Of a stretch of 64,000 bases of DNA, positions 1-64,000 are shown piece by piece. The notes beneath the pieces were generated by a model that was not told where the DNA came from, made no database searches, and worked only from the letters and a program-made list of their open reading frames with translations. Numbering within the stretch: the stretch's first letter is position 1; the number at the start of each line of letters is the position of its first letter. The stretch is taken from assembly GCF_004369205.1 (NCBI RefSeq), contig NZ_QFGA01000001.1:992001-1056000 (forward strand). The letters are read 5' to 3'. The DNA is from Pelotomaculum schinkii (GTDB lineage: Bacteria > Bacillota > Desulfotomaculia > Desulfotomaculales > Pelotomaculaceae). Position numbers and translations under genes: made by a program.

Positions 1-1187
1 AATGCAAAAACTAGTGTGGTAAGTACCGGTATCAGATACCCGTAGGGAATCAGATAGGGGCGTGGCTCTTCCGGCATGCGGCGGCGCAGGCTGATTACCG
101 CCAGACCTACCAGCGCATAGACGATGGATGTCACGGCTGCCGCCAGATTAACCAGCGCCATGTAGCGGTTGGTAGCCAGGGTCACCGCAGATACAGTCAG
201 TCCGATAGCAAAAAGGGCCAAGATAGACACCCAGGGGGTAAAATAGCGCGTGCTGACCCGGCTGAAAATAGCCGGCAGGACATGTTCCCTGGCGGAGGAA
301 TACATAAAGCGGGAAACGCTGATGATACCGGCGTTAAACGTTTTCAAGGAGGTTGCCAGGATGACAACGATCATCAAGGAAGCGCCAAAGTCCCCCAGAA
401 TGGTCCGGGCAAATAACAGTTGGGGAGCAGGAGCGGCGAGCAGCGCCTCTTTGGGTACAACAGCGGTCATGGCCACTGTAAATATGGCGTAAACTACACT
501 TAATACCCCCAGCGCAATCATCATGCCCCTGGAAATCTGCTTGACCTGGGTGACTTCTTCGACCAGCGGCGTTACCCATTCGAAACCCACGAAGAGGAAC
601 ACACCCACCGCAACGGCTTGCACTACCCCCACAGCGCCACCAGGCGACAAGGGAGCTTCTAATTGAAAGCCAGTCTTATACAAGGCAAAGACGCCGATAA
701 AAACCAGGACGGCGAGCAGACTGTAAGTCACCACATCCTGGAATACACCTGCAAGCTTAATTCCCCTAAGGTTCATTGCGGTGACCAGCGAAAGCATCAC
801 GACAATCCAGGCATAGGGCGGTATGGCAGGAAAAGCTTCATTCAATACTCTGGACAGGATATAGCTTTCCACCCCTACGACCCCGAGCACCACGATGAGC
901 ATATAAACCAATGATACAGCAATCGAGACCTGATCGTTGAAGGCGCGGCTAAAATACAGGCGTATGCCGGCTGCTGTAGGCAAAATTCCGTTCAACTCGG
1001 AAAAACAGGCTGCCGCCAGAAAACAGAGCGCCCCGCCAATCAAAATGGCAATCCAGGCAGTATCTCCCAAAACATAATTTGCTACCATTGTGGCCGCTAC
1101 AAAAGACGAACTGGCCAAGCACAGGCCAGCACTGGTAGCGACTATGGTGCGCAGCGTCAGCACCCTTTTTAACTGCAAACTATTCAC
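1..1187 (-). CDS. APC-family amino acid permease (C-terminus cut by window edge)
   Basis: The reverse strand reads as an open frame of about 395 codons rich in hydrophobic segments, with the GLCLASSSFVAATMVANYVL start and the FVGFEWVTPLVEEV segment typical of amino acid-polyamine-organocation (APC) permeases. About ten membrane spans are visible before the frame runs off the left edge, so the C-terminal part is missing. I chose the GTG at 1187 because it overlaps the stop of the upstream SCP2-domain gene by eight bases, which suggests translational coupling. It should import an amino acid or related amine at the cytoplasmic membrane; the substrate cannot be told from sequence. Confidence 0.85.
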   Translation of the reverse strand, partial: MNSLQLKRVLTLRTIVATSAGLCLASSSFVAATMVANYVLGDTAWIAILIGGALCFLAAACFSELNGILPTAAGIRLYFSRAFNDQVSIAVSLVYMLIVVLGVVGVESYILSRVLNEAFPAIPPYAWIVVMLSLVTAMNLRGIKLAGVFQDVVTYSLLAVLVFIGVFALYKTGFQLEAPLSPGGAVGVVQAVAVGVFLFVGFEWVTPLVEEVTQVKQISRGMMIALGVLSVVYAIFTVAMTAVVPKEALLAAPAPQLLFARTILGDFGASLMIVVILATSLKTFNAGIISVSRFMYSSAREHVLPAIFSRVSTRYFTPWVSILALFAIGLTVSAVTLATNRYMALVNLAAAVTSIVYALVGLAVISLRRRMPEEPRPYLIPYGYLIPVLTTLVFA

Positions 1188-1533
1188 CCCAGATCATCAG
1201 GGAGATGAAATCAAGCCTGACAATATCGTCTTCGGAGCCCATGATACGCAGGGTACCGTTGTTATAAGGTTCGGTTGGCGTAATATCCCCATAAAACATA
1301 TCAGCCAGCGTTTCACTGTCGGAAATGACCGTGAGGTCAGGCGGGTCAGATGCGCCTTCCCGTATCGAAACAACTCCGTCCTGCACGGTTAATGTGTGCA
1401 AGGATTCAATATCGTTGGCCTTGACCACGACCACGCGGTTCCAGTCCCGGTTCATTACTTTCAATCGCTCGTTTTTATTATAACTGTCCGTAAAAGCCTT
1501 GAGGCTTTCCGTTAATTCATCATGCGTAGCCAT
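1180..1533 (-). CDS. SCP2 sterol-binding domain protein
   Basis: This encodes a 117-residue cytosolic protein consisting of one SCP2-like lipid-binding fold, with the pattern LTVQDGVVSIREG followed by DLTVISDSETLADMFYG and a C-terminal hydrophobic helix. The ATG at 1533 is chosen because GGAGG lies just upstream; a longer frame to 1572 lacks a site. Members of this family bind fatty acyl or other hydrophobic ligands, but the bacterial role is mostly unknown. Its stop overlaps the start of the downstream permease gene, so the two are very likely one operon. Confidence 0.8.
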   Translation of the reverse strand: MATHDELTESLKAFTDSYNKNERLKVMNRDWNRVVVVKANDIESLHTLTVQDGVVSIREGASDPPDLTVISDSETLADMFYGDITPTEPYNNGTLRIMGSEDDIVRLDFISLMIWGE

Positions 1534-1583
1534 ATTCACAAACCTCCTTCGCTCTGGGCAACAAGCAGCCACACCCCTAAATT

Positions 1584-2495
1584 TTACAACCTCAATATGC
1601 GGGGCTTGAAATTCAGCCTGTGCAGCAGGTTAAGGTATTCTTGCGGGGTGATTTCTTCCCAGGGTTTACCCAGTACAGCCAACAAGGCCGCTTCCATGAC
1701 ATTGGTCCCGAAGGACCTGCCTCCATACTCCGGGGTAGTGGTCACCAGGGCGCCCGCCCCCTTTGATTTCAGGAAGTCGATATCGTCCCGCGTGGTGGTA
1801 TTGGTGAGAATGGTCTGCCCCTTCAGGCCCGCCGGCATGAAGCGCCGGATCAGGTGAAAATCGCCGGCGATAACTTCAGCGTCCAGGTAATAGCCGGTAA
1901 ATTTTTCGACCTTGGCGTCATCCTGCGTATCCTGCTTTTTACCTGTGGGGTAAAGCATATGGAAGGGCATTTTCGTAAATTCAGGTAGAAGCCGGTTGGC
2001 AATTTCCTCAAGCTCATGCATGGTGTGGATCGGGTATGGGATGCCGGCGGCAAAAATCAGGTCGCCGAAGGTCATATCGCAGCCTATCTCAGCCATCGCC
2101 TCGGCCATGCCGAAGCGGTCCACGGAACTGACCATCAGTACTTTGGCGCCTTTCTTCAACAGGCCGGTTTCCCCGGCCAGGATGCGCACCACTTCCCTTT
2201 CCAGGGTGTTTTTGAGGCCGCTGCCGTCCACTACCGGGGTCGTTTTAACAGCTTCCATCAGCCGCAAGCCGTCCTTGACGGCGTAGCGTTTCTCTTTCAC
2301 AAAAAGGTAAACGTCAATGCCGCCCAGGCCGATGGCGTCGACCTTGCCGTCGAGTTCCTGCAGCAATTCCAGGGCACGGTTAAAGTCGCCGTCCGTACCC
2401 ACCCGGGCAATCTCAAAGCTCTCTCCCAAAAGTTCAGTCATAACTTTGTGGTCCCGCCTGGACGAACCCAGGCTGACGCTGACCACACGTTTCAA
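1584..2495 (-). CDS. Conserved protein of unknown function (about 303 aa)
   Basis: A complete soluble protein starting SVSLGSSRRDHKV, with a glycine-rich DAIGLGGIDVYLF segment and a C-terminal TTTPEYGGRSFGTNVMEA segment. Related Clostridia proteins are, as I recall, sometimes labelled quinate 5-dehydrogenase, but I see nothing that proves this reaction, so I leave the function open. The TTG at 2495 is preferred because GGGGG lies seven bases upstream; a GTG at 2513 would place that site inside the gene. It is followed by the SCP2/permease pair in the same direction with a 50-base gap, so co-transcription is possible. Confidence 0.75.
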   Translation of the reverse strand: MKRVVSVSLGSSRRDHKVMTELLGESFEIARVGTDGDFNRALELLQELDGKVDAIGLGGIDVYLFVKEKRYAVKDGLRLMEAVKTTPVVDGSGLKNTLEREVVRILAGETGLLKKGAKVLMVSSVDRFGMAEAMAEIGCDMTFGDLIFAAGIPYPIHTMHELEEIANRLLPEFTKMPFHMLYPTGKKQDTQDDAKVEKFTGYYLDAEVIAGDFHLIRRFMPAGLKGQTILTNTTTRDDIDFLKSKGAGALVTTTPEYGGRSFGTNVMEAALLAVLGKPWEEITPQEYLNLLHRLNFKPRILRL

Positions 2496-3004
2496 AATAA
2501 GACCCCCAATCACTTGCCAGGTTATTTTCTCCGCTTTTATACCTTACCATTGTATCCAATATAAGCTAAAATTACAAGTTTGCCTACCCTTTTACCTCAT
2601 CTGGCAACCTATTTGATTCGTTAGTTACAAAATTGGTGCCGGGTACCAAGTTATTCACTTATTCAGTTATTGCGGAACCCATCTGCTGGTCCTTATGTAT
2701 GATGCATTTCTATGGGGTCTGTGCGAATGAATTTGTACCCACATTGCTTGGGAATTACTTCGCATGCCGAACATTTGTTTTCAGGGTAGAAATTTGTCAA
2801 GGGCTCATAATTTAACTCTTGTGGTATAATTGTTGATGCTATCGATTATACCATCCCATCATGCTTTTTAATGATCAGGTCGCTAAGTAAAGCGAACAAA
2901 TCAAACTCCCGTGTCTTTCATTGCGGCGACAGGATCGAACTGGCTTAGCTGGATGGAATAAACACGGCCTGTCACCGAGCAAAATATAACCGGAGGTGGT
3001 CAAC
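2496..3004. other. Intergenic region upstream of a small ORF
   Basis: About 500 bases without a convincing gene. It holds a TATAAT-containing inverted repeat at 2823-2852 and the ribosome site (GGAGGTGG) of the small gene at 3005. A 60-codon open frame at 2633-2815 has no ribosome site and no recognisable composition. Confidence 0.5.
2823..2852. promoter_or_regulatory. Inverted repeat overlapping a TATAAT box
   Basis: GGTATAAT at 2823-2830 is repeated inverted as ATTATACC at 2845-2852, with 14 bases between. The left arm contains a perfect -10 like TATAAT, so a protein bound here would cover a promoter for the small gene at 3005. No good -35 box at 16-18 bases was found. Confidence 0.35.
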
Positions 3005-3139
3005 TTGCCAGAAGAAAAAGATCCGAAAGAATTTAATGAAGAAGTAATAAATAAAGAGGCAACCGAAGAGGCTGCCCAGGGTTATATCAGGATTATCGAG
3101 GAAGAGGAATACGAAGAAGACCCTTTTGACTGGTTCTAA
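3005..3139 (+). CDS. Small acidic protein, 44 aa
   Basis: TTG at 3005 follows a strong GGAGGTGG site and opens a 44-residue frame beginning MPEEKDPKEFNEEV and ending EEDPFDWF. About 40 percent of residues are Asp or Glu, with no membrane segment and no Cys. I do not recognise the family. The good ribosome site and the acid-rich composition favour a real small protein over chance. It stands alone between a possible operator at 2823-2852 and the convergent nitroreductase gene. Confidence 0.55.
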   Translation: MPEEKDPKEFNEEVINKEATEEAAQGYIRIIEEEEYEEDPFDWF

Positions 3140-3178
3140 ATTCGCTAAGTATTCTCTTAGACTGGCCTCGTTTCCGGT

Positions 3179-3691
3179 TTACCAGCGACCATACCGTACC
3201 AGCTCGGACAGCGGCTTGCGGGTTTTTGCACCCGGGGCGTCGGCCGGGTAGCCCAGTGGTGTCAGCGCTACCGGCTCCACACCATCAGGCAGCCCCAAGA
3301 TTTCCTGTGTTGCAACAGGGTCAAAGGCCGCTATCCAGCAGGTACCCAACCCCTGTTCAGCCGCCGCCAGGATCAGGTGATCCATAGCGATGGCGGCGTC
3401 AACATGACCGTAATTGGCGTTGTCCTGCCTGCGGGTCCAGGCCTGCGAGCGCAAGGCACAGACACAAATCACCAGGGGCGCCTGGGTGAAAAAGGGCCTT
3501 GTGTAAATCCGCTCCAATTCCTTCTTGCGACCGGCGGTTTCGAAAATAATAAACTGGAAGGGCTGGCGGTTGGCTGCAGTAGGAGCCAACCGCGCCGCTT
3601 CGAGTACGTACTCCAGTTTTTCCTTCTCTACCGGCTCCGGCTTGTAGGCCCGCACGCTGTACCTATTTTTCATGAGGTCAAGTAATGTCAC
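3179..3691 (-). CDS. Nitroreductase family protein
   Basis: A 170-residue flavoprotein of the short nitroreductase type. The N-terminal RYSVRAYKPEPV and LAPTAANRQPFQF segments form the FMN phosphate-binding region, and AAEQGLGTCWIAAFDP is the conserved second FMN and dimer motif. Such enzymes use FMN and NAD(P)H to reduce nitro groups, quinones or related compounds; the natural substrate is not evident. The GTG at 3691 follows AGGAGA. It is a single gene, convergent with the small acidic ORF and downstream of rmuC in the same direction. Confidence 0.88.
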   Translation of the reverse strand: MTLLDLMKNRYSVRAYKPEPVEKEKLEYVLEAARLAPTAANRQPFQFIIFETAGRKKELERIYTRPFFTQAPLVICVCALRSQAWTRRQDNANYGHVDAAIAMDHLILAAAEQGLGTCWIAAFDPVATQEILGLPDGVEPVALTPLGYPADAPGAKTRKPLSELVRYGRW

Positions 3692-3794
3692 AAAACTTCT
3701 CTCCTTTTCATTTTTTCCTTAATAATCTGGGTCGAATTATGTAACCCCCTTTCATTCCTCACCGCTTTGAACGACTAATATAACCCGAAATGCA

Positions 3795-5204
3795 TTAGTT
3801 TTTACATAATCCGTTATCCCGGTTATTCCCTTCCCCGGGTGTCAGCAGATCAGGGGCGTTGATCTGGCGGGTTGTCTTATCAATTACCTCCAGGGTGTCA
3901 ATTTCAGCCCCGGTGGAAGCCCCCAGTTCTTTAAATTTACGGGCAGTAACCAGCACTCTTCCTTCCATGGAGCCCACCGCTTTGTTATATGCCTCTACTG
4001 AGCGGTCCAGGCCTTTTTTCAGGTCGGTGAAATGCCCGGCCAGGTTCCGGACGCGTTCGTACAACACCTTTCCCAGGTCACTGATAGCCTGGGCATTTTC
4101 AGCGATAAGCTCCTGTCGCCAGCCATAGGCTACAGCCCTTAATAAGGCAATCAGCGTGGTTGGAGTGGCTAAAATTACCCGCTGCTCCACACCAAACTCA
4201 ATCAAAGAGGGGTCCTGTTCAAGTGCCGCGCTAAAAAACGTTTCGCCGGGTAAAAACAAAACTGCAAACTCTGGAGTCGGAGTAAACTGCTCCCAGTAGG
4301 CTTTACCGGCAAGCTGCGTCAGGTGGACCCTGATCTGCCTGGCATGGTCTTTCAGCTTGGCCACCCTGGCAGCATCGTCCTGACAATCCAGCGCCTCCAG
4401 GTAGGCCTGCAACGGGGCCTTGGAATCAACCACTATGTTTTTGCTGTTGGGCAGCTTGATTAACATATCCGGGCGCAGGCGGCCGTGTTCAGTAGTCGAG
4501 GATTCCTGCTGAACAAAATCGCAATATTCCACCATGCCGGCCATCTCAACCACCCGTTTGAGCTGTATTTCACCCCAGCGGCCCCTTACGTTAGGCGCCC
4601 GCAAGGCTTTAACCAGATTGGCGGTCTCAGCCTGGAGCTGGACCTGTGTGCCGGCCAGCGACCTGACCTGTTCAGTCAGCGTGGCGTAAGCATTTTCCCG
4701 GGACTTTTCAATTTCCTGGATTTTGCCGTCCACCTTTTCAAGAGACTCCTTTAATGGCTTTACCAGGTCATCAACGGCCTTCTGCCTGGCTTCCAAATCA
4801 CTTTTCGCATTATCCTGGTATTTCTCCAGGGTTGTCCTGGCCAGTTCCAAAAAAGACTGGTTGTTACTTTTTAAAGCATCGCTTGACAGCGCTTTAAAGG
4901 CGTCGGATAATTTTTGCCGGGCCTCGTCCAGGATGGCTAACTTTTCCTCCGCAGACTTACGCTCCTCCGCAAGCTGTGTGGAAAGCCTGGTAACGGCCCT
5001 GGTTTCTTGCAGATAGGTGTTTTTTTGCTTCTCCACTTCACCTTTTAATTCATTGATTTGCAGTTCTCTGGACTGGAGCCTTTCCAGTAATATTTCCTGC
5101 TCAGTCCCCGCCTCAGCCTTGGCTTTGTTATAAGCTGCCGTGATTTTGAGACGCAGGCTCAACCAGACCACAATACCCCCGACCGCAATACCTGCCAGAA
5201 ACAA
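3795..5204 (-). CDS. rmuC: DNA recombination protein RmuC
   Basis: A 469-residue protein with an N-terminal membrane anchor ([16 protein letters not shown]), about 150 residues of charged coiled coil, and then the RmuC nuclease-like core marked by [31 protein letters not shown] and [12 protein letters not shown]. RmuC proteins limit inversions and are thought to process DNA ends at structures near the membrane. Length matches the family. The start is TTG at 5204 behind GGAAG. Single gene; a short gap separates it from the nitroreductase gene. Confidence 0.9.
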
Positions 5205-5667
5205 ATATACTTCCGTTTTTCTCCCCCCGATGCAAAGATTATTTTACTTACCATTGCTGTTGCTCTGCCACACAATACCATTTTCTCGCCTATATAATAA
5301 TGTTAATTGTGGTCCGCCGACAAGCATTAATATCCAAAAACAAAAGACGACTGCTTGGGGTATGTTGACGTGTATTTAAATGTGCAAGTATGTAATGAGA
5401 CATTAACGAATAAATAACAAATTTCGTTATCCCTTGATTATCAATAATGATTGATTGATCAATAAAGTTGCTATAAGAATTAACATCTGTGTTATTTTCA
5501 TGCAATATAACGGTCCTTGTGAAATATTTCTCAATATGCAAAAAATTTGATGAAATTAAAGGATATTACTTTCCTTATAAAGAACTTTACACAAAGAACT
5601 TTATTATGTTTAAAGACAGGGAATAAGGTTTACTATAAATAAGTAAATTATTTTTGGGAGTGGGCTT
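5205..5667. other. AT-rich intergenic region with tandem dyads
   Basis: Divergent promoter region between rmuC and the acyl-CoA synthetase gene. AAAGAACTTTA occurs twice in direct orientation at 5579-5589 and 5593-5603; each copy is itself a near-palindrome (AAAG-AA-CTTT). This could be an operator for the acyl-CoA synthetase gene, which starts 65 bases further on. No gene is supported here; an 83-codon open frame on the minus strand has no ribosome site. Confidence 0.45.
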
Positions 5668-7305
5668 ATGGGAGCTTTCGATAAAGCCACAGTGGCTGAA
5701 CTGCTTGACCGAACATCAATGCACTACCCTGATAATGACGCTCTTATTTACACCGACCGTGGCTTGAAGTATTCCTACAAAGAGTTTCGGGAGCTCTGCA
5801 ACCAATTTGCCAAAGGGCTGTTAAAACTGGGGATAAAGAAGGGCGAACATATTGCCGTTTGGGCTACCAACGTGCCCGAATGGGTAATTACCCAGTTTGG
5901 CAGCGCCAGGATTGGAGCAGTGCTTGTGGCAGTTAATTATGGCTTTGAATTATTAGAGTTGGAGTATCAGCTAAAGCAGTCGGATGCAACAACCTTGATT
6001 ATGATCGAAGGTTCGAAAAACTCTCATTTCAGGAGTATTATCAATGAACTATGCCCTGAATTAAGCGAATGTAAACCAGGCGAGCTGGTATCTGAGAGAC
6101 TGCCTCTTTTGAAGAATGTAATCATGATCGGTAACAATAAATATCCCGGGATGTTTTCCTGGGATGATGTGCTCAAAGCGGGTGAAGATGTTTCAGATGA
6201 GGAACTGGAAGACAGGAGCGCTACCCTGGACCCGGACGATGCAGTCGTGATGGTCTTTACTTCCGGTACTACCAGTCGTCCCAAAAGGGTCATGCTGACC
6301 CATCATGCCATTATTGAGAATGCCAGGGCACAAGCTGAATGTTTAAATCTCGGTCCGTCTGACCGGATGTGTATAGCAGTGCCATTCTTCCATTGCAAGG
6401 GCGCCGTGTCCAGCAACTTGTGCTGTGTTGTTACGGGGGCAGTGATGGTCCCTGTTGAAATATTTGACGCGGCGCAAGTGCTGAAAACAGTTGAAAAAGA
6501 GCGTTGTACGGTACTGCACGGGGTACCGACCATGTTTATTCTGGAACTGGAGGAGATGGAAAAGGGTAAGTACGATGTGTCTTCCCTGCGGACCGGGATG
6601 GTTGCCGGCGATGGATGTTCCCCTGATGTTATAAAAAAAATAGCTAAAGTAATGAATATGCCAGAGGTCATTACCGCTTACGGGCAGTCCGAAGCATCAC
6701 CATGTATAACCAGCACCAGGACATCCGATCCGATAGAAATAAGGGCTACCACCGTGGGACAGGCGCTGCCCGGAGTAGAAGTGAAAATCGTTGATCCCAA
6801 AACAGGAGAAGAAGTACCACGGGGAGCGCATGGTGAAATTTGGGCTCGTGGCTACAATATTACCAAAGGGTACTATAAAATGCCCGAAGCCACTGCGTCT
6901 AAAATTGACAGTAACGGTTGGGTGCATACCAGGGACCTTGGGGTCATGGATGAAAAAGGGTATTGCAAGATTATCTGCCGGTTAAAAGATATTATTATTT
7001 GCGGCGGTGAAACTATATTGCCCAAAGAGGTGGAGGAATTCCTGCGTATTCACCCTTTGATCAAGGATGTTCAAATCGTTGGCGTTCCCAGCGAAAAATT
7101 TGGCGAGGAAGTGATGGCCTTTATTCGGGTTCATGAAGGATACGCGCTCACGCCTGAATCGGTTCAGAATTTCTGCAAAGGCCAAATCGCCAGCTGGAAA
7201 ATTCCAAAATATGTGGTTTTTGTGGAAGACTATCCTTATACAACCAGCGGTAAGGTGCACAAGCTTAAACTACGTGAGATGGCGGCAGAGATGATGAAGT
7301 CATAA
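5668..7305 (+). CDS. AMP-forming acyl-CoA synthetase
   Basis: A 545-residue member of the ANL adenylate-forming family. The P-loop-like motif is FTSGTTSRPKRVMLTHH, where the usual Gly after the Thr pair is Ser and the usual PKG is PKR; then YGQSEASP, the GEIWARGYNITKGYY segment, the hinge RLKDIIICGGETILPKEVEE, and the C-terminal catalytic Lys in TTSGKVHKLKLRE. It should activate a fatty or other carboxylic acid to its CoA thioester through an acyl-AMP. ATG at 5668 follows GGGAGTGGG. It stands alone, so its pathway is not shown by context. Confidence 0.88.
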   Translation: MGAFDKATVAELLDRTSMHYPDNDALIYTDRGLKYSYKEFRELCNQFAKGLLKLGIKKGEHIAVWATNVPEWVITQFGSARIGAVLVAVNYGFELLELEYQLKQSDATTLIMIEGSKNSHFRSIINELCPELSECKPGELVSERLPLLKNVIMIGNNKYPGMFSWDDVLKAGEDVSDEELEDRSATLDPDDAVVMVFTSGTTSRPKRVMLTHHAIIENARAQAECLNLGPSDRMCIAVPFFHCKGAVSSNLCCVVTGAVMVPVEIFDAAQVLKTVEKERCTVLHGVPTMFILELEEMEKGKYDVSSLRTGMVAGDGCSPDVIKKIAKVMNMPEVITAYGQSEASPCITSTRTSDPIEIRATTVGQALPGVEVKIVDPKTGEEVPRGAHGEIWARGYNITKGYYKMPEATASKIDSNGWVHTRDLGVMDEKGYCKIICRLKDIIICGGETILPKEVEEFLRIHPLIKDVQIVGVPSEKFGEEVMAFIRVHEGYALTPESVQNFCKGQIASWKIPKYVVFVEDYPYTTSGKVHKLKLREMAAEMMKS

Positions 7306-7337
7306 AAATGCAAAAAGATAAGGAAATGATATAAAAG

Positions 7338-7360
7338 CCTCACCCGTAACTTAGGTGAGG
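7338..7360 (-). terminator. Terminator after the DUF3307 gene
   Basis: CCTCACC at 7338-7344 pairs with GGTGAGG at 7354-7360; read on the minus strand the stem is followed by CTTTTATAT. It lies just beyond the stop of the gene at 7374. Confidence 0.6.
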
Positions 7361-7373
7361 AGTTCTAAGATAA

Positions 7374-8192
7374 TTATTCATAATCGAAAACTGGCAAAAT
7401 GCTTTGAAGCAATAAACCTCCTCCTATTGCTATCAATAAACTAACTAGAGTACCAATTAAATAGTATTCTGCAAAATCTTTGTTTTTGAGCTCGTTAAAC
7501 CTGGCGATGGATTTTGCAGTAAGAACAAAAGCTACTGCTGAATAGGATCCATAGAGAACTAATGTTAAAATTATTGTTCTTTCAAATATTCCGATATATT
7601 TTCCAATATGATTGGAAGGTTTGATTATTAAACAACCATCTATAACACCTTGATTTTTCTTTGGAAATATCCAGTCAATTACCATCCTAGTTAAAATAGC
7701 GCCACCAAGTGTTATATATAAATATGCAATGACAGTAATTAGGCACTTATTAATAGGGAATATTCTTAGCAGATATTCTTTTTGATTAATGCCTATCTCC
7801 AAGGGAAACAGCCAAGAATAAAAACCCAAAATATTTGGCTCAATATTAAAATCAAATAATTCAATAAATAAAATCACCATATATAAATGGATAATTTGGT
7901 CAACAATAAATATAACCGGACTAAACCATAACTCCTTTTTCTTAACTTTAGAATATAAATAGTTTTTTGAAAAATCGATTAGTAAGTGAAACAAAGTAAT
8001 TAGCAATGAAAGATATAATGCTAGCTTTAGGCCATAAAAGTGAACGGCAAAAAAAGAACAAATAAATAAAGCTATCCCGTGTTTTATAAATCCTTTCCAT
8101 AGTAACTGACTTTTTTCTTCAACAATACGATCGGTTTGAAATAAAAAATCAGCCAGAACATGTGCTAAGAATAACATGTATAAAAAAGTCAT
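7374..8192 (-). CDS. DUF3307 membrane protein
   Basis: A 272-residue polytopic membrane protein. The start, LFLAHVLADFLFQTDRIV, is the hallmark of the DUF3307 family and is followed by about seven more hydrophobic segments, including TLFHLLIDFSKNYLY. Function is unknown in the family. It is AT-rich compared with neighbours. The SatD-type gene lies 45 bases upstream in the same direction; SatD and DUF3307 genes are commonly paired, so they form one unit here and probably act together. Confidence 0.8.
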   Translation of the reverse strand: MTFLYMLFLAHVLADFLFQTDRIVEEKSQLLWKGFIKHGIALFICSFFAVHFYGLKLALYLSLLITLFHLLIDFSKNYLYSKVKKKELWFSPVIFIVDQIIHLYMVILFIELFDFNIEPNILGFYSWLFPLEIGINQKEYLLRIFPINKCLITVIAYLYITLGGAILTRMVIDWIFPKKNQGVIDGCLIIKPSNHIGKYIGIFERTIILTLVLYGSYSAVAFVLTAKSIARFNELKNKDFAEYYLIGTLVSLLIAIGGGLLLQSILPVFDYE

Positions 8193-8236
8193 AAAACCAC
8201 CAGACCTTTCGCCTTGTAGACGGTGAAACCATTAAT

Positions 8237-8869
8237 TTATCCCGTTGAAGGGTGAAATTTTTCTAGATAGGCTTGCGCCTTCGATAATGTTTTTTCAGCA
8301 TGTTTTAGCTGTTTCCACTGAGCTGCCCTGCAACGTTTTTCCACATTCTGCATAGAAATACCTAGAGCCTTCGAGGCTTCTTCATAAGTACCACTCTGTT
8401 CATATTCATTCACAGCTTCCCATTGTTTTACAGTCCATTTCTTTTGAACTGCATCAATTAATAGCCATATACAATTAATAAAAGCATCAAATTCGTTAGT
8501 TCCAGTTTTCGTGATGGTTAAGGCGCCTTTGATTTTTTCAACGTCTTCGAGGGCTGCCCTAGCCAGGTAGAAAGCATTACCATTCATTTTCCAGGAATCG
8601 TCCCGAATTAGTTCCTCTTCTATAAATCCAATGCCTATTCCAACTCTTATCTGAAGTGGGCGACAAAAATATCTGAGGTATCTTATTATCTCAGGATATT
8701 TCAACCATCCCTCTATGACGCCTTGAATTTCATCACCTCTGGATACAGAGAAGGGGGTGATTATTGAAGGCAGCTTTAAAAATTTCAAGCGTTCAATCGT
8801 GGCATCTAAAAACTCTGTATTTTTCTTCGAATTAATTATATCTGCTGTAACTACTGTAATTCTTTTCAT
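8237..8869 (-). CDS. SatD family protein with C-terminal HTH
   Basis: A 210-residue protein. The N-terminal ITVVTADIINSKKN, SRGDEIQGVI and VGIGIGFIEEE segments match the SatD family (named from a Streptococcus acid-tolerance locus). The C-terminus YEEASKALGISMQNVEKRC resembles a sigma-region-4-like helix-turn-helix, suggesting DNA binding. I chose ATG at 8869 because GGGGGG stands eight bases upstream. The divergent dyad at 8901-8924 lies directly before it, consistent with self-regulation (inference). It is followed by the DUF3307 membrane gene. Confidence 0.78.
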   Translation of the reverse strand: MKRITVVTADIINSKKNTEFLDATIERLKFLKLPSIITPFSVSRGDEIQGVIEGWLKYPEIIRYLRYFCRPLQIRVGIGIGFIEEELIRDDSWKMNGNAFYLARAALEDVEKIKGALTITKTGTNEFDAFINCIWLLIDAVQKKWTVKQWEAVNEYEQSGTYEEASKALGISMQNVEKRCRAAQWKQLKHAEKTLSKAQAYLEKFHPSTG

Positions 8870-8887
8870 GTTATTCACCCCCCCTGA

Positions 8888-8924
8888 GGTGACAAAGTTG
8901 ATATCACCCATTATTAGGTGATAT
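8888..8924. promoter_or_regulatory. Candidate operator of the satD-DUF3307 pair
   Basis: ATATCACC at 8901-8908 and GGTGATAT at 8917-8924 form a perfect 8-bp inverted repeat with an 8-base spacer. A third half-site, GGTGACA, lies at 8888-8894, 12 bases off the dyad. All sit within 55 bases upstream of the SatD start, the position of an operator. Confidence 0.6.
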
Positions 8925-9084
8925 TTTCGCTAGCGTGTAATAATTTTCCTCCATGACCCAAAAAAATCTCAAAAAACTTAACCCAATTCCCAACATCTGT
9001 TTAATACCCCTGGACTGCTCCAGTACCACCTCAAGATTATCCTCTCGCAAAATATACTTTCTTAATAATTCCAGTTTTCATGCT

Positions 9085-9248
9085 TTACCGGATTAAATGC
9101 TCCTTAATAATCTTACTTCTGACATTATTTTCAATGGTTTCGGCAACTACTTCTTTACTCCCTTTAATAGATAAGAAACTATTTGGTCAGTAACTTCATC
9201 CAGAGTTTCCGGTAAATCTGAGTCGTCACTTTTTATTATATCTGTCAT
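9085..9248 (-). pseudogene. Frameshifted small ORF
   Basis: ATG at 9248, behind a GGGGG site, opens MTDIIKSDDSDLPETLDE and reaches a stop after 33 codons at 9147. A one-base shift within the run near 9160 joins it to a second frame reading KEVVAETIENNVRSKII and ending at 9085, which would give one protein of about 54 residues. The joined protein looks like a small helical regulator, but I cannot name it. Further open pieces lie downstream to about 8930. Treated as a broken gene; a true two-ORF arrangement is possible. Confidence 0.4.
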
Positions 9249-9747
9249 AATGCTACCCCCTGGTTCTTATTCTACCGAAACCTTACTTTTTAATTCTTAC
9301 CCACTGCCTTATGTTTAACGGCGGGGCACGATGCGGTACATAATCTCATTAACAACGCGGAGGTTGCCACAGATTTTCGGAAATTATAGGGCTGGCTATT
9401 AATCAAAGGCCGATCCCACAGAAAAGAAAGTACTCAACGGCGGGAAAGTTATACTCTACTTATAAGCCTCCCGGTATCTTTTAAAAAATATTTCACTACG
9501 CCGGAAGCATTTTTTAATTCTACGGGTAAAGGCTCAGAAGGCTCGTCGCTAGTGTTTATATTGTTATCTTGGTTATAGTTACTAAAAAACCGGAGGCGTG
9601 TATGAACGCTTCCGGTTAAATTTTAATAGCTTTTTAATTGCAACAAATGAAACACGTTGACGAATTAAAGGTTAGATATGAACTTCTTCTCTATCTTTAA
9701 AAGCATTGAAAAGGATACTAATATCGTGTTACTTTGAAAATAACCCA
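9249..9747. other. Region of decayed sequence without an intact gene
   Basis: No open frame with a ribosome site is seen. A minus-strand reading near 9310-9360 gives RVVNEIMYRIVPRR then a stop, which looks like the tail of a lost gene. The hairpin at 9588-9617 is the only clear structure. Confidence 0.4.
9588..9617 (-). terminator. Strong hairpin, probable terminator
   Basis: AACCGGAGGCGT at 9588-9599 pairs with ACGCTTCCGGTT at 9606-9617 (one G-T pair). On the minus strand the stem is followed by TTTTAG, so it would end transcripts coming from the fragment at 9748-9986 and yigZ. Confidence 0.6.
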
Positions 9748-9986
9748 TTAATTAATCTGTCTCCCTTGGGCAGTTCTGGAGTCAATTACCTGATGTAACA
9801 ATATCGGATAAGTAGCTTCATCTATTAGTGCTTGATGAGCGTTGATATATTGCTCCTTGCCTTTATTATCTTTATATTTTACATCTACGCATAAAAGCAT
9901 AACCCGAGTCCCGAGACCATTTAACTTTCTAACTAAAGGTACAAAATCGTGAAGTTCAGGTTGCCGCCTATACTGCCTCTTCCAGA
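9748..9986 (-). pseudogene. C-terminal fragment of an unknown gene
   Basis: An open frame on the minus strand reads KRQYRRQPELHDFVPLVR, then MLLCVDVKYKDNKGKEQY and a final HQVIDSRTAQGRQIN before the stop at 9748. It has no usable start except an internal ATG and runs back into the 3' end of yigZ in another frame, so it looks like the tail of a gene whose front was lost, perhaps by insertion or deletion at the yigZ boundary. Family not recognised. Confidence 0.4.
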
Positions 9987-10604
9987 TTAATAATAAGTGA
10001 AACCACCCGTTTTTATAATAACCTGTCCTGAGGTAAGATCGGTTAACCTTTTTGATAGGGCTTCTAAACCTTCTGGCCGTAACAAGACTTTCAATATCAC
10101 TTTCTCGCCATATTCCATAGTAAAGTTTTTCCCTCCAGCCTTTTCAACCTCCCGTTTCACCACACCCACCCAATGGTAATCCAAAGCTATGTTGAGCTCA
10201 TGGTACAATAATCTTTCCACTTTACCTGCTGCCTCAATGCCCTTCACTGCCGCCTCTGAATATGCCCGCACCAAACCACCAGCGCCAAGCATGATCCCGC
10301 CAAAGTATCTGGCTACGACAATTACGGCTTTTACTAAACCCTTACGGCTAATTACATCCAATACCGGCCTGCCTGCCGTGCCGCTGGGTTCACCGTCATC
10401 ACTGAAACGCTGTGTTTGTTCATTTATCACGTATGCAAAAACATTATGATTGGCCTGGCCGTGCGCCTTCTTAATTTTGCCGATAAAATGAAGCGCCTCT
10501 TCCTCGTCATCTACTGGAGAAGCTGATGCTATAAAACGTGATTTTTTAACAATGATCTCTGCCGTATTAGGATTTCTTAAAGTTTTATACCTGTCATCTT
10601 TCAT
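9987..10604 (-). CDS. YigZ/IMPACT family protein
   Basis: A 205-residue protein of the YigZ (UPF0029, IMPACT) family. KKSRFIASASPVDDEEEA, then FSDDGEPSGTAGRPVLDVI and VVVARYFGGIMLGAGGLVRAYSEA are the diagnostic N-terminal segments, and a C-terminal DUF1949 ferredoxin-like domain follows. In eukaryotes the relative IMPACT acts on translation control, while the bacterial role is not settled. Its start codon overlaps the stop of the 86-residue gene upstream (ATGA), so translation is coupled. Confidence 0.9.
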   Translation of the reverse strand: MKDDRYKTLRNPNTAEIIVKKSRFIASASPVDDEEEALHFIGKIKKAHGQANHNVFAYVINEQTQRFSDDGEPSGTAGRPVLDVISRKGLVKAVIVVARYFGGIMLGAGGLVRAYSEAAVKGIEAAGKVERLLYHELNIALDYHWVGVVKREVEKAGGKNFTMEYGEKVILKVLLRPEGLEALSKRLTDLTSGQVIIKTGGFTYY

Positions 10605-10861
10605 AATTTAGCTTCCTGATCAGTATGTTGACTTGCTTGCAACAGCTTTTTGCCTTCCCTTGCCAACCACCTGATTTCCATTGCTACCACGGAAATGTCG
10701 ATCAAACCGTGTATGTAATAGCTGCCGGTCAGTCTTGGCTGCCATTCTTCAATTGCATCTTTATATTTTTCCCAAAGCTCCTCACTGATTTCTTCCTGCT
10801 CTGCAGAAATTTTATCACAAATTAAGCCACGCAGCTTTGCATTCACCCTTTCTATTGTCAC
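10601..10861 (-). CDS. Small hypothetical protein, 86 aa
   Basis: Reads MTIERVNAKLRGLICDKI, with an acidic, Trp-containing middle (ELWEKYKDAIEEWQPRL) and a basic C-terminal helix. No membrane segment or metal motif is visible and I do not recognise the family. It overlaps yigZ by four bases, which argues strongly that it is expressed and co-translated with it. Confidence 0.65.
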   Translation of the reverse strand: MTIERVNAKLRGLICDKISAEQEEISEELWEKYKDAIEEWQPRLTGSYYIHGLIDISVVAMEIRWLAREGKKLLQASQHTDQEAKL

Positions 10862-10927
10862 AAGTATAATATTAACATGTCCAAGCCCTTCAAAGGAACT
10901 GTTTTACAGAATAATCACCCCATCTTA

Positions 10928-10970
10928 CAAAAAAAGAGACCTAAAGCAACCTGCTTTAAGCCTCTTTTTG
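10928..10970 (-). terminator. Terminator after the selenoprotein rhodanese gene
   Basis: AAAAAGAG at 10931-10938 pairs with CTCTTTTT at 10962-10969, with an inner TAAAGC/GCTTTA stem. A run of T residues follows on the minus strand. It lies about 30 bases beyond the TAG at 11001, which fits a gene that extends past the UGA at 11133. Confidence 0.75.
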
Positions 10971-11000
10971 TTATAATTCATGCCGGTAATTACTCTGTCA

Positions 11001-11969
11001 CTATTGCTCTTTTTCCATCGGCATACTTAAATCCCCGCCCCACTCATAGATGGAGGCTTCATAGTTTCTTACTTTCTCAAAGCCAACGGCCCTGAGGATC
11101 ATGGATGCATATCCAGATCTGATGCCCATAGTTCAGTAAACTATAAAATCATCAGCGGGCTTTACATTATAGGAAGCCATGAGAGTTTTGATCTCTTCAG
11201 GGGTCTTTATGGTACCGTCCTTGTTCAATAATTCCTGCCACAGCAGGTTTACAGCGCCTTTGATGTGGCCTCCCCGCGGCTCCCCTGCATTCTGTGAGCC
11301 TTTAAATTCCCCTTCTGTCCTGACATCAACCAACACTTGCTTGTCCAAATTGTTAAAGACATAATCCTTTGTCGCAATAAAGCTCTGATCATAATTTTTT
11401 AAGACTACACCGGTAACAGGCTTGGGCTGTGCCGCTTCTTTAGTCACCTCATAGCCCATTTCCTTCCAGTAGGATAAGCCCCCAACCAGCATCTTTACAT
11501 TATCCATCCCGGCCAGCTTTAACTGCCAGACGGCTCTGCCGTCAGCGCCCGGCCCCTTAAAGACATCCGAGTAAAACACAACTGTCTTTTTGTTATCAAT
11601 GCCAAGGGATTCCAGCTTCTTTTGCAAATCCTCCTTGTTTTTTACGGTTCCCCAACCCGGATCACCTATTTTACCGGATGTGTCCGAAAAAGCGTTAATC
11701 CCGATACCGATGGCGCCGGGAATATGTCCTGCTGCATAGACATCCGGTTTGTTGCAGTCCAGGAGAACCAGCTCTTCACTTCCTAGCATTGCTTGCAACT
11801 TTTGAGGAGTCATAAGAAAATCATTGTTCTGATAAACCGAGATGTCAAACTCCTTTTGATCTTGCTTGTCTACAGGCGCCGGCTGTTTTCCGCAGCCACT
11901 GGCTCCCAAAACGAGCCCCATGGCAATAAGTGCAACCAACAACTGCTTGTACTTAAATTTCTTCCACAA
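11001..11969 (-). CDS. Selenocysteine-containing rhodanese lipoprotein
   Basis: Thiosulfate sulfurtransferase with two rhodanese domains. TTG at 11969 follows AAGGAGGG; a lipoprotein signal (LLVALIAMGLVLGASGC) puts the mature protein outside the membrane. The N-terminal domain carries the usual inactive loop (VVFYSDVFKGPGADGRAVW). In the C-terminal domain the frame reaches UGA at 11135-11133 exactly where the catalytic Cys belongs: FIVY-UGA-TMGIRSGYASM. Past it, the same frame continues with VGFEKVRNYEASIYEWGG, the normal rhodanese ending, to TAG at 11001. The UGA is therefore read as selenocysteine (inference). Product 322 aa; reading UGA as stop would leave 278 residues and no catalytic residue. 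It overlaps the TVP38 gene upstream. Confidence 0.88.
11101..11129 (-). promoter_or_regulatory. Candidate bacterial SECIS hairpin
   Basis: Starting four bases after the UGA, AUGGGCAU can pair with AUGC-AU-CCAU (two bulged bases), closing an 11-base loop that has G at position 17 counted from the U of UGA. Position and loop G fit the loose bacterial SECIS rule. A second, weaker hairpin slightly further on is also possible. Confidence 0.5.
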
Positions 11970-12666
11970 AAGCCTTTCCCTCCTTAATTTTTTTATCTTT
12001 CCAGACATTCTTTATCAGTACAATCAACGCGCTCAGGGCAAAGAGTATCAAGAGGCCAAAAACCATAGTCCTGACTCCACCTGTAAGCATGCCCCCGACA
12101 TAGGAGTAAACAATTGTCGCCGGCAATTGACCGATTCCGGTAGCGATAAAAAACGGCCAAAAACCCATAGAAGTCAAACCGGCAGCATAACTAACTATAT
12201 CAAAAGAGATAAACGGTAAGAGCCGGGCAATAAGAATGGCATATTTTCCGTAATGCTTGAAAAAATCATCTATGCTCTTAAGCGCTTTGTTGGAAGTGAA
12301 TTTTACTACCGTATCCCTTCCCAGGTACCTGGCAATAAAAAAACATATTACTGCTCCGGCCATCGCGCTTGACCACGAAAGAATCGCTCCATTAACCCAC
12401 CCGAAGATACCGGCATTCGCAAAAGTAATAATGAACGCCGGCAGGGGCGCCGCGATGGACTGAAGGACCATCAAGAGAAAAGAGGTAATTGGCGCCCAGA
12501 CGCCAAAACCCAAAATATAGTCGCGGGCCAGAGCCACATCAACATTGCTTAAAACAAAGATCGCCTGGTTGACGTTAACCCTGATGAAGGGGACAAAATA
12601 ATATAAGCAGCCAAGAATAACCAACAACGATAATTTCCCTAGATATCCGCGAAATATGTTTTTCAT
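11953..12666 (-). CDS. TVP38/TMEM64 (DedA-like) membrane protein
   Basis: A 237-residue protein with about five to six membrane spans. The central FFIARYLGRDTVVKF segment and ILIARLLPFISFDIVSYAAG, with the conserved Arg and Pro, define the SNARE-associated/TVP38 family, whose members are thought to move or scramble lipids. ATG at 12666 is chosen over an upstream TTG because AAGGAGG lies nine bases before it. Its end overlaps the start of the selenoprotein rhodanese gene by 17 bases, so both are likely made from one message. TVP38 and rhodanese genes often travel together. Confidence 0.88.
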   Translation of the reverse strand: MKNIFRGYLGKLSLLVILGCLYYFVPFIRVNVNQAIFVLSNVDVALARDYILGFGVWAPITSFLLMVLQSIAAPLPAFIITFANAGIFGWVNGAILSWSSAMAGAVICFFIARYLGRDTVVKFTSNKALKSIDDFFKHYGKYAILIARLLPFISFDIVSYAAGLTSMGFWPFFIATGIGQLPATIVYSYVGGMLTGGVRTMVFGLLILFALSALIVLIKNVWKDKKIKEGKAFVEEI

Positions 12667-12702
12667 ATACAATCACCTCCTTACTCCGATTCAAGCCTTG
12701 TA

Positions 12703-13707
12703 TTATTTAGTAATGAAGAACTTGGACGGACCGTTTAAAACCTGCCAGCCGGCATCCACGAGGATTTCTCTGCATTTTCCCACATCATAACCACGGCTCT
12801 TCTCCGTATTGTCAACTACATCACGCGGGTTGCTGCCTGCTTCAGCCCAGAGAAGATTGGCCCCTGCCACCGCCCCCATCACGTTAGGTTCATGGGTACA
12901 GTTACCTGGTATCTCTCTTGGTGTCGCCATGCGAACTGCCGCCACAATATGCGCCATACGCGTCTCACCTAACATACCGTGCGCGCTTAAGCTTGTTCCC
13001 GGGATAGTAACACGACGCATTGCCCCGCTGAATCCGGGCTTTGCTTCCCTGGCTACGATCATTTTCTCCACTATTTCCTCATGGCTGTGTTCAGGTCCGA
13101 TGGGTTCCACACACGATCCCAAAATAAGACCTGCTTTGCCGGCGGCTTCGAAGGTCTGGAGCCTGTCTTTGAGGTCAATGCGGGTAACCTTTCCTTCACC
13201 CAGGCGGGCTGCATGATAAACCCCGGTAAAGCCCGCTTTGCGCAAAGCAGCTGCCTCATCATATGAGAAATCGGCAATATTGGCGATTAACGGCACACCT
13301 GTCCGCAGTTCCCGTTGGACTACTTGCCCCATCTCCAGGAAACTTTGGAAGTTCAAATGTGCTGTGGCCATGAGGTAGATGGCATTAGCGCCCGCTTCTT
13401 CCAGGTCGAGAGCCTGTTGAAGAATGAATTCCAAAGACTCTATCCGCTGGGCATTAAAAATTTTATTGCCGGCTGCAAAGGAACAAAAAGCGCAATTACA
13501 GCTGCAGGGCCCGCTGTTCACCCCTACCTGGCCATGTATTTCCGCCTTGCCCGCACAGGCCTCCTCGCTCATCTGACGGGCTTTGTACGCAAGGTAAAAG
13601 GACTCTTCCGAACATATGTCAAGCTCTAATAGTTCCCTGATTTCCTGGCTCTCCAGGAGGGCACCGTTATACGACTTATCAATAATTTCTTTAACCCTCT
13701 TATTCAT
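12703..13707 (-). CDS. BioB-like radical SAM protein
   Basis: A 334-residue radical SAM enzyme. The cluster motif is in GPCSCNCAFCSFAAG (Cys-x3-Cys-x2-Cys), followed by a TIM-barrel with EAGANAIYLMATAH, and ends with the BATS-type segment VTIPGTSLSAHGMLGETR. Overall it resembles the biotin synthase / HydE / HmdB branch. It is not a clear BioB and no biotin genes are nearby, so the product is left open. ATG at 13707 follows GGGTGG. It lies 36 bases upstream of the TVP38-rhodanese pair in the same direction. Confidence 0.8.
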   Translation of the reverse strand: MNKRVKEIIDKSYNGALLESQEIRELLELDICSEESFYLAYKARQMSEEACAGKAEIHGQVGVNSGPCSCNCAFCSFAAGNKIFNAQRIESLEFILQQALDLEEAGANAIYLMATAHLNFQSFLEMGQVVQRELRTGVPLIANIADFSYDEAAALRKAGFTGVYHAARLGEGKVTRIDLKDRLQTFEAAGKAGLILGSCVEPIGPEHSHEEIVEKMIVAREAKPGFSGAMRRVTIPGTSLSAHGMLGETRMAHIVAAVRMATPREIPGNCTHEPNVMGAVAGANLLWAEAGSNPRDVVDNTEKSRGYDVGKCREILVDAGWQVLNGPSKFFITK

Positions 13708-13732
13708 TACGCCACCCTTTTTCGTAAAAGTC

Positions 13733-14677
13733 TCAAGAGATACACTGCCTATCCACGCCCATTCCCCTGTTAGCCAGCCATAAAATGCCCCCATAAAGGC
13801 TGCAGAAGCTTACCAGTGCCGCAAAAAGAAGGGATGCCCCCAGAGCCACGCTCCCTGCCACCCCATAGGAGTCCAGCAGCAACACGTAGGCGCCTTCGCG
13901 TATCCCATACCCGTTAATCCCGATAGGGACCATGGCTATTGCTGAAATCGCAGGTGTTATATAAACCAGGTCCCACCAGCTTAATAAGTCAATATGAAGG
14001 CCTCTAAAAACAGCATAGTTTACAGCTACCACTGTAAGCTGGAACAACACTGACAGGCACAATACCGTGATAATCATCTTTTTCTGGCCGCGTAAAGCAT
14101 GGCCATGTGAGAGAAATCCACGCGCAAAGCCGCTTAAATTGCCACCTCTTCCAGCGGCCCAGGCGGGAATTCGCCCCATCATTAAAAAGAATAATAATCC
14201 TGCCGCCACAATTATGAGCATCATAAAAAGCCAACCCACATGCCAGTTGGAGTCCGTTATTGGGAACACAACCAAACCGGTCAGGGCTAGACCCACGGTA
14301 GCCAGTAAGCGCTCGATTATAACGGAAGAAGCCGCGCCTGCAATATTGGAAATGTTACGGCCGGTCAAAAGAATTCTGATCCCGTCGCCACCGATACTGG
14401 AGGGAAGAAAGTTGTTGAAGAAAATCCCGATCCAGTATACTTTCCACAGTTGAAACCAGGGCAGATTGATGCCCTCCGCCCTTAATATCCGTGACCATTT
14501 TTCGACACTTACAACCATTGAGATAACAATGAATACCCCGGCTAAGAGAAGCCAACCAGGCTCTGCAGTCAGGAAAACGTCCCGCACAGCAATCCAATCA
14601 AAACTGTAAATTAACCAGCTCAATAACAAACCAGATACAACGATCTTTATAAGAAGAATTAAACTTTTCTTCGACAC
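13733..14677 (-). CDS. YbhN/AglD-type flippase-like membrane protein
   Basis: A 314-residue protein of the lysylphosphatidylglycerol-synthase-TM / UPF0104 family. About eight membrane spans are visible, and the family motif FFNNFLPSSIGGDGIRILL is present. Such proteins are often found with glycosyltransferases and are thought to handle lipid-linked substrates. The gene is 25 bases upstream of the radical SAM gene and codirectional, and two glycosyltransferase genes lie within 2.5 kb, so a role in lipid or glycan export is a fair guess. Confidence 0.85.
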   Translation of the reverse strand: MSKKSLILLIKIVVSGLLLSWLIYSFDWIAVRDVFLTAEPGWLLLAGVFIVISMVVSVEKWSRILRAEGINLPWFQLWKVYWIGIFFNNFLPSSIGGDGIRILLTGRNISNIAGAASSVIIERLLATVGLALTGLVVFPITDSNWHVGWLFMMLIIVAAGLLFFLMMGRIPAWAAGRGGNLSGFARGFLSHGHALRGQKKMIITVLCLSVLFQLTVVAVNYAVFRGLHIDLLSWWDLVYITPAISAIAMVPIGINGYGIREGAYVLLLDSYGVAGSVALGASLLFAALVSFCSLYGGILWLANRGMGVDRQCIS

Positions 14678-14890
14678 GGCATAATCACTTCATTTATATA
14701 ATATATAAATAATTTAAATAATCACCTGAGAACATATAAAGTATAGCAATTTAGTATTCTTAAATCCAATAGAACTTATTAATTAGTCTCTATTATCCAT
14801 ATAATGAATCTTTATTACATATTTACTGAACGCATGTTTAAATCCACAAAACAAAACTAAATGAAAACGTCTTTATATTAAGTATTTCAG

Positions 14891-15430
14891 CTATCTTGCT
14901 TTTGTTGCAAGCCTGAATGCCAAATAATAATCCACGCCTGACCAAAGCGTAAAAACCATTGCAAATGTCAAGGCAACATAAGCAAAGGGAAAATTTATCA
15001 AATAAAAAGGAAAATTATCCAAGAGAAAGGCGCTAATAGCTATAATTTGCGCTACTGTCTTGATTTTCCCAAGACAACTGGCCGCAATGACGATCCCTTG
15101 CGCTGCTGCGACAGCTCTTAATCCGGTAACGGCAATTTCCCTGCTGACAATAATAATAGCTATCCACCCGGGTATCCTCCCTATCTCCACCAGGATAATA
15201 AGAGCCGCGGTAACAAGGATTTTATCGACAACAGGGTCTAAAAATTGGCCCAGTAAAGTTGTTTGATTCTTTTTTCTCGCGAGGTACCCGTCTAGACTAT
15301 CGGTTATTGCAGCAATTATAAAAATGCCGGCAGCAATATAATCAGCGTAATGGCATTTCATTGAGGCAACCAGCAAGAATACCGGAATAATTATTAATCT
15401 GGCGACAGTCAGGCTATTAGGCAAATTCAC
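14891..15430 (-). CDS. pgsA: CDP-diacylglycerol--glycerol-3-phosphate 3-phosphatidyltransferase
   Basis: A 179-residue membrane enzyme making phosphatidylglycerophosphate from CDP-diacylglycerol and glycerol 3-phosphate. The CDP-alcohol phosphotransferase motif is complete: DSLDGYLARKKNQ, then GQFLDPVVDK, giving the DG-x2-AR-x8-G-x3-D-x3-D pattern. N-terminal NLPNSLTVARLIIIPVF is typical of PgsA. Length fits. It is set apart from the membrane protein gene downstream by an AT-rich 210-base gap with no clear terminator. Confidence 0.93.
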   Translation of the reverse strand: MNLPNSLTVARLIIIPVFLLVASMKCHYADYIAAGIFIIAAITDSLDGYLARKKNQTTLLGQFLDPVVDKILVTAALIILVEIGRIPGWIAIIIVSREIAVTGLRAVAAAQGIVIAASCLGKIKTVAQIIAISAFLLDNFPFYLINFPFAYVALTFAMVFTLWSGVDYYLAFRLATKAR

Positions 15431-15493
15431 AATCCAATCTCCCGTTGAATGTTATTCAATAGTCCCTGAATAAATAGAATTGTTCAATGCCCT

Positions 15494-16180
15494 TCATATA
15501 ATAAGTGTTCGTATTTCGATAGATTTTAGAAACCGGATGGTCCTTGCCGGAATTAACTCAATATCTATTTTTTTATTTTCATACTGTCTCATCAAAGCCA
15601 GGAGGTCACCCGGGCGGTCAATATCCATCAAGCATTCCAGAAGTCCATAGGACAATTTGTTCTCTTCACATATTTTTAGAGTTTCTTCCAATACTCTTTC
15701 CGAACCCCAGCTGATACCGTCAAAAACCCTGCCCTGAAAGTTTCGCATTCCAATAAGGCAATAACCGCCGTCGAGCGCCGGTCCAAAAACTAAATCGCTA
15801 TGCTCCAGCAAATAAAGAGCTTTTTGTAAATAAGAAGGCGGCAAGTCCGGTACATCCGTCCCGATAAAAATGACAGGGGCGTGACCGGTTAAAAACAATC
15901 TTTCAGCTATGTCATGCATACGCTGTCCCAGGTTTCCACCGGACTGGGGCATGACCCGCCCGCCAAATTCCAGCTTTTTAGCCAACTTGTTGAGATCGCC
16001 GGAAGGAGTTACAGCCAGATAGCGCTCAAATTCTGTCAGTCTACTTACTTTATCCAATGTATCTTCCAGAAAAGCCCACTGCAGGGCTTCCCGCTGAGCG
16101 GGTGACAGCACCGCGCCCAGGCGGCTCTTACCTTCTTTGGAAGGCGCCCTGGACATGATTGCCAGCGCCGGTTTAAGCAT
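15494..16180 (-). CDS. Glycosyltransferase, rSAM/selenodomain-associated type 1 (TIGR04282)
   Basis: A 228-residue nucleotidyl/glycosyltransferase-like protein (DUF2064). Motifs are KEGKSRLGAVLSPAQ at the N-terminus, IFIGTDVPDLPPSYL and FGPALDGGYCLIGMRN. The family is named for its co-occurrence with radical SAM and selenoprotein genes and is linked to arsenosugar or similar pathways; the substrate is not evident. It is divergent from the TIGR04283 partner at 16245, sharing a 64-base promoter region. The last 35 residues (from about KKIDIELIPAR) look like an extra tail. Confidence 0.85.
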   Translation of the reverse strand: MLKPALAIMSRAPSKEGKSRLGAVLSPAQREALQWAFLEDTLDKVSRLTEFERYLAVTPSGDLNKLAKKLEFGGRVMPQSGGNLGQRMHDIAERLFLTGHAPVIFIGTDVPDLPPSYLQKALYLLEHSDLVFGPALDGGYCLIGMRNFQGRVFDGISWGSERVLEETLKICEENKLSYGLLECLMDIDRPGDLLALMRQYENKKIDIELIPARTIRFLKSIEIRTLII

Positions 16181-16244
16181 TTTTCACCATTCTCTCGCCA
16201 GTATTTTGAAGGATTAGTAAAGGATATAAAGAACTTAAATTTTT

Positions 16245-16937
16245 ATGATTAAGACAAAGCATCCTTTAATAAGCGTAATCATTCCAACTTATAATGAGTC
16301 CGCAACCATTGAGGGAACCCTTGAACACCTGCGCCCCTGGAGCAACCTGATAGAGGTCATTATTGCGGACGCGAGCACTGACGGAACAGCCAATTTGGTC
16401 GGCCGGGATTTTTTACTTATCCAGGCTCCCCGGGGCAGGGCAAGTCAGATGAATGCCGGCGCTCAGCTGGCCGGCGGAGAGGTACTTCTTTTCCTGCACA
16501 GCGACACCCGCCTGCCAAATGACTTCATCCAACAACTTGAGCTGGCATTGTCCGACAGCAGAGTCGTCGGGGGCGCCTTTAAAATGAAAATAGATCACCC
16601 GGGGTTGTTTTTCTACCTGACCACCCTCGGTTCAAATCTGAGGGCCGCTGTCACGGGCGTATATTTCGGCGATCAGACTATCTTCGTGCGGCGGGATTGT
16701 TTCCGGCAAATCGGCGGCTTCCCGCTTATTGATTTATTGGAAGATTGGGAGTTCTCCTTGAGCATGAAAAAGATCGGGAAAACCGTGCTTCTTCCCGGTC
16801 CCGTCAAAACTTCGGCCAGGCGCTGGCTAATCCACGGCAAGTGGAGGACCACATGGCTGATGCATAAAATTAAGGTCCTTTATCTTCTAGGAACCAGCCC
16901 GGCAGACCTAAAGAGGCTGTACTCAGACAGGCGTTGA
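16245..16937 (+). CDS. Glycosyltransferase, rSAM/selenodomain-associated type 2 (TIGR04283)
   Basis: A 230-residue family 2 glycosyltransferase. It has the GT2 start LISVIIPTYNESATIEGTLE, the AAPRGRASQMNAGA-like segment (IQAPRGRASQMNAGAQ), the DxD-like LFLHSDTRLP and LLEDWEFSLSMKKIG. TIGR04283 and TIGR04282 proteins are regular partners, and both lie here within 6 kb of a selenoprotein gene. No strong ribosome site precedes ATG at 16245, so the start is less sure. Its 3' end overlaps the convergent gene by 15 bases. Confidence 0.87.
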   Translation: MIKTKHPLISVIIPTYNESATIEGTLEHLRPWSNLIEVIIADASTDGTANLVGRDFLLIQAPRGRASQMNAGAQLAGGEVLLFLHSDTRLPNDFIQQLELALSDSRVVGGAFKMKIDHPGLFFYLTTLGSNLRAAVTGVYFGDQTIFVRRDCFRQIGGFPLIDLLEDWEFSLSMKKIGKTVLLPGPVKTSARRWLIHGKWRTTWLMHKIKVLYLLGTSPADLKRLYSDRR

Positions 16938-17372
16938 CTTTTTTATCTTTGCGGCTAAAACTAATTCCATAGTCATAGCGGCTGTTGTACCGGTTATTTC
17001 CTTGCACCGGGCATTTTTTAAAGGAGATAACTTTTTCCTGAGCCCGCTGCAGCAGGCCTGGCCAAATTCATTGACAAACCGCTGATGCAGTTTTGCCGCA
17101 GTTTCTGATATCTCCTTATCAAAACCCTTGGTATCGGGATTTGCAAGCAGCAGACTGATAGCCATAACGCCTCCTGTTAAAGCGCCGCAGGCGCAACCGG
17201 CGCTTATGCCGTGACCAAAACCTGCAGCCAGTTGTATTATGCCGTCGGTTTGCCCTTTAAGCATTTCCACGTTGCTCAACGCCACTGCCTGTGCGCAATT
17301 ATAGCCCTGGTTAAAATACATCATCGCTTTGCTGCGTACGTCCTCGCAAACATCCTGATATGCGTCACTCAC
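16923..17372 (-). CDS. C_GCAxxG_C_C family protein
   Basis: A 149-residue redox-type protein. The Cys pattern defining the family is complete: YNCAQAV, then SAGCACGALTGG, ACCSGL and RCKEI. Some relatives carry selenocysteine or sit next to metal-reducing enzymes; the biochemical role is unproven. GTG at 17372 is preferred with GAGG six bases upstream; a TTG at 17384 is the alternative. It converges with and overlaps the glycosyltransferase gene by 15 bases. Confidence 0.85.
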   Translation of the reverse strand: MSDAYQDVCEDVRSKAMMYFNQGYNCAQAVALSNVEMLKGQTDGIIQLAAGFGHGISAGCACGALTGGVMAISLLLANPDTKGFDKEISETAAKLHQRFVNEFGQACCSGLRKKLSPLKNARCKEITGTTAAMTMELVLAAKIKKSTPV

Positions 17373-17686
17373 TAGTATCCTCAACTACTTCCCAAGACGA
17401 ATAGAATCACCCTTAAAACCATTCTTCATTCTAACATGAGTATTTATCATTAATCCAATAACAAATAATTATATAAAAGAACGGCAAGATAATGTTTTTC
17501 AATAGTTCCCCATCGTTTTCTTGACACTGTAACGCAAGCACGCTCACTCCAGATCGCTCTTGGCGGGAAATCCAAACCGTAGTTGCATACGAAAAAAGCC
17601 TTGCTTAGCAAGGCTTTCGCGTTTTTACATGTACGCTGGCATCTAACGTACATTGTTAACCAGAATTAACAACCTACTTAAATCGT
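17373..17686. other. Intergenic region with two hairpins
   Basis: It holds the terminator at 17591-17617 and, between that and the next gene, a hairpin formed by ATGTACG (17629-17635) and CGTACAT (17647-17653). A 67-codon minus-strand frame runs through both hairpins and is not believed. Confidence 0.5.
17594..17617 (-). terminator. Terminator after the ABC permease fragment
   Basis: AAAGCCTTGC and GCAAGGCTTT form a perfect 10-bp stem with a 3-base loop; on the minus strand six T residues follow. Confidence 0.8.
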
Positions 17687-18184
17687 TTATGCTTTTGTTA
17701 AAACATCTCTATTCCTAAACCCAAACAATCCGAGCCCTGTCAGTATAGCTGAAAGGCCAAGCAGCCAGAACAACGGAAGCAGCGGCAGATTTGAAATATT
17801 AATGGTATAGTGAGCATAAGAGAAGGGAGAAACACGCATCAGTGACCAATCAATGATCTGCGCTTCCCAGGCAAGCTCCAATATACTAAACGATAACCAA
17901 ACCACCCATCCCAGTGCTGTTATGCGAGGCCATAAGCCATACAATAAAGATGTTACACCCAACAGTATCCATACGGGTGGGATTTTTGAAACGCTCATGC
18001 TAAAAATATGCCAAAATTCATGGCTTAGATCGCCGGTTGCAAGTCCATAAACCAGCCCCCCGGCAATGCCCATGGCTACCAGCAAGGCAGCAGAACATAA
18101 AGAGGCTACAGTTAAATGGCTGCTCATCCAGCGAACCCGACTGACCTGCTTATCCAGCAGCATCTCTGCTCGGCCTTCATTCAT
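17687..18184 (-). pseudogene. C-terminal remnant of an ABC-2 exporter permease
   Basis: 165 codons remain. The sequence MNEGRAEMLLDKQVSRVRW corresponds to the middle of large (about 530-residue) ABC exporter permeases of the antibiotic-export type, where it follows several membrane spans; the remaining part has four spans and ends in FGFRNRDVLTKA as the family does. The N-terminal two thirds and the ATPase gene normally found with it are absent, and no ribosome site precedes the ATG. A divergent TetR gene, the usual regulator of such exporters, sits 39 bases away, so a deletion has probably removed the rest. Confidence 0.65.
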
Positions 18185-18223
18185 TATAAAACTTTTAGTA
18201 TGATTAAGCTGGGGTGAAAATAC

Positions 18224-18826
18224 ATGAACGGATATGAACGTAGGACAGAGTTAAAAAAAGATAAAATACGCACTGCCGCTTTAGAGCTTTTTTGTGCGTA
18301 CGGTACAGATAAAACCAGTATAAATGAAATCGCTCAAAAGGCAGGAGTTGCACCGGCCAGTATCTATAATTATTTCGGTAGCAAGGAAGGTCTGATGAAG
18401 GATACAACCATAAACCTCCTGGAAAGCGGCTGGCAAGCAAGAAAAGAACTATGGGAAACCGACCTGCCTTTTCCTGAATTGGTGAGGCGTGCCGTATCAA
18501 TGAATTATGATTTCATTGATCACATCAATCTGGATACTCTAAGAGTATTGTTTAATACCGATCCGGAGATAAAGAAGCTCGCGGATGATTTTTATAAACA
18601 CAGATATTCCTATATCGTAGGCCAATTCATCCAAAAAGGCCGCAGGGAAGGGTATATACGCAAAGATATTTCTATTGAAGCGGCTACGATTTATCTGAAA
18701 ATGTATCAAGATGTATTTCAGCAGCCCGAAATACTGAAGAACAGCAACAAGGATTTGCTGAAAGAATTATGTGATTTGATGCTATATGGGCTGGCGGGAC
18801 AGCCTATTACCGATCAGACGGAGTAA
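18224..18826 (+). CDS. TetR family transcriptional regulator
   Basis: A 200-residue repressor. The N-terminal DNA-binding domain is clear: RTAALELFCAYGTDKTSIN, EIAQKAGVAPASIYNYFGS and KEGLMKD. The C-terminal ligand domain resembles the TetR_C groups that control ABC exporters. It is divergent from the truncated exporter permease, so the shared gap at 18185-18223 is the likely operator. With its target broken it may now have no partner here. Confidence 0.88.
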   Translation: MNGYERRTELKKDKIRTAALELFCAYGTDKTSINEIAQKAGVAPASIYNYFGSKEGLMKDTTINLLESGWQARKELWETDLPFPELVRRAVSMNYDFIDHINLDTLRVLFNTDPEIKKLADDFYKHRYSYIVGQFIQKGRREGYIRKDISIEAATIYLKMYQDVFQQPEILKNSNKDLLKELCDLMLYGLAGQPITDQTE

Positions 18827-19140
18827 GCTGTATTCTGCTCCGGTAGTATTGAGATAGAAACAGGCTATACTTTTTTTCCAGAATTTCTAGACTAGAGAAG
18901 CAATATACCGAGTATTTATCTTGGCTAGGCAAGCCAAAACTAGTTAATAGAAAGTATGAATTGTTTCATTTTTATCCGATATACTGTCCGAAAAGCAAGA
19001 GAAACTCAGAAAAATCAAGGATTCCTTGCGAAACTGTGGCTTTCTTAGATTTAAAAAAGAAAAACCCCTTGTTGTATTTACAAGAGTTTCGTGATGAATG
19101 CTGGCAGTAGTGGTGATTTTGTATACTTGCTTTCCGATAT
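18827..19140. other. Intergenic region between convergent genes
   Basis: No gene is seen. The minus-strand terminator at 19051-19089 is the only structure; there is no clear terminator for the TetR gene beyond a CGGAG/CTCCG pair around its stop. Confidence 0.5.
19051..19089 (-). terminator. Terminator after the gene at 19141
   Basis: AAACTCTTGT and ACAAGGGGTTT pair around a 7-base loop when read on the minus strand, followed by TTCTTTTTT. Confidence 0.6.
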
Positions 19141-19746
19141 CTAATCCTTTCTTTTGATCCACAATATAAATACGATTCCTATCAAGATGATCCCACCTAT
19201 AATCAAAGGAAATGAGAGATTATTTCCCACCGTTGTAACATTATCCATCTGTTCTGCACCGTCAATTGTAATTGCTGATGCCGGCTCTTCAGGAGATGGT
19301 TCGGTGTCGTTTTTCGCATCTATTATCGCCAATCTTTCTTTTTCTTTTTCTTCAAACTTACCAGAATTCAAATATTCCTGAATTCTTTTTGACATATCAT
19401 CGGTGTTTTTAATTTTTAAATTTTGTGTTTCAAGACTTGTTACTTCCCATACATAAAGTGGGTTATTTGCGTCAATAAAACCACAAAGGTATATTTCACC
19501 GATTTTTGGAGAGTCGGTAAATATAAATTCCGTGTGAGTAAACTCACTGCCTTTTGAAAATTCACCTTTAATATTTTGATGTTGAATTACAGTAATGCCC
19601 TCTTCGTCTACATTTTTAATCTCACCAAAATATACTTGTGAAGAATCATTGCCAAGCAGGGCTTCCGGTATATCTCCTGCATAACATACTATTGTTATAG
19701 ACAATAGAACAAACGCACCCAGCATACAGAATAATAGCTTTTTCAC
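19141..19746 (-). CDS. Secreted, C-terminally membrane-anchored hypothetical protein
   Basis: A 201-residue protein. An N-terminal signal peptide (LLFCMLGAFVLLSITIVCYAGD) is followed by a compact beta-rich domain (VYFGEIKNVDEEGITVIQ), a Glu/Lys-rich linker with a low-complexity EPSPEEPA part, and one C-terminal membrane span ending in IKRKD. It should be displayed outside the cell. GTG at 19746 follows AAGGAGG. I do not recognise the family. It is a single gene between a TetR gene and a tRNA. Confidence 0.7.
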   Translation of the reverse strand: MKKLLFCMLGAFVLLSITIVCYAGDIPEALLGNDSSQVYFGEIKNVDEEGITVIQHQNIKGEFSKGSEFTHTEFIFTDSPKIGEIYLCGFIDANNPLYVWEVTSLETQNLKIKNTDDMSKRIQEYLNSGKFEEKEKERLAIIDAKNDTEPSPEEPASAITIDGAEQMDNVTTVGNNLSFPLIIGGIILIGIVFILWIKRKD

Positions 19747-19892
19747 CGTTCCTCCTTTTTCCTTAAACATAATATGGATAACAGAAGTTAATCTATCTTC
19801 TGTATGTCGTATTCAGGGATATTATACCAAAGCTTGTAGGCGTTTCATAGCGTTATCGATTAAATCGTCAAATTTGGTTTAGCTTCTCGCAT

Positions 19893-19965
19893 GAAAAAAA
19901 GCCCCAAAATCGGAGCAAAAAAGGTCTAAACCCACCTTTAAGTTGGCCTTAAAAGCAGGTTTAGA
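19893..19965 (-). terminator. Tandem terminators after tRNA-Arg
   Basis: TCTAAACC at 19925-19932 pairs with GGTTTAGA at 19958-19965; on the minus strand CCTTTTTT follows. A second small GC-rich hairpin with seven T residues follows at 19893-19915. Confidence 0.65.
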
Positions 19966-19968
19966 AAT

Positions 19969-20043
19969 TGGTGCGCCTGGCAGGAATCGAACCTGCGCTT
20001 CCGGCTCCGGAGGCCGGCGCTCTATCCCCTGAGCTACAGGCGC
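19969..20043 (-). tRNA. tRNA-Arg (anticodon CCG)
   Basis: The minus strand folds as a full cloverleaf: acceptor GCGCCTG with CAGGCGC, D-arm GCTC...GAGC, anticodon stem CCGGC/GCCGG around the loop CTCCGGA, and T-arm CAGG-TTCGATT-CCTG. The loop gives anticodon CCG, reading CGG (Arg). The 3' ACCA is encoded. Confidence 0.95.
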
Positions 20044-20119
20044 ATATGCTTAAACCTTATTCAAGGTCACCTATATATTATATCTTATTTCAGTTTAATT
20101 GCAAGTGTCTGCTAAATGG

Positions 20120-21645
20120 CAGTGAACCTCCCCCGCTTGTAGAAGTGGGGGCTTCAGGGAGCTTACCGGTAAGAATTTCTGGCAGCAACCTGTTCAGGTA
20201 GCCTCATCCACAAAGGATGCTTTCCTTCCTGCCGATTCTCCCGACAACAATGGTACAAACGGCTTTTGCCTCCCATCGGGCCCGGTTCCAGGCTTCTACT
20301 ACTTTCTACTTCTCACGAAGCAGGCCGTAGATACTTGATGTTTTCGACACTCCAATCCAGTGTTCGAATCTCGCCATATTTGTGCTTGGCGTAGATATTC
20401 CTTGCGCCATGCACATCCCGATGGGATATGTACCCGCAATGACACTGATACGTCCTGCCGGAAGGCTTTTTCTTCCGACCACAGACAGGCCATGTCTGCG
20501 TAGTGTAACTCTCATCAATCTTGATCAGGTCGATACCAAGAGCAGCCAGCTTGTATGTAAGATAAGCCTGCAACAACCCGAATGGCCATTGGCTCATCTT
20601 TTGGTTTAAGCCGCGGGAATGACGTTTCTGCTTAAGGTTTTTCTTATTGCGCCTGGACGTGTTCCTTTGCACGCCCTCTACGTCGCCGACTACGACCGTT
20701 TTGACGCCCTGGTCGTTGGCCCAGGCGACAAACTTGTGGCTCATCTTGTGCAAAATGTCCCGCTGCTGGTTGTCCGTCTTGCTGCCTATGCGAGCAATGG
20801 CACAGGTGTATTTCTTCCACTTCCGGCTGCCTTTTTTGCACCGGCTGCGCTTTTGGTATATTTCCTTGAATTTCTTGTTGCGCAGCCGTTTGACGCTGCG
20901 CAGTTTCCGGGATGTGACAACCAACGCCTCACCCGTGTCGGCTACAGCGGCAATCCCATGAATTTCGCCCATATCGATGGCGGCGATGCCTCGATTGAGG
21001 TTTTCCCGGGGCTGGGTACCATCATCGTAGCTTATCGCCAGTATCAGCTTGCGGTCCCAGACAAGTTCAATCTCTTTGACTTTTCGTGGAGGGATGCGGT
21101 GGACGTGAACAATGATAGGTTTCTCCCGTTTACCGTTGTGGATGCCCATGGATAGCTCGATCTTGCCGTTAGGCTGGATGGTGAAACCGTCTTTTTTCCA
21201 CCGGGTCGGGTAATTCTTTTTCTGCCGCCATGGGTAGCGGACATGTCCATGCCCTGCTTGTTTGGCTCTGTTGGCGTTGGTCCTGGCATCCAGGTAGCGT
21301 TCCTGCACAGCTTGGATACTCTGGCTATGCATATGATACCGACCCTTAGTAAGTTTTTGCAAGTCACTCTTGCCGATCCACTTACCGTTGGTTTTGTGGT
21401 ATTCCCTGGCATAGTTGAGGCAGTCGTTCCATGCTTTTGCCGATTCCCGGTTGCAGGCAAACAATCTGTCCATCTCGTGTTTTGATGTCCGGAAAGTGGT
21501 CTTAAGAACGCGGATCATACCTTTTCACCTCTTTTTATCGCGTATCGACCACTTTCATTGTACCACAAAATGCCAACGATTGAAACATATGTTCTGGGGC
21601 AGTAACCGGCATTCATCCCCCACTTTGGAAGTGGGGTCTTCTGCC
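20120..21645 (-). mobile_element. IS200/IS605-type element, TnpB only
   Basis: A TnpB gene is flanked by end hairpins of the IS605 kind. One end has CCCCC and GGGGG arms at 20130-20151, the other CCCCACTT and AAGTGGGG at 21618-21636. No TnpA (HUH transposase) frame is present, so the element would need a TnpA from elsewhere to move. Exact borders cannot be fixed without an empty site. By analogy with known elements, the 3' end of tnpB and the end hairpin (about 20120-20350) should encode the guide omega RNA. Confidence 0.75.
20313..21518 (-). CDS. tnpB: TnpB RNA-guided nuclease-like protein
   Basis: A 401-residue TnpB. The RuvC-type acidic residues are visible in AAIDMGEIHGIAAV (Asp), VVGDVEGVQRN (Glu) and HRDVHGARNIYA (Asp). 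The zinc ribbon is altered: the usual T-CPxCG reads TQTWPVCGRKKK, so the first Cys is Trp, while VCG and YQCHCGY keep the others. Family members are guided by an omega RNA to cut DNA at empty donor sites. ATG or GTG near 21518 with GAGG upstream is fine. Whether the Trp disables zinc binding is unknown. Confidence 0.88.
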   Translation of the reverse strand: MIRVLKTTFRTSKHEMDRLFACNRESAKAWNDCLNYAREYHKTNGKWIGKSDLQKLTKGRYHMHSQSIQAVQERYLDARTNANRAKQAGHGHVRYPWRQKKNYPTRWKKDGFTIQPNGKIELSMGIHNGKREKPIIVHVHRIPPRKVKEIELVWDRKLILAISYDDGTQPRENLNRGIAAIDMGEIHGIAAVADTGEALVVTSRKLRSVKRLRNKKFKEIYQKRSRCKKGSRKWKKYTCAIARIGSKTDNQQRDILHKMSHKFVAWANDQGVKTVVVGDVEGVQRNTSRRNKKNLKQKRHSRGLNQKMSQWPFGLLQAYLTYKLAALGIDLIKIDESYTTQTWPVCGRKKKPSGRTYQCHCGYISHRDVHGARNIYAKHKYGEIRTLDWSVENIKYLRPAS

Positions 21646-21772
21646 GAGACGTCCTATGTCAATGTGAAAATAAGCAGGCGGTAAAAGATTAAAAATTCAG
21701 AAATCTCAACTGGGTTTTAACCTTGAAAACATTTCTTAATTTTGGAAACAAAAGAATGATTTAACAGATGAA

Positions 21773-21934
21773 CAAAGCAGCGGCCTTGACATCCACCCCG
21801 CGTGTGGTCCAGGTAAACCAACGACAGGGCGGCTCCGGAGACATGTAACTGGATTATAAGCCCTCGTCAGCAACCCATTGTACCACACGCAGGGCGCCCC
21901 CGTCTGTCAAGACTTCCCTTGCGGCGCTGCTTTG
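21773..21934. repeat. MITE-like 162-bp inverted-repeat element
   Basis: CAAAGCAGCG at 21773-21782 is matched by its exact inverse CGCTGCTTTG at 21925-21934. Inside, both arms share TTGACA and then GCGTGTGGT in the same order but with different spacing. The core has no open frame. This is the look of a small non-autonomous transposon or the two ends of a deleted one. No target-site duplication was found by eye. Confidence 0.5.
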
Positions 21935-21994
21935 ATTTAATAAAACTCCAGAGCTCACCAGAAACATGATTAAAGGACTCCGAGGAAAGCTTTT

Positions 21995-23233
21995 CTAAGC
22001 CGCTGTAGAAGCTTTGTCAGCGTCTGGTTTTTGCGGGTAACTATAAGCACATTTATCACGCATAAGCACAAAGATGATATCGCACAACCGCCGCATTAAA
22101 CAGATTAGTGCCTCTTTCTTGGTTTTACCTTCCGCTACTTTTCTAATGAAATAGTTGCGGGCTACAGGGTTTCGTGGCTGGCCTTTACGATCTAAGCAAA
22201 TCTGGTTGAGAGCGATCTGGTAAAGCACTGTATTTAAACTACGGCGACCACCCTTAGACTTTTTAAATCGTTTCTTTTGTCCAGAACTTTTTTTGATGGG
22301 CGCCACGCCTGCGTAGCGGGCCAGTTTAGCGGATGAAGCAAACCGGGAAATGTCCTTAATGTTAGCAATTAGGGCTGCTGCAGTGATTGTATTGATGCCG
22401 TCCATAGTCTCCAGTTGAAGACCAGTTTGCTCAATAAGTAAAGCTAACTTTTCTTCAACTATCGAGAGCTCTTTTTTCAGCAACCATAGGCGCTCAACCA
22501 AACTACTAATAATAAAATCACGGGTTTGTTGGGGTAGAGATGGGTTATCATCCCGGTTTATCAGGGAAAGTATCTTTTCCGCTTTTTTCGTAGAAACCCG
22601 GTTATTGCTGTGCTTACGCAGGAAAGAAGCTAGACGGGTAACACCAATATTTTTAAGGTGTTCAGATGAAGGGAAGCGATGCCAAAAAACTAATGCAGCT
22701 TGGCCGAAAGGGTCTTTGAAAAACTGCCGGTAGTTTGCATACTGCTGGTGTATGGCAGCATGGAAGCGGTTTTTTACCTGGGTTTGCTCCTTCACCAAAT
22801 GCTCGCGGTGATAGACTAACTGGGCAATAGCCAGGGGTAATTCATCTGCCCTAGCGTCAGGTAACTCATCAAAGTCATTGATCAGTACCTTGGCGACAGC
22901 CTTGGCATCATCGGGGTCAGACTTGTCAGGGTGTGGAGAGCGATTACGTTGGCGATCCGACCGAATAGAGTTAACCTCTTTAACTACATACCCGGCTTTT
23001 AAGAGAAACACTGCCAGAGCATGCCCCAGTCCACCCGTATCCTCAAGCCCAAATACCGGCGTTAAACCATTGGGTGTTGAGGCCAGCACCTGCTCCAAAA
23101 AAGCAGGAAAGGCAACTGGGTTATTGGAAGTTTCAATTACCTCTAAAGTCTTATGCCAGCAATTACAAACCGCCGCAGTATGCTGGTCCTTATGGGTATC
23201 TACGCCGACAAACACATGCTGCTGGTGCTCCAT
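21995..23233 (-). CDS. IS110 family transposase (DEDD recombinase)
   Basis: A 412-residue transposase. The N-terminal RuvC-like domain has FVGVDTHKDQHTAAV, the FGLEDTGGLGHALAVFL segment and DKSDPDDAKAVAKVL, supplying the DEDD acidic residues. The C-terminal Transposase_20 domain has TMDGINTITAAALIANI and RYAGVAPIKKSSGQKKR. The catalytic Ser expected in this domain is likely one of SSG. ATG at 23233 follows AAAGGAG. Full length, no frameshift, so the element may be active. Confidence 0.93.
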   Translation of the reverse strand: MEHQQHVFVGVDTHKDQHTAAVCNCWHKTLEVIETSNNPVAFPAFLEQVLASTPNGLTPVFGLEDTGGLGHALAVFLLKAGYVVKEVNSIRSDRQRNRSPHPDKSDPDDAKAVAKVLINDFDELPDARADELPLAIAQLVYHREHLVKEQTQVKNRFHAAIHQQYANYRQFFKDPFGQAALVFWHRFPSSEHLKNIGVTRLASFLRKHSNNRVSTKKAEKILSLINRDDNPSLPQQTRDFIISSLVERLWLLKKELSIVEEKLALLIEQTGLQLETMDGINTITAAALIANIKDISRFASSAKLARYAGVAPIKKSSGQKKRFKKSKGGRRSLNTVLYQIALNQICLDRKGQPRNPVARNYFIRKVAEGKTKKEALICLMRRLCDIIFVLMRDKCAYSYPQKPDADKASTAA

Positions 23234-23334
23234 AAGGAACAACTCCTTTAAAAAAATATTTCATCACCAGTCGGGCTCTACTGTTTTAGCGTTCTAGCGC
23301 AACGTCCTATTAACCGCATCTGGTGATAGAAGGC

Positions 23335-23560
23335 GGACGGGCGGTAGTCTCGGCAAGAGCTTGTACCCGTGAATATGGGCCCGCAAGAGATGATAAAACC
23401 TTACCCGTCCACCAAACTTTGTTAAATTTCTCTCCCCTGCAGTAAAAACAAAAAGGTAAGGCCGGTTCCTCAAAAAAGCGTGTACTCGTAAAGAGCCCGC
23501 AAGGGAGATAACCTTACGCCTTACCCAATACCGTAGTTTAACAGAAGTTTAGGCGTAAGT
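23335..23560 (-). ncRNA. Candidate IS110 bridge RNA
   Basis: The noncoding end upstream of the transposase holds two related hairpins. One is closed by GGACGGG (23335-23341) and CCCGTCC (23404-23410), the other by GTAAGG (23456-23461) and CCTTAC (23512-23517). Their interiors repeat the same order: GTAC, a small stem, CCCGCAAG, then GA-rich sequence and ACCTTAC. The small stem covaries: CCC/GGG in one, CTC/GAG in the other. A third stem (GCC/GGC to 23554) would lie at the RNA's 5' end. This matches the layout of bridge RNAs: 5' stem-loop plus two internal-loop hairpins for target and donor. Confidence 0.6.
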
Positions 23561-23666
23561 CCAGTTTATAATTTTGACACTGCTTCTAAATTCAAAATAA
23601 CACAGTAGAGATGATAAATCACCGTTCCGTCGTGGAAAGCAAACAGTTGCTGCTATCAAGCTCTTA

Positions 23667-24611
23667 TTATAGATTCAGACTGGCAATTGCTTTCCTTAAT
23701 ACTTCCGCCGAGCGACGCAGAGCGGCCTCTTCTTCTGCTGCTAACGGCAGCTCAAGAGGGTAACCCCGCCCCCTGGAGTTGACTATTGAGGGGAGGCTGA
23801 GACAGCAGCCATCAATACCATAATGGCCGTCGACCAGGCCGGAAACAGAAAGGATGGTGTTTTCATCACGGATGACGCTTTCACAAATTCGCTTTATGGC
23901 CAGGCTGACGGCATAGTAAGTGGCGCCCTTTCTGGATATAATCTCGTAGCCTGCGTTCCTCACCTGTTTGTCCACTTCCTCACGTTTGATGGGTGGAACA
24001 CCCACCAGCTCACAGAAATGGTCAATGCGGGTCCCGGCAATGTCAGCCAGGCTCCAGAGCATTACCTCACTGTCGCCGTGCTCCCCGACCACAGTGGCGT
24101 GGACGTTCCTGGGCGCGACACCGCAATGTTCGCTTAAGATATGCCTGAAGCGTGAACTGTCCAGCACCGTCCCCGACCCGAAGACTCTCTCAGGGGACAG
24201 GCCTGTTGCTTTCAAGGCGGCGTAAGTCAGTACATCCAACGGGTTGCTGGCGATGATAAGAATATTCTCATCTGTCAGGGCCATTTGGGTTAGACAATCC
24301 TTTAAAATGCGATAATTTGTTTTTAAAAGGTCCATTCTGGTTTCGCCGGGTTTTTGGCCCGCCCCGGCGGTAAAGATAATAATGCCCGCGTCGCGGCAGT
24401 CCTCAAAGTTCCCGGCATAAATCTGAATTGGTTTGATAAAAGCCGCGGCATGGGCAAGGTCCATGGCCTCTCCCTCGGCCTTGGCCTTGTGAACGTCCAC
24501 CAGCGCCAGTTCTGTGGCCAACCCGCTCACGGCCAGGGCAAAAGCAGTCGAAGCCCCCACTGCCCCCACCCCCACCACGGCTATTTTACGGTTTTTGATA
24601 CTCAATGCCAT
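23667..24611 (-). CDS. ldh: L-lactate dehydrogenase
   Basis: A 314-residue NAD-dependent dehydrogenase interconverting pyruvate and lactate. The Rossmann motif is VVGVGAVGASTAFAL; the substrate loop AGAGQKPGETRMDLL has Gln where malate dehydrogenases have Arg, which favours lactate. NPLDVLTYAALK and the catalytic His in VVGEHGDSEV are present. ATG at 24611. The gene stands alone between the IS110 element and a small membrane protein gene. Confidence 0.9.
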   Translation of the reverse strand: MALSIKNRKIAVVGVGAVGASTAFALAVSGLATELALVDVHKAKAEGEAMDLAHAAAFIKPIQIYAGNFEDCRDAGIIIFTAGAGQKPGETRMDLLKTNYRILKDCLTQMALTDENILIIASNPLDVLTYAALKATGLSPERVFGSGTVLDSSRFRHILSEHCGVAPRNVHATVVGEHGDSEVMLWSLADIAGTRIDHFCELVGVPPIKREEVDKQVRNAGYEIISRKGATYYAVSLAIKRICESVIRDENTILSVSGLVDGHYGIDGCCLSLPSIVNSRGRGYPLELPLAAEEEAALRRSAEVLRKAIASLNL

Positions 24612-24776
24612 CAGCCCCGTCCGTATAATATCAGCTAGATTATCCCGATAACAGATTGATTATTCCAGACCGGCAAAATACCTTGACAAAAACTATCTGG
24701 ATCTATAGTCTTATATGTATTATTGTGCACGGTTATCAGTCCTCGTGGACACAAATAGACGGCAGGTGATAAAATA

Positions 24777-25037
24777 TTGACTAAATGGTATAAGAATCCT
24801 GAGATTATCAAGTGGTTGTTGCTGATAATAGCCACCATCGCCTTAGGCGCATTTATTCTTACATCACAATTGGTACCGGACAAATATAGACTCTGGCTGG
24901 CTATTCTGGATTATGCTGTTTTTACCTTTGCAAACTATAAGATAATCCATTTAAGAAATAAAGACCGCCAAAAGGCGATCCAGGACAGTGAAAACAGAGC
25001 TGCCAGACGGCAGGCGGAACGTTTGAAAAATAAATAG
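24777..25037 (+). CDS. Small membrane protein, 86 aa
   Basis: TTG at 24777 opens a protein with two hydrophobic segments (WLLLIIATIALGAFILT and LWLAILDYAVFTF) and a basic, Arg/Lys-rich tail. The ribosome site (CAGGTGAT) is modest. The strong terminator right after it supports a real transcript. Family not recognised. Confidence 0.6.
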   Translation: MTKWYKNPEIIKWLLLIIATIALGAFILTSQLVPDKYRLWLAILDYAVFTFANYKIIHLRNKDRQKAIQDSENRAARRQAERLKNK

Positions 25038-25086
25038 TCGTCCCGATATTTCTTACGGATATTAATGAAAGTATCAAAAAAATCTA

Positions 25087-25133
25087 AAAAAACCTGCCGC
25101 TTCCGTAACAGGACGAAAGCGGCAGGTTTTTTT
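25087..25133 (+). terminator. Strong rho-independent terminator
   Basis: AAAACCTGCCGCTT pairs with AAGCGGCAGGTTTT and seven T residues follow. It ends the transcript of the small membrane protein gene; the A-run on the other side could let it work in both directions. Confidence 0.9.
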
Positions 25134-25374
25134 GATCGCTTATGAGAGTATTTCTAATCCTTAAGAGCACTTCTCATTTGCACATGGCCCCATAGAAATG
25201 CAGCAACAGTGTCTGTAGACTCCCTTATACTGCTTCTCGTTCTAATAAAAGCGTTACCGCCTACAAGTCCGGCGCCGGCGCGCCGTATGCGGTTGAAATC
25301 GCACCCGCATTGTCAAGTTTCCAACTTCTGCCGGCGCCCATAGCGGCATGATTGTTAAATTGCACTCCCTTTTC

Positions 25375-25611
25375 TTAGCCCCCCTCCAGCTGCGGTATGA
25401 TCTGGACCTGATCATCGTGGTTCAGCATAGCATTCCTACTGCTGAACTTTCCGTTCACCAGCACCACGCCCACATACCCGGAAGAGAGACCCAGCTTTGC
25501 CAGCATTTTTTCGATATCAGTTCCTTCGGGAACATCCAAAACCATCTTGCCGCCGGCAGGGCTCTTAAGGTATTCAACCAGTTCTCCGAAAACCTGGATC
25601 CTTACTCTCAT
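25375..25611 (-). CDS. MoaD/ThiS-family sulfur carrier protein
   Basis: A 78-residue beta-grasp protein ending in the functional Gly-Gly tail (IIPQLEGG), with VRIQVFGELVEYL at the start and VVLVNGKFSSRNA in the middle. Such proteins carry sulfur as a C-terminal thiocarboxylate for molybdopterin or thiamine synthesis. Placed after a sigma-54 activator gene and near an aldehyde oxidoreductase that needs a tungsten-pterin cofactor, it is likely a MoaD dedicated to that enzyme (inference). It is 12 bases downstream of the activator gene and must be co-transcribed. Confidence 0.88.
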   Translation of the reverse strand: MRVRIQVFGELVEYLKSPAGGKMVLDVPEGTDIEKMLAKLGLSSGYVGVVLVNGKFSSRNAMLNHDDQVQIIPQLEGG

Positions 25612-25623
25612 CGAACCTCACCT

Positions 25624-27372
25624 CTAACCGATGTTCTGCTTATATTTTTTCAATTTCCTGACCACCGTAGGCTGGCTTACACCGAGCATTTTGGCGGTCT
25701 GGTAGGTGTTCTTGCAGTTCTCGTAAGCCGAGAGGAAAAGCTGTTTCTCGACCTCCTCTATCGCCTCCGGCAATGAGACCACGCCTGGCACAGTAACTTT
25801 ATCCTGCTTGTTCAGCGGGTTAGGCAGATTATGAATATAACCCGGGAGATGCTGTGGCTCAATCAGATCGGCCGGAGTAATCACTACCAGCTGCTCAACC
25901 ATGTTTTCCAATTCCCTGATATTCCCCGGCCAACGATACCTGAGCAGATAACTAAAAGCGTCGTTGCTGATCTTCTTATCCATCTGGTGTTTCTTGTTGA
26001 ACTTGTCAAGGAAACATCCCAACAAGGGCACGATATCGTCTTTACGTTCCCGCAGCGGCGGTATCGTAATCGGAATAACATTGAGCCGGTAGAAAAGGTC
26101 CTCCCGGAACTTCTTCTGCACCACCAGCTTCTCCAGATCTCTATTGGTGGCGGCAATGATCCTGATATCGACCTCAATGGCTTTGGTGCCGCCCACCCGG
26201 TAGAAGGTCCTCTCCTGGATCACCTGAAGCAGCTTGGCCTGTAATGCAAGCGGCATCTCTCCAATCTCATCCAGGAAAAGTGTCCCGTGGTTGGCCAGTT
26301 CGATCAAGCCCACCTTGCCCTTTTTCAAGGCCCCGGTAAAGGCCCCCGGCTCGTAGCCGAAAAGTTCGGATTCCAGCAGATTTTCCGGGATGGCGGCACA
26401 GTTGATCTTCATGAAAGAGCTCTTTTTTCTGGTGCTGTTCCGGTGGATGAACTTGGTTACCACTTCCTTGCCGACCCCCGATTCGCCCCTCACCAGTACG
26501 GTGGAATCGGTACGGGCCACTCTCATGGCCAGTTCTACGACCTGCTGCATCGCCGCCGAGCGGGCTATGAAATTACCCTCTCCACGGGTCATCTGTCTAA
26601 CCCGCATCTCTACCAGTTCCGAATAGTAATGGTCCTTTAAGCGACGCTCCTCTTCGGTCTGATTTTTCCACCGGTTCAGTTCAGTGATATCCCTGGCGCT
26701 ACTCACCACCCGCCAGATATTGCCTTGCTCGTCGAAAAGCGGCGTCCCGGTTACGATCACTACTCGATCTGTAACATTCTGCAGGATCGTAACCTTTGAT
26801 TTCGTTTTCAATACCTCCAGGGTGCTCGATTTATTAAATAACCCCTTGGCAACAATATCCTTAACATTCAATCCGACCACTACATCTTTCTCAAGGCCGG
26901 TGGTCCTGTTGCAAGCAGCATTGATCCGCAAGGTTTTACCTTCGCCGTCTGTGATATACATACTGTCAGAAGAGGTGTCAAGAACTGCATCAAGTTCCTT
27001 GTAAGCTTCTTCCATCTTTTTCCGGACAGAGATATCCCGGCAAACCAATATTCCACCGAGGTTTCTTTTTCTCCCCAGTATGATGGGTTCGAACTTAAGC
27101 AGATAGTGGGTTTTATCTACTATTATCTCTTTTTCCAGGCTTCGTTTACCGGCCAAAGCATCCACAATTTCATCAATATCGTTGATCAATTCTTCTATCC
27201 TGGAACCAGCAAGCTCATTCTTTTTGCGCCCCAGCCATTTGGCAGCTTTCTGATTGACCAGGGTAACTATTCCTCTGCTGTCGATGATAAGTACCATGTC
27301 ATTACTGGTCTTTAGCATCCTGGATAACAGCAGCTTGAGCATCTTGTCCCGGCTGTAATTGATTTTGCTCAA
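25624..27372 (-). CDS. Sigma-54-dependent activator with PAS domains
   Basis: A 582-residue enhancer-binding protein. Two PAS domains (about residues 10-115 and 125-240, the second with VGLNVKDIVAKG) precede an AAA+ domain: Walker A GESGVGKE, the sigma-54-contacting GAFTGA loop, Walker B GTLFLDEIGEMP. The C-terminus has a Fis-type HTH (YQTAKMLGVSQPTVVRKLK). It should sense a small ligand or redox state and drive a sigma-54 promoter such as that at 32251-32266. TTG at 27372 follows GGGGG; a GTG at 27396 is possible. Confidence 0.92.
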   Translation of the reverse strand: MSKINYSRDKMLKLLLSRMLKTSNDMVLIIDSRGIVTLVNQKAAKWLGRKKNELAGSRIEELINDIDEIVDALAGKRSLEKEIIVDKTHYLLKFEPIILGRKRNLGGILVCRDISVRKKMEEAYKELDAVLDTSSDSMYITDGEGKTLRINAACNRTTGLEKDVVVGLNVKDIVAKGLFNKSSTLEVLKTKSKVTILQNVTDRVVIVTGTPLFDEQGNIWRVVSSARDITELNRWKNQTEEERRLKDHYYSELVEMRVRQMTRGEGNFIARSAAMQQVVELAMRVARTDSTVLVRGESGVGKEVVTKFIHRNSTRKKSSFMKINCAAIPENLLESELFGYEPGAFTGALKKGKVGLIELANHGTLFLDEIGEMPLALQAKLLQVIQERTFYRVGGTKAIEVDIRIIAATNRDLEKLVVQKKFREDLFYRLNVIPITIPPLRERKDDIVPLLGCFLDKFNKKHQMDKKISNDAFSYLLRYRWPGNIRELENMVEQLVVITPADLIEPQHLPGYIHNLPNPLNKQDKVTVPGVVSLPEAIEEVEKQLFLSAYENCKNTYQTAKMLGVSQPTVVRKLKKYKQNIG

Positions 27373-27686
27373 TTTTACACCCCCTATAATGACCACTGAT
27401 GCAACTAAAAATGGGCCTGTGACCGGAGAATTGTGCCAACATAGGACAGCAATATGATAATTAAGTGATAATTACGCGCTAATGGAAAATTAATTATATT
27501 GTTAGTAAGTGTTTTGTATTTTATTTACAAATTCTATTATGGTTAAAGAAATTATGACATCAAACGACATAAAGTGAGTTTATATAATTATTCGACTAAT
27601 ATTTCATACTCCCTTCTATTTAAAAAAAAAATTCAAAGGAAGCGCTATGACTAACGCCTCCTTTGAATAGTGTTTCTAGTAACGAA
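27373..27686. other. Promoter and terminator region
   Basis: AT-rich stretch between aor and the activator gene. It holds the aor terminator at 27621-27669. TGGCACAATTC on the minus strand near 27430 has the -24 half of a sigma-54 site but no GC at -12, so I do not call it. Confidence 0.4.
27621..27669 (-). terminator. Terminator after aor
   Basis: ATTCAAAGGAAGCG (27631-27644) pairs with CGCCTCCTTTGAAT (27655-27668) with one mismatch, and a run of nine T residues follows on the minus strand. Confidence 0.9.
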
Positions 27687-29387
27687 TTAGAAATTGAGAA
27701 CAGCATCAAGCTCTTCAGGTGTTATATCGAAAACGACTCCCTTTGGTTCAAGCGGTTCATTGCTGAAAAATTCAGGCAGCCTGTTATCAGCATTGGTGAA
27801 GCCTGCTAGTTTATTAAAGGACATTTCTACCCTGAGGAGATCTTTGCCCCTTTCCAGAAGCTCATCTAGAGTGATATCCTTACCCACATACTTTGAAAAC
27901 ACCTTGACCAGTGTATCCATGGTCGGCGGCATCGGTCCTATAAAGAGGCACAACCCAAGTCCGTCCACAACGGCGGTCATGATCTGCAGTTTGCGGGAGA
28001 TTTCCACCTGTTGATCCTTACTGTTGGTATCAACACCGAAGCGTCCCGGCAAGCCGTTGCCTAGAGTGTGGTCGGCGCCCTGCGTCCCGGTAGCGTAGGT
28101 AACGCCGGTCCCTTTCAAGGCTCTCGGGTCATATGCCGACATATTCTGTCCCTTGGAGGCCGGTACACGGGTTACGCCCAGGACCTTGCCGGTAATGGTA
28201 GAACCATTACCGAGAAGCCTGCCGAGAATAGTGCCTTTACCAATCTGTTCCACCATATCTAAGGCTGCTTCTTCATCGCCAAAACTGGCAATTCCTGCTT
28301 CCATAGCAACGCCCACAGCCCCGCCGACGTCCATCGTGTCGACACCGTAGTCGTTGCAAAGCCTGTTCAACCTGGCAATAGTTTCCAGGTTATCGATATC
28401 AAGATTGGATCCAAATAGTGCGACGGTCTCGAACTCAATCGCCGAAACAACGTACTTGCCGTCTTTATCATGGTAAACATTGGAACACCTGACGACACAA
28501 CCAGGGGAGCAGGCATGTCCCACTCTACCGCCGTTTCCTATACATGCCGCAGCTAGAGCCTGACCATTGATTTTTTCAAACCTGTCATAGGAGCCCTGGC
28601 TAAAGTTTTTGACAGGTAGTCCGCCCACCGCATTAATCGGGTTGACCAGGTTGGTGGTTCCGAAATTCTTCAGACCAACGGTGTTTGCGGCCAGTGTCTT
28701 GGTCCATTCCTTGCAGACTTCATTGAAACCTTCCGGATCGGCGATCTCGGCTATGGCATCGTCGGCGCCGGTGTCATCCACCACAATCGCCTTAATCCTC
28801 TTGGAACCCAACACGGCGCCCATTCCACCCCGTCCGCAGTGCCTGTTAGGAAGCCCGTCCGGGTCGCTGACCGCTACTGAAGCAGCAGAAAGCATCATTT
28901 CACCCGCTTGGCCAATAGACATGATCCCGACTTTAGCGCCATAGGATTCATGCAGGCTCTCCATGGTCTTGTAGTTGCCTAAGCCCACCAGTTCCTGTGA
29001 CGGTACCAGTATGGCTTCATCCTTCTTGATCACCAGGACATTCCAGGCATCTGAAGCAGGCTTACCTTCAATAATGATACCCTTTATACCCAGTTTGGCC
29101 AGTTTACGAGCAACAGTGCCGCCGGCGTTACTCTCCTTGATCGTTCCGGTAAGCGGACTTTTCGCCCCTATAAAGATCCTGTTGCTGTTAGGGCAGCGTG
29201 TACCTGCGAAAAGGCCGGGAGCGATAACCAGTTTATTGAGTTCCCCCAAGGGCTCGCAGATAGGTTCCACCTCGTCCAAAACGATTTGAGATGTTAAACT
29301 GCGACCAGCCAGCAACCGATACTTTTCGGGCACATCCTCGTAATGGACCTGACCCTTTGCAAGATTAACCCGTAATAATTTTGCCAT
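27687..29387 (-). CDS. aor: Tungsten-type aldehyde ferredoxin oxidoreductase
   Basis: A 566-residue AOR-family enzyme that oxidises aldehydes to acids with ferredoxin, using a tungsten bis-pterin and one 4Fe-4S cluster. The N-terminal domain has NSNRIFIGAKSPLTG and NRHCGRGGMGAVLGSK; cluster ligands are in HACSPGCVVRC (residues 293, 297, 301) and the C-terminal VVDGLGLC. Spacing of the first Cys pair is three, not the two of the Pyrococcus enzyme. It lies 30 bases after the permease gene and ends at a strong terminator, so it closes the operon starting with the alcohol dehydrogenase. Confidence 0.93.
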   Translation of the reverse strand: MAKLLRVNLAKGQVHYEDVPEKYRLLAGRSLTSQIVLDEVEPICEPLGELNKLVIAPGLFAGTRCPNSNRIFIGAKSPLTGTIKESNAGGTVARKLAKLGIKGIIIEGKPASDAWNVLVIKKDEAILVPSQELVGLGNYKTMESLHESYGAKVGIMSIGQAGEMMLSAASVAVSDPDGLPNRHCGRGGMGAVLGSKRIKAIVVDDTGADDAIAEIADPEGFNEVCKEWTKTLAANTVGLKNFGTTNLVNPINAVGGLPVKNFSQGSYDRFEKINGQALAAACIGNGGRVGHACSPGCVVRCSNVYHDKDGKYVVSAIEFETVALFGSNLDIDNLETIARLNRLCNDYGVDTMDVGGAVGVAMEAGIASFGDEEAALDMVEQIGKGTILGRLLGNGSTITGKVLGVTRVPASKGQNMSAYDPRALKGTGVTYATGTQGADHTLGNGLPGRFGVDTNSKDQQVEISRKLQIMTAVVDGLGLCLFIGPMPPTMDTLVKVFSKYVGKDITLDELLERGKDLLRVEMSFNKLAGFTNADNRLPEFFSNEPLEPKGVVFDITPEELDAVLNF

Positions 29388-29417
29388 TTTTTACACCCAC
29401 CACTCCTATCAAGTTTT

Positions 29418-30848
29418 TTATGATACTGGAGCAGTTGCTGGCTCTGCAGGCTCTTTCTTCTCAGTTTTTTGAATAAAAGCCTCTTTGCCGAGTAATAATG
29501 CGCAAAGCAAGATGCCGACTCCCAGTCCCCAGGCTGCGCCCTGAACCGCCAGAGCAGCGCCACAGATACCGGCAATACCACGCTCGGTGTTATTTGAAAC
29601 CATGTTCATGGCAATGTAGACACAGGCAAAACCCTGGATCATCATGGTCAACGACAGCGCGATGGGGAGCGCCGGCTGGAAGATCAACACCAGCGGCAGG
29701 ATCAAGCAACTGGCAAATTTCATATAGTTGAAGGTGCCCATACCAGAGAAGATGGAGTCCATAGCCTTGCGGCCGCCCTTGTAACGCTCGCAGATAGTAA
29801 CCTGCATCGCCGTCCATGTCGGGCCGCCCAGACCGGCATGCGGGAAGAAGAAACCTTCAGCGAAGTTTCTGATAGCGCAAACTATGTTCATACGGTTGGG
29901 GTCCGAATCGACCTTTTCGTCGGGCCTGTATTGTTCGTTGGCAGTTCTCATGACCGTTTCACCAAGGATCATGTTGCCGAAAGCGATGATATAGGCAACC
30001 AGGGCCATCGGTATGGCAGCGAGCCAAACCTGGGCTGGCGGCATGCCTAATCCGACAACTGAATAATTATTTAATACTTCGCTAAATTGAGGGATAAAGA
30101 ACAGTCCCGGTTGCATAACCGGCAAAGGAAGCTCGCCTGAAATCCAACCGACGATAATCCCCGCAGCAATCCCAGGCGCAATACCCAAATTGGCAACTGT
30201 CATCAGGAATTTTTTGCCGTCCATTTGGCCGCTGCGGACTTTTTCAGTAAAGCCCTTGGAATATATCAGGTAGAGCGCGAATAACCCGCCGACAGTGATG
30301 CTTAACGGATATTTCATGAGACCGGTTCCGGTCGGGGCGAATACATATGTTCCAATAAGCCCCGAGACTCCCGCTCCCAGCAAAATACCGGATTGAATCG
30401 CCTTGGGCGTGTATTCGATCAGTTTCTTGGCCAGTCCGGTGACACCTAGGACGAAATAGATAAGACCCAGCATTACCTGCAGTGCAATTAATCCTTCAAT
30501 GCGGTCGGTGCCCATGGTAATCTTGTTCAAATAGGCGATAACCAGCGGCAGCGCCGGAGTGATCCAGCCGGGAACAATGGGATCGCCCAGCAACTGGTGC
30601 AGACAGTACATCAACTCGTGGAAGACAACAATGGTCATGGCCAGTTCGAAGGGCATGTCAAAGACGTCCTTCATCACCTGGATGATCCCCATGGCGGTGA
30701 CAAACATAACCATCGCCTGAAGGATCTCAGAGCCTTCAATCCCCCAGTGAACAAACGGTAACCTCAGTTTGAAATTGAAAATCTTAAGCGGAATATATGG
30801 TACCTCGTCGCCATCTTTTCTTCTGGCGGTCGGCAGCATAAGCGCCAT
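29418..30848 (-). CDS. Polytopic permease (NCS2/UraA-like fold suspected)
   Basis: A 476-residue membrane protein with about twelve spans. HQLLGDPIVPGWITPALPLV and the C-terminal FVGLGG-like FFPHAGLGGPTWTAMQV segments suggest the fold of nucleobase/anion permeases, but I cannot assign a family with certainty. A His/Pro-rich loop and PPAQVWLAAIP are also visible. Lying between alcohol dehydrogenase and aldehyde oxidoreductase genes, it may bring in or expel an aldehyde, alcohol or the matching carboxylate (inference). Confidence 0.7.
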   Translation of the reverse strand: MALMLPTARRKDGDEVPYIPLKIFNFKLRLPFVHWGIEGSEILQAMVMFVTAMGIIQVMKDVFDMPFELAMTIVVFHELMYCLHQLLGDPIVPGWITPALPLVIAYLNKITMGTDRIEGLIALQVMLGLIYFVLGVTGLAKKLIEYTPKAIQSGILLGAGVSGLIGTYVFAPTGTGLMKYPLSITVGGLFALYLIYSKGFTEKVRSGQMDGKKFLMTVANLGIAPGIAAGIIVGWISGELPLPVMQPGLFFIPQFSEVLNNYSVVGLGMPPAQVWLAAIPMALVAYIIAFGNMILGETVMRTANEQYRPDEKVDSDPNRMNIVCAIRNFAEGFFFPHAGLGGPTWTAMQVTICERYKGGRKAMDSIFSGMGTFNYMKFASCLILPLVLIFQPALPIALSLTMMIQGFACVYIAMNMVSNNTERGIAGICGAALAVQGAAWGLGVGILLCALLLGKEAFIQKTEKKEPAEPATAPVS

Positions 30849-30886
30849 AAACGAAAACCTCCTCTTCTTCTAGGACCATATTTTAT

Positions 30887-30940
30887 TGGGGCGGGAGGGC
30901 AGTTCAGGCTTTGGGGCCTTGAACTGCCCTCGCCAAACTC
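30887..30940 (-). promoter_or_regulatory. Intercistronic hairpin
   Basis: GGGCAGTTCA and TGAACTGCCC form a perfect 10-bp stem between the alcohol dehydrogenase and permease genes. There is no T-run, so it may stabilise or tune the message rather than end it. Confidence 0.5.
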
Positions 30941-30982
30941 TGCTCTCAATGATAACTTCCAAAATGGTAACCTTAATACTTT

Positions 30983-32149
30983 TTATTTCAGCGCTAACCT
31001 GTACATATTTTCTATATCAGCAAGTTTCGTAACCCTGGGGTTAACCGCGATGTTGCCGCTGAGCATGGCGTCTTTAGACATCTGAGGAATCTTATCTTCA
31101 GTGACACCATACGCCACAAGGTTTTCCGGGATCCCTACATCCTTGGATAATTTTTTGACAGCTTCAACTGCGTAGGGAGCTGCTTCCAGATCAGTCATTC
31201 TGCTGACATCTTCGCCCAACAATTCAGCAATGATCTTATATTTACCGTGGTCAGCAAGCAAATTGAAATCCATAGTGATCGGGAGCAGAACGGAGTTGGC
31301 GACACCGTGAGGAACGTCGAAGAAACCGCCCAGCGGGTGAGCCATAGCATGGCAATCGCCAAGTCTGGAAATGTCAAAGGCAATCCCGGCCAGGTTGCTT
31401 GCTACCAACATGCCGGTCGCTGCTTCCAAATCAGCCGCTTGGCCTACAAAATGCCTGAGGTATTTGCCGATCAACCTGATCGCTTCTACAGCAAAGGAAT
31501 CGGTAAAGGGGTTAGCAGCACGGTTGATATATGACTCGATCGCGTGGGTAAGGGCGTCCATACCTGTGGAAGCCGCGATAAACGGAGGCATTTTGGAGAA
31601 AATCGACGGGTCAAGCAGTGCTACGTTCGGGAGCATGCTCTTGCCCAGGATGGTCATCTTATAATTCCGGGATTTAACAGTGATGACGGTCATGGCTGTG
31701 GTTTCACTGCCGGTACCAGCCGTGGTCGGCACACAAATTGTTGGCCGGGGAGCATTTTTATATTTTTCGGGACCTTCATAGCTCTCCAGGTCTCCGCCGT
31801 TTGTCATCAGCAATGCTATAGCTTTGGAAACATCTATCGGACTGCCACCGCCAACAGCGACAACTGCGCCTGCTTCAATTTCTTGAGCCATCTCGTAGCC
31901 CTTGTAACAGCTCTCGGTTCTCGGGTTGGGCTCTACGCCGGAAAAGATCTTGTAAGTGATGCCTGCGTTTTTCAGAGCAGCTTCCGCATCATTCAGCAGG
32001 CCGGCATTCAGTACGCCAGGGTCTGTTACCAGTAAAATTCTGTCCGTACCAAGTTCTTTAACTTCAGCTGCCAGTCTGTTTTTGAGGCCTCCAGCCTCCA
32101 AAATCGTTTTGATAGGATGAGAGTAACTAAAATCTTTGATGGTACTCAT
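30983..32149 (-). CDS. Iron-containing alcohol dehydrogenase
   Basis: A 388-residue group III alcohol dehydrogenase. NAD-binding GGGSPIDVSKAIALL, the PTTAGTGSETT segment, and metal ligands in MDALTHAIESYI and AMAHPLGGFFDVPHGVANSVLLP are all present. It should interconvert a primary alcohol or diol with the aldehyde used by the oxidoreductase encoded downstream. The sigma-54 promoter at 32251-32266 lies about 100 bases upstream, so the gene heads the operon. Confidence 0.93.
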   Translation of the reverse strand: MSTIKDFSYSHPIKTILEAGGLKNRLAAEVKELGTDRILLVTDPGVLNAGLLNDAEAALKNAGITYKIFSGVEPNPRTESCYKGYEMAQEIEAGAVVAVGGGSPIDVSKAIALLMTNGGDLESYEGPEKYKNAPRPTICVPTTAGTGSETTAMTVITVKSRNYKMTILGKSMLPNVALLDPSIFSKMPPFIAASTGMDALTHAIESYINRAANPFTDSFAVEAIRLIGKYLRHFVGQAADLEAATGMLVASNLAGIAFDISRLGDCHAMAHPLGGFFDVPHGVANSVLLPITMDFNLLADHGKYKIIAELLGEDVSRMTDLEAAPYAVEAVKKLSKDVGIPENLVAYGVTEDKIPQMSKDAMLSGNIAVNPRVTKLADIENMYRLALK

Positions 32150-32250
32150 TTAGAAATCCCCCTTTTGATTTGTTATTTGGAATTCCGCTAAGCTGATAAA
32201 ATTATTACTCCCCCAATCCCTCCATATTAATTACTTCACTCATGGATAGG

Positions 32251-32266
32251 AGCAAGAAGCATACCA
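32251..32266 (-). promoter_or_regulatory. Sigma-54 (-24/-12) promoter
   Basis: The minus strand reads TGGTATGCTTCTTGCT. It matches the consensus TGGCACG-N4-TTGCW with GG at -24 and GC at -12 separated by exactly ten bases; two of the less conserved positions differ. It points into the alcohol dehydrogenase gene, and a sigma-54 activator is encoded 5 kb away. Confidence 0.75.
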
Positions 32267-32285
32267 GTGTGACATTAAAATTTAA

Positions 32286-32301
32286 AAAACTAATTAGTTT
32301 T
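32286..32301. repeat. 16-bp perfect palindrome
   Basis: AAAACTAATTAGTTTT, 20 bases upstream of the -24 box. It could be a binding site or a local structure; no role is shown. Confidence 0.35.
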
Positions 32302-32397
32302 CGTTGAAACCCGGTTAACAGCACGGTTTATGGACACTAACCTCAATTACCTCAAGCCAAATAGCTCTTATAGGATCGTAATCATGCCAGGGTTTTG

Positions 32398-32432
32398 ATA
32401 CATCAATGAATCAACATGATTCATTGATGTAT
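32398..32432. promoter_or_regulatory. 35-bp palindrome, candidate activator site (UAS)
   Basis: ATACATCAATGAATCA at 32398-32413 is repeated inverted as TGATTCATTGATGTAT at 32417-32432 with three bases between, a perfect 16-bp match. It lies about 150 bases upstream of the -12/-24 promoter, the usual distance of an enhancer site for a sigma-54 activator. It has no T-run on either side, which argues against a terminator of the gene at 32479. Confidence 0.6.
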
Positions 32433-32478
32433 GAATAGCAGCAGATTTCCGGGCTGCAACTTAACCTCTTGCTGTTCC

Positions 32479-32991
32479 TTACGGTGAATTCTTTTTAAAA
32501 CTGCGCCAACTGCCGCTAAGCTGGCCGGAAAACTCCCGGCATGCCCCGCTGTCTTTTAATTCCAGCAGGAGATTGTTCTCATCATTATTGATATCGGTGT
32601 ATTTAATCAAGGTAAAATGTCTGTATTTGTCTTTAAAGACCATCGGGGCGATAGGCCCCCACAAGACCACGCTTTTATTCTTCAAGTTAGCCTTGGTGCG
32701 TGTTGTAAAATGCTCAATCTTCTTGATGCGCTGAAAGGGTATGGTACCGGCATCCCCCTTTAGGGAATAAAGCACCAGAGAGCCGCCGGCCAATCCAACT
32801 TTGAGGGGCGCCGGCCGGGGAATCGGGGGGAACCCACCGTGGTAGGAGACAGTTCCCAGCAGTTCTCCGATCTGATATTTCTCGGTGACAAGCTGGTCCA
32901 TACGCTCCGCCTCTCTCATCTTAGAGCGTCCCTTTAGGTAGCTGATGGTCAACAATACCAGTACCGCAGCTCCGATCAGTATCGCTTTCAT
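32479..32991 (-). CDS. Membrane-anchored hypothetical protein
   Basis: A 170-residue protein with one N-terminal membrane span (AILIGAAVLVLLTISYLKG) and a soluble domain, containing SYHGGFPPIPRPAPLKVG and IPFQRIKKIEHFTTRTK, that resembles a small PH-like or bacterial regulatory beta domain. I do not recognise it. It sits between the MFS transporter gene (87 bases upstream) and the sigma-54 promoter region, and is probably made with the transporter. Confidence 0.65.
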   Translation of the reverse strand: MKAILIGAAVLVLLTISYLKGRSKMREAERMDQLVTEKYQIGELLGTVSYHGGFPPIPRPAPLKVGLAGGSLVLYSLKGDAGTIPFQRIKKIEHFTTRTKANLKNKSVVLWGPIAPMVFKDKYRHFTLIKYTDINNDENNLLLELKDSGACREFSGQLSGSWRSFKKNSP

Positions 32992-33077
32992 TTACGCCCC
33001 TCCCAGCATGATTAACATGAGAAAAGGGACTGGGGGCTTACCCCCAGTTCCTTAAGAGGTGTAAGCAATATCAAGAC

Positions 33078-34397
33078 CTAATATGTTGGTTCCAATCTTT
33101 CGTATTTGCAGGTCATATAGAGAAGGGCGCCCAATGCTGAAAGAATGCACATAACAATCAAGGCCCCGTTGTAGCCAAAAGCGGTATCGACAATGATTCC
33201 GGTCACTATCGGACCCAGCAAGGAACCAAAGTTGCCGACAAAACTGTAGACCCCGCCGACACCCCCGGCCTGGCCGTAAGGAGCCACGTCGGTAGGAATC
33301 GCCCAGACGTTGGAGGCGCCGAAGGAGAAAATACCCATGGAACAGGTCAACCAGAATATGGCCATTGCCGGGGAGCTGGCGGCAGCGTGTGTCGCCAAAT
33401 AGAGGGCTATGGCTCCGCCGATCATTCCCACGCCCATCCCGGTACGCCGGATGGCAGTAATCGTTGCGCCCCTTCTGAACCAGCGGTCGAAAACAAAACC
33501 TCCGAGCAACTCCATCGACACACCGGCGATATAGGGAAACATTGCTGCAAACCCCATTGATTTCAGGCTCAGCCCGCATACGTTCATCATGTACGCAGGT
33601 ATCCAGGAATTAAAGGTTGTCCAGAAGTACATATAAAGAGCGTAGCCGCCGCAGAGTTGGAGGATCACCCGGTAAGTAAACAGCTTTGCAAGCGGGATCG
33701 GTTTCACCACAACCTGGCCTTCCTCTGTTAAGACCTCGTCCTGGCGGATGTAGGCCAGCTCGGAATCAGTAACTTTCGGATGCTCGTCGGGGTCCTTATA
33801 TAAGTATAGCCAGACGAAGCTGTAAACTACCGCGATCATGCCGGATACAACAAATGATGCCTTCCAGCCCCAGGTAACAATGATCAAGGCCACCAGAGGC
33901 GGCGCAAAGGCGTTCCCCACCCTGGCACAGCAGTCAAAGCAGGCGGAAGCCATGGTTCGCTCACGTTTCGGCACCCATACCGACACCACCCGGGGAGCGG
34001 CAGGATAACTGGGAGCTTCCGTGATGCCAAGCCCGATCCGGACCGCCAAAAAAGAACCGAAACTATTTACCAGGGAGGTCATTACCGTCACCAGGCCCCA
34101 ACCCAGGCAGGAGTAGAACATCAACATTTTGGGACCAAACTTATTTAAAAGAGCGCCGACAGGTATCATCATTAAAGTGTAGGACCAGAAGAATGCCGAC
34201 ATCAACACACCCATCTGAGAAGCTGACAGACCAAGAACTGTCATCAGGGTTGGTGTTGCCACAGCGATATTAACGCGGTCAATATAATTGACCGTAATTG
34301 CCATAGCGATTAGAAAAATCGCCATATAGCGATAATTAGAGGCTGGCTTGGCAGGTGTTGCTGCATCAACATCCAGGGCTGCTAAATTTGAACTCAT
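33078..34397 (-). CDS. MFS transporter (anion:cation symporter type)
   Basis: A 439-residue major facilitator with twelve spans. The start YRYMAIFLIAMAITVNYIDR is characteristic of the anion/cation symporter (ACS) group, which takes up hexuronates, phthalate, tartrate and related organic acids; GITEAPSYPAAPRVVSVWVP is its conserved loop. It likely imports an organic acid. Its closeness to the aldehyde/alcohol locus may mean a shared substrate pathway (inference). ATG at 34397 follows a GGAGGGG site. Confidence 0.88.
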   Translation of the reverse strand: MSSNLAALDVDAATPAKPASNYRYMAIFLIAMAITVNYIDRVNIAVATPTLMTVLGLSASQMGVLMSAFFWSYTLMMIPVGALLNKFGPKMLMFYSCLGWGLVTVMTSLVNSFGSFLAVRIGLGITEAPSYPAAPRVVSVWVPKRERTMASACFDCCARVGNAFAPPLVALIIVTWGWKASFVVSGMIAVVYSFVWLYLYKDPDEHPKVTDSELAYIRQDEVLTEEGQVVVKPIPLAKLFTYRVILQLCGGYALYMYFWTTFNSWIPAYMMNVCGLSLKSMGFAAMFPYIAGVSMELLGGFVFDRWFRRGATITAIRRTGMGVGMIGGAIALYLATHAAASSPAMAIFWLTCSMGIFSFGASNVWAIPTDVAPYGQAGGVGGVYSFVGNFGSLLGPIVTGIIVDTAFGYNGALIVMCILSALGALLYMTCKYERLEPTY

Positions 34398-35149
34398 TTG
34401 TTACAAATCCCCTCCTTTTGATTTGCTACAAATTTCATTTTACTGTTACTTGCAGATCCTCCCCCCTTTTTTTACAATGCGGCAATGAATCAGGCATCCC
34501 CCCTTAAAATAGAACAATTGCCATAAAAAAAATTTATATCTGCCGCCACCATACTCCAAAATATCATGCCAAGAACACTTCGCTTCCTTCCTTTTAAAAA
34601 GCATGGCGAAATGTTACTGTTTCTTATGCCTGTCCCAAATAAAACTACAGAAATTTTGCTATTATCTAAATATGCAACAGCTGTGCCGGGGTCTTTAAAA
34701 ATGAATACAGTGGGAAATCAAATCTCAAAGCGGGAATAAACCAGGTATTCCGGGGATCTGACGTAGGAAGCCGCCGGGAGCCGGATTAACGATCGGGTAA
34801 AATTGATTCATGTTTGTATCGATGAAATCAAATCTGTATTATTGCAGCGCTTGGAAGCTATCAGGATGGGCGTCGGCAGGGATTCAGATGGGAATTAAGG
34901 CGTAAAAATACCCGCAAGTAATCTTTTCTTCCGGGTCATTTCACTGTAACAATATTTAAATTGTACTACGCGAGGATGTATCTTGCCAGAGGATATGTTT
35001 GTAATATCCCAAGATTCAGTTAAGTCTTTTCCTCTTATTTTCCAACCTCCAATTGCGCATAGGGCCGAACGAATGCTCATGTGGAGCAGTTGCTTTCTAC
35101 CTCGTTTGTGCTTTGTTAATCATGAAATTTTTTTAATAAATTATCTTGA
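34398..35149. other. Long intergenic region
   Basis: No gene is supported in these 750 bases. CAATGAATCA at 34483-34492, upstream of the MFS gene, is identical to ten bases of one arm of the palindrome at 32398-32432 and may be a half-site for the same activator. A 61-codon minus-strand frame at 34895-35080 lacks a ribosome site. Confidence 0.4.
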
Positions 35150-35977
35150 CTAGATATCTCTCCGAGAAAACACGCGTACGGCCATAGCTAGAAAAAACAG
35201 CATATAAAGCCCGGTATAGACCAGCATCCATACACTTGGTTCGGAACCGGCCCCAAAGGGACCCAACATGTAAGCGGAGTAAGACGCCCCGGACGCCGAC
35301 AATAAGTTGTAGACGATTTTTCTGTAAATGGCGTCGACCGGCATCACCAGGCTGGAAAATATGCCGATTTTAACAAGCACCTGGCTCCCCGCCAGGTGGC
35401 CGATTTGCTCCAGCATCCCGCCCACAAATCCGACGCTGTAAAGCATGAAGGAGGCCACCCCGTTGGCCAGGGTGGACAGAAAGGTGGTTCCCAGCAGGGT
35501 AACCGCCAGCAGAACCAGCGGCTGGAGACAAAAAAGCCCCAACGCACCCGGCCGGATCGGCACGCTCATACCGGTATTTACGCGTATGATAACCAGCACC
35601 GCAATATAAAAAAGGATGGCAAAAGCCGACAGGACTAGCCCGTAGCCCAGAAACTTGCCCAGTACAATTTCGGAGCGTCTGACCGGCCTGGGCACTATAG
35701 CGAAAATAGCGCCGTTTTCAATGTCCCCCGATATTGCCCCCACGGCGGCCATTACTGCCAGAAAGGCGATGATGAAGCTGCCGAAATAAAGGCCCAGGGC
35801 TAGAAACTGGGCAGCCATCAGTCCTTGCAGCGGTCCGGCGTGAGCCGCCATATCCCGGTAGCCATAGTGGACCCCGGTGGCGTAAAGGGCCAGGAAGACC
35901 ACCGCTAAAACCAGGGTTACCAGGAGTATGCGCCGTCGTATCACCTCTTTAACAGTTAACAGGGCCACTGCCGGCAT
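35150..35977 (-). CDS. ABC-2 type transporter permease
   Basis: A 275-residue membrane protein with six spans; LLTVKEVIRRRILLVTLVL at the start and GAIFAIVPRPVRRSEIVLGKFLG in the first large loop are typical of ABC-2 permeases that pair with an ATPase. ATG at 35977 with GGAGG 11 bases upstream is chosen; GTG at 35989 is possible. Its 5' end overlaps the ATPase gene by 29 bases. The substrate is unknown. Confidence 0.88.
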   Translation of the reverse strand: MPAVALLTVKEVIRRRILLVTLVLAVVFLALYATGVHYGYRDMAAHAGPLQGLMAAQFLALGLYFGSFIIAFLAVMAAVGAISGDIENGAIFAIVPRPVRRSEIVLGKFLGYGLVLSAFAILFYIAVLVIIRVNTGMSVPIRPGALGLFCLQPLVLLAVTLLGTTFLSTLANGVASFMLYSVGFVGGMLEQIGHLAGSQVLVKIGIFSSLVMPVDAIYRKIVYNLLSASGASYSAYMLGPFGAGSEPSVWMLVYTGLYMLFFLAMAVRVFSRRDI

Positions 35978-36884
35978 ACCCCTCACCACCTCCCTGAATT
36001 AAATTGACAAACAGGTCCTCCAGAGAATTATGCCTTGTCTGCAGGCTGAACAGGTAAGCGCCTGACCGGACCACCGCCGCGGCGAGAGATGGTATTTGTT
36101 CCCGTGAGCCCAGCGTTAACCTGACCAGACTATCGTTGACATGGCATGACCTGCTCAACGCGGCAAGTTCGTTAATCAACGGCGGAGTTAGGCCTTCCAC
36201 CTGCATTTCCACCGCCACTGTCTCCACCAGCAGTTCATCCATGGCACCCGCGGCCATGATTCTGCCCTGGTTGATAATAGCCACTTGGTCGCAGACCATT
36301 TCTACCTCGCTGAGCAGGTGACTGTTTAAAAATACTGTTTTACCGCGGCTGCGCAGTTCCATCATAATTTCGCGCACCTCGCGCCTCCCCAGAGGATCCA
36401 GGGCTGATGTGGGCTCGTCCAGGAATACCAGGTCGGGGTCGGGCAGCAGGGCGCAGGCCAAGCCGATCCGCTGCTGCATGCCTTTGCTGTAGGAGCCTAT
36501 TTTTTGCTTTCCCTTGCCGCCCAGCCCCACCTGATTCAGGACAGCCGGTATGCGCCTCATCTTTTCCTCGCCGGTCAGCTTGTAGAGGGAGGCATGGAAG
36601 GAAAGCAGCTCTTCACCGGTCAGCCACTCCTGGTAGCGGAAATTCTCCGGCAAAAAGCCCGTCTTGCGCCTGGCCTCCAGGTCGCCCAGCGGCCGCCGCA
36701 GGACCGAGGCTGTACCGGAGGTGGGGAAAAGAAGCCCTACCAGCATCTTGACCAGCGTGCTCTTACCCGCTCCGTTGGGACCCAGAAAACCAAAGATTTG
36801 TCCCTTATCAATCGCCAGGCAGATATCGCTGCAACCGGTTTTACTGCCATACATCTTGGTCAGGTTGCTAGTCTCCAGGATCAA
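35949..36884 (-). CDS. ABC transporter ATP-binding protein
   Basis: A 311-residue exporter ATPase. Walker A GPNGAGKST, the signature SYSKGMQQRIG, Walker B LVFLDEPTSAL and the His switch NSHLLSE are intact. The C-terminal 90 residues form the extra domain typical of CcmA-like exporter ATPases. TTG at 36884 follows AAGGAG. It overlaps the permease gene, so the two make one transporter. Upstream lies an ECF sigma/anti-sigma pair that may control it. Confidence 0.92.
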   Translation of the reverse strand: MILETSNLTKMYGSKTGCSDICLAIDKGQIFGFLGPNGAGKSTLVKMLVGLLFPTSGTASVLRRPLGDLEARRKTGFLPENFRYQEWLTGEELLSFHASLYKLTGEEKMRRIPAVLNQVGLGGKGKQKIGSYSKGMQQRIGLACALLPDPDLVFLDEPTSALDPLGRREVREIMMELRSRGKTVFLNSHLLSEVEMVCDQVAIINQGRIMAAGAMDELLVETVAVEMQVEGLTPPLINELAALSRSCHVNDSLVRLTLGSREQIPSLAAAVVRSGAYLFSLQTRHNSLEDLFVNLIQGGGEGYAGSGPVNC

Positions 36885-36982
36885 ACGGCCAACACTCCTT
36901 TCAAAATGACATTTAGGTTAGCAATGAGAACCGTCTCCTGTCACTAAAATGCTTTCGAAAAGGCTATCCAGAACACCATAAA

Positions 36983-37022
36983 GCCGGGGAATGGCAATTT
37001 AAAATTTAAAGCCACTCCCCGG
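36983..37022 (-). terminator. Hairpin between the anti-sigma and ABC genes
   Basis: CCGGGGAATGGC pairs with GCCACTCCCCGG (one mismatch). The T-run on the minus strand is weak (CTTTAT), so read-through to the ABC genes is possible. Confidence 0.55.
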
Positions 37023-37055
37023 ACATATGCCAAAAATGTTTTCTGGTCTGCCGCA

Positions 37056-38210
37056 CTACTTCATTGAGGCGGCCATTTGTTGAGCCTGCTCCAGGTCCAG
37101 GTTGCCAGCTATGGCATAAACAACGCCATTTTCCTGCCAGATCAGGCTGTTGATGTTGCCCCGCCCATTGTGATTCCCGGCGGCGCTTGGCGTTACAAAT
37201 ACACCCTGCTGTCCGGCCACGCTGACTTCTTGCGAAGAACCATCTATATCAGGCACCAGGATGGTGTGCTGCCAGTCGTCAACTGCGGCCAACTGCCTGC
37301 GCAGGTTGTCCGGCAGAAAAGGCAGGGCTAAAAGCGCGTCCCTTATAGCCGCCACATCCGAACCCGGGGCCACAAGTTCAGGACTCCGCCCCTGCAGCAC
37401 CATGACCCGGTTATCGTTGGCCCCGGCATATAAAGCCTGTACGGTGACCGGAAATTTGACCGTGAACATCTTGCCGTTGAGCTCGTCAGGCAATAACTTG
37501 CTGCTGCCAAGTGATTTTAGCACCTCGTTGGTTCTCATGGTATCCAGAGTGAGGTTCATGGTTCCACCGGTAGTTTTATTAAATTCCCGGACCTCAAAAC
37601 CCTCGGGTATAACAGCGGGCAACTTGAGCTGAAAATCCAGGGCTTCACCCGCTTCAGCCTGCGTTACCCTGAAAGACTCTGTCTTGCCGCTGAACTCAAG
37701 CTTACCGAAATTTTCAATATTTACCTGCCCGGCGCCCTCGCGTATACTTCTTTCAATATTAGCCATATCCTCAGGCGTAATACTTATGGTTGTTACCTTC
37801 TCAACCCGGAAAATGCTCAGTAGTTCACTTGCCGCTGAACGGACGGAACCAAAACTGAAGATTGTAGCTATGGCCAGTACAACCACTGCCGAAACGGCAG
37901 CTGAACGATATTTTGCAAACATGCTAAACACTCCTTTCCCACGGCGCGAGGCGATCCGGTCCTGTAACTTGCCCCTGTTGAACCTGCTCCAGGCCAGGCC
38001 TGTGTCAACAGAGTCACTGGTCAGCGCGTGGTAATAACCGGTTAGCTTGGCGTTGGTATAGTTCTGATTATCCTTTAGACGCTCCGCTGCAGCACAACAT
38101 GCATCGCAGCCCAACAGGTGTTCTTCCAGCCGCTTGCTGTCAGATTTATTTAATTCCCCGTCCAGGTAAGCCTGCAGGGTACCGATATCATAACAGCGCA
38201 CCTCAATCAC
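37056..38210 (-). CDS. Transmembrane anti-sigma factor with zinc-finger domain
   Basis: A 384-residue protein. The N-terminal 45 residues carry the zf-HC2 zinc-binding motif (EEHLLGCDACCAAAERL) found in anti-sigma factors; one membrane span (AVSAVVVLAIATIFSFGS) is followed by an extracellular domain of about 260 residues ending in a DUF4367-like part (VSVAGQQGVFVTPSA, WQENGVVYAIAG). It should hold the ECF sigma factor inactive until an outside signal releases it. It overlaps the sigma gene by eight bases. Confidence 0.88.
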   Translation of the reverse strand: MIEVRCYDIGTLQAYLDGELNKSDSKRLEEHLLGCDACCAAAERLKDNQNYTNAKLTGYYHALTSDSVDTGLAWSRFNRGKLQDRIASRRGKGVFSMFAKYRSAAVSAVVVLAIATIFSFGSVRSAASELLSIFRVEKVTTISITPEDMANIERSIREGAGQVNIENFGKLEFSGKTESFRVTQAEAGEALDFQLKLPAVIPEGFEVREFNKTTGGTMNLTLDTMRTNEVLKSLGSSKLLPDELNGKMFTVKFPVTVQALYAGANDNRVMVLQGRSPELVAPGSDVAAIRDALLALPFLPDNLRRQLAAVDDWQHTILVPDIDGSSQEVSVAGQQGVFVTPSAAGNHNGRGNINSLIWQENGVVYAIAGNLDLEQAQQMAASMK

Positions 38211-38736
38211 TTCCCTTGAACTTGGTGTATTCTACCCTGAATTTGGCGCGAGCACGGGCCAACACAGTACCTACAGAGGATTGTTTGATACCGGTGGCGC
38301 GGGCGATCCCGGCATAATCCATCCCGGAAAACCTGAGTAGAAGGCAGGCCCGGTCCCTTTCCGGGAGCTGCTCCAAGACCTCTCTGGTCAAGGCAATTTC
38401 CTCTCCCCGCACCAGTAATTCCTCCGGTCCGTCCCCGGCCAGTACCTCAGCCAGACCGGCGCTCACCTCGCGACGAGACCTGCTATTCTCACTGCGCAGG
38501 TGGTTGTAAGCGAGGTTGGTCGCAACTCTGGCCAGCCAACCGCCCATATTTGACGGTTCAGGGGGAGGCGCCTGGTAAAGCCGAATAAACGTTTCCTGGG
38601 CAATGTCCTCCGCGGCGGCGCGATTACCCAGAAGGCAGGTGAGATGGCGGCAAATGGCCGGGTAGTGGCGGTCAAAAAGCTCTCTAAAGCCGTTATGGCT
38701 GCTTATGGGCTTGTCGGCTGTCGACTGCAGGGCCAT
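38203..38736 (-). CDS. ECF-type RNA polymerase sigma factor
   Basis: A 177-residue sigma-70 family factor of the extracytoplasmic type. Region 2 (FRELFDRHYPAICRHLTCL, AAAEDIAQETFIRLYQ) and region 4 (LPERDRACLLLRFSGMDYA, ARATGIKQSSVGTVLARAR) are both present and region 3 is absent, as expected. ATG at 38736 is chosen with AGGGGG nine bases upstream; a longer frame to 38889 has no support. It is followed directly by its anti-sigma gene; the ABC exporter beyond may be its target. Confidence 0.9.
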   Translation of the reverse strand: MALQSTADKPISSHNGFRELFDRHYPAICRHLTCLLGNRAAAEDIAQETFIRLYQAPPPEPSNMGGWLARVATNLAYNHLRSENSRSRREVSAGLAEVLAGDGPEELLVRGEEIALTREVLEQLPERDRACLLLRFSGMDYAGIARATGIKQSSVGTVLARARAKFRVEYTKFKGSD

Positions 38737-38870
38737 TCCCCGGTACCCCCTGGTGTTTTGGCTTTCATTTACTAAACAGAGACAAAGGGCTATTTGTGAC
38801 AGGTTAGCCTTATAAATTATATCATAAAATAAATAACCGGCTGTTAAGCCGGATGACAGATGATTTTTTA

Positions 38871-39347
38871 CTATTGGCCGGTTGAACATTCTCCTTTACC
38901 GGACAGGTTGCTTTTCCACATGATGATGGCGTCCTCGTTGTTATCCGTATAGTATTTCTTGCGGCGGCCTTTTTCCACAAAACCCAGCGCCTCGTAAAGC
39001 CGCCTGGCTGCTGTATTGGTGGGGCGGACCTCCAGGGTCATTCCGGTGGAGCCTTTTTCTACCGCCAGTCTGATCATTTCCAGCATCAACGACTTGCCGA
39101 TATTTCTCTGCCGGTAGTCCGGGTGGACCGCCACGTTGGTTATATGAGCCTCGTCCAGAATCAGCCACATCCCGCTGTAACCCACCACCTTATGCCCGCT
39201 CAAGGCCACGATGTAATGGGCCAGGTTATTCTGCAGAAGCTCGTAAGCAAAAGCATAGTAGGACCAGGGCGCAGGATAGGACACTTCTTCTATATCCAGT
39301 ACCTGGTTTAAGTGCTCCAGGCGCATACTTGTAAAAACGAGCTTCAA
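38871..39347 (-). CDS. rimI: Ribosomal protein alanine N-acetyltransferase
   Basis: A 158-residue GNAT acetyltransferase. VYP-like SYPAPWSYYAFAYEL near the start, the acetyl-CoA site in VHPDYRQRNIGKSLM and LEVRPTNTAARRLYEALGF are typical of RimI, which acetylates the N-terminus of ribosomal protein S18. TTG at 39347 follows seven G residues, five bases after the tsaB stop, so tsaE-tsaB-rimI form an operon. Confidence 0.9.
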   Translation of the reverse strand: MKLVFTSMRLEHLNQVLDIEEVSYPAPWSYYAFAYELLQNNLAHYIVALSGHKVVGYSGMWLILDEAHITNVAVHPDYRQRNIGKSLMLEMIRLAVEKGSTGMTLEVRPTNTAARRLYEALGFVEKGRRKKYYTDNNEDAIIMWKSNLSGKGECSTGQ

Positions 39348-39352
39348 ACATT

Positions 39353-40063
39353 TTACCCCCCCGGACAATTTTTTCGCAGCCAGGTCAACTCTGCCTCGGA
39401 AGGCCTGATGTACTCAGGCTGCAGGGCAGACGGGTCAATACCACGGCCTTCCCGCAAAGCTGCCAGACCCAGTTCCGCTACGGCCGCCCCCCTGGGAAAG
39501 CTCGCGGCCTGAGGCGCGAGTCTTGCCATGCTGCCAAGGGCATCCCGCAGCTGGGCTCCATAAACAGGGACCCCGTCACCCAAAAGGGTCACCGGCCGCT
39601 TGAATTCCAAAATAATTTCAGCCAGCCGCGACGGGCCAACGGCCGCAGGACCCTGTATACAATTAGCAACCCCACCCTGGCAATCATATATGGCGGTATA
39701 AACCTCGTTCTTGCGGGCGTTCAGTATGGGGCAGACCAGGCCGCCGCTCCCGGCCAGGGGATGCGCCAGCGCCGTCAGGGTTGAAATACCCACCACCGGA
39801 AGTCCCCAGACCCAGGCCAGCGCCTTGGCGGTGCTCATGCCGATACGCAGGCCGGTGAAAGAACCAGGGCCGCCTGAAACCGCTATACCGGTCAGCTTAC
39901 GGCGGTCTATCTCCGACTCCTCCAGCACAGCCTTGAGCATTGGAAGGAGGTTTACGGAATGTGTCCGCCGGTTCAACACCATGCGTTCAGCCAAGATCCC
40001 CCCCTGGCCGGCTACCGCGACCGAGGCCACCGGTGTGGCAGACTCAACTCCCAGAACAAACAA
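39353..40063 (-). CDS. tsaB: tRNA t6A modification protein TsaB
   Basis: A 236-residue protein of the actin/ASKHA fold, a partner of TsaD in making N6-threonylcarbamoyladenosine at position 37 of ANN-reading tRNAs. LGVESATPVASVAV is the N-terminal phosphate loop, SGGPGSFTGLRIGMSTAKAL the central motif and LNARKNEVYTAIY is also typical. TTG at 40063 overlaps the tsaE 3' end by 20 bases. Confidence 0.92.
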   Translation of the reverse strand: MFVLGVESATPVASVAVAGQGGILAERMVLNRRTHSVNLLPMLKAVLEESEIDRRKLTGIAVSGGPGSFTGLRIGMSTAKALAWVWGLPVVGISTLTALAHPLAGSGGLVCPILNARKNEVYTAIYDCQGGVANCIQGPAAVGPSRLAEIILEFKRPVTLLGDGVPVYGAQLRDALGSMARLAPQAASFPRGAAVAELGLAALREGRGIDPSALQPEYIRPSEAELTWLRKNCPGG

Positions 40064-40520
40064 CAGACATCAACCCCTCAACCACCAGCCGGTACCTATC
40101 ACCCCGCGGGAGCATCCTGATCTCCCTGAATTCGTCTTGGGTACCCCTGTTTATAAGAATTTCCAACCTTTCCGCAGGAAGAGCTTCCCGCACCCGTTCC
40201 GCCCATTCTATCAGAGTTACGCCATCTCCGTAAAAAATATCTTCATAACCAAGGTCATCCAAATCACCGGGGCCGTTAAGCCGGTAGACATCCAGGTGAT
40301 AAAGCGTCAGTTTCCCGTGGTATTCATTAACCAGGTTAAAAGTGGGACTGGTCACCGGGTCTTCAATACCCATACCGCGGGCCACCCCTTGGGCAAAACA
40401 GGTTTTTCCGGCGCCAAGCTCCCCTTGCAGGCAGACTATGTCGCCGGCTGTTAGAAACGATCCCAGCATCATTCCGATCCGGGCCGTTTCTTCCGGCGAC
40501 TTCGTGTTTGTGTAAAACAA
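40044..40520 (-). CDS. tsaE: tRNA t6A modification ATPase TsaE
   Basis: A 158-residue P-loop ATPase. CLQGELGAGKTCFAQGVARG is the Walker A region and PTFNLVNEYHGKLTLYHLD the typical following segment. It works with TsaB and TsaD in t6A formation. TTG at 40520, following GGAGTG, gives the usual length; an ATG at 40553 has no ribosome site. First gene of the tsaE-tsaB-rimI operon. Confidence 0.92.
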   Translation of the reverse strand: MFYTNTKSPEETARIGMMLGSFLTAGDIVCLQGELGAGKTCFAQGVARGMGIEDPVTSPTFNLVNEYHGKLTLYHLDVYRLNGPGDLDDLGYEDIFYGDGVTLIEWAERVREALPAERLEILINRGTQDEFREIRMLPRGDRYRLVVEGLMSVVCSGS

Positions 40521-40618
40521 TCTTTTCACTCCAGTATATGACGCCTTTTGCATGATAGTATTAATATTATAACCTTTGCCGCCATGGGGCAATCCCCCCA
40601 ATTACTATAATTCACCAT

Positions 40619-40647
40619 GAAAAAACAAAACCCTCCACCGGGAGGGA
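40619..40647 (-). terminator. Terminator after the response regulator gene
   Basis: CCCTCC and GGAGGG form the stem; TTTTGTTTTTT follows on the minus strand. Confidence 0.8.
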
Positions 40648-40674
40648 GAAAGTATGGTCGAACCTGGGGACCGC

Positions 40675-41082
40675 TTAAGCATAATCTCTAATTAAAGTTT
40701 TTTTATAGCATGAATGCTTCCATTCCATGTTCTCCAGGAGTTCCTTGATTTTCTCTACGTCAAAGGGCTTGGCAATGCAGCACAGCGCCCCCCCTTCCAT
40801 GGCCCTGGTGACGGTTTCCTCTGAACCGTATGCTGTCATGATAATCACCTCGGTTTCGGGGAGCATCGCTTTAATTTTACCAAGCGCTTCAAGGCCTCCC
40901 ATCAGGGGCATCCGTACATCCATAAAAACCAGGTCAGGGTGGCTGGCTTTAGCAATATCTACAGCTTCCAGCCCGTTCCTGGCGGTATATACTTGGTGCC
41001 CCACTTCCCTGATTACAATATCGAGAAGGTAACGCACCCCGGGCTGGTCATCAACAATCAAAATTTTTAGGGGTTCTGACAT
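40675..41082 (-). CDS. Single-domain response regulator (Spo0F-like)
   Basis: A 135-residue receiver domain without an output domain. The acidic pair is in ILIVDDQPGVR, the phospho-acceptor Asp in LVFMDVRMPL, the Thr in VIIMTAYGS and the Lys in CIAKPFDVEK. Such proteins relay phosphate, Spo0F to the sporulation phosphorelay. Here it may be Spo0F, but many anaerobes have several. ATG at 41082 follows GAGAGGTGAT. Single gene. Confidence 0.85.
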   Translation of the reverse strand: MSEPLKILIVDDQPGVRYLLDIVIREVGHQVYTARNGLEAVDIAKASHPDLVFMDVRMPLMGGLEALGKIKAMLPETEVIIMTAYGSEETVTRAMEGGALCCIAKPFDVEKIKELLENMEWKHSCYKKTLIRDYA

Positions 41083-41202
41083 TATTACATCACCTCTCAA
41101 CACTGCGTTACATCTAATAACATTACAGTATAATAATACCAACATTATTATACGACATGCGTTTGCAAATTCCTTTTATAAATCCATTAAAATCTTTTAA
41201 TT

Positions 41203-42345
41203 CTATATTTCTCCATCAAACGGAAAACACCTTTGACCATTGATAAAAACTTGCTCAACCCGTGATGAAATATCCAGGGGATAACCGTCCCAGATAACAA
41301 TATCCGCGTCTTTGCCCGGCTCGATACTCCCCAGGCGACCTTCCAGTCCGAGGATGACGGCAGCGTTAATAGTTACAGCCTGCAGCGCCTGCTCATCGGA
41401 CAACCCCCCCTTTTTGGCCAGGGCGGCTGAAGCTGCCAGGTACTGAATAGGGACCGCCGGGTGGTCGGTCATAATGGCGAAGGTAACTCCCGCGCCCGCC
41501 AGGACCGCTGCCGTCTTCAGGGTAATACCCTGCATTTCCACCTTCACCCTGTTGGTAATGAGCGGTCCAACCACTGCAGGTATACCTTTGGCCGCTAACT
41601 GCTTAGCCACCAGATGACCTTCCGTGCAGTGCTCAATCACCAGCTTGACCCCGAACTCACCGGCAATCCGGACAGCGGTCATGATATCATCAGCCCGGTG
41701 AGCGTGCACGCGCAACGGCGCCTCCCTTTTCAGCACCCTGGACAGCGACTCCATTTTCAGGTCCTTTTCGGGGTTCTCTTTTTTTAAATAATTTTGGCCC
41801 TTGGTCAGCGTCTCCCTTAAAAGAGCAGCTGAGGCCATACGGGTGGCGGGCATTTTTTTATCAGGCCCGTAGCTGCGCTTGGGGTTCTCCCCCAGCGCCG
41901 CTTTCAGTCCGGCCGGGAAGCGGACTATCATCTCATCTATCACAGTCCCGTGTGTTTTCATAGCCACCATTTCCCCGCCGATGATATTAGCGCTGCCCGG
42001 CCCCGTAACTACAGTGGTGACACCACCCGCCAGGGCGTCACGAAAACCCAGATCGGCGGGATTAACGGCGTCTATAGCCCTCAGGTGGGGAGTCACCGGA
42101 TCGGTGTTTTCATTGCAGTCATCGCCTTCCTCCCGGTAGATCTCCTCCACGATGCCCACGTGGCTGTGGGCGTCAATTAAACCCGGCATAACAACCTTTC
42201 CTGAAACATCTACGGGCTCAGCGCCGGAAGGAACAATCACTCCTTCCATCACAGCGGTTATTTTATCCCCGTCGATCAGGACTGTGCCCCTGTCAATGAC
42301 AGGCCCCGCCATCGTTATAACTCTTCCGCCTACTAGGGCCAGCAC
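41203..42345 (-). CDS. Amidohydrolase (imidazolonepropionase-like)
   Basis: A 380-residue metal-dependent hydrolase of the amidohydrolase superfamily. GLIDAHSHVGI has the metal-binding His-x-His, VHAHRADDIMTAVR and VIEHCTEGHLV give further His ligands and FAIMTDHPAVP the catalytic Asp. SIEPGKDADIVIWDGYPLD is the typical C-terminal return strand. Substrate unknown; it may act on a cyclic amide or peptide. Confidence 0.88.
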   Translation of the reverse strand: MLALVGGRVITMAGPVIDRGTVLIDGDKITAVMEGVIVPSGAEPVDVSGKVVMPGLIDAHSHVGIVEEIYREEGDDCNENTDPVTPHLRAIDAVNPADLGFRDALAGGVTTVVTGPGSANIIGGEMVAMKTHGTVIDEMIVRFPAGLKAALGENPKRSYGPDKKMPATRMASAALLRETLTKGQNYLKKENPEKDLKMESLSRVLKREAPLRVHAHRADDIMTAVRIAGEFGVKLVIEHCTEGHLVAKQLAAKGIPAVVGPLITNRVKVEMQGITLKTAAVLAGAGVTFAIMTDHPAVPIQYLAASAALAKKGGLSDEQALQAVTINAAVILGLEGRLGSIEPGKDADIVIWDGYPLDISSRVEQVFINGQRCFPFDGEI

Positions 42346-42462
42346 TTTATCTACTTCCTTTCCATAATATATAAGCCGTGGGCAGCCCGGCCAAAAAACT
42401 AAAACACCCTTGCCGGGTCCGGCAAAGGTTTTATTGATGTCATCCCATACGGCGCTTTAGGC

Positions 42463-42813
42463 TTATAAGTCAACCAGCCCGAGACTGATTTCAACGGCTT
42501 GGTTGACCCTGGCCATCATCTCACCATCCAGAGCGCTCACCTTCTCCATCAACCTGCTTTTGTCGATGGTCCTGATTTGCTCGAGGAGAATGACTGAATT
42601 CTTTTCAAGCCCCCCTGGCCCTGCCGGCATCTCGACGTGAGTCGGCAGTTTGGGCTTTTCTATACTGGAGGTTATGGCCGCCACAATTGTAGTGGGGCTG
42701 TACTGATTACCAATATCATTCTGAATAATAAGCACCGGCCTGGTCCCTCCTTGTTCGGAGCCTACAACCGGGCTTAAATCCGCGAAATAAATATCTCCCC
42801 TCCGGATCAGCAT
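42463..42813 (-). CDS. ndoA: MazF-type endoribonuclease toxin NdoA
   Basis: A 116-residue toxin cutting RNA at specific short sites. [20 protein letters not shown] is the family start, followed by [13 protein letters not shown] and [15 protein letters not shown]. It pairs with the antitoxin gene immediately upstream (2-base gap). Matches Bacillus EndoA in length and motifs. Confidence 0.93.
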
Positions 42814-42815
42814 GT

Positions 42816-43091
42816 TTATTTTACCCCCGGAAAAGGGAGTTCGTAAATACGTGATACCTCTGCTTCAAGACGGGAGTGCTCCAGCGCCAGGGCCAGGTTA
42901 ATTTTTGCCATTTCCAGGTATCCTCTTTTCATCTGTTCCCTTAAAAGTCGCCTTTTGCGCTCCGAAATATAAAGCTTCATGGCCTCACGGATAAATTCAC
43001 TGCGGTTTAATTGCTCAGCGGCAGCAATCCCGTCAACTTCTTCCAGAAGTGAGTCGGGCAAGCTAATCATGACTCTCTTTACCTGGGACAC
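42816..43091 (-). CDS. ndoAI: CopG-type antitoxin NdoAI
   Basis: A 91-residue antitoxin. The N-terminal ribbon-helix-helix ([34 protein letters not shown]) binds DNA for self-regulation; the C-terminal tail blocks NdoA. GTG at 43091 follows GGAGG; a frame extending to 43145 lacks a ribosome site. Confidence 0.88.
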
Positions 43092-43174
43092 AGGCGGTCC
43101 TCCCCCACGAAGCTGCATAGAACATGTATACCATATTATATACACTATGGCTTCAATTATGTCAATATCACAAG

Positions 43175-43666
43175 CTAATCCTTTACCGCGCCCGGACCCC
43201 GCGAGAGAACGACTTTGCCGGTCCGGACGATTTCTACAACGCCAAAATCCTGCAGCACTTCACAGAAAGCGTTGATTTTCTTTTCGTCGCCAAGGATCTC
43301 AATAACCATGGTTTCCCTGCTGACATCTATAATGTTGGCCCTGAAAACGGAGACCAGGTTGACGATTTCGGAGCGGCGGTTTGACTCCGCCCTTACCTTA
43401 ATCAGAGCCAGTTCGCGGTCTACCGAAACCTCCGACTTGATTTCAACGATTTTAATCACATCAATCAGCTTGGACAATTGCTTCATGACCTGGTCCAGGA
43501 TTTGCGTGTCACCGTTAACATCCAGGGTTATACGTGTTACATCCGGCTGTTCGGTATAACCGGCGGTAATGCTTTCAATATTAAAGACCCTCCTGCTGAG
43601 GAGACCGGATATGCGTGCCAGTACACCCGGTTTGTTGACAACAAGAACGGCAAGTGTGCTCTTCAA
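43175..43666 (-). CDS. ilvN: Acetolactate synthase small subunit
   Basis: A 163-residue regulatory subunit with an ACT domain (LAVLVVNKPGVLARISGLLS) and the C-terminal ALS_ss domain (DRELALIKVRAES). It binds valine and controls the large subunit IlvB in branched-chain amino acid synthesis. TTG at 43666 follows GGGGGG. No ilvB is adjacent, which is unusual; the large subunit must lie elsewhere. Confidence 0.9.
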   Translation of the reverse strand: MKSTLAVLVVNKPGVLARISGLLSRRVFNIESITAGYTEQPDVTRITLDVNGDTQILDQVMKQLSKLIDVIKIVEIKSEVSVDRELALIKVRAESNRRSEIVNLVSVFRANIIDVSRETMVIEILGDEKKINAFCEVLQDFGVVEIVRTGKVVLSRGPGAVKD

Positions 43667-43990
43667 AATCAAACCCCCCGCTAACGCCCCGGCAGGGGCG
43701 AACTTTTTTAAATTCTACCATAAATTTCGCGCCCCGCCTACCCGTAAGCAAATCCGTGAAAACAAAGGAAGCAGGGGGACGGTTCTTTTGCTTCCTTAAA
43801 TAATCGTACAACTACCCAGCTCACAGAGCGAATCCCCAAAAATGCAGGTGCGGATTCATTCGCAAAAATGTTAAATTAACCGCCGCAAGTCCGGTGGCGC
43901 CGCTATTGCGGCGTGGGTAACATATCATAAGTATTTGAGATCTGGTTAAAGTCATTTTGTCGGCTCAAATTTCTTCTAAGCAAACTAATT
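43667..43990. other. Intergenic region with hairpins
   Basis: Holds CGCCCC/GGGGCG (43684-43699) just upstream of ilvN and the REP-like hairpin at 43766-43797. No gene. Confidence 0.4.
43766..43797. repeat. REP-like hairpin element
   Basis: AAGGAAGCA and TGCTTCCTT enclose GGGGGACGGTTCT. Hairpins with this core (AGGGGGACGGTTCT) recur, as I recall, across Peptococcaceae genomes next to REP-type transposases; only one copy is in this window. Confidence 0.4.
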
Positions 43991-45475
43991 TCAGGCCAGG
44001 CTGGTCGTGCCCATCAGGAAGCGGTCGCATTCCCTGGCGGCCCCGCGCCCTTCGTTTATGCTCCAGGCCACCAGGCTCTGACCACGGCGCATGTCACCGG
44101 CGGCGAAGACTCCTTCCACGTTGGTGGTGAATTTGCCGTATTCGGCACTGGCGTTGGAGCGCCCGTCACGCTCCACGCCAAGCTGGCTTAAAAGACTGTC
44201 TTCCGGACCGGTAAAGCCCATGGCCAACAGCACCAGTTGAGCCGGCCATACCTTTTCGGTGCCTGGAATATCACGAGGAATGATGCGGCCAAGGTCATCT
44301 TTAACCCACTCCACTTCGACAGTGTGCAATTCTTTGACCTGACCGTTTTCATCCCCGACAAATTTTTTGGAGGTAATGCAGTAATGCCGGGGATCCTCCC
44401 CATACAGGCCCACTGCCTCTTCCTGACCGTAGTCCACCTTGTAAACTCTGGGGAATTCAGGCCAGGGGTTATTGTGGGCACGTTCCACAGACAACATAGG
44501 CATGATTTCTAACTGGTTAATACTGCGGCACTTATGGCGTATAGCTGTGCCCACGCAGTCAGTGCCGGTATCACCACCGCCGATAACAATCACGTCCTTA
44601 CCTGCCGCAGATATAAAGTTGCCATCGGTGTGGTTGGAGTCCAGTAAACTTTTGGTATTGGCTTTAAGAAACTCCACCGCAAAGTGTATACCCTTCAGGT
44701 TTCTCCCTTCCAATGGTAAATCCCGTGGTTTGCTGGCGCCTCCGCACAGGACAACCGCATCGAAGTCTTTTTTTAGCTTTGAAACAGGGTAGTCCTTGCC
44801 AACTTCCGTGCCGGTTATAAACATTACGCCCTCTTCGGCCATCAGGTCAACCCGCCGCTGTACCACCCTCTTATGCAGTTTCATATTGGGGATGCCGTAC
44901 ATCAGGAGTCCGCCCGCGCGGTCGGCGCGCTCAAAAACTGTTACCCAGTGGCCGGCTTTATTGAGCTGGTCCGCACAGGCCAGGCCTGAGGGGCCGGAAC
45001 CAATCACGGCGACTTTTTTGCCGGTTCGCCTGGCGGGCGGTTTGGGTACAATCCAGCCTTCTTCGAAAGCCTTGTCGATAATGGCGCATTCGATTGTTTT
45101 TGATGCCACGGGTTTAACGGCCAGTCCGGCGGCGCAGGCTCCCTCGCAGGGGGCAGGGCAGACCCGCCCGGTGAACTCAGGGAAATTATTGGTCTTTAAA
45201 AGTCGTTTCAGCGCTTCCTGCCACAACCCACGGTAGACCAGGTCGTTCCATTCCGGATTGAGGTTGTGGTTGGGACACCCGGAAACCATCCCGTTGATCA
45301 TGATCCCGCTGTGACAAAACGGTGTGCCGCAGTTCATACAGCGCGCACCCTGTTCCTGAAGGGTTTCTTCAGAGATTTTATAATGGAACTCGTTCCAGTC
45401 GTTGACGCGTTCCAAGGGAGCGCGGTCCTCCGGAAGTATCCGGTCATATTCTAAAAATCCGTTCAATTTACCCAT
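43991..45475 (-). CDS. gltD: Glutamate synthase small subunit
   Basis: A 494-residue flavoprotein passing electrons from NADPH to the large subunit. The N-terminal ferredoxin-like domain has Cys in [12 protein letters not shown] and [12 protein letters not shown]; the FAD site is [15 protein letters not shown] and the NADPH site [18 protein letters not shown] at 45475 follows GGGGG. It lies 28 bases after gltB and is co-transcribed with it under the ANTAR-type leader upstream of gltB. Confidence 0.95.
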
Positions 45476-45503
45476 GGCGTTTCCCCCTAACCCTGTATCG
45501 TTG

Positions 45504-48500
45504 CTAATTACCGCTGACTCTGGACTCGTCTTTGGCGTTTTCTTCAAAGGCAACCATAATCGCTTCTTCTCCACTTAAGCCCTTCTGATAAGCGCGCTTG
45601 ATGGCCCCAAGCATACGCCTGTAATCTAAGGGGATCACCTTGACAAATTTTGGGGCCATCTTCTGCCAGTTGTCAAGGACCGAGTCGGCTTTTTGGCTCC
45701 CGGTATATTTCCAGTGCCGATGAATCATATTCCATACTTCCTCGATCTCGCCGGCATCATCAAGCTTTTCTAAATCAACCATCCCCAAGTTGCAGCGTCC
45801 GGGGAACGTACCATCCTCATCCAGAACATAGGCAATCCCGCCGGACATGCCGGCGGCGAAGTTACGGCCGGTAGTACCCAGCACAACCACACGGCCGCCG
45901 GTCATGTATTCGCAGCCGTGATCGCCGACCCCTTCCACCACCGCGTTGGCGCCGCTGTTACGGACACAGAAGCGTTCTCCTGCCACACCGCGAATGTAAG
46001 CCTCACCGGAAGTGGCGCCATATAAAGCCACGTTGCCGGTAATAATATTTTCCTCAGGCACAAACGTCGCGCTTGCCGGCGGAAAGACAATCAGCTTGCC
46101 GCCGGAAAGGCCTTTACCAAAATAGTCGTTGGTGTCACCCTCTACGGTCATAGTGATCCCCCGGGGGATAAAAGCGCCAAAGCTCTGACCGGCCGAACCC
46201 TCAAAAGATAACCGGATTGTGTCTTCCGGTAGCCCTTCACCGCCGTAACGTTTGGTGACCTCATGACCCAGGATGGTGCCGACCACTCGATTGGTATTTT
46301 TGATCGGGAATTTGGCTTCCACCGGCTTACCAAGTTTTAAAGCATCCCGGCACAGTTCCAGGAGAAACTGTCTGTCCAGGGATTTTTCCAGCGCGTGATA
46401 CTGCTCGGTACGGCAGTACCTGCCGACACTATCGGGAACATCGGGCTGGTAAAGCAGGCTTGACAGATCCAACCCTTTAGCCTTCCAGTGCTCGATGCCT
46501 GCTCTCTGCTCCAGTACGTCGGTACGTCCGATCATTTCGTTGACGGTGCGGAAACCCAACTGGGCCATTATTTCCCGCAGCTCCTGGGCAATAAAATGCA
46601 TATAGTTTATCAAATGCTCCGGCTTACCCTTAAAATTCTTGCGCAGTTCCGGGTTCTGGGTACAAACCCCGACCGGGCAGGTATCCAGGGAACACACGCG
46701 CATCATCACACAACCCAACACGACCAGAGCTGCTGTTCCAAAACCGTATTCTTCCGCGCCCAAAAGCGCGGCCATAGCCACGTCCCGACCGGTCATCAAC
46801 TTGCTGTCCGTCTCTATTACAATCCTGTCGCGCAGGTTGTTCATCACCAGGGTCTGGTGGGTTTCCGCTACACCCAGCTCCCAGGGAAGACCGGCATGGT
46901 TGGTGCTGGTGCGGGGTGACGCTCCCGTACCACCGTCATAGCCGCTTATTAAAACGACGTCGGCTCTTCCCTTGGCTACTCCGGCGGCGATAGTACCGAC
47001 ACCGACCTCAGAAACGAGCTTGACGTTAATCCTGGCGCCGGGATTAGAATTTTTCAGGTCGTGGATTAATTCGGCCAGGTCCTCAATAGAATATATATCG
47101 TGGTGCGGCGGGGGCGAAATTAACCCTACCCCGGCCGTAGTGCCTCTGACTTTGGCTACCCAGGGATAAACTTTTTGTCCCGGCAGTTGGCCGCCATCGC
47201 CGGGCTTGGCTCCCTGCGCCATCTTGATCTGGATTTCGTTGGCGCTGGTCAAGTACTCGCTGGTCACGCCAAACCTGCCGGAAGCCACCTGCTTGATTGC
47301 GCTGCAGGCGGAATCTCCATTGGGCAGGGGCTTATAACGAGCCGGGTCTTCCCCGCCCTCACCGGTATTGCTTTTACCGCCGATGCGGTTCATAGCGATA
47401 GCCAGGGTTTCACTGGCTTCCTTGCTGAGGGCGCCAAAGGACATAGCTCCGGTTTTGAAGCGCCGGACAATTGTTTCTACCGGTTCGACCTCATCAATCG
47501 GTACCGGTATCCGGTCTGTTTTAAATTCCAGGTATCTTCTCAAATTGGTGTTCAGAAAGTTGACCTGGCCTGAGTACTTTTTAAACAGAGCATAGTCACC
47601 TCTGCGGCAGGCCTGCTGCAGGGCTGTAATGGTCTGCGGGTTAAACAGGTGCTCCTCCCCGTCATGACGCCACTGATAATTGGAACCGGAATCGAGAGTA
47701 GGATCGATATTGTTTGCAAAGGCCCTCTGGTGGCGCAGTTCAGCCTCCCGGGCAATCTCAGCCGTACCAACCCCTCCTACCCTTGATGCAGTCCAGGTAA
47801 AATACTTGTCAATAACTGACTGATGAATGCCGACCGCCTCAAAGACCTGGGCGCCGCAGTAGCTTTGAATAGTGGATATACCCATCTTGGATGCTACTTT
47901 GACTACGCCTTTGACGGCAGCTTTGATGTAATTTTTGATGGCTTCCCGGGCGGTAAGCCCCTCTAGCAACCCCTGCTCGGTCATGTTTTCCAGGGTTTCA
48001 AAAGCCAGGTAGGGATTGACGGCGCTGGCGCCAAAGCCTAACAAAACTGCGAGGTGGTGAACTTCACGCGGTTCACCGGATTCCAAAAGAAGGCTGACCC
48101 TGGTACGGGTTTTTTCCCGGATCAGGTGATGGTGCAGGCCCGACACCGCCAGCAGGGCCGGTATGGGAACGTGCTGCGCATCTACGCCGCGGTCAGATAA
48201 AACAAGTAAGTTGGCGCCGTCTTCAATAGCCCGGTCGGCTGCCGAACACAGCTCCTCCATGGCCTTTTCCAAATTGCGGCCCTCTTCTCCCACTTTGAAC
48301 AGGATCGGCAGAGTTACCGTTTTAAAGCCGTCGAGCTTGAGATGCCGGATTTTTGCCAGTTCACCGTTGGTCAGGATGGGTTTCTTTAACCTGATTTTAT
48401 GACAGTTATCCGGTTCAGGTTTGACCAGGTTCTTTTCTGAACCTATGGTGGTTTCAACCGCGAAAATAATTTCTTCACGGATAGAGTCGATGGGCGGGTT

Positions 48501-50093
48501 GGTCACCTGGGCGAAGAGCTGTTTAAAATAATGGTATAAAAGCTGGGGTTTTTCCGACAGCACCGCCAGCGAAGCGTCGTTACCCATGGAGCCTACCGGT
48601 TCTACCTCATCCCTGGCCATACGCTCCAAAATTTTAACCAGATCCTCAAAGGTATAACCAAAAGCCTGCTGCCTCAGCAGTAATGTTTCGGGCTCAGATT
48701 CAGGGACTGCTGCCTCCGGCAGGTCCTCCAGGCCGACTAAGTATTGGTCCAGCCACTGGCGGTAAGGATGCTCCGTCACCATGCGCTGCTTCAGTTCGTT
48801 GTCGCTGATAATGCGTCCTTCACCGGTATCCACCAGCAGCATACGGCCGGGGCGAAGACGCTCCTTGAGCACCACGTCTTCAGACGGGATATCCAGCACC
48901 CCGACTTCCGAGGACAGTACAATCAAGTCGTCCTTGGTGACATAGTAGCGGGACGGTCTCAGTCCGTTACGGTCAAGGACCGCGCCAATAATAGTACCGT
49001 CTGTGAAGCCGATGGAAGCCGGACCGTCCCATGGCTCCATCATACAGCTGTGGTATTCATAGAAAGCCTTTTTCTCATCACTCATGCTTTCATGATTGCT
49101 CCATGGCTCCGGGATCATCATCATGACGGCATGGGGCAGTGTCCGCCCGGAAAGAGACAGAAATTCCAGGCAGTTGTCAAACATGGCCGAGTCACTGCCG
49201 TCGGTATCAATAACCGGAAAAATCTTGGCCATATCCTCGCCGAAAAGCTCCGACTCGCACATGGACTGACGGGTGTGCATCCAGTTGATGTTGCCGCGCA
49301 GGGTGTTGATCTCTCCGTTGTGGATGATATAGCGATAAGGGTGGGCCCGTTCCCAGCTCGGGAAGGTATTCGTGCTGAACCGGGAGTGGATCAGAGCCAG
49401 GGCAGTTTCCATGGATGGATCATTGAGGTCAAGGTAATACCCGGTAACCTGATCCGGAACAAGCATACCTTTGTAGACAATCGTCCTGCAAGAGAAGCTG
49501 GCGAAGTAGAAGGTATCCCCTTCCTCCAGGCAGTTTAAACGCACCTCTTTTTCGGCCCTTTTGCGAATCACATACAGCTTGCGTTCAAAGGCCAGCTGAT
49601 CATTTATTTCCGGGTTCCCGGCAACTATCGCCTGGCAAATGTATGGTTGGGCCAGCCGCGCCGTCTTACCAAGCGCAGAGTCGTCGGTTGGAACATGCCG
49701 CCAACCTAAAAGCGTCTGCCCCTCTTGACGAATTATATTTTCAAGAAACTGCTGGCTTTTTTCCCTTTTACCCTGGTCGTGGGACAGGAAAAGCATGCCG
49801 ATACCATAACTGCCCGCAGGGGGCAGGCTGATTCCCTGCTTGGCGCATTCCTTTTCGAAGAAGCCATGCGGGATTTGCATCAGGATACCGGCGCCGTCGC
49901 CGGAGTTGAGCTCAGCGCCCCTGGCCCCCCGGTGGTCCAGGTTGATCAGGACTTGTATCGCCATTTTGATAATTTTGTGTGACTTTCTTCCTTTGATATC
50001 GGCGACAAACCCCATACCACATGCGTCATGCTCAAATTGCGGGTCGTAAAGACCCTGTTTCGGGGGTAGTCCATGGCTTCCATTTTGTTGCAA
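45504..50093 (-). CDS. gltB: Glutamate synthase large subunit
   Basis: A 1529-residue enzyme turning glutamine and 2-oxoglutarate into two glutamates. An N-terminal class II amidotransferase domain has the processed Cys in [10 protein letters not shown]; the FMN/synthase domain holds EGGEDPARY and [15 protein letters not shown]; the 3Fe-4S cluster Cys are in [17 protein letters not shown]; the C-terminal GXGXG beta-helix domain has [20 protein letters not shown] at 50093, seven bases after GGAGGGG, is preferred over ATG at 50120, which would bury the ribosome site. Confidence 0.95.
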
Positions 50094-50148
50094 AATTTTC
50101 CCCTCCTGTGTCGCTTGCATAAAACTATAAATTTAAGTATAAAAAGAA

Positions 50149-50233
50149 AAAAGCCTAACTACAGGCGTGTCAAAACACTGCGACTGTAGTATAGGCTTCA
50201 TTGCCAAACCTTATATGGATACAACGCTGTACC
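50149..50233 (-). promoter_or_regulatory. ANTAR-type antitermination leader of gltB
   Basis: Read on the minus strand: hairpin P1 GGTAC-[AGCGTT]-GTATC (50218-50233), hairpin P2 GGC-[AATGAA]-GCC (50194-50205), then a terminator whose 5' half begins in P2 (GCCTATACTACAG with CTGTAGTTAGGC, TTTTTT, 50149-50198). Both hexaloops have A at 1 and G at 4, the ANTAR recognition rule. Binding by a phosphorylated ANTAR protein would block the terminator. Confidence 0.85.
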
Positions 50234-50266
50234 CGGGTATTAAATTGCTGTTTTCTGGGAGCATCA

Positions 50267-50296
50267 GTATATTAAAGTATATTAAAGTATATTAAA
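50267..50296. repeat. Three 10-bp tandem repeats
   Basis: GTATATTAAA occurs three times in a row. Read on the minus strand each copy has a TATAC(T) -10 like box, so they may form the gltB promoter; the 10-bp period equals one helical turn. Confidence 0.55.
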
Positions 50297-50298
50297 GT

Positions 50299-51630
50299 TT
50301 AAAATTTAGTCAGGTATTCCTCCAACTCCCAGGGGTGAACCTGAATCCGGTAGCGGTCCCATTCAATCCGCTTGGCTTCCATATACCGGTTAAACACGTG
50401 TTCCCCTAGAGCTTCACGGATAACTGTATCTTTTTCCAGCTCCTGCAGGGCCTGATAAAGATTTTCCGGCAGGCTGCCGATACCAAGCGCTGCTCTTTCA
50501 CCCGGGGTCATTTCATAAATATTCCGGTTACAGGGAGCGGGTGGCGTAATCTTATTTTTGATACCGTCCAAACCTGCTTTAAGGCTTACCGCCAGAGCCA
50601 GGTAAGGGTTGCAGGCAGGATCGGGGCTGCGCAACTCAAGCCGGGTCGACGAACCGCGCTTGGCGGGAATCCGGATCAGCGGGCTCCGGTTTTGCGCGGA
50701 CCAGGCGACATACACGGGGGCCTCATAGCCTGAAACAAGCCGTTTATAAGAATTCACACTCTGGTTGGCAACAGCCGTAATGGCGCCGGCATGTTTGAGC
50801 ACGCCTCCAACATAGTAGAGACACACCTCGCTTAAACCATCACTGGATGAAGGGTCATAAAAGGCATTTTCCCCGTTACGGGTGAGTGATTGGTTCATAT
50901 GCATCCCGGAACCGGCAATGCCAAAAACAGGTTTGGGCATAAAGCTGGCGTGCAGGCCATGCCGCTGTGCCGTGGTTCGCACTATAAACTTAAAGGTTAC
51001 AATCTTGTCTGCCGTACTTAAAGCATCCGAATATTTAAAGTCAATTTCGTGCTGCCCCGGAGCCACCTCGTGATGTGAAGCCTCTATTTCAAAGCCCATA
51101 TCCTCCATAATTAAAACCATATCACGCCGGGCGTTCTCCCCTAAATCTACTGGAGCGAGATCAAAATACCCCGCCTTGTCCTGGGTAACGGTAGTGGGGC
51201 GACCTTCATTATCCAGGTGGAAAAGGAAAAACTCCAGTTCGGGTCCCGCATTCATGCTATAACCCATTTCTTCGGCTTCCTTAATCGCCCTGCGTAAAAC
51301 GTTGCGCGGGTCACCCAGGAAGGGAGTGCCATCCGAATTGTAAATATCGCATATCAGCCTGGCAACGGCTCCGTCCATGGGCCGCCAGGGAAACACCGCA
51401 AACGTTGAAGGATCCGGCCTCAGGTACATATCCGATTCTTCGATCCGTACAAAGCCCTCGATAGATGAACCATCAAACATCAACTCTCCAGCCAGGGCTT
51501 TCTCCAGCTGTTCCACAGTAATGGCGACATTTTTCAAAACTCCAAAAATGTCCGTGAACTGCAGTCGTACAAACTTAACCCCTAATTCCTTGGCAAGTTT
51601 ACGTACATCTTCGTTAGTAAGCTTAGCCAA
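50299..51630 (-). CDS. glnA: Glutamine synthetase type I (paralogue 1)
   Basis: A 443-residue GSI making glutamine from glutamate, ammonia and ATP. All active-site segments are normal: [69 protein letters not shown]. The short type (no adenylylation site) is the GSI-alpha form of Firmicutes. TTG at 51630 follows AAGGGTG. An ANTAR leader sits just upstream, and gltB follows downstream, so it probably works with GOGAT. Confidence 0.95.
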
Positions 51631-51676
51631 TTACTATCAGCACCCTTCTTAAACGATGTTGTCATGGGCGATAAGT

Positions 51677-51758
51677 AAAAAAAGCCGCATTAAAGGCATA
51701 ATTAATCATACCCATAAACCGGCCTCATTGCCCATAGTCGGAGTACCACGCTGTACCC
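51677..51758 (-). promoter_or_regulatory. ANTAR-type antitermination leader of glnA1
   Basis: Minus strand: P1 GGGTAC-[AGCGTG]-GTACTC (51741-51758), P2 GGC-[AATGAG]-GCC (51721-51732), then a terminator sharing the P2 3' arm (GCCG...CGGC, seven T residues, 51677-51723). P1 and P2 hexaloops keep A1 and G4. Confidence 0.85.
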
Positions 51759-52024
51759 GTTTCTTTTTTAATTAACCATTAGTATATCATAAAATTTAAA
51801 AATAACCATAGTTTTTTGACACTTTTGACGAAACAAATTCGCCCTGTTGCCGTTGTGCTTCCCTGCCCTTTCAAAAGATTCGAGAAGCCTCCGTTTAGAG
51901 ATCCGGATTGTACTCCACTATGCTGGAGGTGAGTTCCCGACTAACGTAAACTCGCCGGGCACTCATCCTAAGCCTAAAAAAGTCCCCTACCCGGTCAGAG
52001 CAGGGGACTTATAGTAAAATAATT

Positions 52025-53356
52025 CTAGAACTTTGTCAGGTACTCATCAACTTCCCACGTGTGAATCTGGACGCGGTAATTATCCCACTCAAGCGTTTTA
52101 GCTTCAACAAATTTCTCATAAACATGGTCGCCCAGGGCGCTCTTAATAACGTCATCCTTGGCCAGTTCCTGCAAGGCTTCCGCCAGACTGCCCGGCAGGC
52201 TGTCAATATTCAACTCTTTGCGCTCTGCCGCAGTCATATGATAAATATTCTGGTTGGTCGGCGGCGGCGCCTGAATTTTGTTCTTAATCCCGTCAAGGCC
52301 GGCTTTTAAAGCAGCGGCGATTGCCAGGTACGGGTTGCAGGCCGGATCCGGGTTCCTCAGCTCGATCCGGGTTGAACTGCCACGTTTGGCGGGGATACGG
52401 ATCAACGGACTTCTATTGCGTCCGGACCAGGCGACGTATACCGGCGCCTCATATCCTGGTACCAATCGCTTATATGAGTTAATCGTGGGGTTGGTTAAAG
52501 CCGCAATAGCACGGGCGTGTTTTACCAGACCGCCAATATAGTATTTTGCCGTTTCACTTAACTGATCAGGAGTTGAGGGGTCATAGAAGGCATTTTTCCC
52601 ATCCTTAAACAACGACTGGTTCATATGCATACCGGAGCCGTTGATCCCGAAAATAGGTTTTGGCATAAAGGTAGCGTGCAATCCATGGCGCTGGGCGGTA
52701 GTACGTACAACCATTTTGAAGGTCATGATCTTGTCGGCGACATCCAGAGCTTCAGAATACTTGAAGTCGATCTCGTGTTGGCCGGGCGCCACCTCGTGGT
52801 GGGAAGCCTCTATTTCAAAACCCATTTCTTCCAGGGTCAGCACCATGGCGCGGCGGGCATTTTCGCCCAGGTCTACCGGGGCAAGGTCAAAATAACCGGC
52901 GCTGTCATGAGTTTCCAGGGTGGGCCTGCCATCTTTATCCACGTTGAATAAAAAGAATTCCATTTCCGGACCGACCTGCATGGTGTAACCCATTTCCGCA
53001 GCTTCGGTCAGCACCTTTTTCAAGACATAGCGTGGATCTCCTTCAAATGGCGACCCATCAGGGTTGTACACATCACAGATTAACCGGGCTACGCCGCCCT
53101 CCCGTGGCCTCCAGGGAAACACCTCGAAACTCTTAATATCGGGACGCAGGTACATATCCGATTCTTCAATTCTGGCAAAACCATCAATTGAGGAACCGTC
53201 AAACATCAATTCATTATCAAGCGCCTTATCTAATTGTTCAACAGTAATGGCAACATTTTTCATCACGCCGAAAATGTCGGTGAACTGGAGACGGATAAAC
53301 TTAACCCCAAGGTTTCTGGCTTTTTCAATAAGCTGTGTTTTTTCAGAAGTTCCCAT
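52025..53356 (-). CDS. glnA: Glutamine synthetase type I (paralogue 2)
   Basis: A 443-residue GSI, close in sequence to paralogue 1 and with every catalytic segment intact ([56 protein letters not shown]). ATG at 53356 follows AAAGGTGG. Having two functional GSI copies in tandem, each with its own ANTAR leader, suggests separate tuning of supply. It lies downstream of the first ANTAR regulator gene. Confidence 0.95.
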
Positions 53357-53478
53357 GGTAAACCACCTTTCAAAAAAATATTATCTGATCACACCGCAAA
53401 CAATTAATACTCATATGCTAAGCTCAGTGGCAGAGTATCCGCTAAACCTGATTATCCAAATTCACCCCTCCCCAGGAC

Positions 53479-53563
53479 AAAAAGAAAACCCTTAAAAGCG
53501 GCATTAAAATGCAATGCCAACTTTTAAGGGCGCCCTTGCCCGTGTGATACAACAGTGTACCAC
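53479..53563 (-). promoter_or_regulatory. ANTAR-type antitermination leader of glnA2
   Basis: Minus strand: P1 GTGGTAC-[ACTGTT]-GTATCAC (53544-53563), P2 GGGC-[AAGGGC]-GCCC (53528-53541), then terminator CCCTTAAAAG/CTTTTAAGGG with TTTTCTTTTT (53479-53530). Both hexaloops have A1 and G4. Confidence 0.87.
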
Positions 53564-53668
53564 TTTTATGCTTTTGAGTTACAGCGTCTGTACTGTGTAT
53601 TATTATAACTACACCCGGCATACCCGCGGCCTATTCTGATATGGCACGCTGTTATGGTTGGCGCCGGT

Positions 53669-54244
53669 CTATAAGTTATGAGCGAGTATAATCGCTTCAG
53701 CCACAGCCCTCATAGAAATTCGCTTGTTCATGCTCTGTTTCTGGATACGTTTAAAAGCGTCGGTTTCAGTGATGCCCATGGTCTCCATTAAAATGCCTTT
53801 AGCCCTTTCAATTACCTTCCTGGTTTCCAGGGTTTCTTTCAATTCTTTGACCTCATTTTCCAGCCTGATGATTTCCTGATAGTTGGTCAAAGCCAGCTCA
53901 ACCGCCGGGATGAGGTTGGATTCAAGCTCCGGTTTCATGAGGAAAGCAAATACCTTAGCCGCCTTGGCTTTTTCTATAATATTTTGCTTTGTGGATGAAG
54001 ATACCATAATAACCGGCGCCAGCTTATCCTCGTTAATGATCTGGGCAACTTCATGCCCGTCCAGGCCAGGTAAAAAAGCTTCGATAATCACCAGGTCGGG
54101 TTGTCTGGATCTAACCATCTTCAAGCCGGATTGGCCATCCTCGGCCTCCCCGATTACCCAATAACCCATTTTTGCCAGAATACCCTTGATGTTTTTTCTC
54201 CAGGTGGCATCGTTTTCAATTACGATAACTCTTTGTTCACCCAC
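53669..54244 (-). CDS. ANTAR-domain response regulator 1 (Asp-to-Glu receiver)
   Basis: A 191-residue RNA-binding regulator. Receiver domain: VIVIENDATWRKN, then LVIIEAFLPG where the phospho-acceptor Asp is replaced by Glu, and the Lys in FLMKPELES. A coiled-coil linker (RLENEVKELKETLETRKV) leads to the ANTAR domain (RAKGILMETMGITETDAFK, MNKRISMRAVAEAII). The Glu mimics a phosphorylated Asp in other regulators, so it may be always active (inference). GTG at 54244 follows AGGAGG. It has its own ANTAR leader and so may regulate itself. Confidence 0.92.
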   Translation of the reverse strand: MGEQRVIVIENDATWRKNIKGILAKMGYWVIGEAEDGQSGLKMVRSRQPDLVIIEAFLPGLDGHEVAQIINEDKLAPVIMVSSSTKQNIIEKAKAAKVFAFLMKPELESNLIPAVELALTNYQEIIRLENEVKELKETLETRKVIERAKGILMETMGITETDAFKRIQKQSMNKRISMRAVAEAIILAHNL

Positions 54245-54322
54245 GGTATATGCCTCCTGTCTCAAGCACTCTGCCATACCATATATCATGTGGTCATACC
54301 TGTAAAATTAAACCGGGAAGAG

Positions 54323-54399
54323 AAAAAATGCCCTCTACAGGTAAATCAAGACCTGATAAGGGCATCATTGCCAGAATGTTATAGGCACTTCCTCGTACC
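54323..54399 (-). promoter_or_regulatory. ANTAR-type leader of regulator 1 (autoregulation)
   Basis: Minus strand: P1 GGTAC-[GAGGAA]-GTGCC (54384-54399), P2 GGC-[AATGAT]-GCC (54361-54372), terminator ATGCCCT/AGGGCAT with TTTTTT (54323-54365). P2 follows the A1/G4 rule; P1 has G at position 1 instead of A. Confidence 0.7.
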
Positions 54400-54422
54400 T
54401 AAAATATCAACATTACAGTGTC

Positions 54423-54451
54423 ATTATATCTGATCCCTTCCAGGAAGGCAA
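54423..54451 (-). promoter_or_regulatory. Sigma-70 promoter of regulator 1
   Basis: TTGCCT and TATAAT on the minus strand, separated by exactly 17 bases, end about 24 bases before the P1 hairpin, placing the leader at the start of the RNA. Confidence 0.7.
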
Positions 54452-54498
54452 CCTTGTTTTAAATAATTTGGTCTAAAATTTGTTCCACTTCTTTACGC

Positions 54499-56142
54499 CT
54501 AGCTATTTAACATTCTCTTTGCGGCTTCATCCTGGATTTCCGTAATGAAAGGAATGCCTGTTTCTTTCTCAGTCTCCCTGTTGCCGGACGCCAGATCATA
54601 TCTGGATATTTCCGGGACGGAGAACTTACGCGCTCCAGCAAGAAGCTGCTGCAAGCCGGCAGCCAATTTATCAGCGAGCGTCCAAACAGCAATTGCTCCC
54701 AGCGGAATATCCTTCATTGCGTCAGCGCCCACTTTTTTCTGAACATCATAGTAGCCCGCAAAGATTTCGTCAGCCCTCGTACCAACGTCTGATACAGACT
54801 TCGGCAATTCACTCCAGTTTCCATGCACAGCCGCTTTTCGCTCAGGCTTGAGTATGCCTTCAATATTTGCTCCCAGGAAACCGGGAATCATAGTCGCTCT
54901 GCCGATACAAATCATTTTTGTAAATGGAGCGCCCAGGGCCAAGGCCTTAAAGATCTGATCTTCTCTGGCAATTCCGCCGCCAAAAGCCAGGTCGACAACT
55001 CTTTGACCTTTTTGAGCCAGGATACTTGCATATTCATAGGACTTGGCATGGAGCAGCAGCGAAGGTACGCCCCAGCTCTCCATCATATTCCACGGGCTCA
55101 TTCCGGTACCACCACCGGAGCCGTCAATTGTCAAAAGGTCCAATTTGGCGTCCGTGGCAAATTTGATTGCCATTGCCAGCGCTTCCATACCATAGGAACC
55201 GGTCTTCAAGGTAATTCTTTTATACCCTTTGCTCCTTAAATCAGCAATTGCCGTCATGAAAGAATCTCTGACCTGATCATAATTTGCAAGATCCGTATAG
55301 CCCAGGCGGCTATGACGGGCGAAAGAACGGATGGCGCCGGATTTAAAAGCTTGCTGCACTTCAGACAGGGTCGGATCCGGATCTACGATATAACCTCTGT
55401 TTTTCAAAAAAATAGCGTAATCAAGATCTCTTACCTGGATTTCGCCGCCAATATCTTTAGCGCCTTGCCCCCACTTCAGTTCGATGATCACCTTGTCACC
55501 GTATTTTTCGAGGACATAATCAGCAACGCCGTTGCGGGTATCCTCAACGTTCATCTGAACAATGATGGCTCCGTAACCATCATGATAACGAAGATAGGTT
55601 TCGATTCTGCGGTCGAGTTCAGGCGATTTCAGAATCTTACCGTTTTCGATAACCGACTCCTTGTCAACCCCTACGACGTTTTCACCGATGACAATCGGAT
55701 AACCGACGAGAGCTGCGCCGACCGCAAAAGACTCCCAGTACTTTGCGGCAACGAAGGTGGAGCCCAATGCGCCGGACAGGATGGGGATCCTGGATTTTGT
55801 CTTAATCTCATTTCCAAACTCTGTTTCAATTTTAACATTGGGGAAGATACAATCATCCGCATCGCTGGAAAGACCTTGCGGGAGACCATAGGCGCCATAG
55901 TTATAACCTTGAATGCGAAGGGAATTATAGGAAACTCCCACGTGAGTGATATTGTCACTTCCCGCAGTGACGGCTCCGAAATTTCGGGGATAAAGCATTT
56001 TACGTCCTTGCATACAGGACATGAAGGTTTCACATTTCCCCTGGCAATCTGCCCGGCATAATGTACACAACCCGGATTCGGCCGGGTTGCCGCGATTCAC
56101 CGTACCCAAAACATCATTAGACCTCTGCTGACCGATACTCAT
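54499..56142 (-). CDS. FMN-binding glutamate-synthase-like protein
   Basis: A 547-residue protein equal to the central synthase (FMN) domain of GltB without amidotransferase or C-terminal domains. The barrel segments YGAIIVQMNVEDTRNG, LKWGQGAKDIGGEIQV, LTIDGSGGGTGMSPWN and LAFGGGIAREDQIFKALALG are present. A Cys-rich start (LCTLCRADCQGKCETFMSC) may hold an Fe-S cluster. Relatives in archaea and anaerobes may use ammonia or a separate glutaminase; the reaction here is unproven. ATG at 56142 follows GAAGGG. No ANTAR leader is seen before it, but it follows glnA3 and may be co-transcribed. Confidence 0.85.
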   Translation of the reverse strand: MSIGQQRSNDVLGTVNRGNPAESGLCTLCRADCQGKCETFMSCMQGRKMLYPRNFGAVTAGSDNITHVGVSYNSLRIQGYNYGAYGLPQGLSSDADDCIFPNVKIETEFGNEIKTKSRIPILSGALGSTFVAAKYWESFAVGAALVGYPIVIGENVVGVDKESVIENGKILKSPELDRRIETYLRYHDGYGAIIVQMNVEDTRNGVADYVLEKYGDKVIIELKWGQGAKDIGGEIQVRDLDYAIFLKNRGYIVDPDPTLSEVQQAFKSGAIRSFARHSRLGYTDLANYDQVRDSFMTAIADLRSKGYKRITLKTGSYGMEALAMAIKFATDAKLDLLTIDGSGGGTGMSPWNMMESWGVPSLLLHAKSYEYASILAQKGQRVVDLAFGGGIAREDQIFKALALGAPFTKMICIGRATMIPGFLGANIEGILKPERKAAVHGNWSELPKSVSDVGTRADEIFAGYYDVQKKVGADAMKDIPLGAIAVWTLADKLAAGLQQLLAGARKFSVPEISRYDLASGNRETEKETGIPFITEIQDEAAKRMLNS

Positions 56143-56318
56143 AAATAAACACACCCTTCTTAGAATATATTATTGCTTCATTTAATTAGCTTTGTTATAC
56201 ATACCGCTTAAATCATCTGCTCCCAATCAAATCCCTACTCCAGGGCTTCTCAATAATTTCCGGCTCCTCACCTCTTTAGTCAGTTAATATCCTATTTAAA
56301 TTTGATGAAACGCTAATC

Positions 56319-57647
56319 TCAATAGTTAGCTAAATACTGCTCTACTTCCCACGGGTGCACTTCAGACTGGAACCGGTCCCATTCGCTGCCTTTCACCTCC
56401 AAGAAACGCCGTAAAATATGTTCACCCAATGCCTCATGAATGATTTTATCCGCAGCCAAAGCTCGCAACGCATCTCCCAAGCTGCGCGGCAGCCAATCTT
56501 CCTTGGCGATTTCAACAAACCCGTTGGGATCAGGGCTATCTTCCGGCAAAAATGGAACAGGCGCTATTTTATCTGTAATACCATGCAATCCTGCCTGCAA
56601 AACAGCAGCAAGGGCCAGGTATGGATTGCAGGTTGGATCAGGGCTGCGTAAGATAATCCTGGTATCATCACCACGCTGGACCGGTACACGGATCATGGTA
56701 TTGCGGTTGCGTTCCGACCAGGCCACCCGGGCCGGGTAAAGCCGGTTCGGCAAGATGCGCTTATAAGAGTTCACCAAGGGATTGGCCAGGGCGGTAATCG
56801 AACGGGCATGCTGCAAGATACCTCCAATAAAGTGCTGCGCGTTTTTACTTAAGCCCAAATCACCGGTTGGATCATCAAAAATATTTTCGCCGTCACACCA
56901 GAGGGAAAGATGCAGATGCATTCCCGAACCGTTCACCTGACGCATTGGTTTCGGCATAAAAGAGGCATGCAGACCGTGCCGCTGGGCTATGTTGCGGACT
57001 ACAAACTTGAAGGTAGCTATTTTATCGGCAATGGCAGGGGCCACATCTTCTTTAATAAAGATCTCATGTTGGCCGGGAGCGTTTTCGTGGTGGGAAGAGG
57101 ATATTTCAAAACCCATTTCTTCCAGTGTCAGCACCATATCCCGCCTGGCATTTTCCCCCAGATCCACCGGAGACAGGTCGCAGAACCCAGCCTGGTCATG
57201 GGTAGCGGTCGTGGGCTTGCCCTGACTGTCAGTGTGAAACAGGAAAAACTCTATTTGTGCGCCCACTCGGAACTGAAATCCTGATTCAGATGCTTTTTGC
57301 AGTACCTTTTTCAATGCAGATCGCGAACAGGCCGGGTATGCTCCGCCTCCGGGGGATGTGGCATCGCATATCAGCCGGGCTACCGCTCCATCCCGGGGAC
57401 GCCAGGGAAATACTTCAAAGGTGGTTGGGTCGGGATACAGGTAAATATCGTTCTCCCTGTTGCGTACAAAGCCCTCGACTGCAGAACTGTCAAACATGAC
57501 CTGCCCATTCAGCGCTCTATCCAACTCTTCAACCGTGACAGCGATGTTTTTGAAAACACCGAATACATCGGTAAACTGCAGGCGAATAAATTTTACATTA
57601 TACTCCCTGGCTTTTTCCAAAACCCCTTCTTTACCCAATATGTCCAG
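56319..57647 (-). CDS. Glutamine-synthetase-like protein (paralogue 3, altered active site)
   Basis: About 442 residues with the full GSI fold but changes at key sites. The metal-binding E-x-E reads GAQIEFFLF (first Glu to Gln); the flap Glu in [11 protein letters not shown] is lost (NRLYPARVAWS); the Glu of RIELRSPD is Ile (RIILRSPD). GQHEI and GSGMHLHLS are kept. It probably does not make glutamine; it may glutamylate another amine, as related GS-like enzymes do, or act as a regulator. The start is uncertain: CTG at 57647 lies eight bases after GGGGGG, upstream ATGs lie in the terminator. Confidence 0.85.
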   Translation of the reverse strand: MDILGKEGVLEKAREYNVKFIRLQFTDVFGVFKNIAVTVEELDRALNGQVMFDSSAVEGFVRNRENDIYLYPDPTTFEVFPWRPRDGAVARLICDATSPGGGAYPACSRSALKKVLQKASESGFQFRVGAQIEFFLFHTDSQGKPTTATHDQAGFCDLSPVDLGENARRDMVLTLEEMGFEISSSHHENAPGQHEIFIKEDVAPAIADKIATFKFVVRNIAQRHGLHASFMPKPMRQVNGSGMHLHLSLWCDGENIFDDPTGDLGLSKNAQHFIGGILQHARSITALANPLVNSYKRILPNRLYPARVAWSERNRNTMIRVPVQRGDDTRIILRSPDPTCNPYLALAAVLQAGLHGITDKIAPVPFLPEDSPDPNGFVEIAKEDWLPRSLGDALRALAADKIIHEALGEHILRRFLEVKGSEWDRFQSEVHPWEVEQYLANY

Positions 57648-57670
57648 GATGCATCCCCCCAAAGAAAAAT

Positions 57671-57726
57671 AAAAAACGCCCCAAAAGACCATATTGGAAA
57701 CTGGTCTTTTAAGGACGTCTTTGCCC
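57671..57726 (-). promoter_or_regulatory. ANTAR-type leader of glnA3 (partial)
   Basis: Minus strand: P2 GGGC-[AAAGAC]-GTCC (57713-57726; A1 and G4) overlaps a terminator made of AAAAGACC/GGTCTTTT and outer ACG/CGT with TTTTTT. A clear P1 was not found. GGCCTCATTGC, identical to the core of the glnA1 P2, recurs further upstream at 57777-57787. Confidence 0.6.
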
Positions 57727-57823
57727 TCAAAATCCTTATTGCTCATTAGTATAGCATAATAGATCTGAAAATCAATGGCCTCATTGCAAGAATATTGTAT
57801 ACAATTATTGCATAGGCTTAAAT

Positions 57824-58399
57824 CTATTTTTTTAAAGATATGATAATCCGGCGGGCAATCCTTGCTATCGGCACACAGTTATCCATGCTTTTTCTTTGCA
57901 TATATTTGTAGGCTTCCCTTTCAGACATGTTTTTGGCTTCCATCAAAAGGCCTTTCGCCCTTTCAACCAGCTTTCTTTCCTCCAGCGTTTGCCTGAGCCT
58001 TTTGTTTTCCTCTTCCAGCTTAATAATCTTTTTATAGCTGGCTATGGCTATTTCTATAGCCATAAACAGTTGTTTTTCTTCAACGGGTTTAATCAGGTAA
58101 CCAAAAATCCAGGTGGTGGCCGCTTCCGACACCAGCTCCTGCTCATGAGCCTCGGTTAGTAAAATCACCGGCGCGGCCCGGTGTTCCTCAATAATCCGGG
58201 CGATTTCCAAACCTTCCGCGCCGGGCAGCCTGGCATCCATGATGACAACATCCGGTTCGTTCTGAAAAATCACTTTAAGGGCGCTTCTCCCATCTTCAAC
58301 AAGACCTACCACCATGTAGCCGGCATGAGTAAGAATTTCCTTGAATTTTTGTCGATTTTCGGGATCGCCGTCAGCGATAACTACCCGGGTTCCAAACAT
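57824..58399 (-). CDS. ANTAR-domain response regulator 2
   Basis: A 191-residue regulator, the same length as regulator 1. The receiver is complete (VVIADGDPEN, DVVIMDARLPG with the normal Asp, LIKPVEEKQ). The ANTAR domain is RAKGLLMEAKNMSEREAYK and VPIARIARRIIIS. When phosphorylated it should bind the P1/P2 hairpins and prevent termination at the nitrogen genes. ATG at 58399 (AAGGTG upstream) is chosen to match regulator 1; ATG at 58462 would add 21 residues. It lies just upstream of glnA3. Confidence 0.9.
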   Translation of the reverse strand: MFGTRVVIADGDPENRQKFKEILTHAGYMVVGLVEDGRSALKVIFQNEPDVVIMDARLPGAEGLEIARIIEEHRAAPVILLTEAHEQELVSEAATTWIFGYLIKPVEEKQLFMAIEIAIASYKKIIKLEEENKRLRQTLEERKLVERAKGLLMEAKNMSEREAYKYMQRKSMDNCVPIARIARRIIISLKK

Positions 58400-58731
58400 A
58401 TGGCGCACCTTTCCAAGAAAAATTCCCAACATAATACCGGTGAAATCTTCTCTTGCTTCCATGCTACGGACCACTCCTGCTCGGTCCGTATGTAGGAGTA
58501 TTTTAACATGATCACTTCAAAAATGATAGAAGCCGCTTAAAGTGTCGGACATCGCCCGGTATAATCAAGCATAATGCTGGCCGGGTATTATCCACAATAG
58601 CATTATATGGTGTTTTGAGTCCTGCTTTTTTTATCTCATTAATCTCAAAAGTTTAACATATTGTAATTAGACGGGTTATTTTTATAGACCTTAAAAACCA
58701 AATATCTCAAAAACAAGGGGGTTTTTGAAAA
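58400..58731. other. Divergent promoter region with a stem-loop
   Basis: TACGGACC (58465-58472) and GGTCCGTA (58483-58490) form a perfect 8-bp stem; its loop contains AGGAG on the minus strand, so it could control translation of an upstream start of regulator 2. No other gene is seen. Confidence 0.4.
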
Positions 58732-59853
58732 ATGAAGGGGCAACTGGTGAAAGTTTTTCCGGGTGGCAATACGGCCTTTGGTTTTCATTCATTTTACGAC
58801 AATATTATTAAAACAGACGCAAACCGAATCTATATTTTAAAGGGAGGTCCCGGCGTAGGCAAATCAACCTTCATGCGTAAAATCGGCGAAACCGTACTGG
58901 ATATGGGTTACGATATTGAATTCCATTGCTGCTCTTCGGATAACGGTTCGTTAGACGGCTTGGTTATTCCCGCAATCCAGGTAGCCCTTCTGGACGGTAC
59001 CAGTCCACATATTGTTGACCCGAAGAACCCGGGAGCGGTCGATGAAATAATAAATTTGGGAGAATACTGGAACGAGAAAGGAATCCGTGAAAACAGGGAG
59101 CAAATACTAGCCGTTAACAAGGAAGTCGGCCGTCTGTTTAAACATGCTTACACCTACCTTGCCGGCGCTAAAACCTTTCTGGATGAGGTTGAATCCTTCT
59201 ACCTTGAAAGCGGCGCTTTCAATGCAGGCGCTTTCGATAAACTGGTCCTGGACCTGACCCTCGAAATTTTCGAAGGCAAACCCAGGTTAACCGACAATCC
59301 CAAAGCCCGCCACCTTTTCGCAACCGCCAATACCCCGGACGGTCCGGTCAGCCATCTGGAAACTGTTGTAGGACGCCTGAACAAACGTTATATCATTAAC
59401 GGTGATGATGGAACAGGGAAAACCGTCCTGGTTCAACGTATAATGGATACAGCTTTAACCAGGGGCTACAATGTAACCGCCTTCCATTGTGCACTAAACC
59501 CCAACAAAATTGAGCATTTGGTTATTCACGACCTGAGCCTGGCCGTTATCAATAGCGTCGAACCGCATTTTTACCAGCCTAAAGACGGTGACACAGTTAT
59601 CAATACCATGACCTGCGTGGCGCCTGTAACGAATGAAGACTATTTAGCCGAGAGGGATACGGCGCGGGGGCTGTACCGGCAGTGCATGGAACAGGCTGTG
59701 TCGTTTATCAGCCGGGCGAAAAAGAAGCATGACGAGATGGAGAAGTACTATGTTCCTTATATGAACTTTGACGGTGTCAATGCCATGAGAGAAAAGACCC
59801 TGCAGCGTATTCTGGAACTGCTTGAGGGCAGCGCCGGCACGGCCCGCGATTGA
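58732..59853 (+). CDS. Tandem P-loop ATPase (PRK06851-like)
   Basis: A 373-residue cytosolic protein with two P-loop domains: ILKGGPGVGKSTFMRKIG near residue 35 and IINGDDGTGKTVLVQRIM near residue 220. Each is followed by the same FHC segment (EFHCCSSDNGSLDGLVIP and AFHCALNPNKIEHLVIH), so the halves look duplicated. The family is common in Clostridia but has no set role. Placed amid nitrogen genes, next to but divergent from an ANTAR regulator. ATG follows AAGGGGG. Confidence 0.8.
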   Translation: MKGQLVKVFPGGNTAFGFHSFYDNIIKTDANRIYILKGGPGVGKSTFMRKIGETVLDMGYDIEFHCCSSDNGSLDGLVIPAIQVALLDGTSPHIVDPKNPGAVDEIINLGEYWNEKGIRENREQILAVNKEVGRLFKHAYTYLAGAKTFLDEVESFYLESGAFNAGAFDKLVLDLTLEIFEGKPRLTDNPKARHLFATANTPDGPVSHLETVVGRLNKRYIINGDDGTGKTVLVQRIMDTALTRGYNVTAFHCALNPNKIEHLVIHDLSLAVINSVEPHFYQPKDGDTVINTMTCVAPVTNEDYLAERDTARGLYRQCMEQAVSFISRAKKKHDEMEKYYVPYMNFDGVNAMREKTLQRILELLEGSAGTARD

Positions 59854-60187
59854 AACCAGAATCAAGCCTATCGCCGTAACAAAAACATAATTGCCTTTGA
59901 AGAAGCCTCCGGGTGTAACTAACTACTCACGGGCGGCTTCTTATTGTTTGGCAGATAAAAACATATTGACCGGTAAAACCCGGAACAAAACCATGAAATC
60001 TTAACATAAAACAGATTATTCGGAATTCGGCCCTATTTTCTAATATTTACATTTACACAGAAAAAGGGAGGAAATCAAGATAATTGCTAGAACCTTTTAC
60101 GGTGTAATTTTTATAACCGGACGGGGAATTGAAATGAGAAAGTTTTCCCCCGGAAGGATGACTTATATTCCTTAAGGAGTTAAGCCC
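59854..60187. other. Terminator and promoter region
   Basis: Holds the terminator at 59899-59946 and the ribosome site of the kinase gene. Nothing else was found. Confidence 0.5.
59899..59946 (+). terminator. Terminator after the tandem P-loop ATPase gene
   Basis: GAAGCC-T-CC...GTG pairs with CAC...GG-C-GGCTTC; TTATTGTTT follows. Confidence 0.7.
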
Positions 60188-61438
60188 ATGAGCGCAAAGA
60201 ACCGCCTGAAAATTGATTATCTGTTTGATATATCAATTAAAATTCTATATTTTTCCGGCAGGTTATTAAAAGAGCATTGCAATTTGGACTGGGTTCCGGG
60301 CTGGCTCGTCAGCACCCTGGGTATTAACGGGTGCGCTGTCGGCATTAATATGACCAAGCGGTGTATTGTCTATTTTAATGCCCAAAAAAGCACTGCGGAC
60401 TATACGGAAGTAGATCTGGACGTCCTGCAGTGTTTTCAACAGAATGCTTGTGCCAATAGGAACATTCCCTGCCCTATTTTAGACTGTCCGGTAAGACAAA
60501 AGGTTATAGAAAGGTGCGGTCAACCGGATTACGAGGTAACCTGTTTCCCCATGGCCTGCAGGAACGGCTTTTTAATGTCTTGCGGAGAAGGCCTGCTGTT
60601 GAATTCTTTCCCCGTTACGGAACTCTTAAGAGCGGTAACGCACGTGATCGAATGCAGCCTGGATACCATTAAAGGCACGGGGAAAGACCCCACCTGCTTC
60701 CTTCCATCCGAAGATATGGCGCAGATGTGGTCGGAAATGCTGGCAGGCTTGTCCCATGATTTGAGGACCCCTCTGGCCTGTATCAAGGGATACGTCACCA
60801 CCTTGCTGCGGGATGACGTGGCCTGGGATCCGCAAACCCAAAAAGAATTCTTAAACATTATTGTAGAAGAAACAGATTATATTGAAAGCCTGATCAACAA
60901 TTTGCTGGATTCTTCCACCTTGAGCTGGAAAGGTGAAATCGAGCTCAAAAAAGAACCCATATCGCTCCTTCAGATAGCCCAAAAAGTCCTCCGGGACCAG
61001 TCGTACCGCAAAAAGAACCATGAGTTTATTGTAATGTTTCCGGAAGATTTTCCAATTGTGAAAGCAGACCTGACCAGGATTGAGCAGGTGCTTCGAAACC
61101 TTGTAGACAACGCGGTAAAGTATTCAAACGAAAACACCCAAATCGTTATCAAAGGCGAACTGGCCCCTGAGGAAGTAATTGTTTCGGTAGCTGATCAGGG
61201 CATCGGTATTGGTGACGAGCATTTAAACCAGTTGTTCGAAAAATTTTTCCGGGTAAACAGCAACCTGCAGGAGCATCAAAAGGGAATGGGGCTGGGATTA
61301 CCTCTGGCCCGTCAAATCATAATCAATCACGGTGGCCGGATCTGGGCCAAAAGCAAGTTAAACCAGGGAACGACCCTTTTCTTCTCGCTGCCTACCGGAT
61401 CCGCAAACAGTGAATTGCCATCCACGAGAGGCAACTAG
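60188..61438 (+). CDS. Cys-rich sensor histidine kinase
   Basis: A 416-residue cytosolic kinase without a clear membrane span. Residues about 75-150 contain eight Cys, including CFQQNAC, CPILDCPVRQK, ERCGQP and CFPMACRNGFLMSCG, suggesting an Fe-S cluster or redox/metal sensor. The kinase core has the H-box LSHDLRTPLACIKGY, N-box LRNLVDNAVKYS, G1 VADQGIGIG and G2 GMGLGLPLAR. It is followed 11 bases later by its OmpR-type partner. ATG at 60188 follows AAGGAG. Signal unknown; redox or nitrogen state is a fair guess. Confidence 0.88.
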   Translation: MSAKNRLKIDYLFDISIKILYFSGRLLKEHCNLDWVPGWLVSTLGINGCAVGINMTKRCIVYFNAQKSTADYTEVDLDVLQCFQQNACANRNIPCPILDCPVRQKVIERCGQPDYEVTCFPMACRNGFLMSCGEGLLLNSFPVTELLRAVTHVIECSLDTIKGTGKDPTCFLPSEDMAQMWSEMLAGLSHDLRTPLACIKGYVTTLLRDDVAWDPQTQKEFLNIIVEETDYIESLINNLLDSSTLSWKGEIELKKEPISLLQIAQKVLRDQSYRKKNHEFIVMFPEDFPIVKADLTRIEQVLRNLVDNAVKYSNENTQIVIKGELAPEEVIVSVADQGIGIGDEHLNQLFEKFFRVNSNLQEHQKGMGLGLPLARQIIINHGGRIWAKSKLNQGTTLFFSLPTGSANSELPSTRGN

Positions 61439-61449
61439 AGGTGCTTGAT

Positions 61450-62148
61450 ATGAGGCGTAAAACGATCTTAATAGTGGATGACGAACCTCGCCTGGTAAGA
61501 CTGGTTAAAGTTAACTTATTGGCCAGCGGTTACGAGGTGGCGACAGCCGCTGATGGAAAAACTGCAATAAATTTATTAGAATCCTCCAACTATGATTTAC
61601 TGATCCTCGATATTATGCTTCCCGGCCCTTTCAACGGCTTTGAAGCATGTAAAAGGATCCGTGAATTCTCCGATATCCCCATTATCATGTTAACGGGACG
61701 GACTCGTGAGCAGGACCGGATACGTGGTTTTGACGCGGGCGCCGACGATTATTTAACCAAGCCTTTTAGCGTTGAGGAATTACTGCGTCGCGTAAAAGCA
61801 GTCTTACGGAGAACACAGCCATCAGAGGATTATCTAAATTGCCCTGCTTATTCATTTGGCGACCTGGTAATTAATTTTGCCCAAAAGCGGGTCTATCTCA
61901 GGGGGAGAGAAGTGAGGTTAACCGCTACAGAATATCAGATCCTTTACCAGCTGGGCAGTCATGCTGGAAAAGTAATTACGCATGAGGATCTGCTGACCCG
62001 GGTGTGGGGATCAGAATACCGTAATGAGCTGCACTACCTGAGAAATTATATCAGCAGTTTACGAAAAAAAATTGAGGATGACCCGGGCAATCCGAAATAT
62101 ATTCTTGGTAAACACGGAATAGGCTACCAGCTGGCAACTGAATTATAA
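61450..62148 (+). CDS. OmpR/PhoB-family response regulator
   Basis: A 232-residue regulator: receiver (ILIVDDEPRLVRLV, Asp in LLILDIMLPG, Thr in IIMLTGRTRE, Lys in YLTKPFSVEE) and a winged-helix DNA-binding domain (LTATEYQILYQLGSHAGKV, LHYLRNYISSLRKKIEDD). ATG at 61450 follows GAGGTG. The kinase gene lies just upstream, so they are a two-component pair, with targets possibly in this island. Confidence 0.93.
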   Translation: MRRKTILIVDDEPRLVRLVKVNLLASGYEVATAADGKTAINLLESSNYDLLILDIMLPGPFNGFEACKRIREFSDIPIIMLTGRTREQDRIRGFDAGADDYLTKPFSVEELLRRVKAVLRRTQPSEDYLNCPAYSFGDLVINFAQKRVYLRGREVRLTATEYQILYQLGSHAGKVITHEDLLTRVWGSEYRNELHYLRNYISSLRKKIEDDPGNPKYILGKHGIGYQLATEL

Positions 62149-62164
62149 AATAATAGTCCTTTTG

Positions 62165-62198
62165 ATACTCTGCCAAGCAAGGCAGAGTATTTTTTTTT
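62165..62198 (+). terminator. Strong terminator of the two-component operon
   Basis: ATACTCTGCC and GGCAGAGTAT form a perfect 10-bp stem followed by eight T residues. Confidence 0.95.
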
Positions 62199-62331
62199 AT
62201 GAAATTCTTATATTTATAGCACTCTTTATTATGATTTATTTATGGAATATCAACTAGATTATAGTTGTTAGTTAATCATCAGCGCGTTTGTAACAATAAT
62301 TACGAATGCCCTGAGTCATTTGGAGGCGCCA

Positions 62332-63657
62332 ATGCTTACACGGGAAGAAGTTCTGGAAAAGGCTAAGGAAGAGCATGTAAAATTTCTTCGTTTGCAGTTT
62401 ACCGATACTTTCGGCACATTGAAAAACATCGCTGTGACGACCGAGGATATGGAACGGGCCATGGCCGGCAAAATCACCTTTGACAGCTCTGTGGTGGATG
62501 GAGTGGTCAGCAACCATGAACAGGATATCATATTCCGTCCAGATATTTCCACTTTCGTAGTGTTCCCCTGGCGGCCCCGGAATGAAGCTGTGGCCCGCTT
62601 CATTTGTGATGTGGAGAATCCAAACGGGACTCCCTACCCTGGCTGCTCACGTAGCGTCTTGAAACAGGTACTGGATGAAGCCGCCCGGATGGGTCTTGAA
62701 ATTTGGGTTGGCGCAGAGGTGGAGTTCTATCTATTAAATATAGACGACAACGGCAACCCAACCACCAATACCCATGATCGTGCCGGTTTTTGCGACTTAA
62801 CCCCGGTCGACCTGGGTGAAAACGCCAGGCGTGACATGGTGCTGACCATGGAGGAAATGGGACTGGACATCGGCTTCAGCCATCATGAAATGGGGCCGGG
62901 CCAGCATGGTATCGCTTTAAAACTTGATAACGCCCTGTCTATAGCTGATAAGCTGGTAACTTTCAAGTTTATCGTACGTACCATTGCCCAGCGGCACGGT
63001 TTGCACGCTTCCCTGATGCCTAAACCACTGAACGGCATGCCTGGTTCGGCGCTATACTTTCACATTTTGCTGCGCCGCAAAGAGTCCGGGACTTTTTTGG
63101 AACCGGGGCAAAATTTACAACTGGACCAGGAGGTCGGGCACTTTATCGGGGGTATCCTGGCTCATACCCGTGCCAATACCGCCATTACCAATCCACTGAT
63201 TAACTCTTATAAACGGCTGGTACCCAGCGAACGCACCCCTACTTATGTAGCCTGGTCGGAAGAAAGCCGCAATTCAGTGCTCCGCATCGTCGCGCACGAC
63301 GGGCCGGGCTCCATGGTGGAAGTACGCAACCCCGATCCGGCTTGCAACCCATACCTGGCTTTAGCCTTAATCCTTAAAGCAGGTTTAAATGGCATCCGGC
63401 AGCAGCTCCCACTTCCTGCCCCTCTTTTAGAAAACACATCTCAAATACTTGCGCAACAAAATCCTGAGCTGCGAATTGCCCGCCTGCCCTTCACCCTGGA
63501 AGAAGCGCTGCGGGAACTGGCCTCTGATCCCTTGGCCAGGTCCACCCTGGGTGAATATATTTACCGGACATTCGCCAGGACCAAGGGTGAGGAATGGGAA
63601 CGTTTTCAGTTATTTGTGCACCCCTGGGAACTGGAAGAATATCTCACTAACTACTAG
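62332..63657 (+). CDS. Glutamine-synthetase-like protein (paralogue 4, altered active site)
   Basis: A 441-residue GSI-fold protein. GAEVEFYLL keeps the E-x-E pair, but GQHEI reads GQHGIALKL (metal-binding Glu to Gly), GSGMHxH reads GSALYFHIL (catalytic His to Tyr) and the flap GYEAP reads SERTP (no Glu in place). [16 protein letters not shown] is kept. It probably lacks normal activity and may have a regulatory or different ligase role. ATG at 62332 follows GGAGG by five bases. No ANTAR leader was found. gdhA starts 119 bases downstream. Confidence 0.88.
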   Translation: MLTREEVLEKAKEEHVKFLRLQFTDTFGTLKNIAVTTEDMERAMAGKITFDSSVVDGVVSNHEQDIIFRPDISTFVVFPWRPRNEAVARFICDVENPNGTPYPGCSRSVLKQVLDEAARMGLEIWVGAEVEFYLLNIDDNGNPTTNTHDRAGFCDLTPVDLGENARRDMVLTMEEMGLDIGFSHHEMGPGQHGIALKLDNALSIADKLVTFKFIVRTIAQRHGLHASLMPKPLNGMPGSALYFHILLRRKESGTFLEPGQNLQLDQEVGHFIGGILAHTRANTAITNPLINSYKRLVPSERTPTYVAWSEESRNSVLRIVAHDGPGSMVEVRNPDPACNPYLALALILKAGLNGIRQQLPLPAPLLENTSQILAQQNPELRIARLPFTLEEALRELASDPLARSTLGEYIYRTFARTKGEEWERFQLFVHPWELEEYLTNY

Positions 63658-63776
63658 CAATTGTTCTTACTTTTGATGGGGGGGTGATTGGCTAATCAAT
63701 ACATTTAAATCAATAAAGCGATAGAGCAAAATTTTCAATAAATAAATTGACACATTGGATTAAGGGGGCTTTTTAA

Positions 63777-64000
<224 letters not shown>

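Follow-up and report, generated by a model that had tools for sequence, protein, structure and literature searches.

A rhodanese gene of Pelotomaculum schinkii almost certainly encodes a selenoprotein in which an in-frame UGA is read as selenocysteine (Sec). The gene lies on the minus strand at 11001-11969 of the window, by which we mean the whole 64,000-nucleotide stretch of DNA that was analysed. Taken as a whole, our observations are best explained by a Sec-containing rhodanese that would be a surface lipoprotein, transfer sulfane sulfur and have a YdjZ-type partner; we put the probability of this reading at roughly 0.7. Such use of Sec in a surface-anchored, sulfur-handling enzyme appears to be shared by various anaerobic bacteria, and in most of them a gene for the same kind of membrane protein lies alongside.

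The reading frame and its UGA

Read through the UGA, the frame runs from a TTG start to a TAG stop (11001-11003, minus strand) and encodes 322 amino acids, which the Pfam Rhodanese model matches in two stretches (115.2 bits). The UGA (11133-11135, minus strand) stands between FIVY and TMGIRS, where the C-terminal rhodanese domain has its catalytic residue, and is aligned with a Cys of relatives. It is followed by 43 codons (11004-11132, minus strand) that include the end of this domain. The initial annotation had placed the UGA exactly at the active-site Cys and had carried the frame on for 43 codons to a normal rhodanese ending, and both statements hold. The terminator that it placed beyond the TAG also has a counterpart, a strong hairpin at 10931-10969 (minus strand; -23.2 kcal/mol, z -4.1) whose 3' arm is rich in U; it is not among the entries of a consensus scan. 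The TTG at 11967-11969 is likely the start codon. An AAGGAGG lies 9 nt upstream, as judged by eye, and two relatives (L051 and L054) have ATG at the same site. An alternative ATG at 12006-12008, upstream of the TTG, is also in the open frame.

The openness of the tail is by itself weak evidence, and the case for read-through therefore rests on conservation. At the G+C content of the window, 43 open codons after the UGA have a chance probability of about 0.11, and long open frames of the window contain 12 further TGA codons. A chance open frame was rejected on conservation, not on openness. We also rejected UGA as a general sense codon, because it terminates eight other long ORFs among the 40 called in the window. 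Two further features of the window are recorded here. A 401-residue ORF that ends in TGA at 20313-20315 (minus strand) has 50 open codons beyond it, and a DUF3307 gene adjoins a SatD-family gene at 7374-8911 (minus strand).

The genome contains adjacent selA and selB genes, a tRNA-Sec (selC) above the family cut-off, and selD. An absence of this machinery, named in the initial annotation as a case against the assignment, was thus not found. The selD gene (L157, G000:C1:1112651-1113571) has its own in-frame TGA (FSG-U-AAK) and represents a second selenoprotein in this genome. The presence of selB proved useless as a discriminating test within the order, since it holds for 109 of 113 genomes, including the 11 UGA carriers.

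Conservation of the UGA among relatives

Among 113 genomes of the order, 38 have a match to the Sec-rhodanese. A TGA lies inside 12 copies in 11 genomes, P. schinkii included, all with at least 54% identity, and the matches at 43% identity or lower have none. The copy in one genome (G021) is interrupted and was matched in pieces. A single TGA-free match in G019 (57% identity over 44 residues) was dismissed as a counterexample; it is a decayed remnant without an active site, a 44-codon C-terminal tail of a Sec-type rhodanese (L171, 435-566, minus strand, on G019:C36), and a second, intact copy with the UGA is present in G019. In a sample of 398 genomes of the phylum, searched with a cut at 1e-40, 18 genomes gave 20 matches. 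The TGA is present in four of these, all at 72% identity or more, and missing from the other 16, whose identities do not exceed 41%.

The comparison was then extended to a set with one genome for each species. Among the best 80 of 128 related stretches, the catalytic column holds UGA at 41 loci, Cys at 35 and Asp at three, and one row (L116) could not be placed. The motif UTMG[IM]RS is present in all 42 UGA copies, the window's included, and CTxGIRS in all 35 Cys copies. The UGA is followed by 41 codons in 37 copies, 43 in four and 40 in one. No UGA-type copy with TAA or TAG in place of the UGA was found among these best 80 of 128. Close relatives that all end at this codon, the other case named against the assignment, were not found either: the relatives keep the UGA and the 41-codon ending. 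Alignment of the extended protein with the Cys homologues, which had been proposed as a check, puts the UGA in the column of the catalytic Cys. Counts on the 41 Sec loci exclude L154, a second contig of the assembly that yielded L098. Loci L051-L067 and several of L077-L143 come from the same genomes fetched twice, and their counts were not summed. The three Asp relatives (L140, L151 and L153), which carry DTAGVR[SA], are all from Synergistota and form one branch in the tree; they are probably a non-catalytic offshoot.

In a maximum-likelihood tree of 79 rows, 40 of them Sec (the interrupted copy L112 and L154 were left out), the Sec rows fall together on one side of a branch with a support of 94/92, just below the level that the program marks with a star. 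The split between Sec and non-Sec rows is present as a branch in 200 of 200 bootstrap trees. The Sec rows come from four phyla, Bacillota, Actinomycetota, Fusobacteriota and Thermodesulfobacteriota, and no Cys row lies inside the Sec clade in this tree, which was drawn from the best 80 of 128 stretches. Both forms occur in one genome in Sporotomaculum syntrophicum (L083 with Sec, L117 with Cys), and Romboutsia sedimentorum likewise has both (L097 and L148).

The RNA downstream of the UGA

A bacterial SECIS is a hairpin right after the UGA with a conserved G early in its apical loop. Two tandem hairpins follow the UGA in the window, both on the minus strand. Hairpin 1, a SECIS candidate, occupies 11097-11119 (nt 17-39, counting the U of UGA as 1); hairpin 2, at 11076-11096 (nt 40-60), has a loop that opens with an invariant G49 and may be part of the signal or an alternative SECIS. 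The invariant GG at nt 22-23 and G49 match the SECIS loop rule if the loop is drawn accordingly. The initial annotation had fitted a single hairpin to the bacterial SECIS. A structured and synonymously constrained stretch is indeed present, but it contains two hairpins, either of which is a candidate.

Synonymous sites in this stretch are strongly constrained in the Sec loci. At conserved residues in codons +1 to +20 (13 codons, 41 Sec loci), normalised synonymous entropy is 0.457, compared with 0.815 in the stretch before (10 codons) and 0.808 in the stretch after (13 codons). The same stretch in the 35 Cys loci gives 0.831 (7 codons). The mean folding energy of nt 13-60 is -18.8 kcal/mol in the Sec loci versus -8.6 kcal/mol in the Cys loci. 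When synonymous codons drawn from the same gene serve as the null, the mean folding z is -4.0 in the Sec loci, with 41 of 41 at -2.2 or below, and -0.24 in the Cys loci, with two of 35 below -2. With the Cys relatives as a control, the synonymous entropy and the resampling rule out the RNA signal as a by-product of protein conservation.

The pairing itself is also conserved. In the two hairpins, 91.3% of the alignment cells pair, against at most 46.7% when the structure is slid along the alignment. Columns 24 and 31 hold AU in 24, UA in six and CG in four of 39 distinct rows, and are unpaired in five. Of five covariation measures, three are higher than in every one of 500 shuffles; the other two are not. 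RNAalifold alone keeps 11 of the 18 pairs, namely those of the lower stem in hairpin 1 together with the majority of the hairpin 2 pairs. Where Tyr precedes the predicted Sec (codon 11136-11138, minus strand, in the window), as it does at 40 Sec loci, its codon is always TAC; before the Cys of the Cys relatives, TAT occurs 18 times and TAC 16 times. A context effect of TAC on UGA decoding is possible.

Predicted structure and surface anchor

An AlphaFold model built from 31 sequences (pLDDT 91.7) shows a two-domain rhodanese. Residue 279 of 322, the predicted Sec, is located between a strand (275-278) and a helix (283-295). The catalytic residue is in the second domain, in a CX4R-type loop with Sec for Cys; this loop has six residues, U-T-M-G-I-R (UX4R). 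The first rhodanese domain lacks a Cys at the equivalent position (SDVFKGPGADGR), and this N-terminal domain is structural. Among solved structures, thiosulfate and mercaptopyruvate sulfurtransferases match best, ahead of YnjE and EanB.

The protein starts with a signal peptide that carries a lipobox-like LGASGC, with Ala and not Leu at position -3. The lipobox Cys (11892-11894, minus strand), the expected site of the lipid anchor, is nearly invariant as C26 in an alignment of 31 proteins from which L156 was left out. A lipobox-like pattern is present in 36 of the 41 Sec loci, three of them doubtful; the lipobox Cys is absent in L113-L115. The Sec-rhodanese is very probably an exported lipoprotein outside the membrane, judging from these sequence features.

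Several existing names were considered for the protein and rejected, as its scores are below the NCBIfam cut-offs. It scores 95.9 bits with the 3-mercaptopyruvate sulfurtransferase model NF008557 (cut-off 250), 46.7 with ExtH (200), 34.3 with TsoB (805), 32.1 with rhodanese_LYCAU (115) and 56.3 with rhoda_near_glyco (145). Three relatives (L058, L062 and L064) likewise stay under these cut-offs. Since the window protein stays below the cut-off of every NCBIfam model (release 20.0), automatic annotation is likely to end such genes at the UGA.

A YdjZ-type membrane protein as neighbour

The gene for a VTT/DedA membrane protein (11953-12672, minus strand) overlaps the rhodanese frame. Its product is 49.8% identical to Escherichia coli YdjZ over 223 residues (E 8e-76). 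The rhodanese itself is 28.8% identical to E. coli YnjE (E 8e-24), a protein with three rhodanese domains, and ydjZ and ynjE both lie within ydjXYZ-ynjABCDEF. In 36 of the 41 Sec loci, the gene immediately upstream, in the same orientation, is a VTT gene; this strong link agrees with the TVP38/VTT association pointed out in the initial annotation. The exceptions are L088, which is at a contig end, and L097, L099, L101 and L109, which are not. Next to Cys-type genes, VTT is upstream in four and downstream in 12 of 35 loci, and it adjoins none of the three Asp loci. On account of these identities and this linkage, the core of the locus resembles a YdjZ-YnjE pair with Sec in the rhodanese.

Other parts of the E. 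coli gene group are rare here. No match to YnjBCD-type ABC transporter genes was found within 17 kb around the window gene, and YnjB-like genes lie near two of 42 Sec genes. These two loci (L090 and L094, from Tepidibacter formicigenes and an Acidaminobacter MAG) have YnjB-like, YnjF-like and ABC-transporter genes nearby, like the E. coli ynj operon. The YnjB-type binding protein at the T. formicigenes locus scores 482.8 bits (cut-off 203). According to the available text of a study on FNR, ynjE is directly activated and ydjXYZ-ynjABCD appears in the same table of FNR-regulated operons (PMC3688515). E. coli YnjE is described, in the accessible part of another report, as having no detectable thiosulfate:GSH activity and an unclear substrate (PMC10215317). 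As far as the available texts go, DedA-rhodanese fusions are known in another DedA subfamily, COG0586 (PMC10127716), and a Clostridium perfringens protein has been named YnjE (PMC12989499). The literature searched, which included few subscription papers, gave no description of the rhodanese-YdjZ pair or of its link with the cluster described below.

An arsenosugar-type cluster in some lineages

Further genes follow in the window. A BioB-like radical SAM protein, in the place of ArsS, is encoded at 12703-13794 (minus strand; Radical_SAM 24.7 bits, cut-off 29.5; bioB 45.2 of 225), and a flippase-like protein resembling the LPG synthase TM region at 13733-14677 (minus strand). They are accompanied by genes for a TIGR04282 (DUF2064) transferase (15494-16180, minus strand; 179.7 bits, cut-off 134), a TIGR04283 glycosyltransferase (16245-16937, plus strand; 235.8 bits, cut-off 182) and a C_GCAxxG_C_C redox protein (16923-17384, minus strand; 70.9 bits, cut-off 47.4). 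NCBIfam names TIGR04282 and TIGR04283 arsenosugar biosynthesis glycosyltransferases. A locus was counted as a cluster if at least three of TIGR04282, TIGR04283, C_GCAxxG_C_C and flippase-like genes were nearby. Of the 41 Sec loci, 13 qualify, among them that of the window, as do 13 of the 35 Cys loci. The other 28 Sec loci have fewer than three of the four genes, several of them on short contigs.

The radical SAM gene of the cluster comes in two kinds. With matches of at least 40% identity, ArsS is present in nine of the 26 cluster loci, the BioB-like gene in 14, neither in three and both in none. The exclusion is not absolute, since L067, fetched separately with the genomes of the order, holds pieces of both. 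ArsS (TIGR04167) has no match above the cut-off in the whole window genome, where the best hit has 46.8 bits (cut-off 300). The relative L058 has ArsS (433.8 bits) and the AhpD-like TIGR04169 protein (200.7 bits). BioB-like genes are carried by the window, L077, L078, L081, L083, L084, L092, L105, L108, L120, L123, L124, L127 and L142. The window protein is far under the BioB and PylB cut-offs, and the BioB-like proteins of these clusters may be a family of their own, going by their sequences. The link with a BioB-like radical SAM gene, singled out in the initial annotation, is real, but it is local, part of a larger cluster and seen at 10 of 42 Sec loci. On this count, the gene was rejected as a general partner.

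Discussion

We propose the following mechanism. The structured stretch just after the UGA would direct its reading as selenocysteine and yield a two-domain rhodanese, which would be exported and lipid-anchored outside the membrane. Its selenolate may take sulfane sulfur from an outside donor, such as polysulfide, thiosulfate or a persulfide, hold it as a selenosulfide and then pass it on. The initial annotation spoke of a perselenide intermediate; with a sulfur donor, a selenosulfide (Se-S) is to be expected instead. Because the YdjZ-type DedA gene is the standing upstream partner, we propose that in anaerobes the two proteins together deliver sulfane sulfur, or a product formed with it, to the membrane or through it. 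The pair would be a Sec counterpart of YdjZ-YnjE, an orphan pair in E. coli, and in some lineages, the window's among them, it appears to have been built into an arsenosugar-type cluster. From sequence, sulfane-sulfur transfer by the Sec-rhodanese is probable, and a direct action with the YdjZ-type protein is somewhat favoured.

The codon could still be a plain stop, the product a shortened protein without the catalytic residue and the tail a remnant. UGA does end other ORFs of the window and the open tail is unremarkable, but the same UGA with the same ending recurs in four phyla, at 41 of the 80 named loci that were retained as the best of 128, with TAA or TAG never in its place in a UGA-type copy of that set, and the synonymous sites after it are frozen and the RNA folds. 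We regard a plain stop as extremely improbable. If the UGA is read as Sec, the chemistry may differ from the one proposed. The protein could belong to an arsenosugar-type pathway, for instance as an enzyme that thiolates or reduces an exported product containing arsenic or a sugar, as the 13 Sec and 13 Cys cluster loci and the occurrence of ArsS and the AhpD-like TIGR04169 protein among the neighbours would suggest. This is unlikely: 28 of the 41 Sec loci, several of them on short contigs, have fewer than three of the four cluster genes, while VTT remains next to the rhodanese gene at most Sec loci. In addition, ArsS does not score above its cut-off anywhere in the window genome, and the UX4R pattern of the active loop differs from the CX5R pattern of Acr2-type arsenate reductases.

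A role as a general thiol/selenol redox enzyme or as a selenium carrier that handles selenite or perselenide, rather than as a sulfurtransferase, seems quite unlikely to us. Ogasawara in 2001 reportedly described that rhodanese can carry selenium as perselenide, and Ledgham in 2005 is said to have linked DedA with selenite resistance, both of which would fit a carrier. In the available text of a further report, the rhodanese ExtH lies within a selenite/tellurite operon (PMC5877670). The motif U-T-M-G, however, has no second redox residue, and the ExtH match is far below its cut-off. The sulfur-transferring lipoprotein with a YdjZ-type partner remains our preferred reading. A bolder extension of it, which we consider speculative and improbable, is an obligate-selenium surface relay for sulfur or selenium, in which the Sec-rhodanese would be loaded with a sulfane atom on the outside and pass it to the YdjZ-type DedA protein. 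In the lineage of the window, this relay would feed a glycosylated product, and its radical SAM step would have moved from ArsS, with arsenic, to a BioB-like enzyme, which may insert the sulfur so supplied. If true, it would provide a biochemical role for YdjZ and YnjE, and arsenic chemistry would have been swapped for sulfur within one kind of cluster.

Sec-rhodaneses have so far been listed as motif classes, as far as the available texts go. Here one of them is a defined clade, predicted to be exported, with Sec in 42 of 42 UGA-type copies over four phyla and mostly beside a YdjZ-type DedA gene. Through this pairing, the function of ydjXYZ-ynjABCDEF in E. coli becomes open to experiment, and it raises the question of why selenium is used for such sulfur chemistry.

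Comparison with known systems

Acr2/Cdc25-type arsenate reductases or phosphatases have a seven-residue CX5R active loop, which the loop U-T-M-G-I-R does not match. The two-domain thiosulfate and 3-mercaptopyruvate sulfurtransferases share the fold, the two domains and the six-residue C-terminal loop with the window protein, which differs in its predicted Sec and export and in its 95.9 bits against a cut-off of 250.

The class as such is not new, as the initial annotation had allowed. In the portions of the sources available, a COG2897-type rhodanese selenoprotein was first predicted in 2005 from three sequences (PMC1088965), predicted rhodanese selenoproteins are tabulated as forms 1-5 (PMC13188914), and form 4, with two domains, is called COG2897 (PMC9312934). 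Since the class has been predicted since then, the protein described here is a well-bounded variant of known Sec-rhodaneses, unless form 2 or 4 is the same clade. Forms 1-5 likewise have the UGA at or near the active site, and forms 2 and 4, which could be compared by motif only, also have UxxG. A lipoprotein, a YdjZ link and an arsenosugar-type cluster are absent from the published descriptions of these forms, so far as the accessible text extends.

The window resembles the arsenosugar biosynthesis cluster in its TIGR04282 and TIGR04283 genes above the cut-off, and relatives have ArsS and TIGR04169; it differs in that a BioB-like radical SAM gene takes the place of an ArsS over the cut-off. 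With the YdjZ-YnjE pair of E. coli, the locus shares a YdjZ-type DedA gene beside the gene of an exported rhodanese, YnjE being periplasmic in the available text of its description (PMC10215317). Compared with YnjE, the rhodanese of the window has a predicted Sec in place of Cys, is a putative lipoprotein and has two rhodanese domains.
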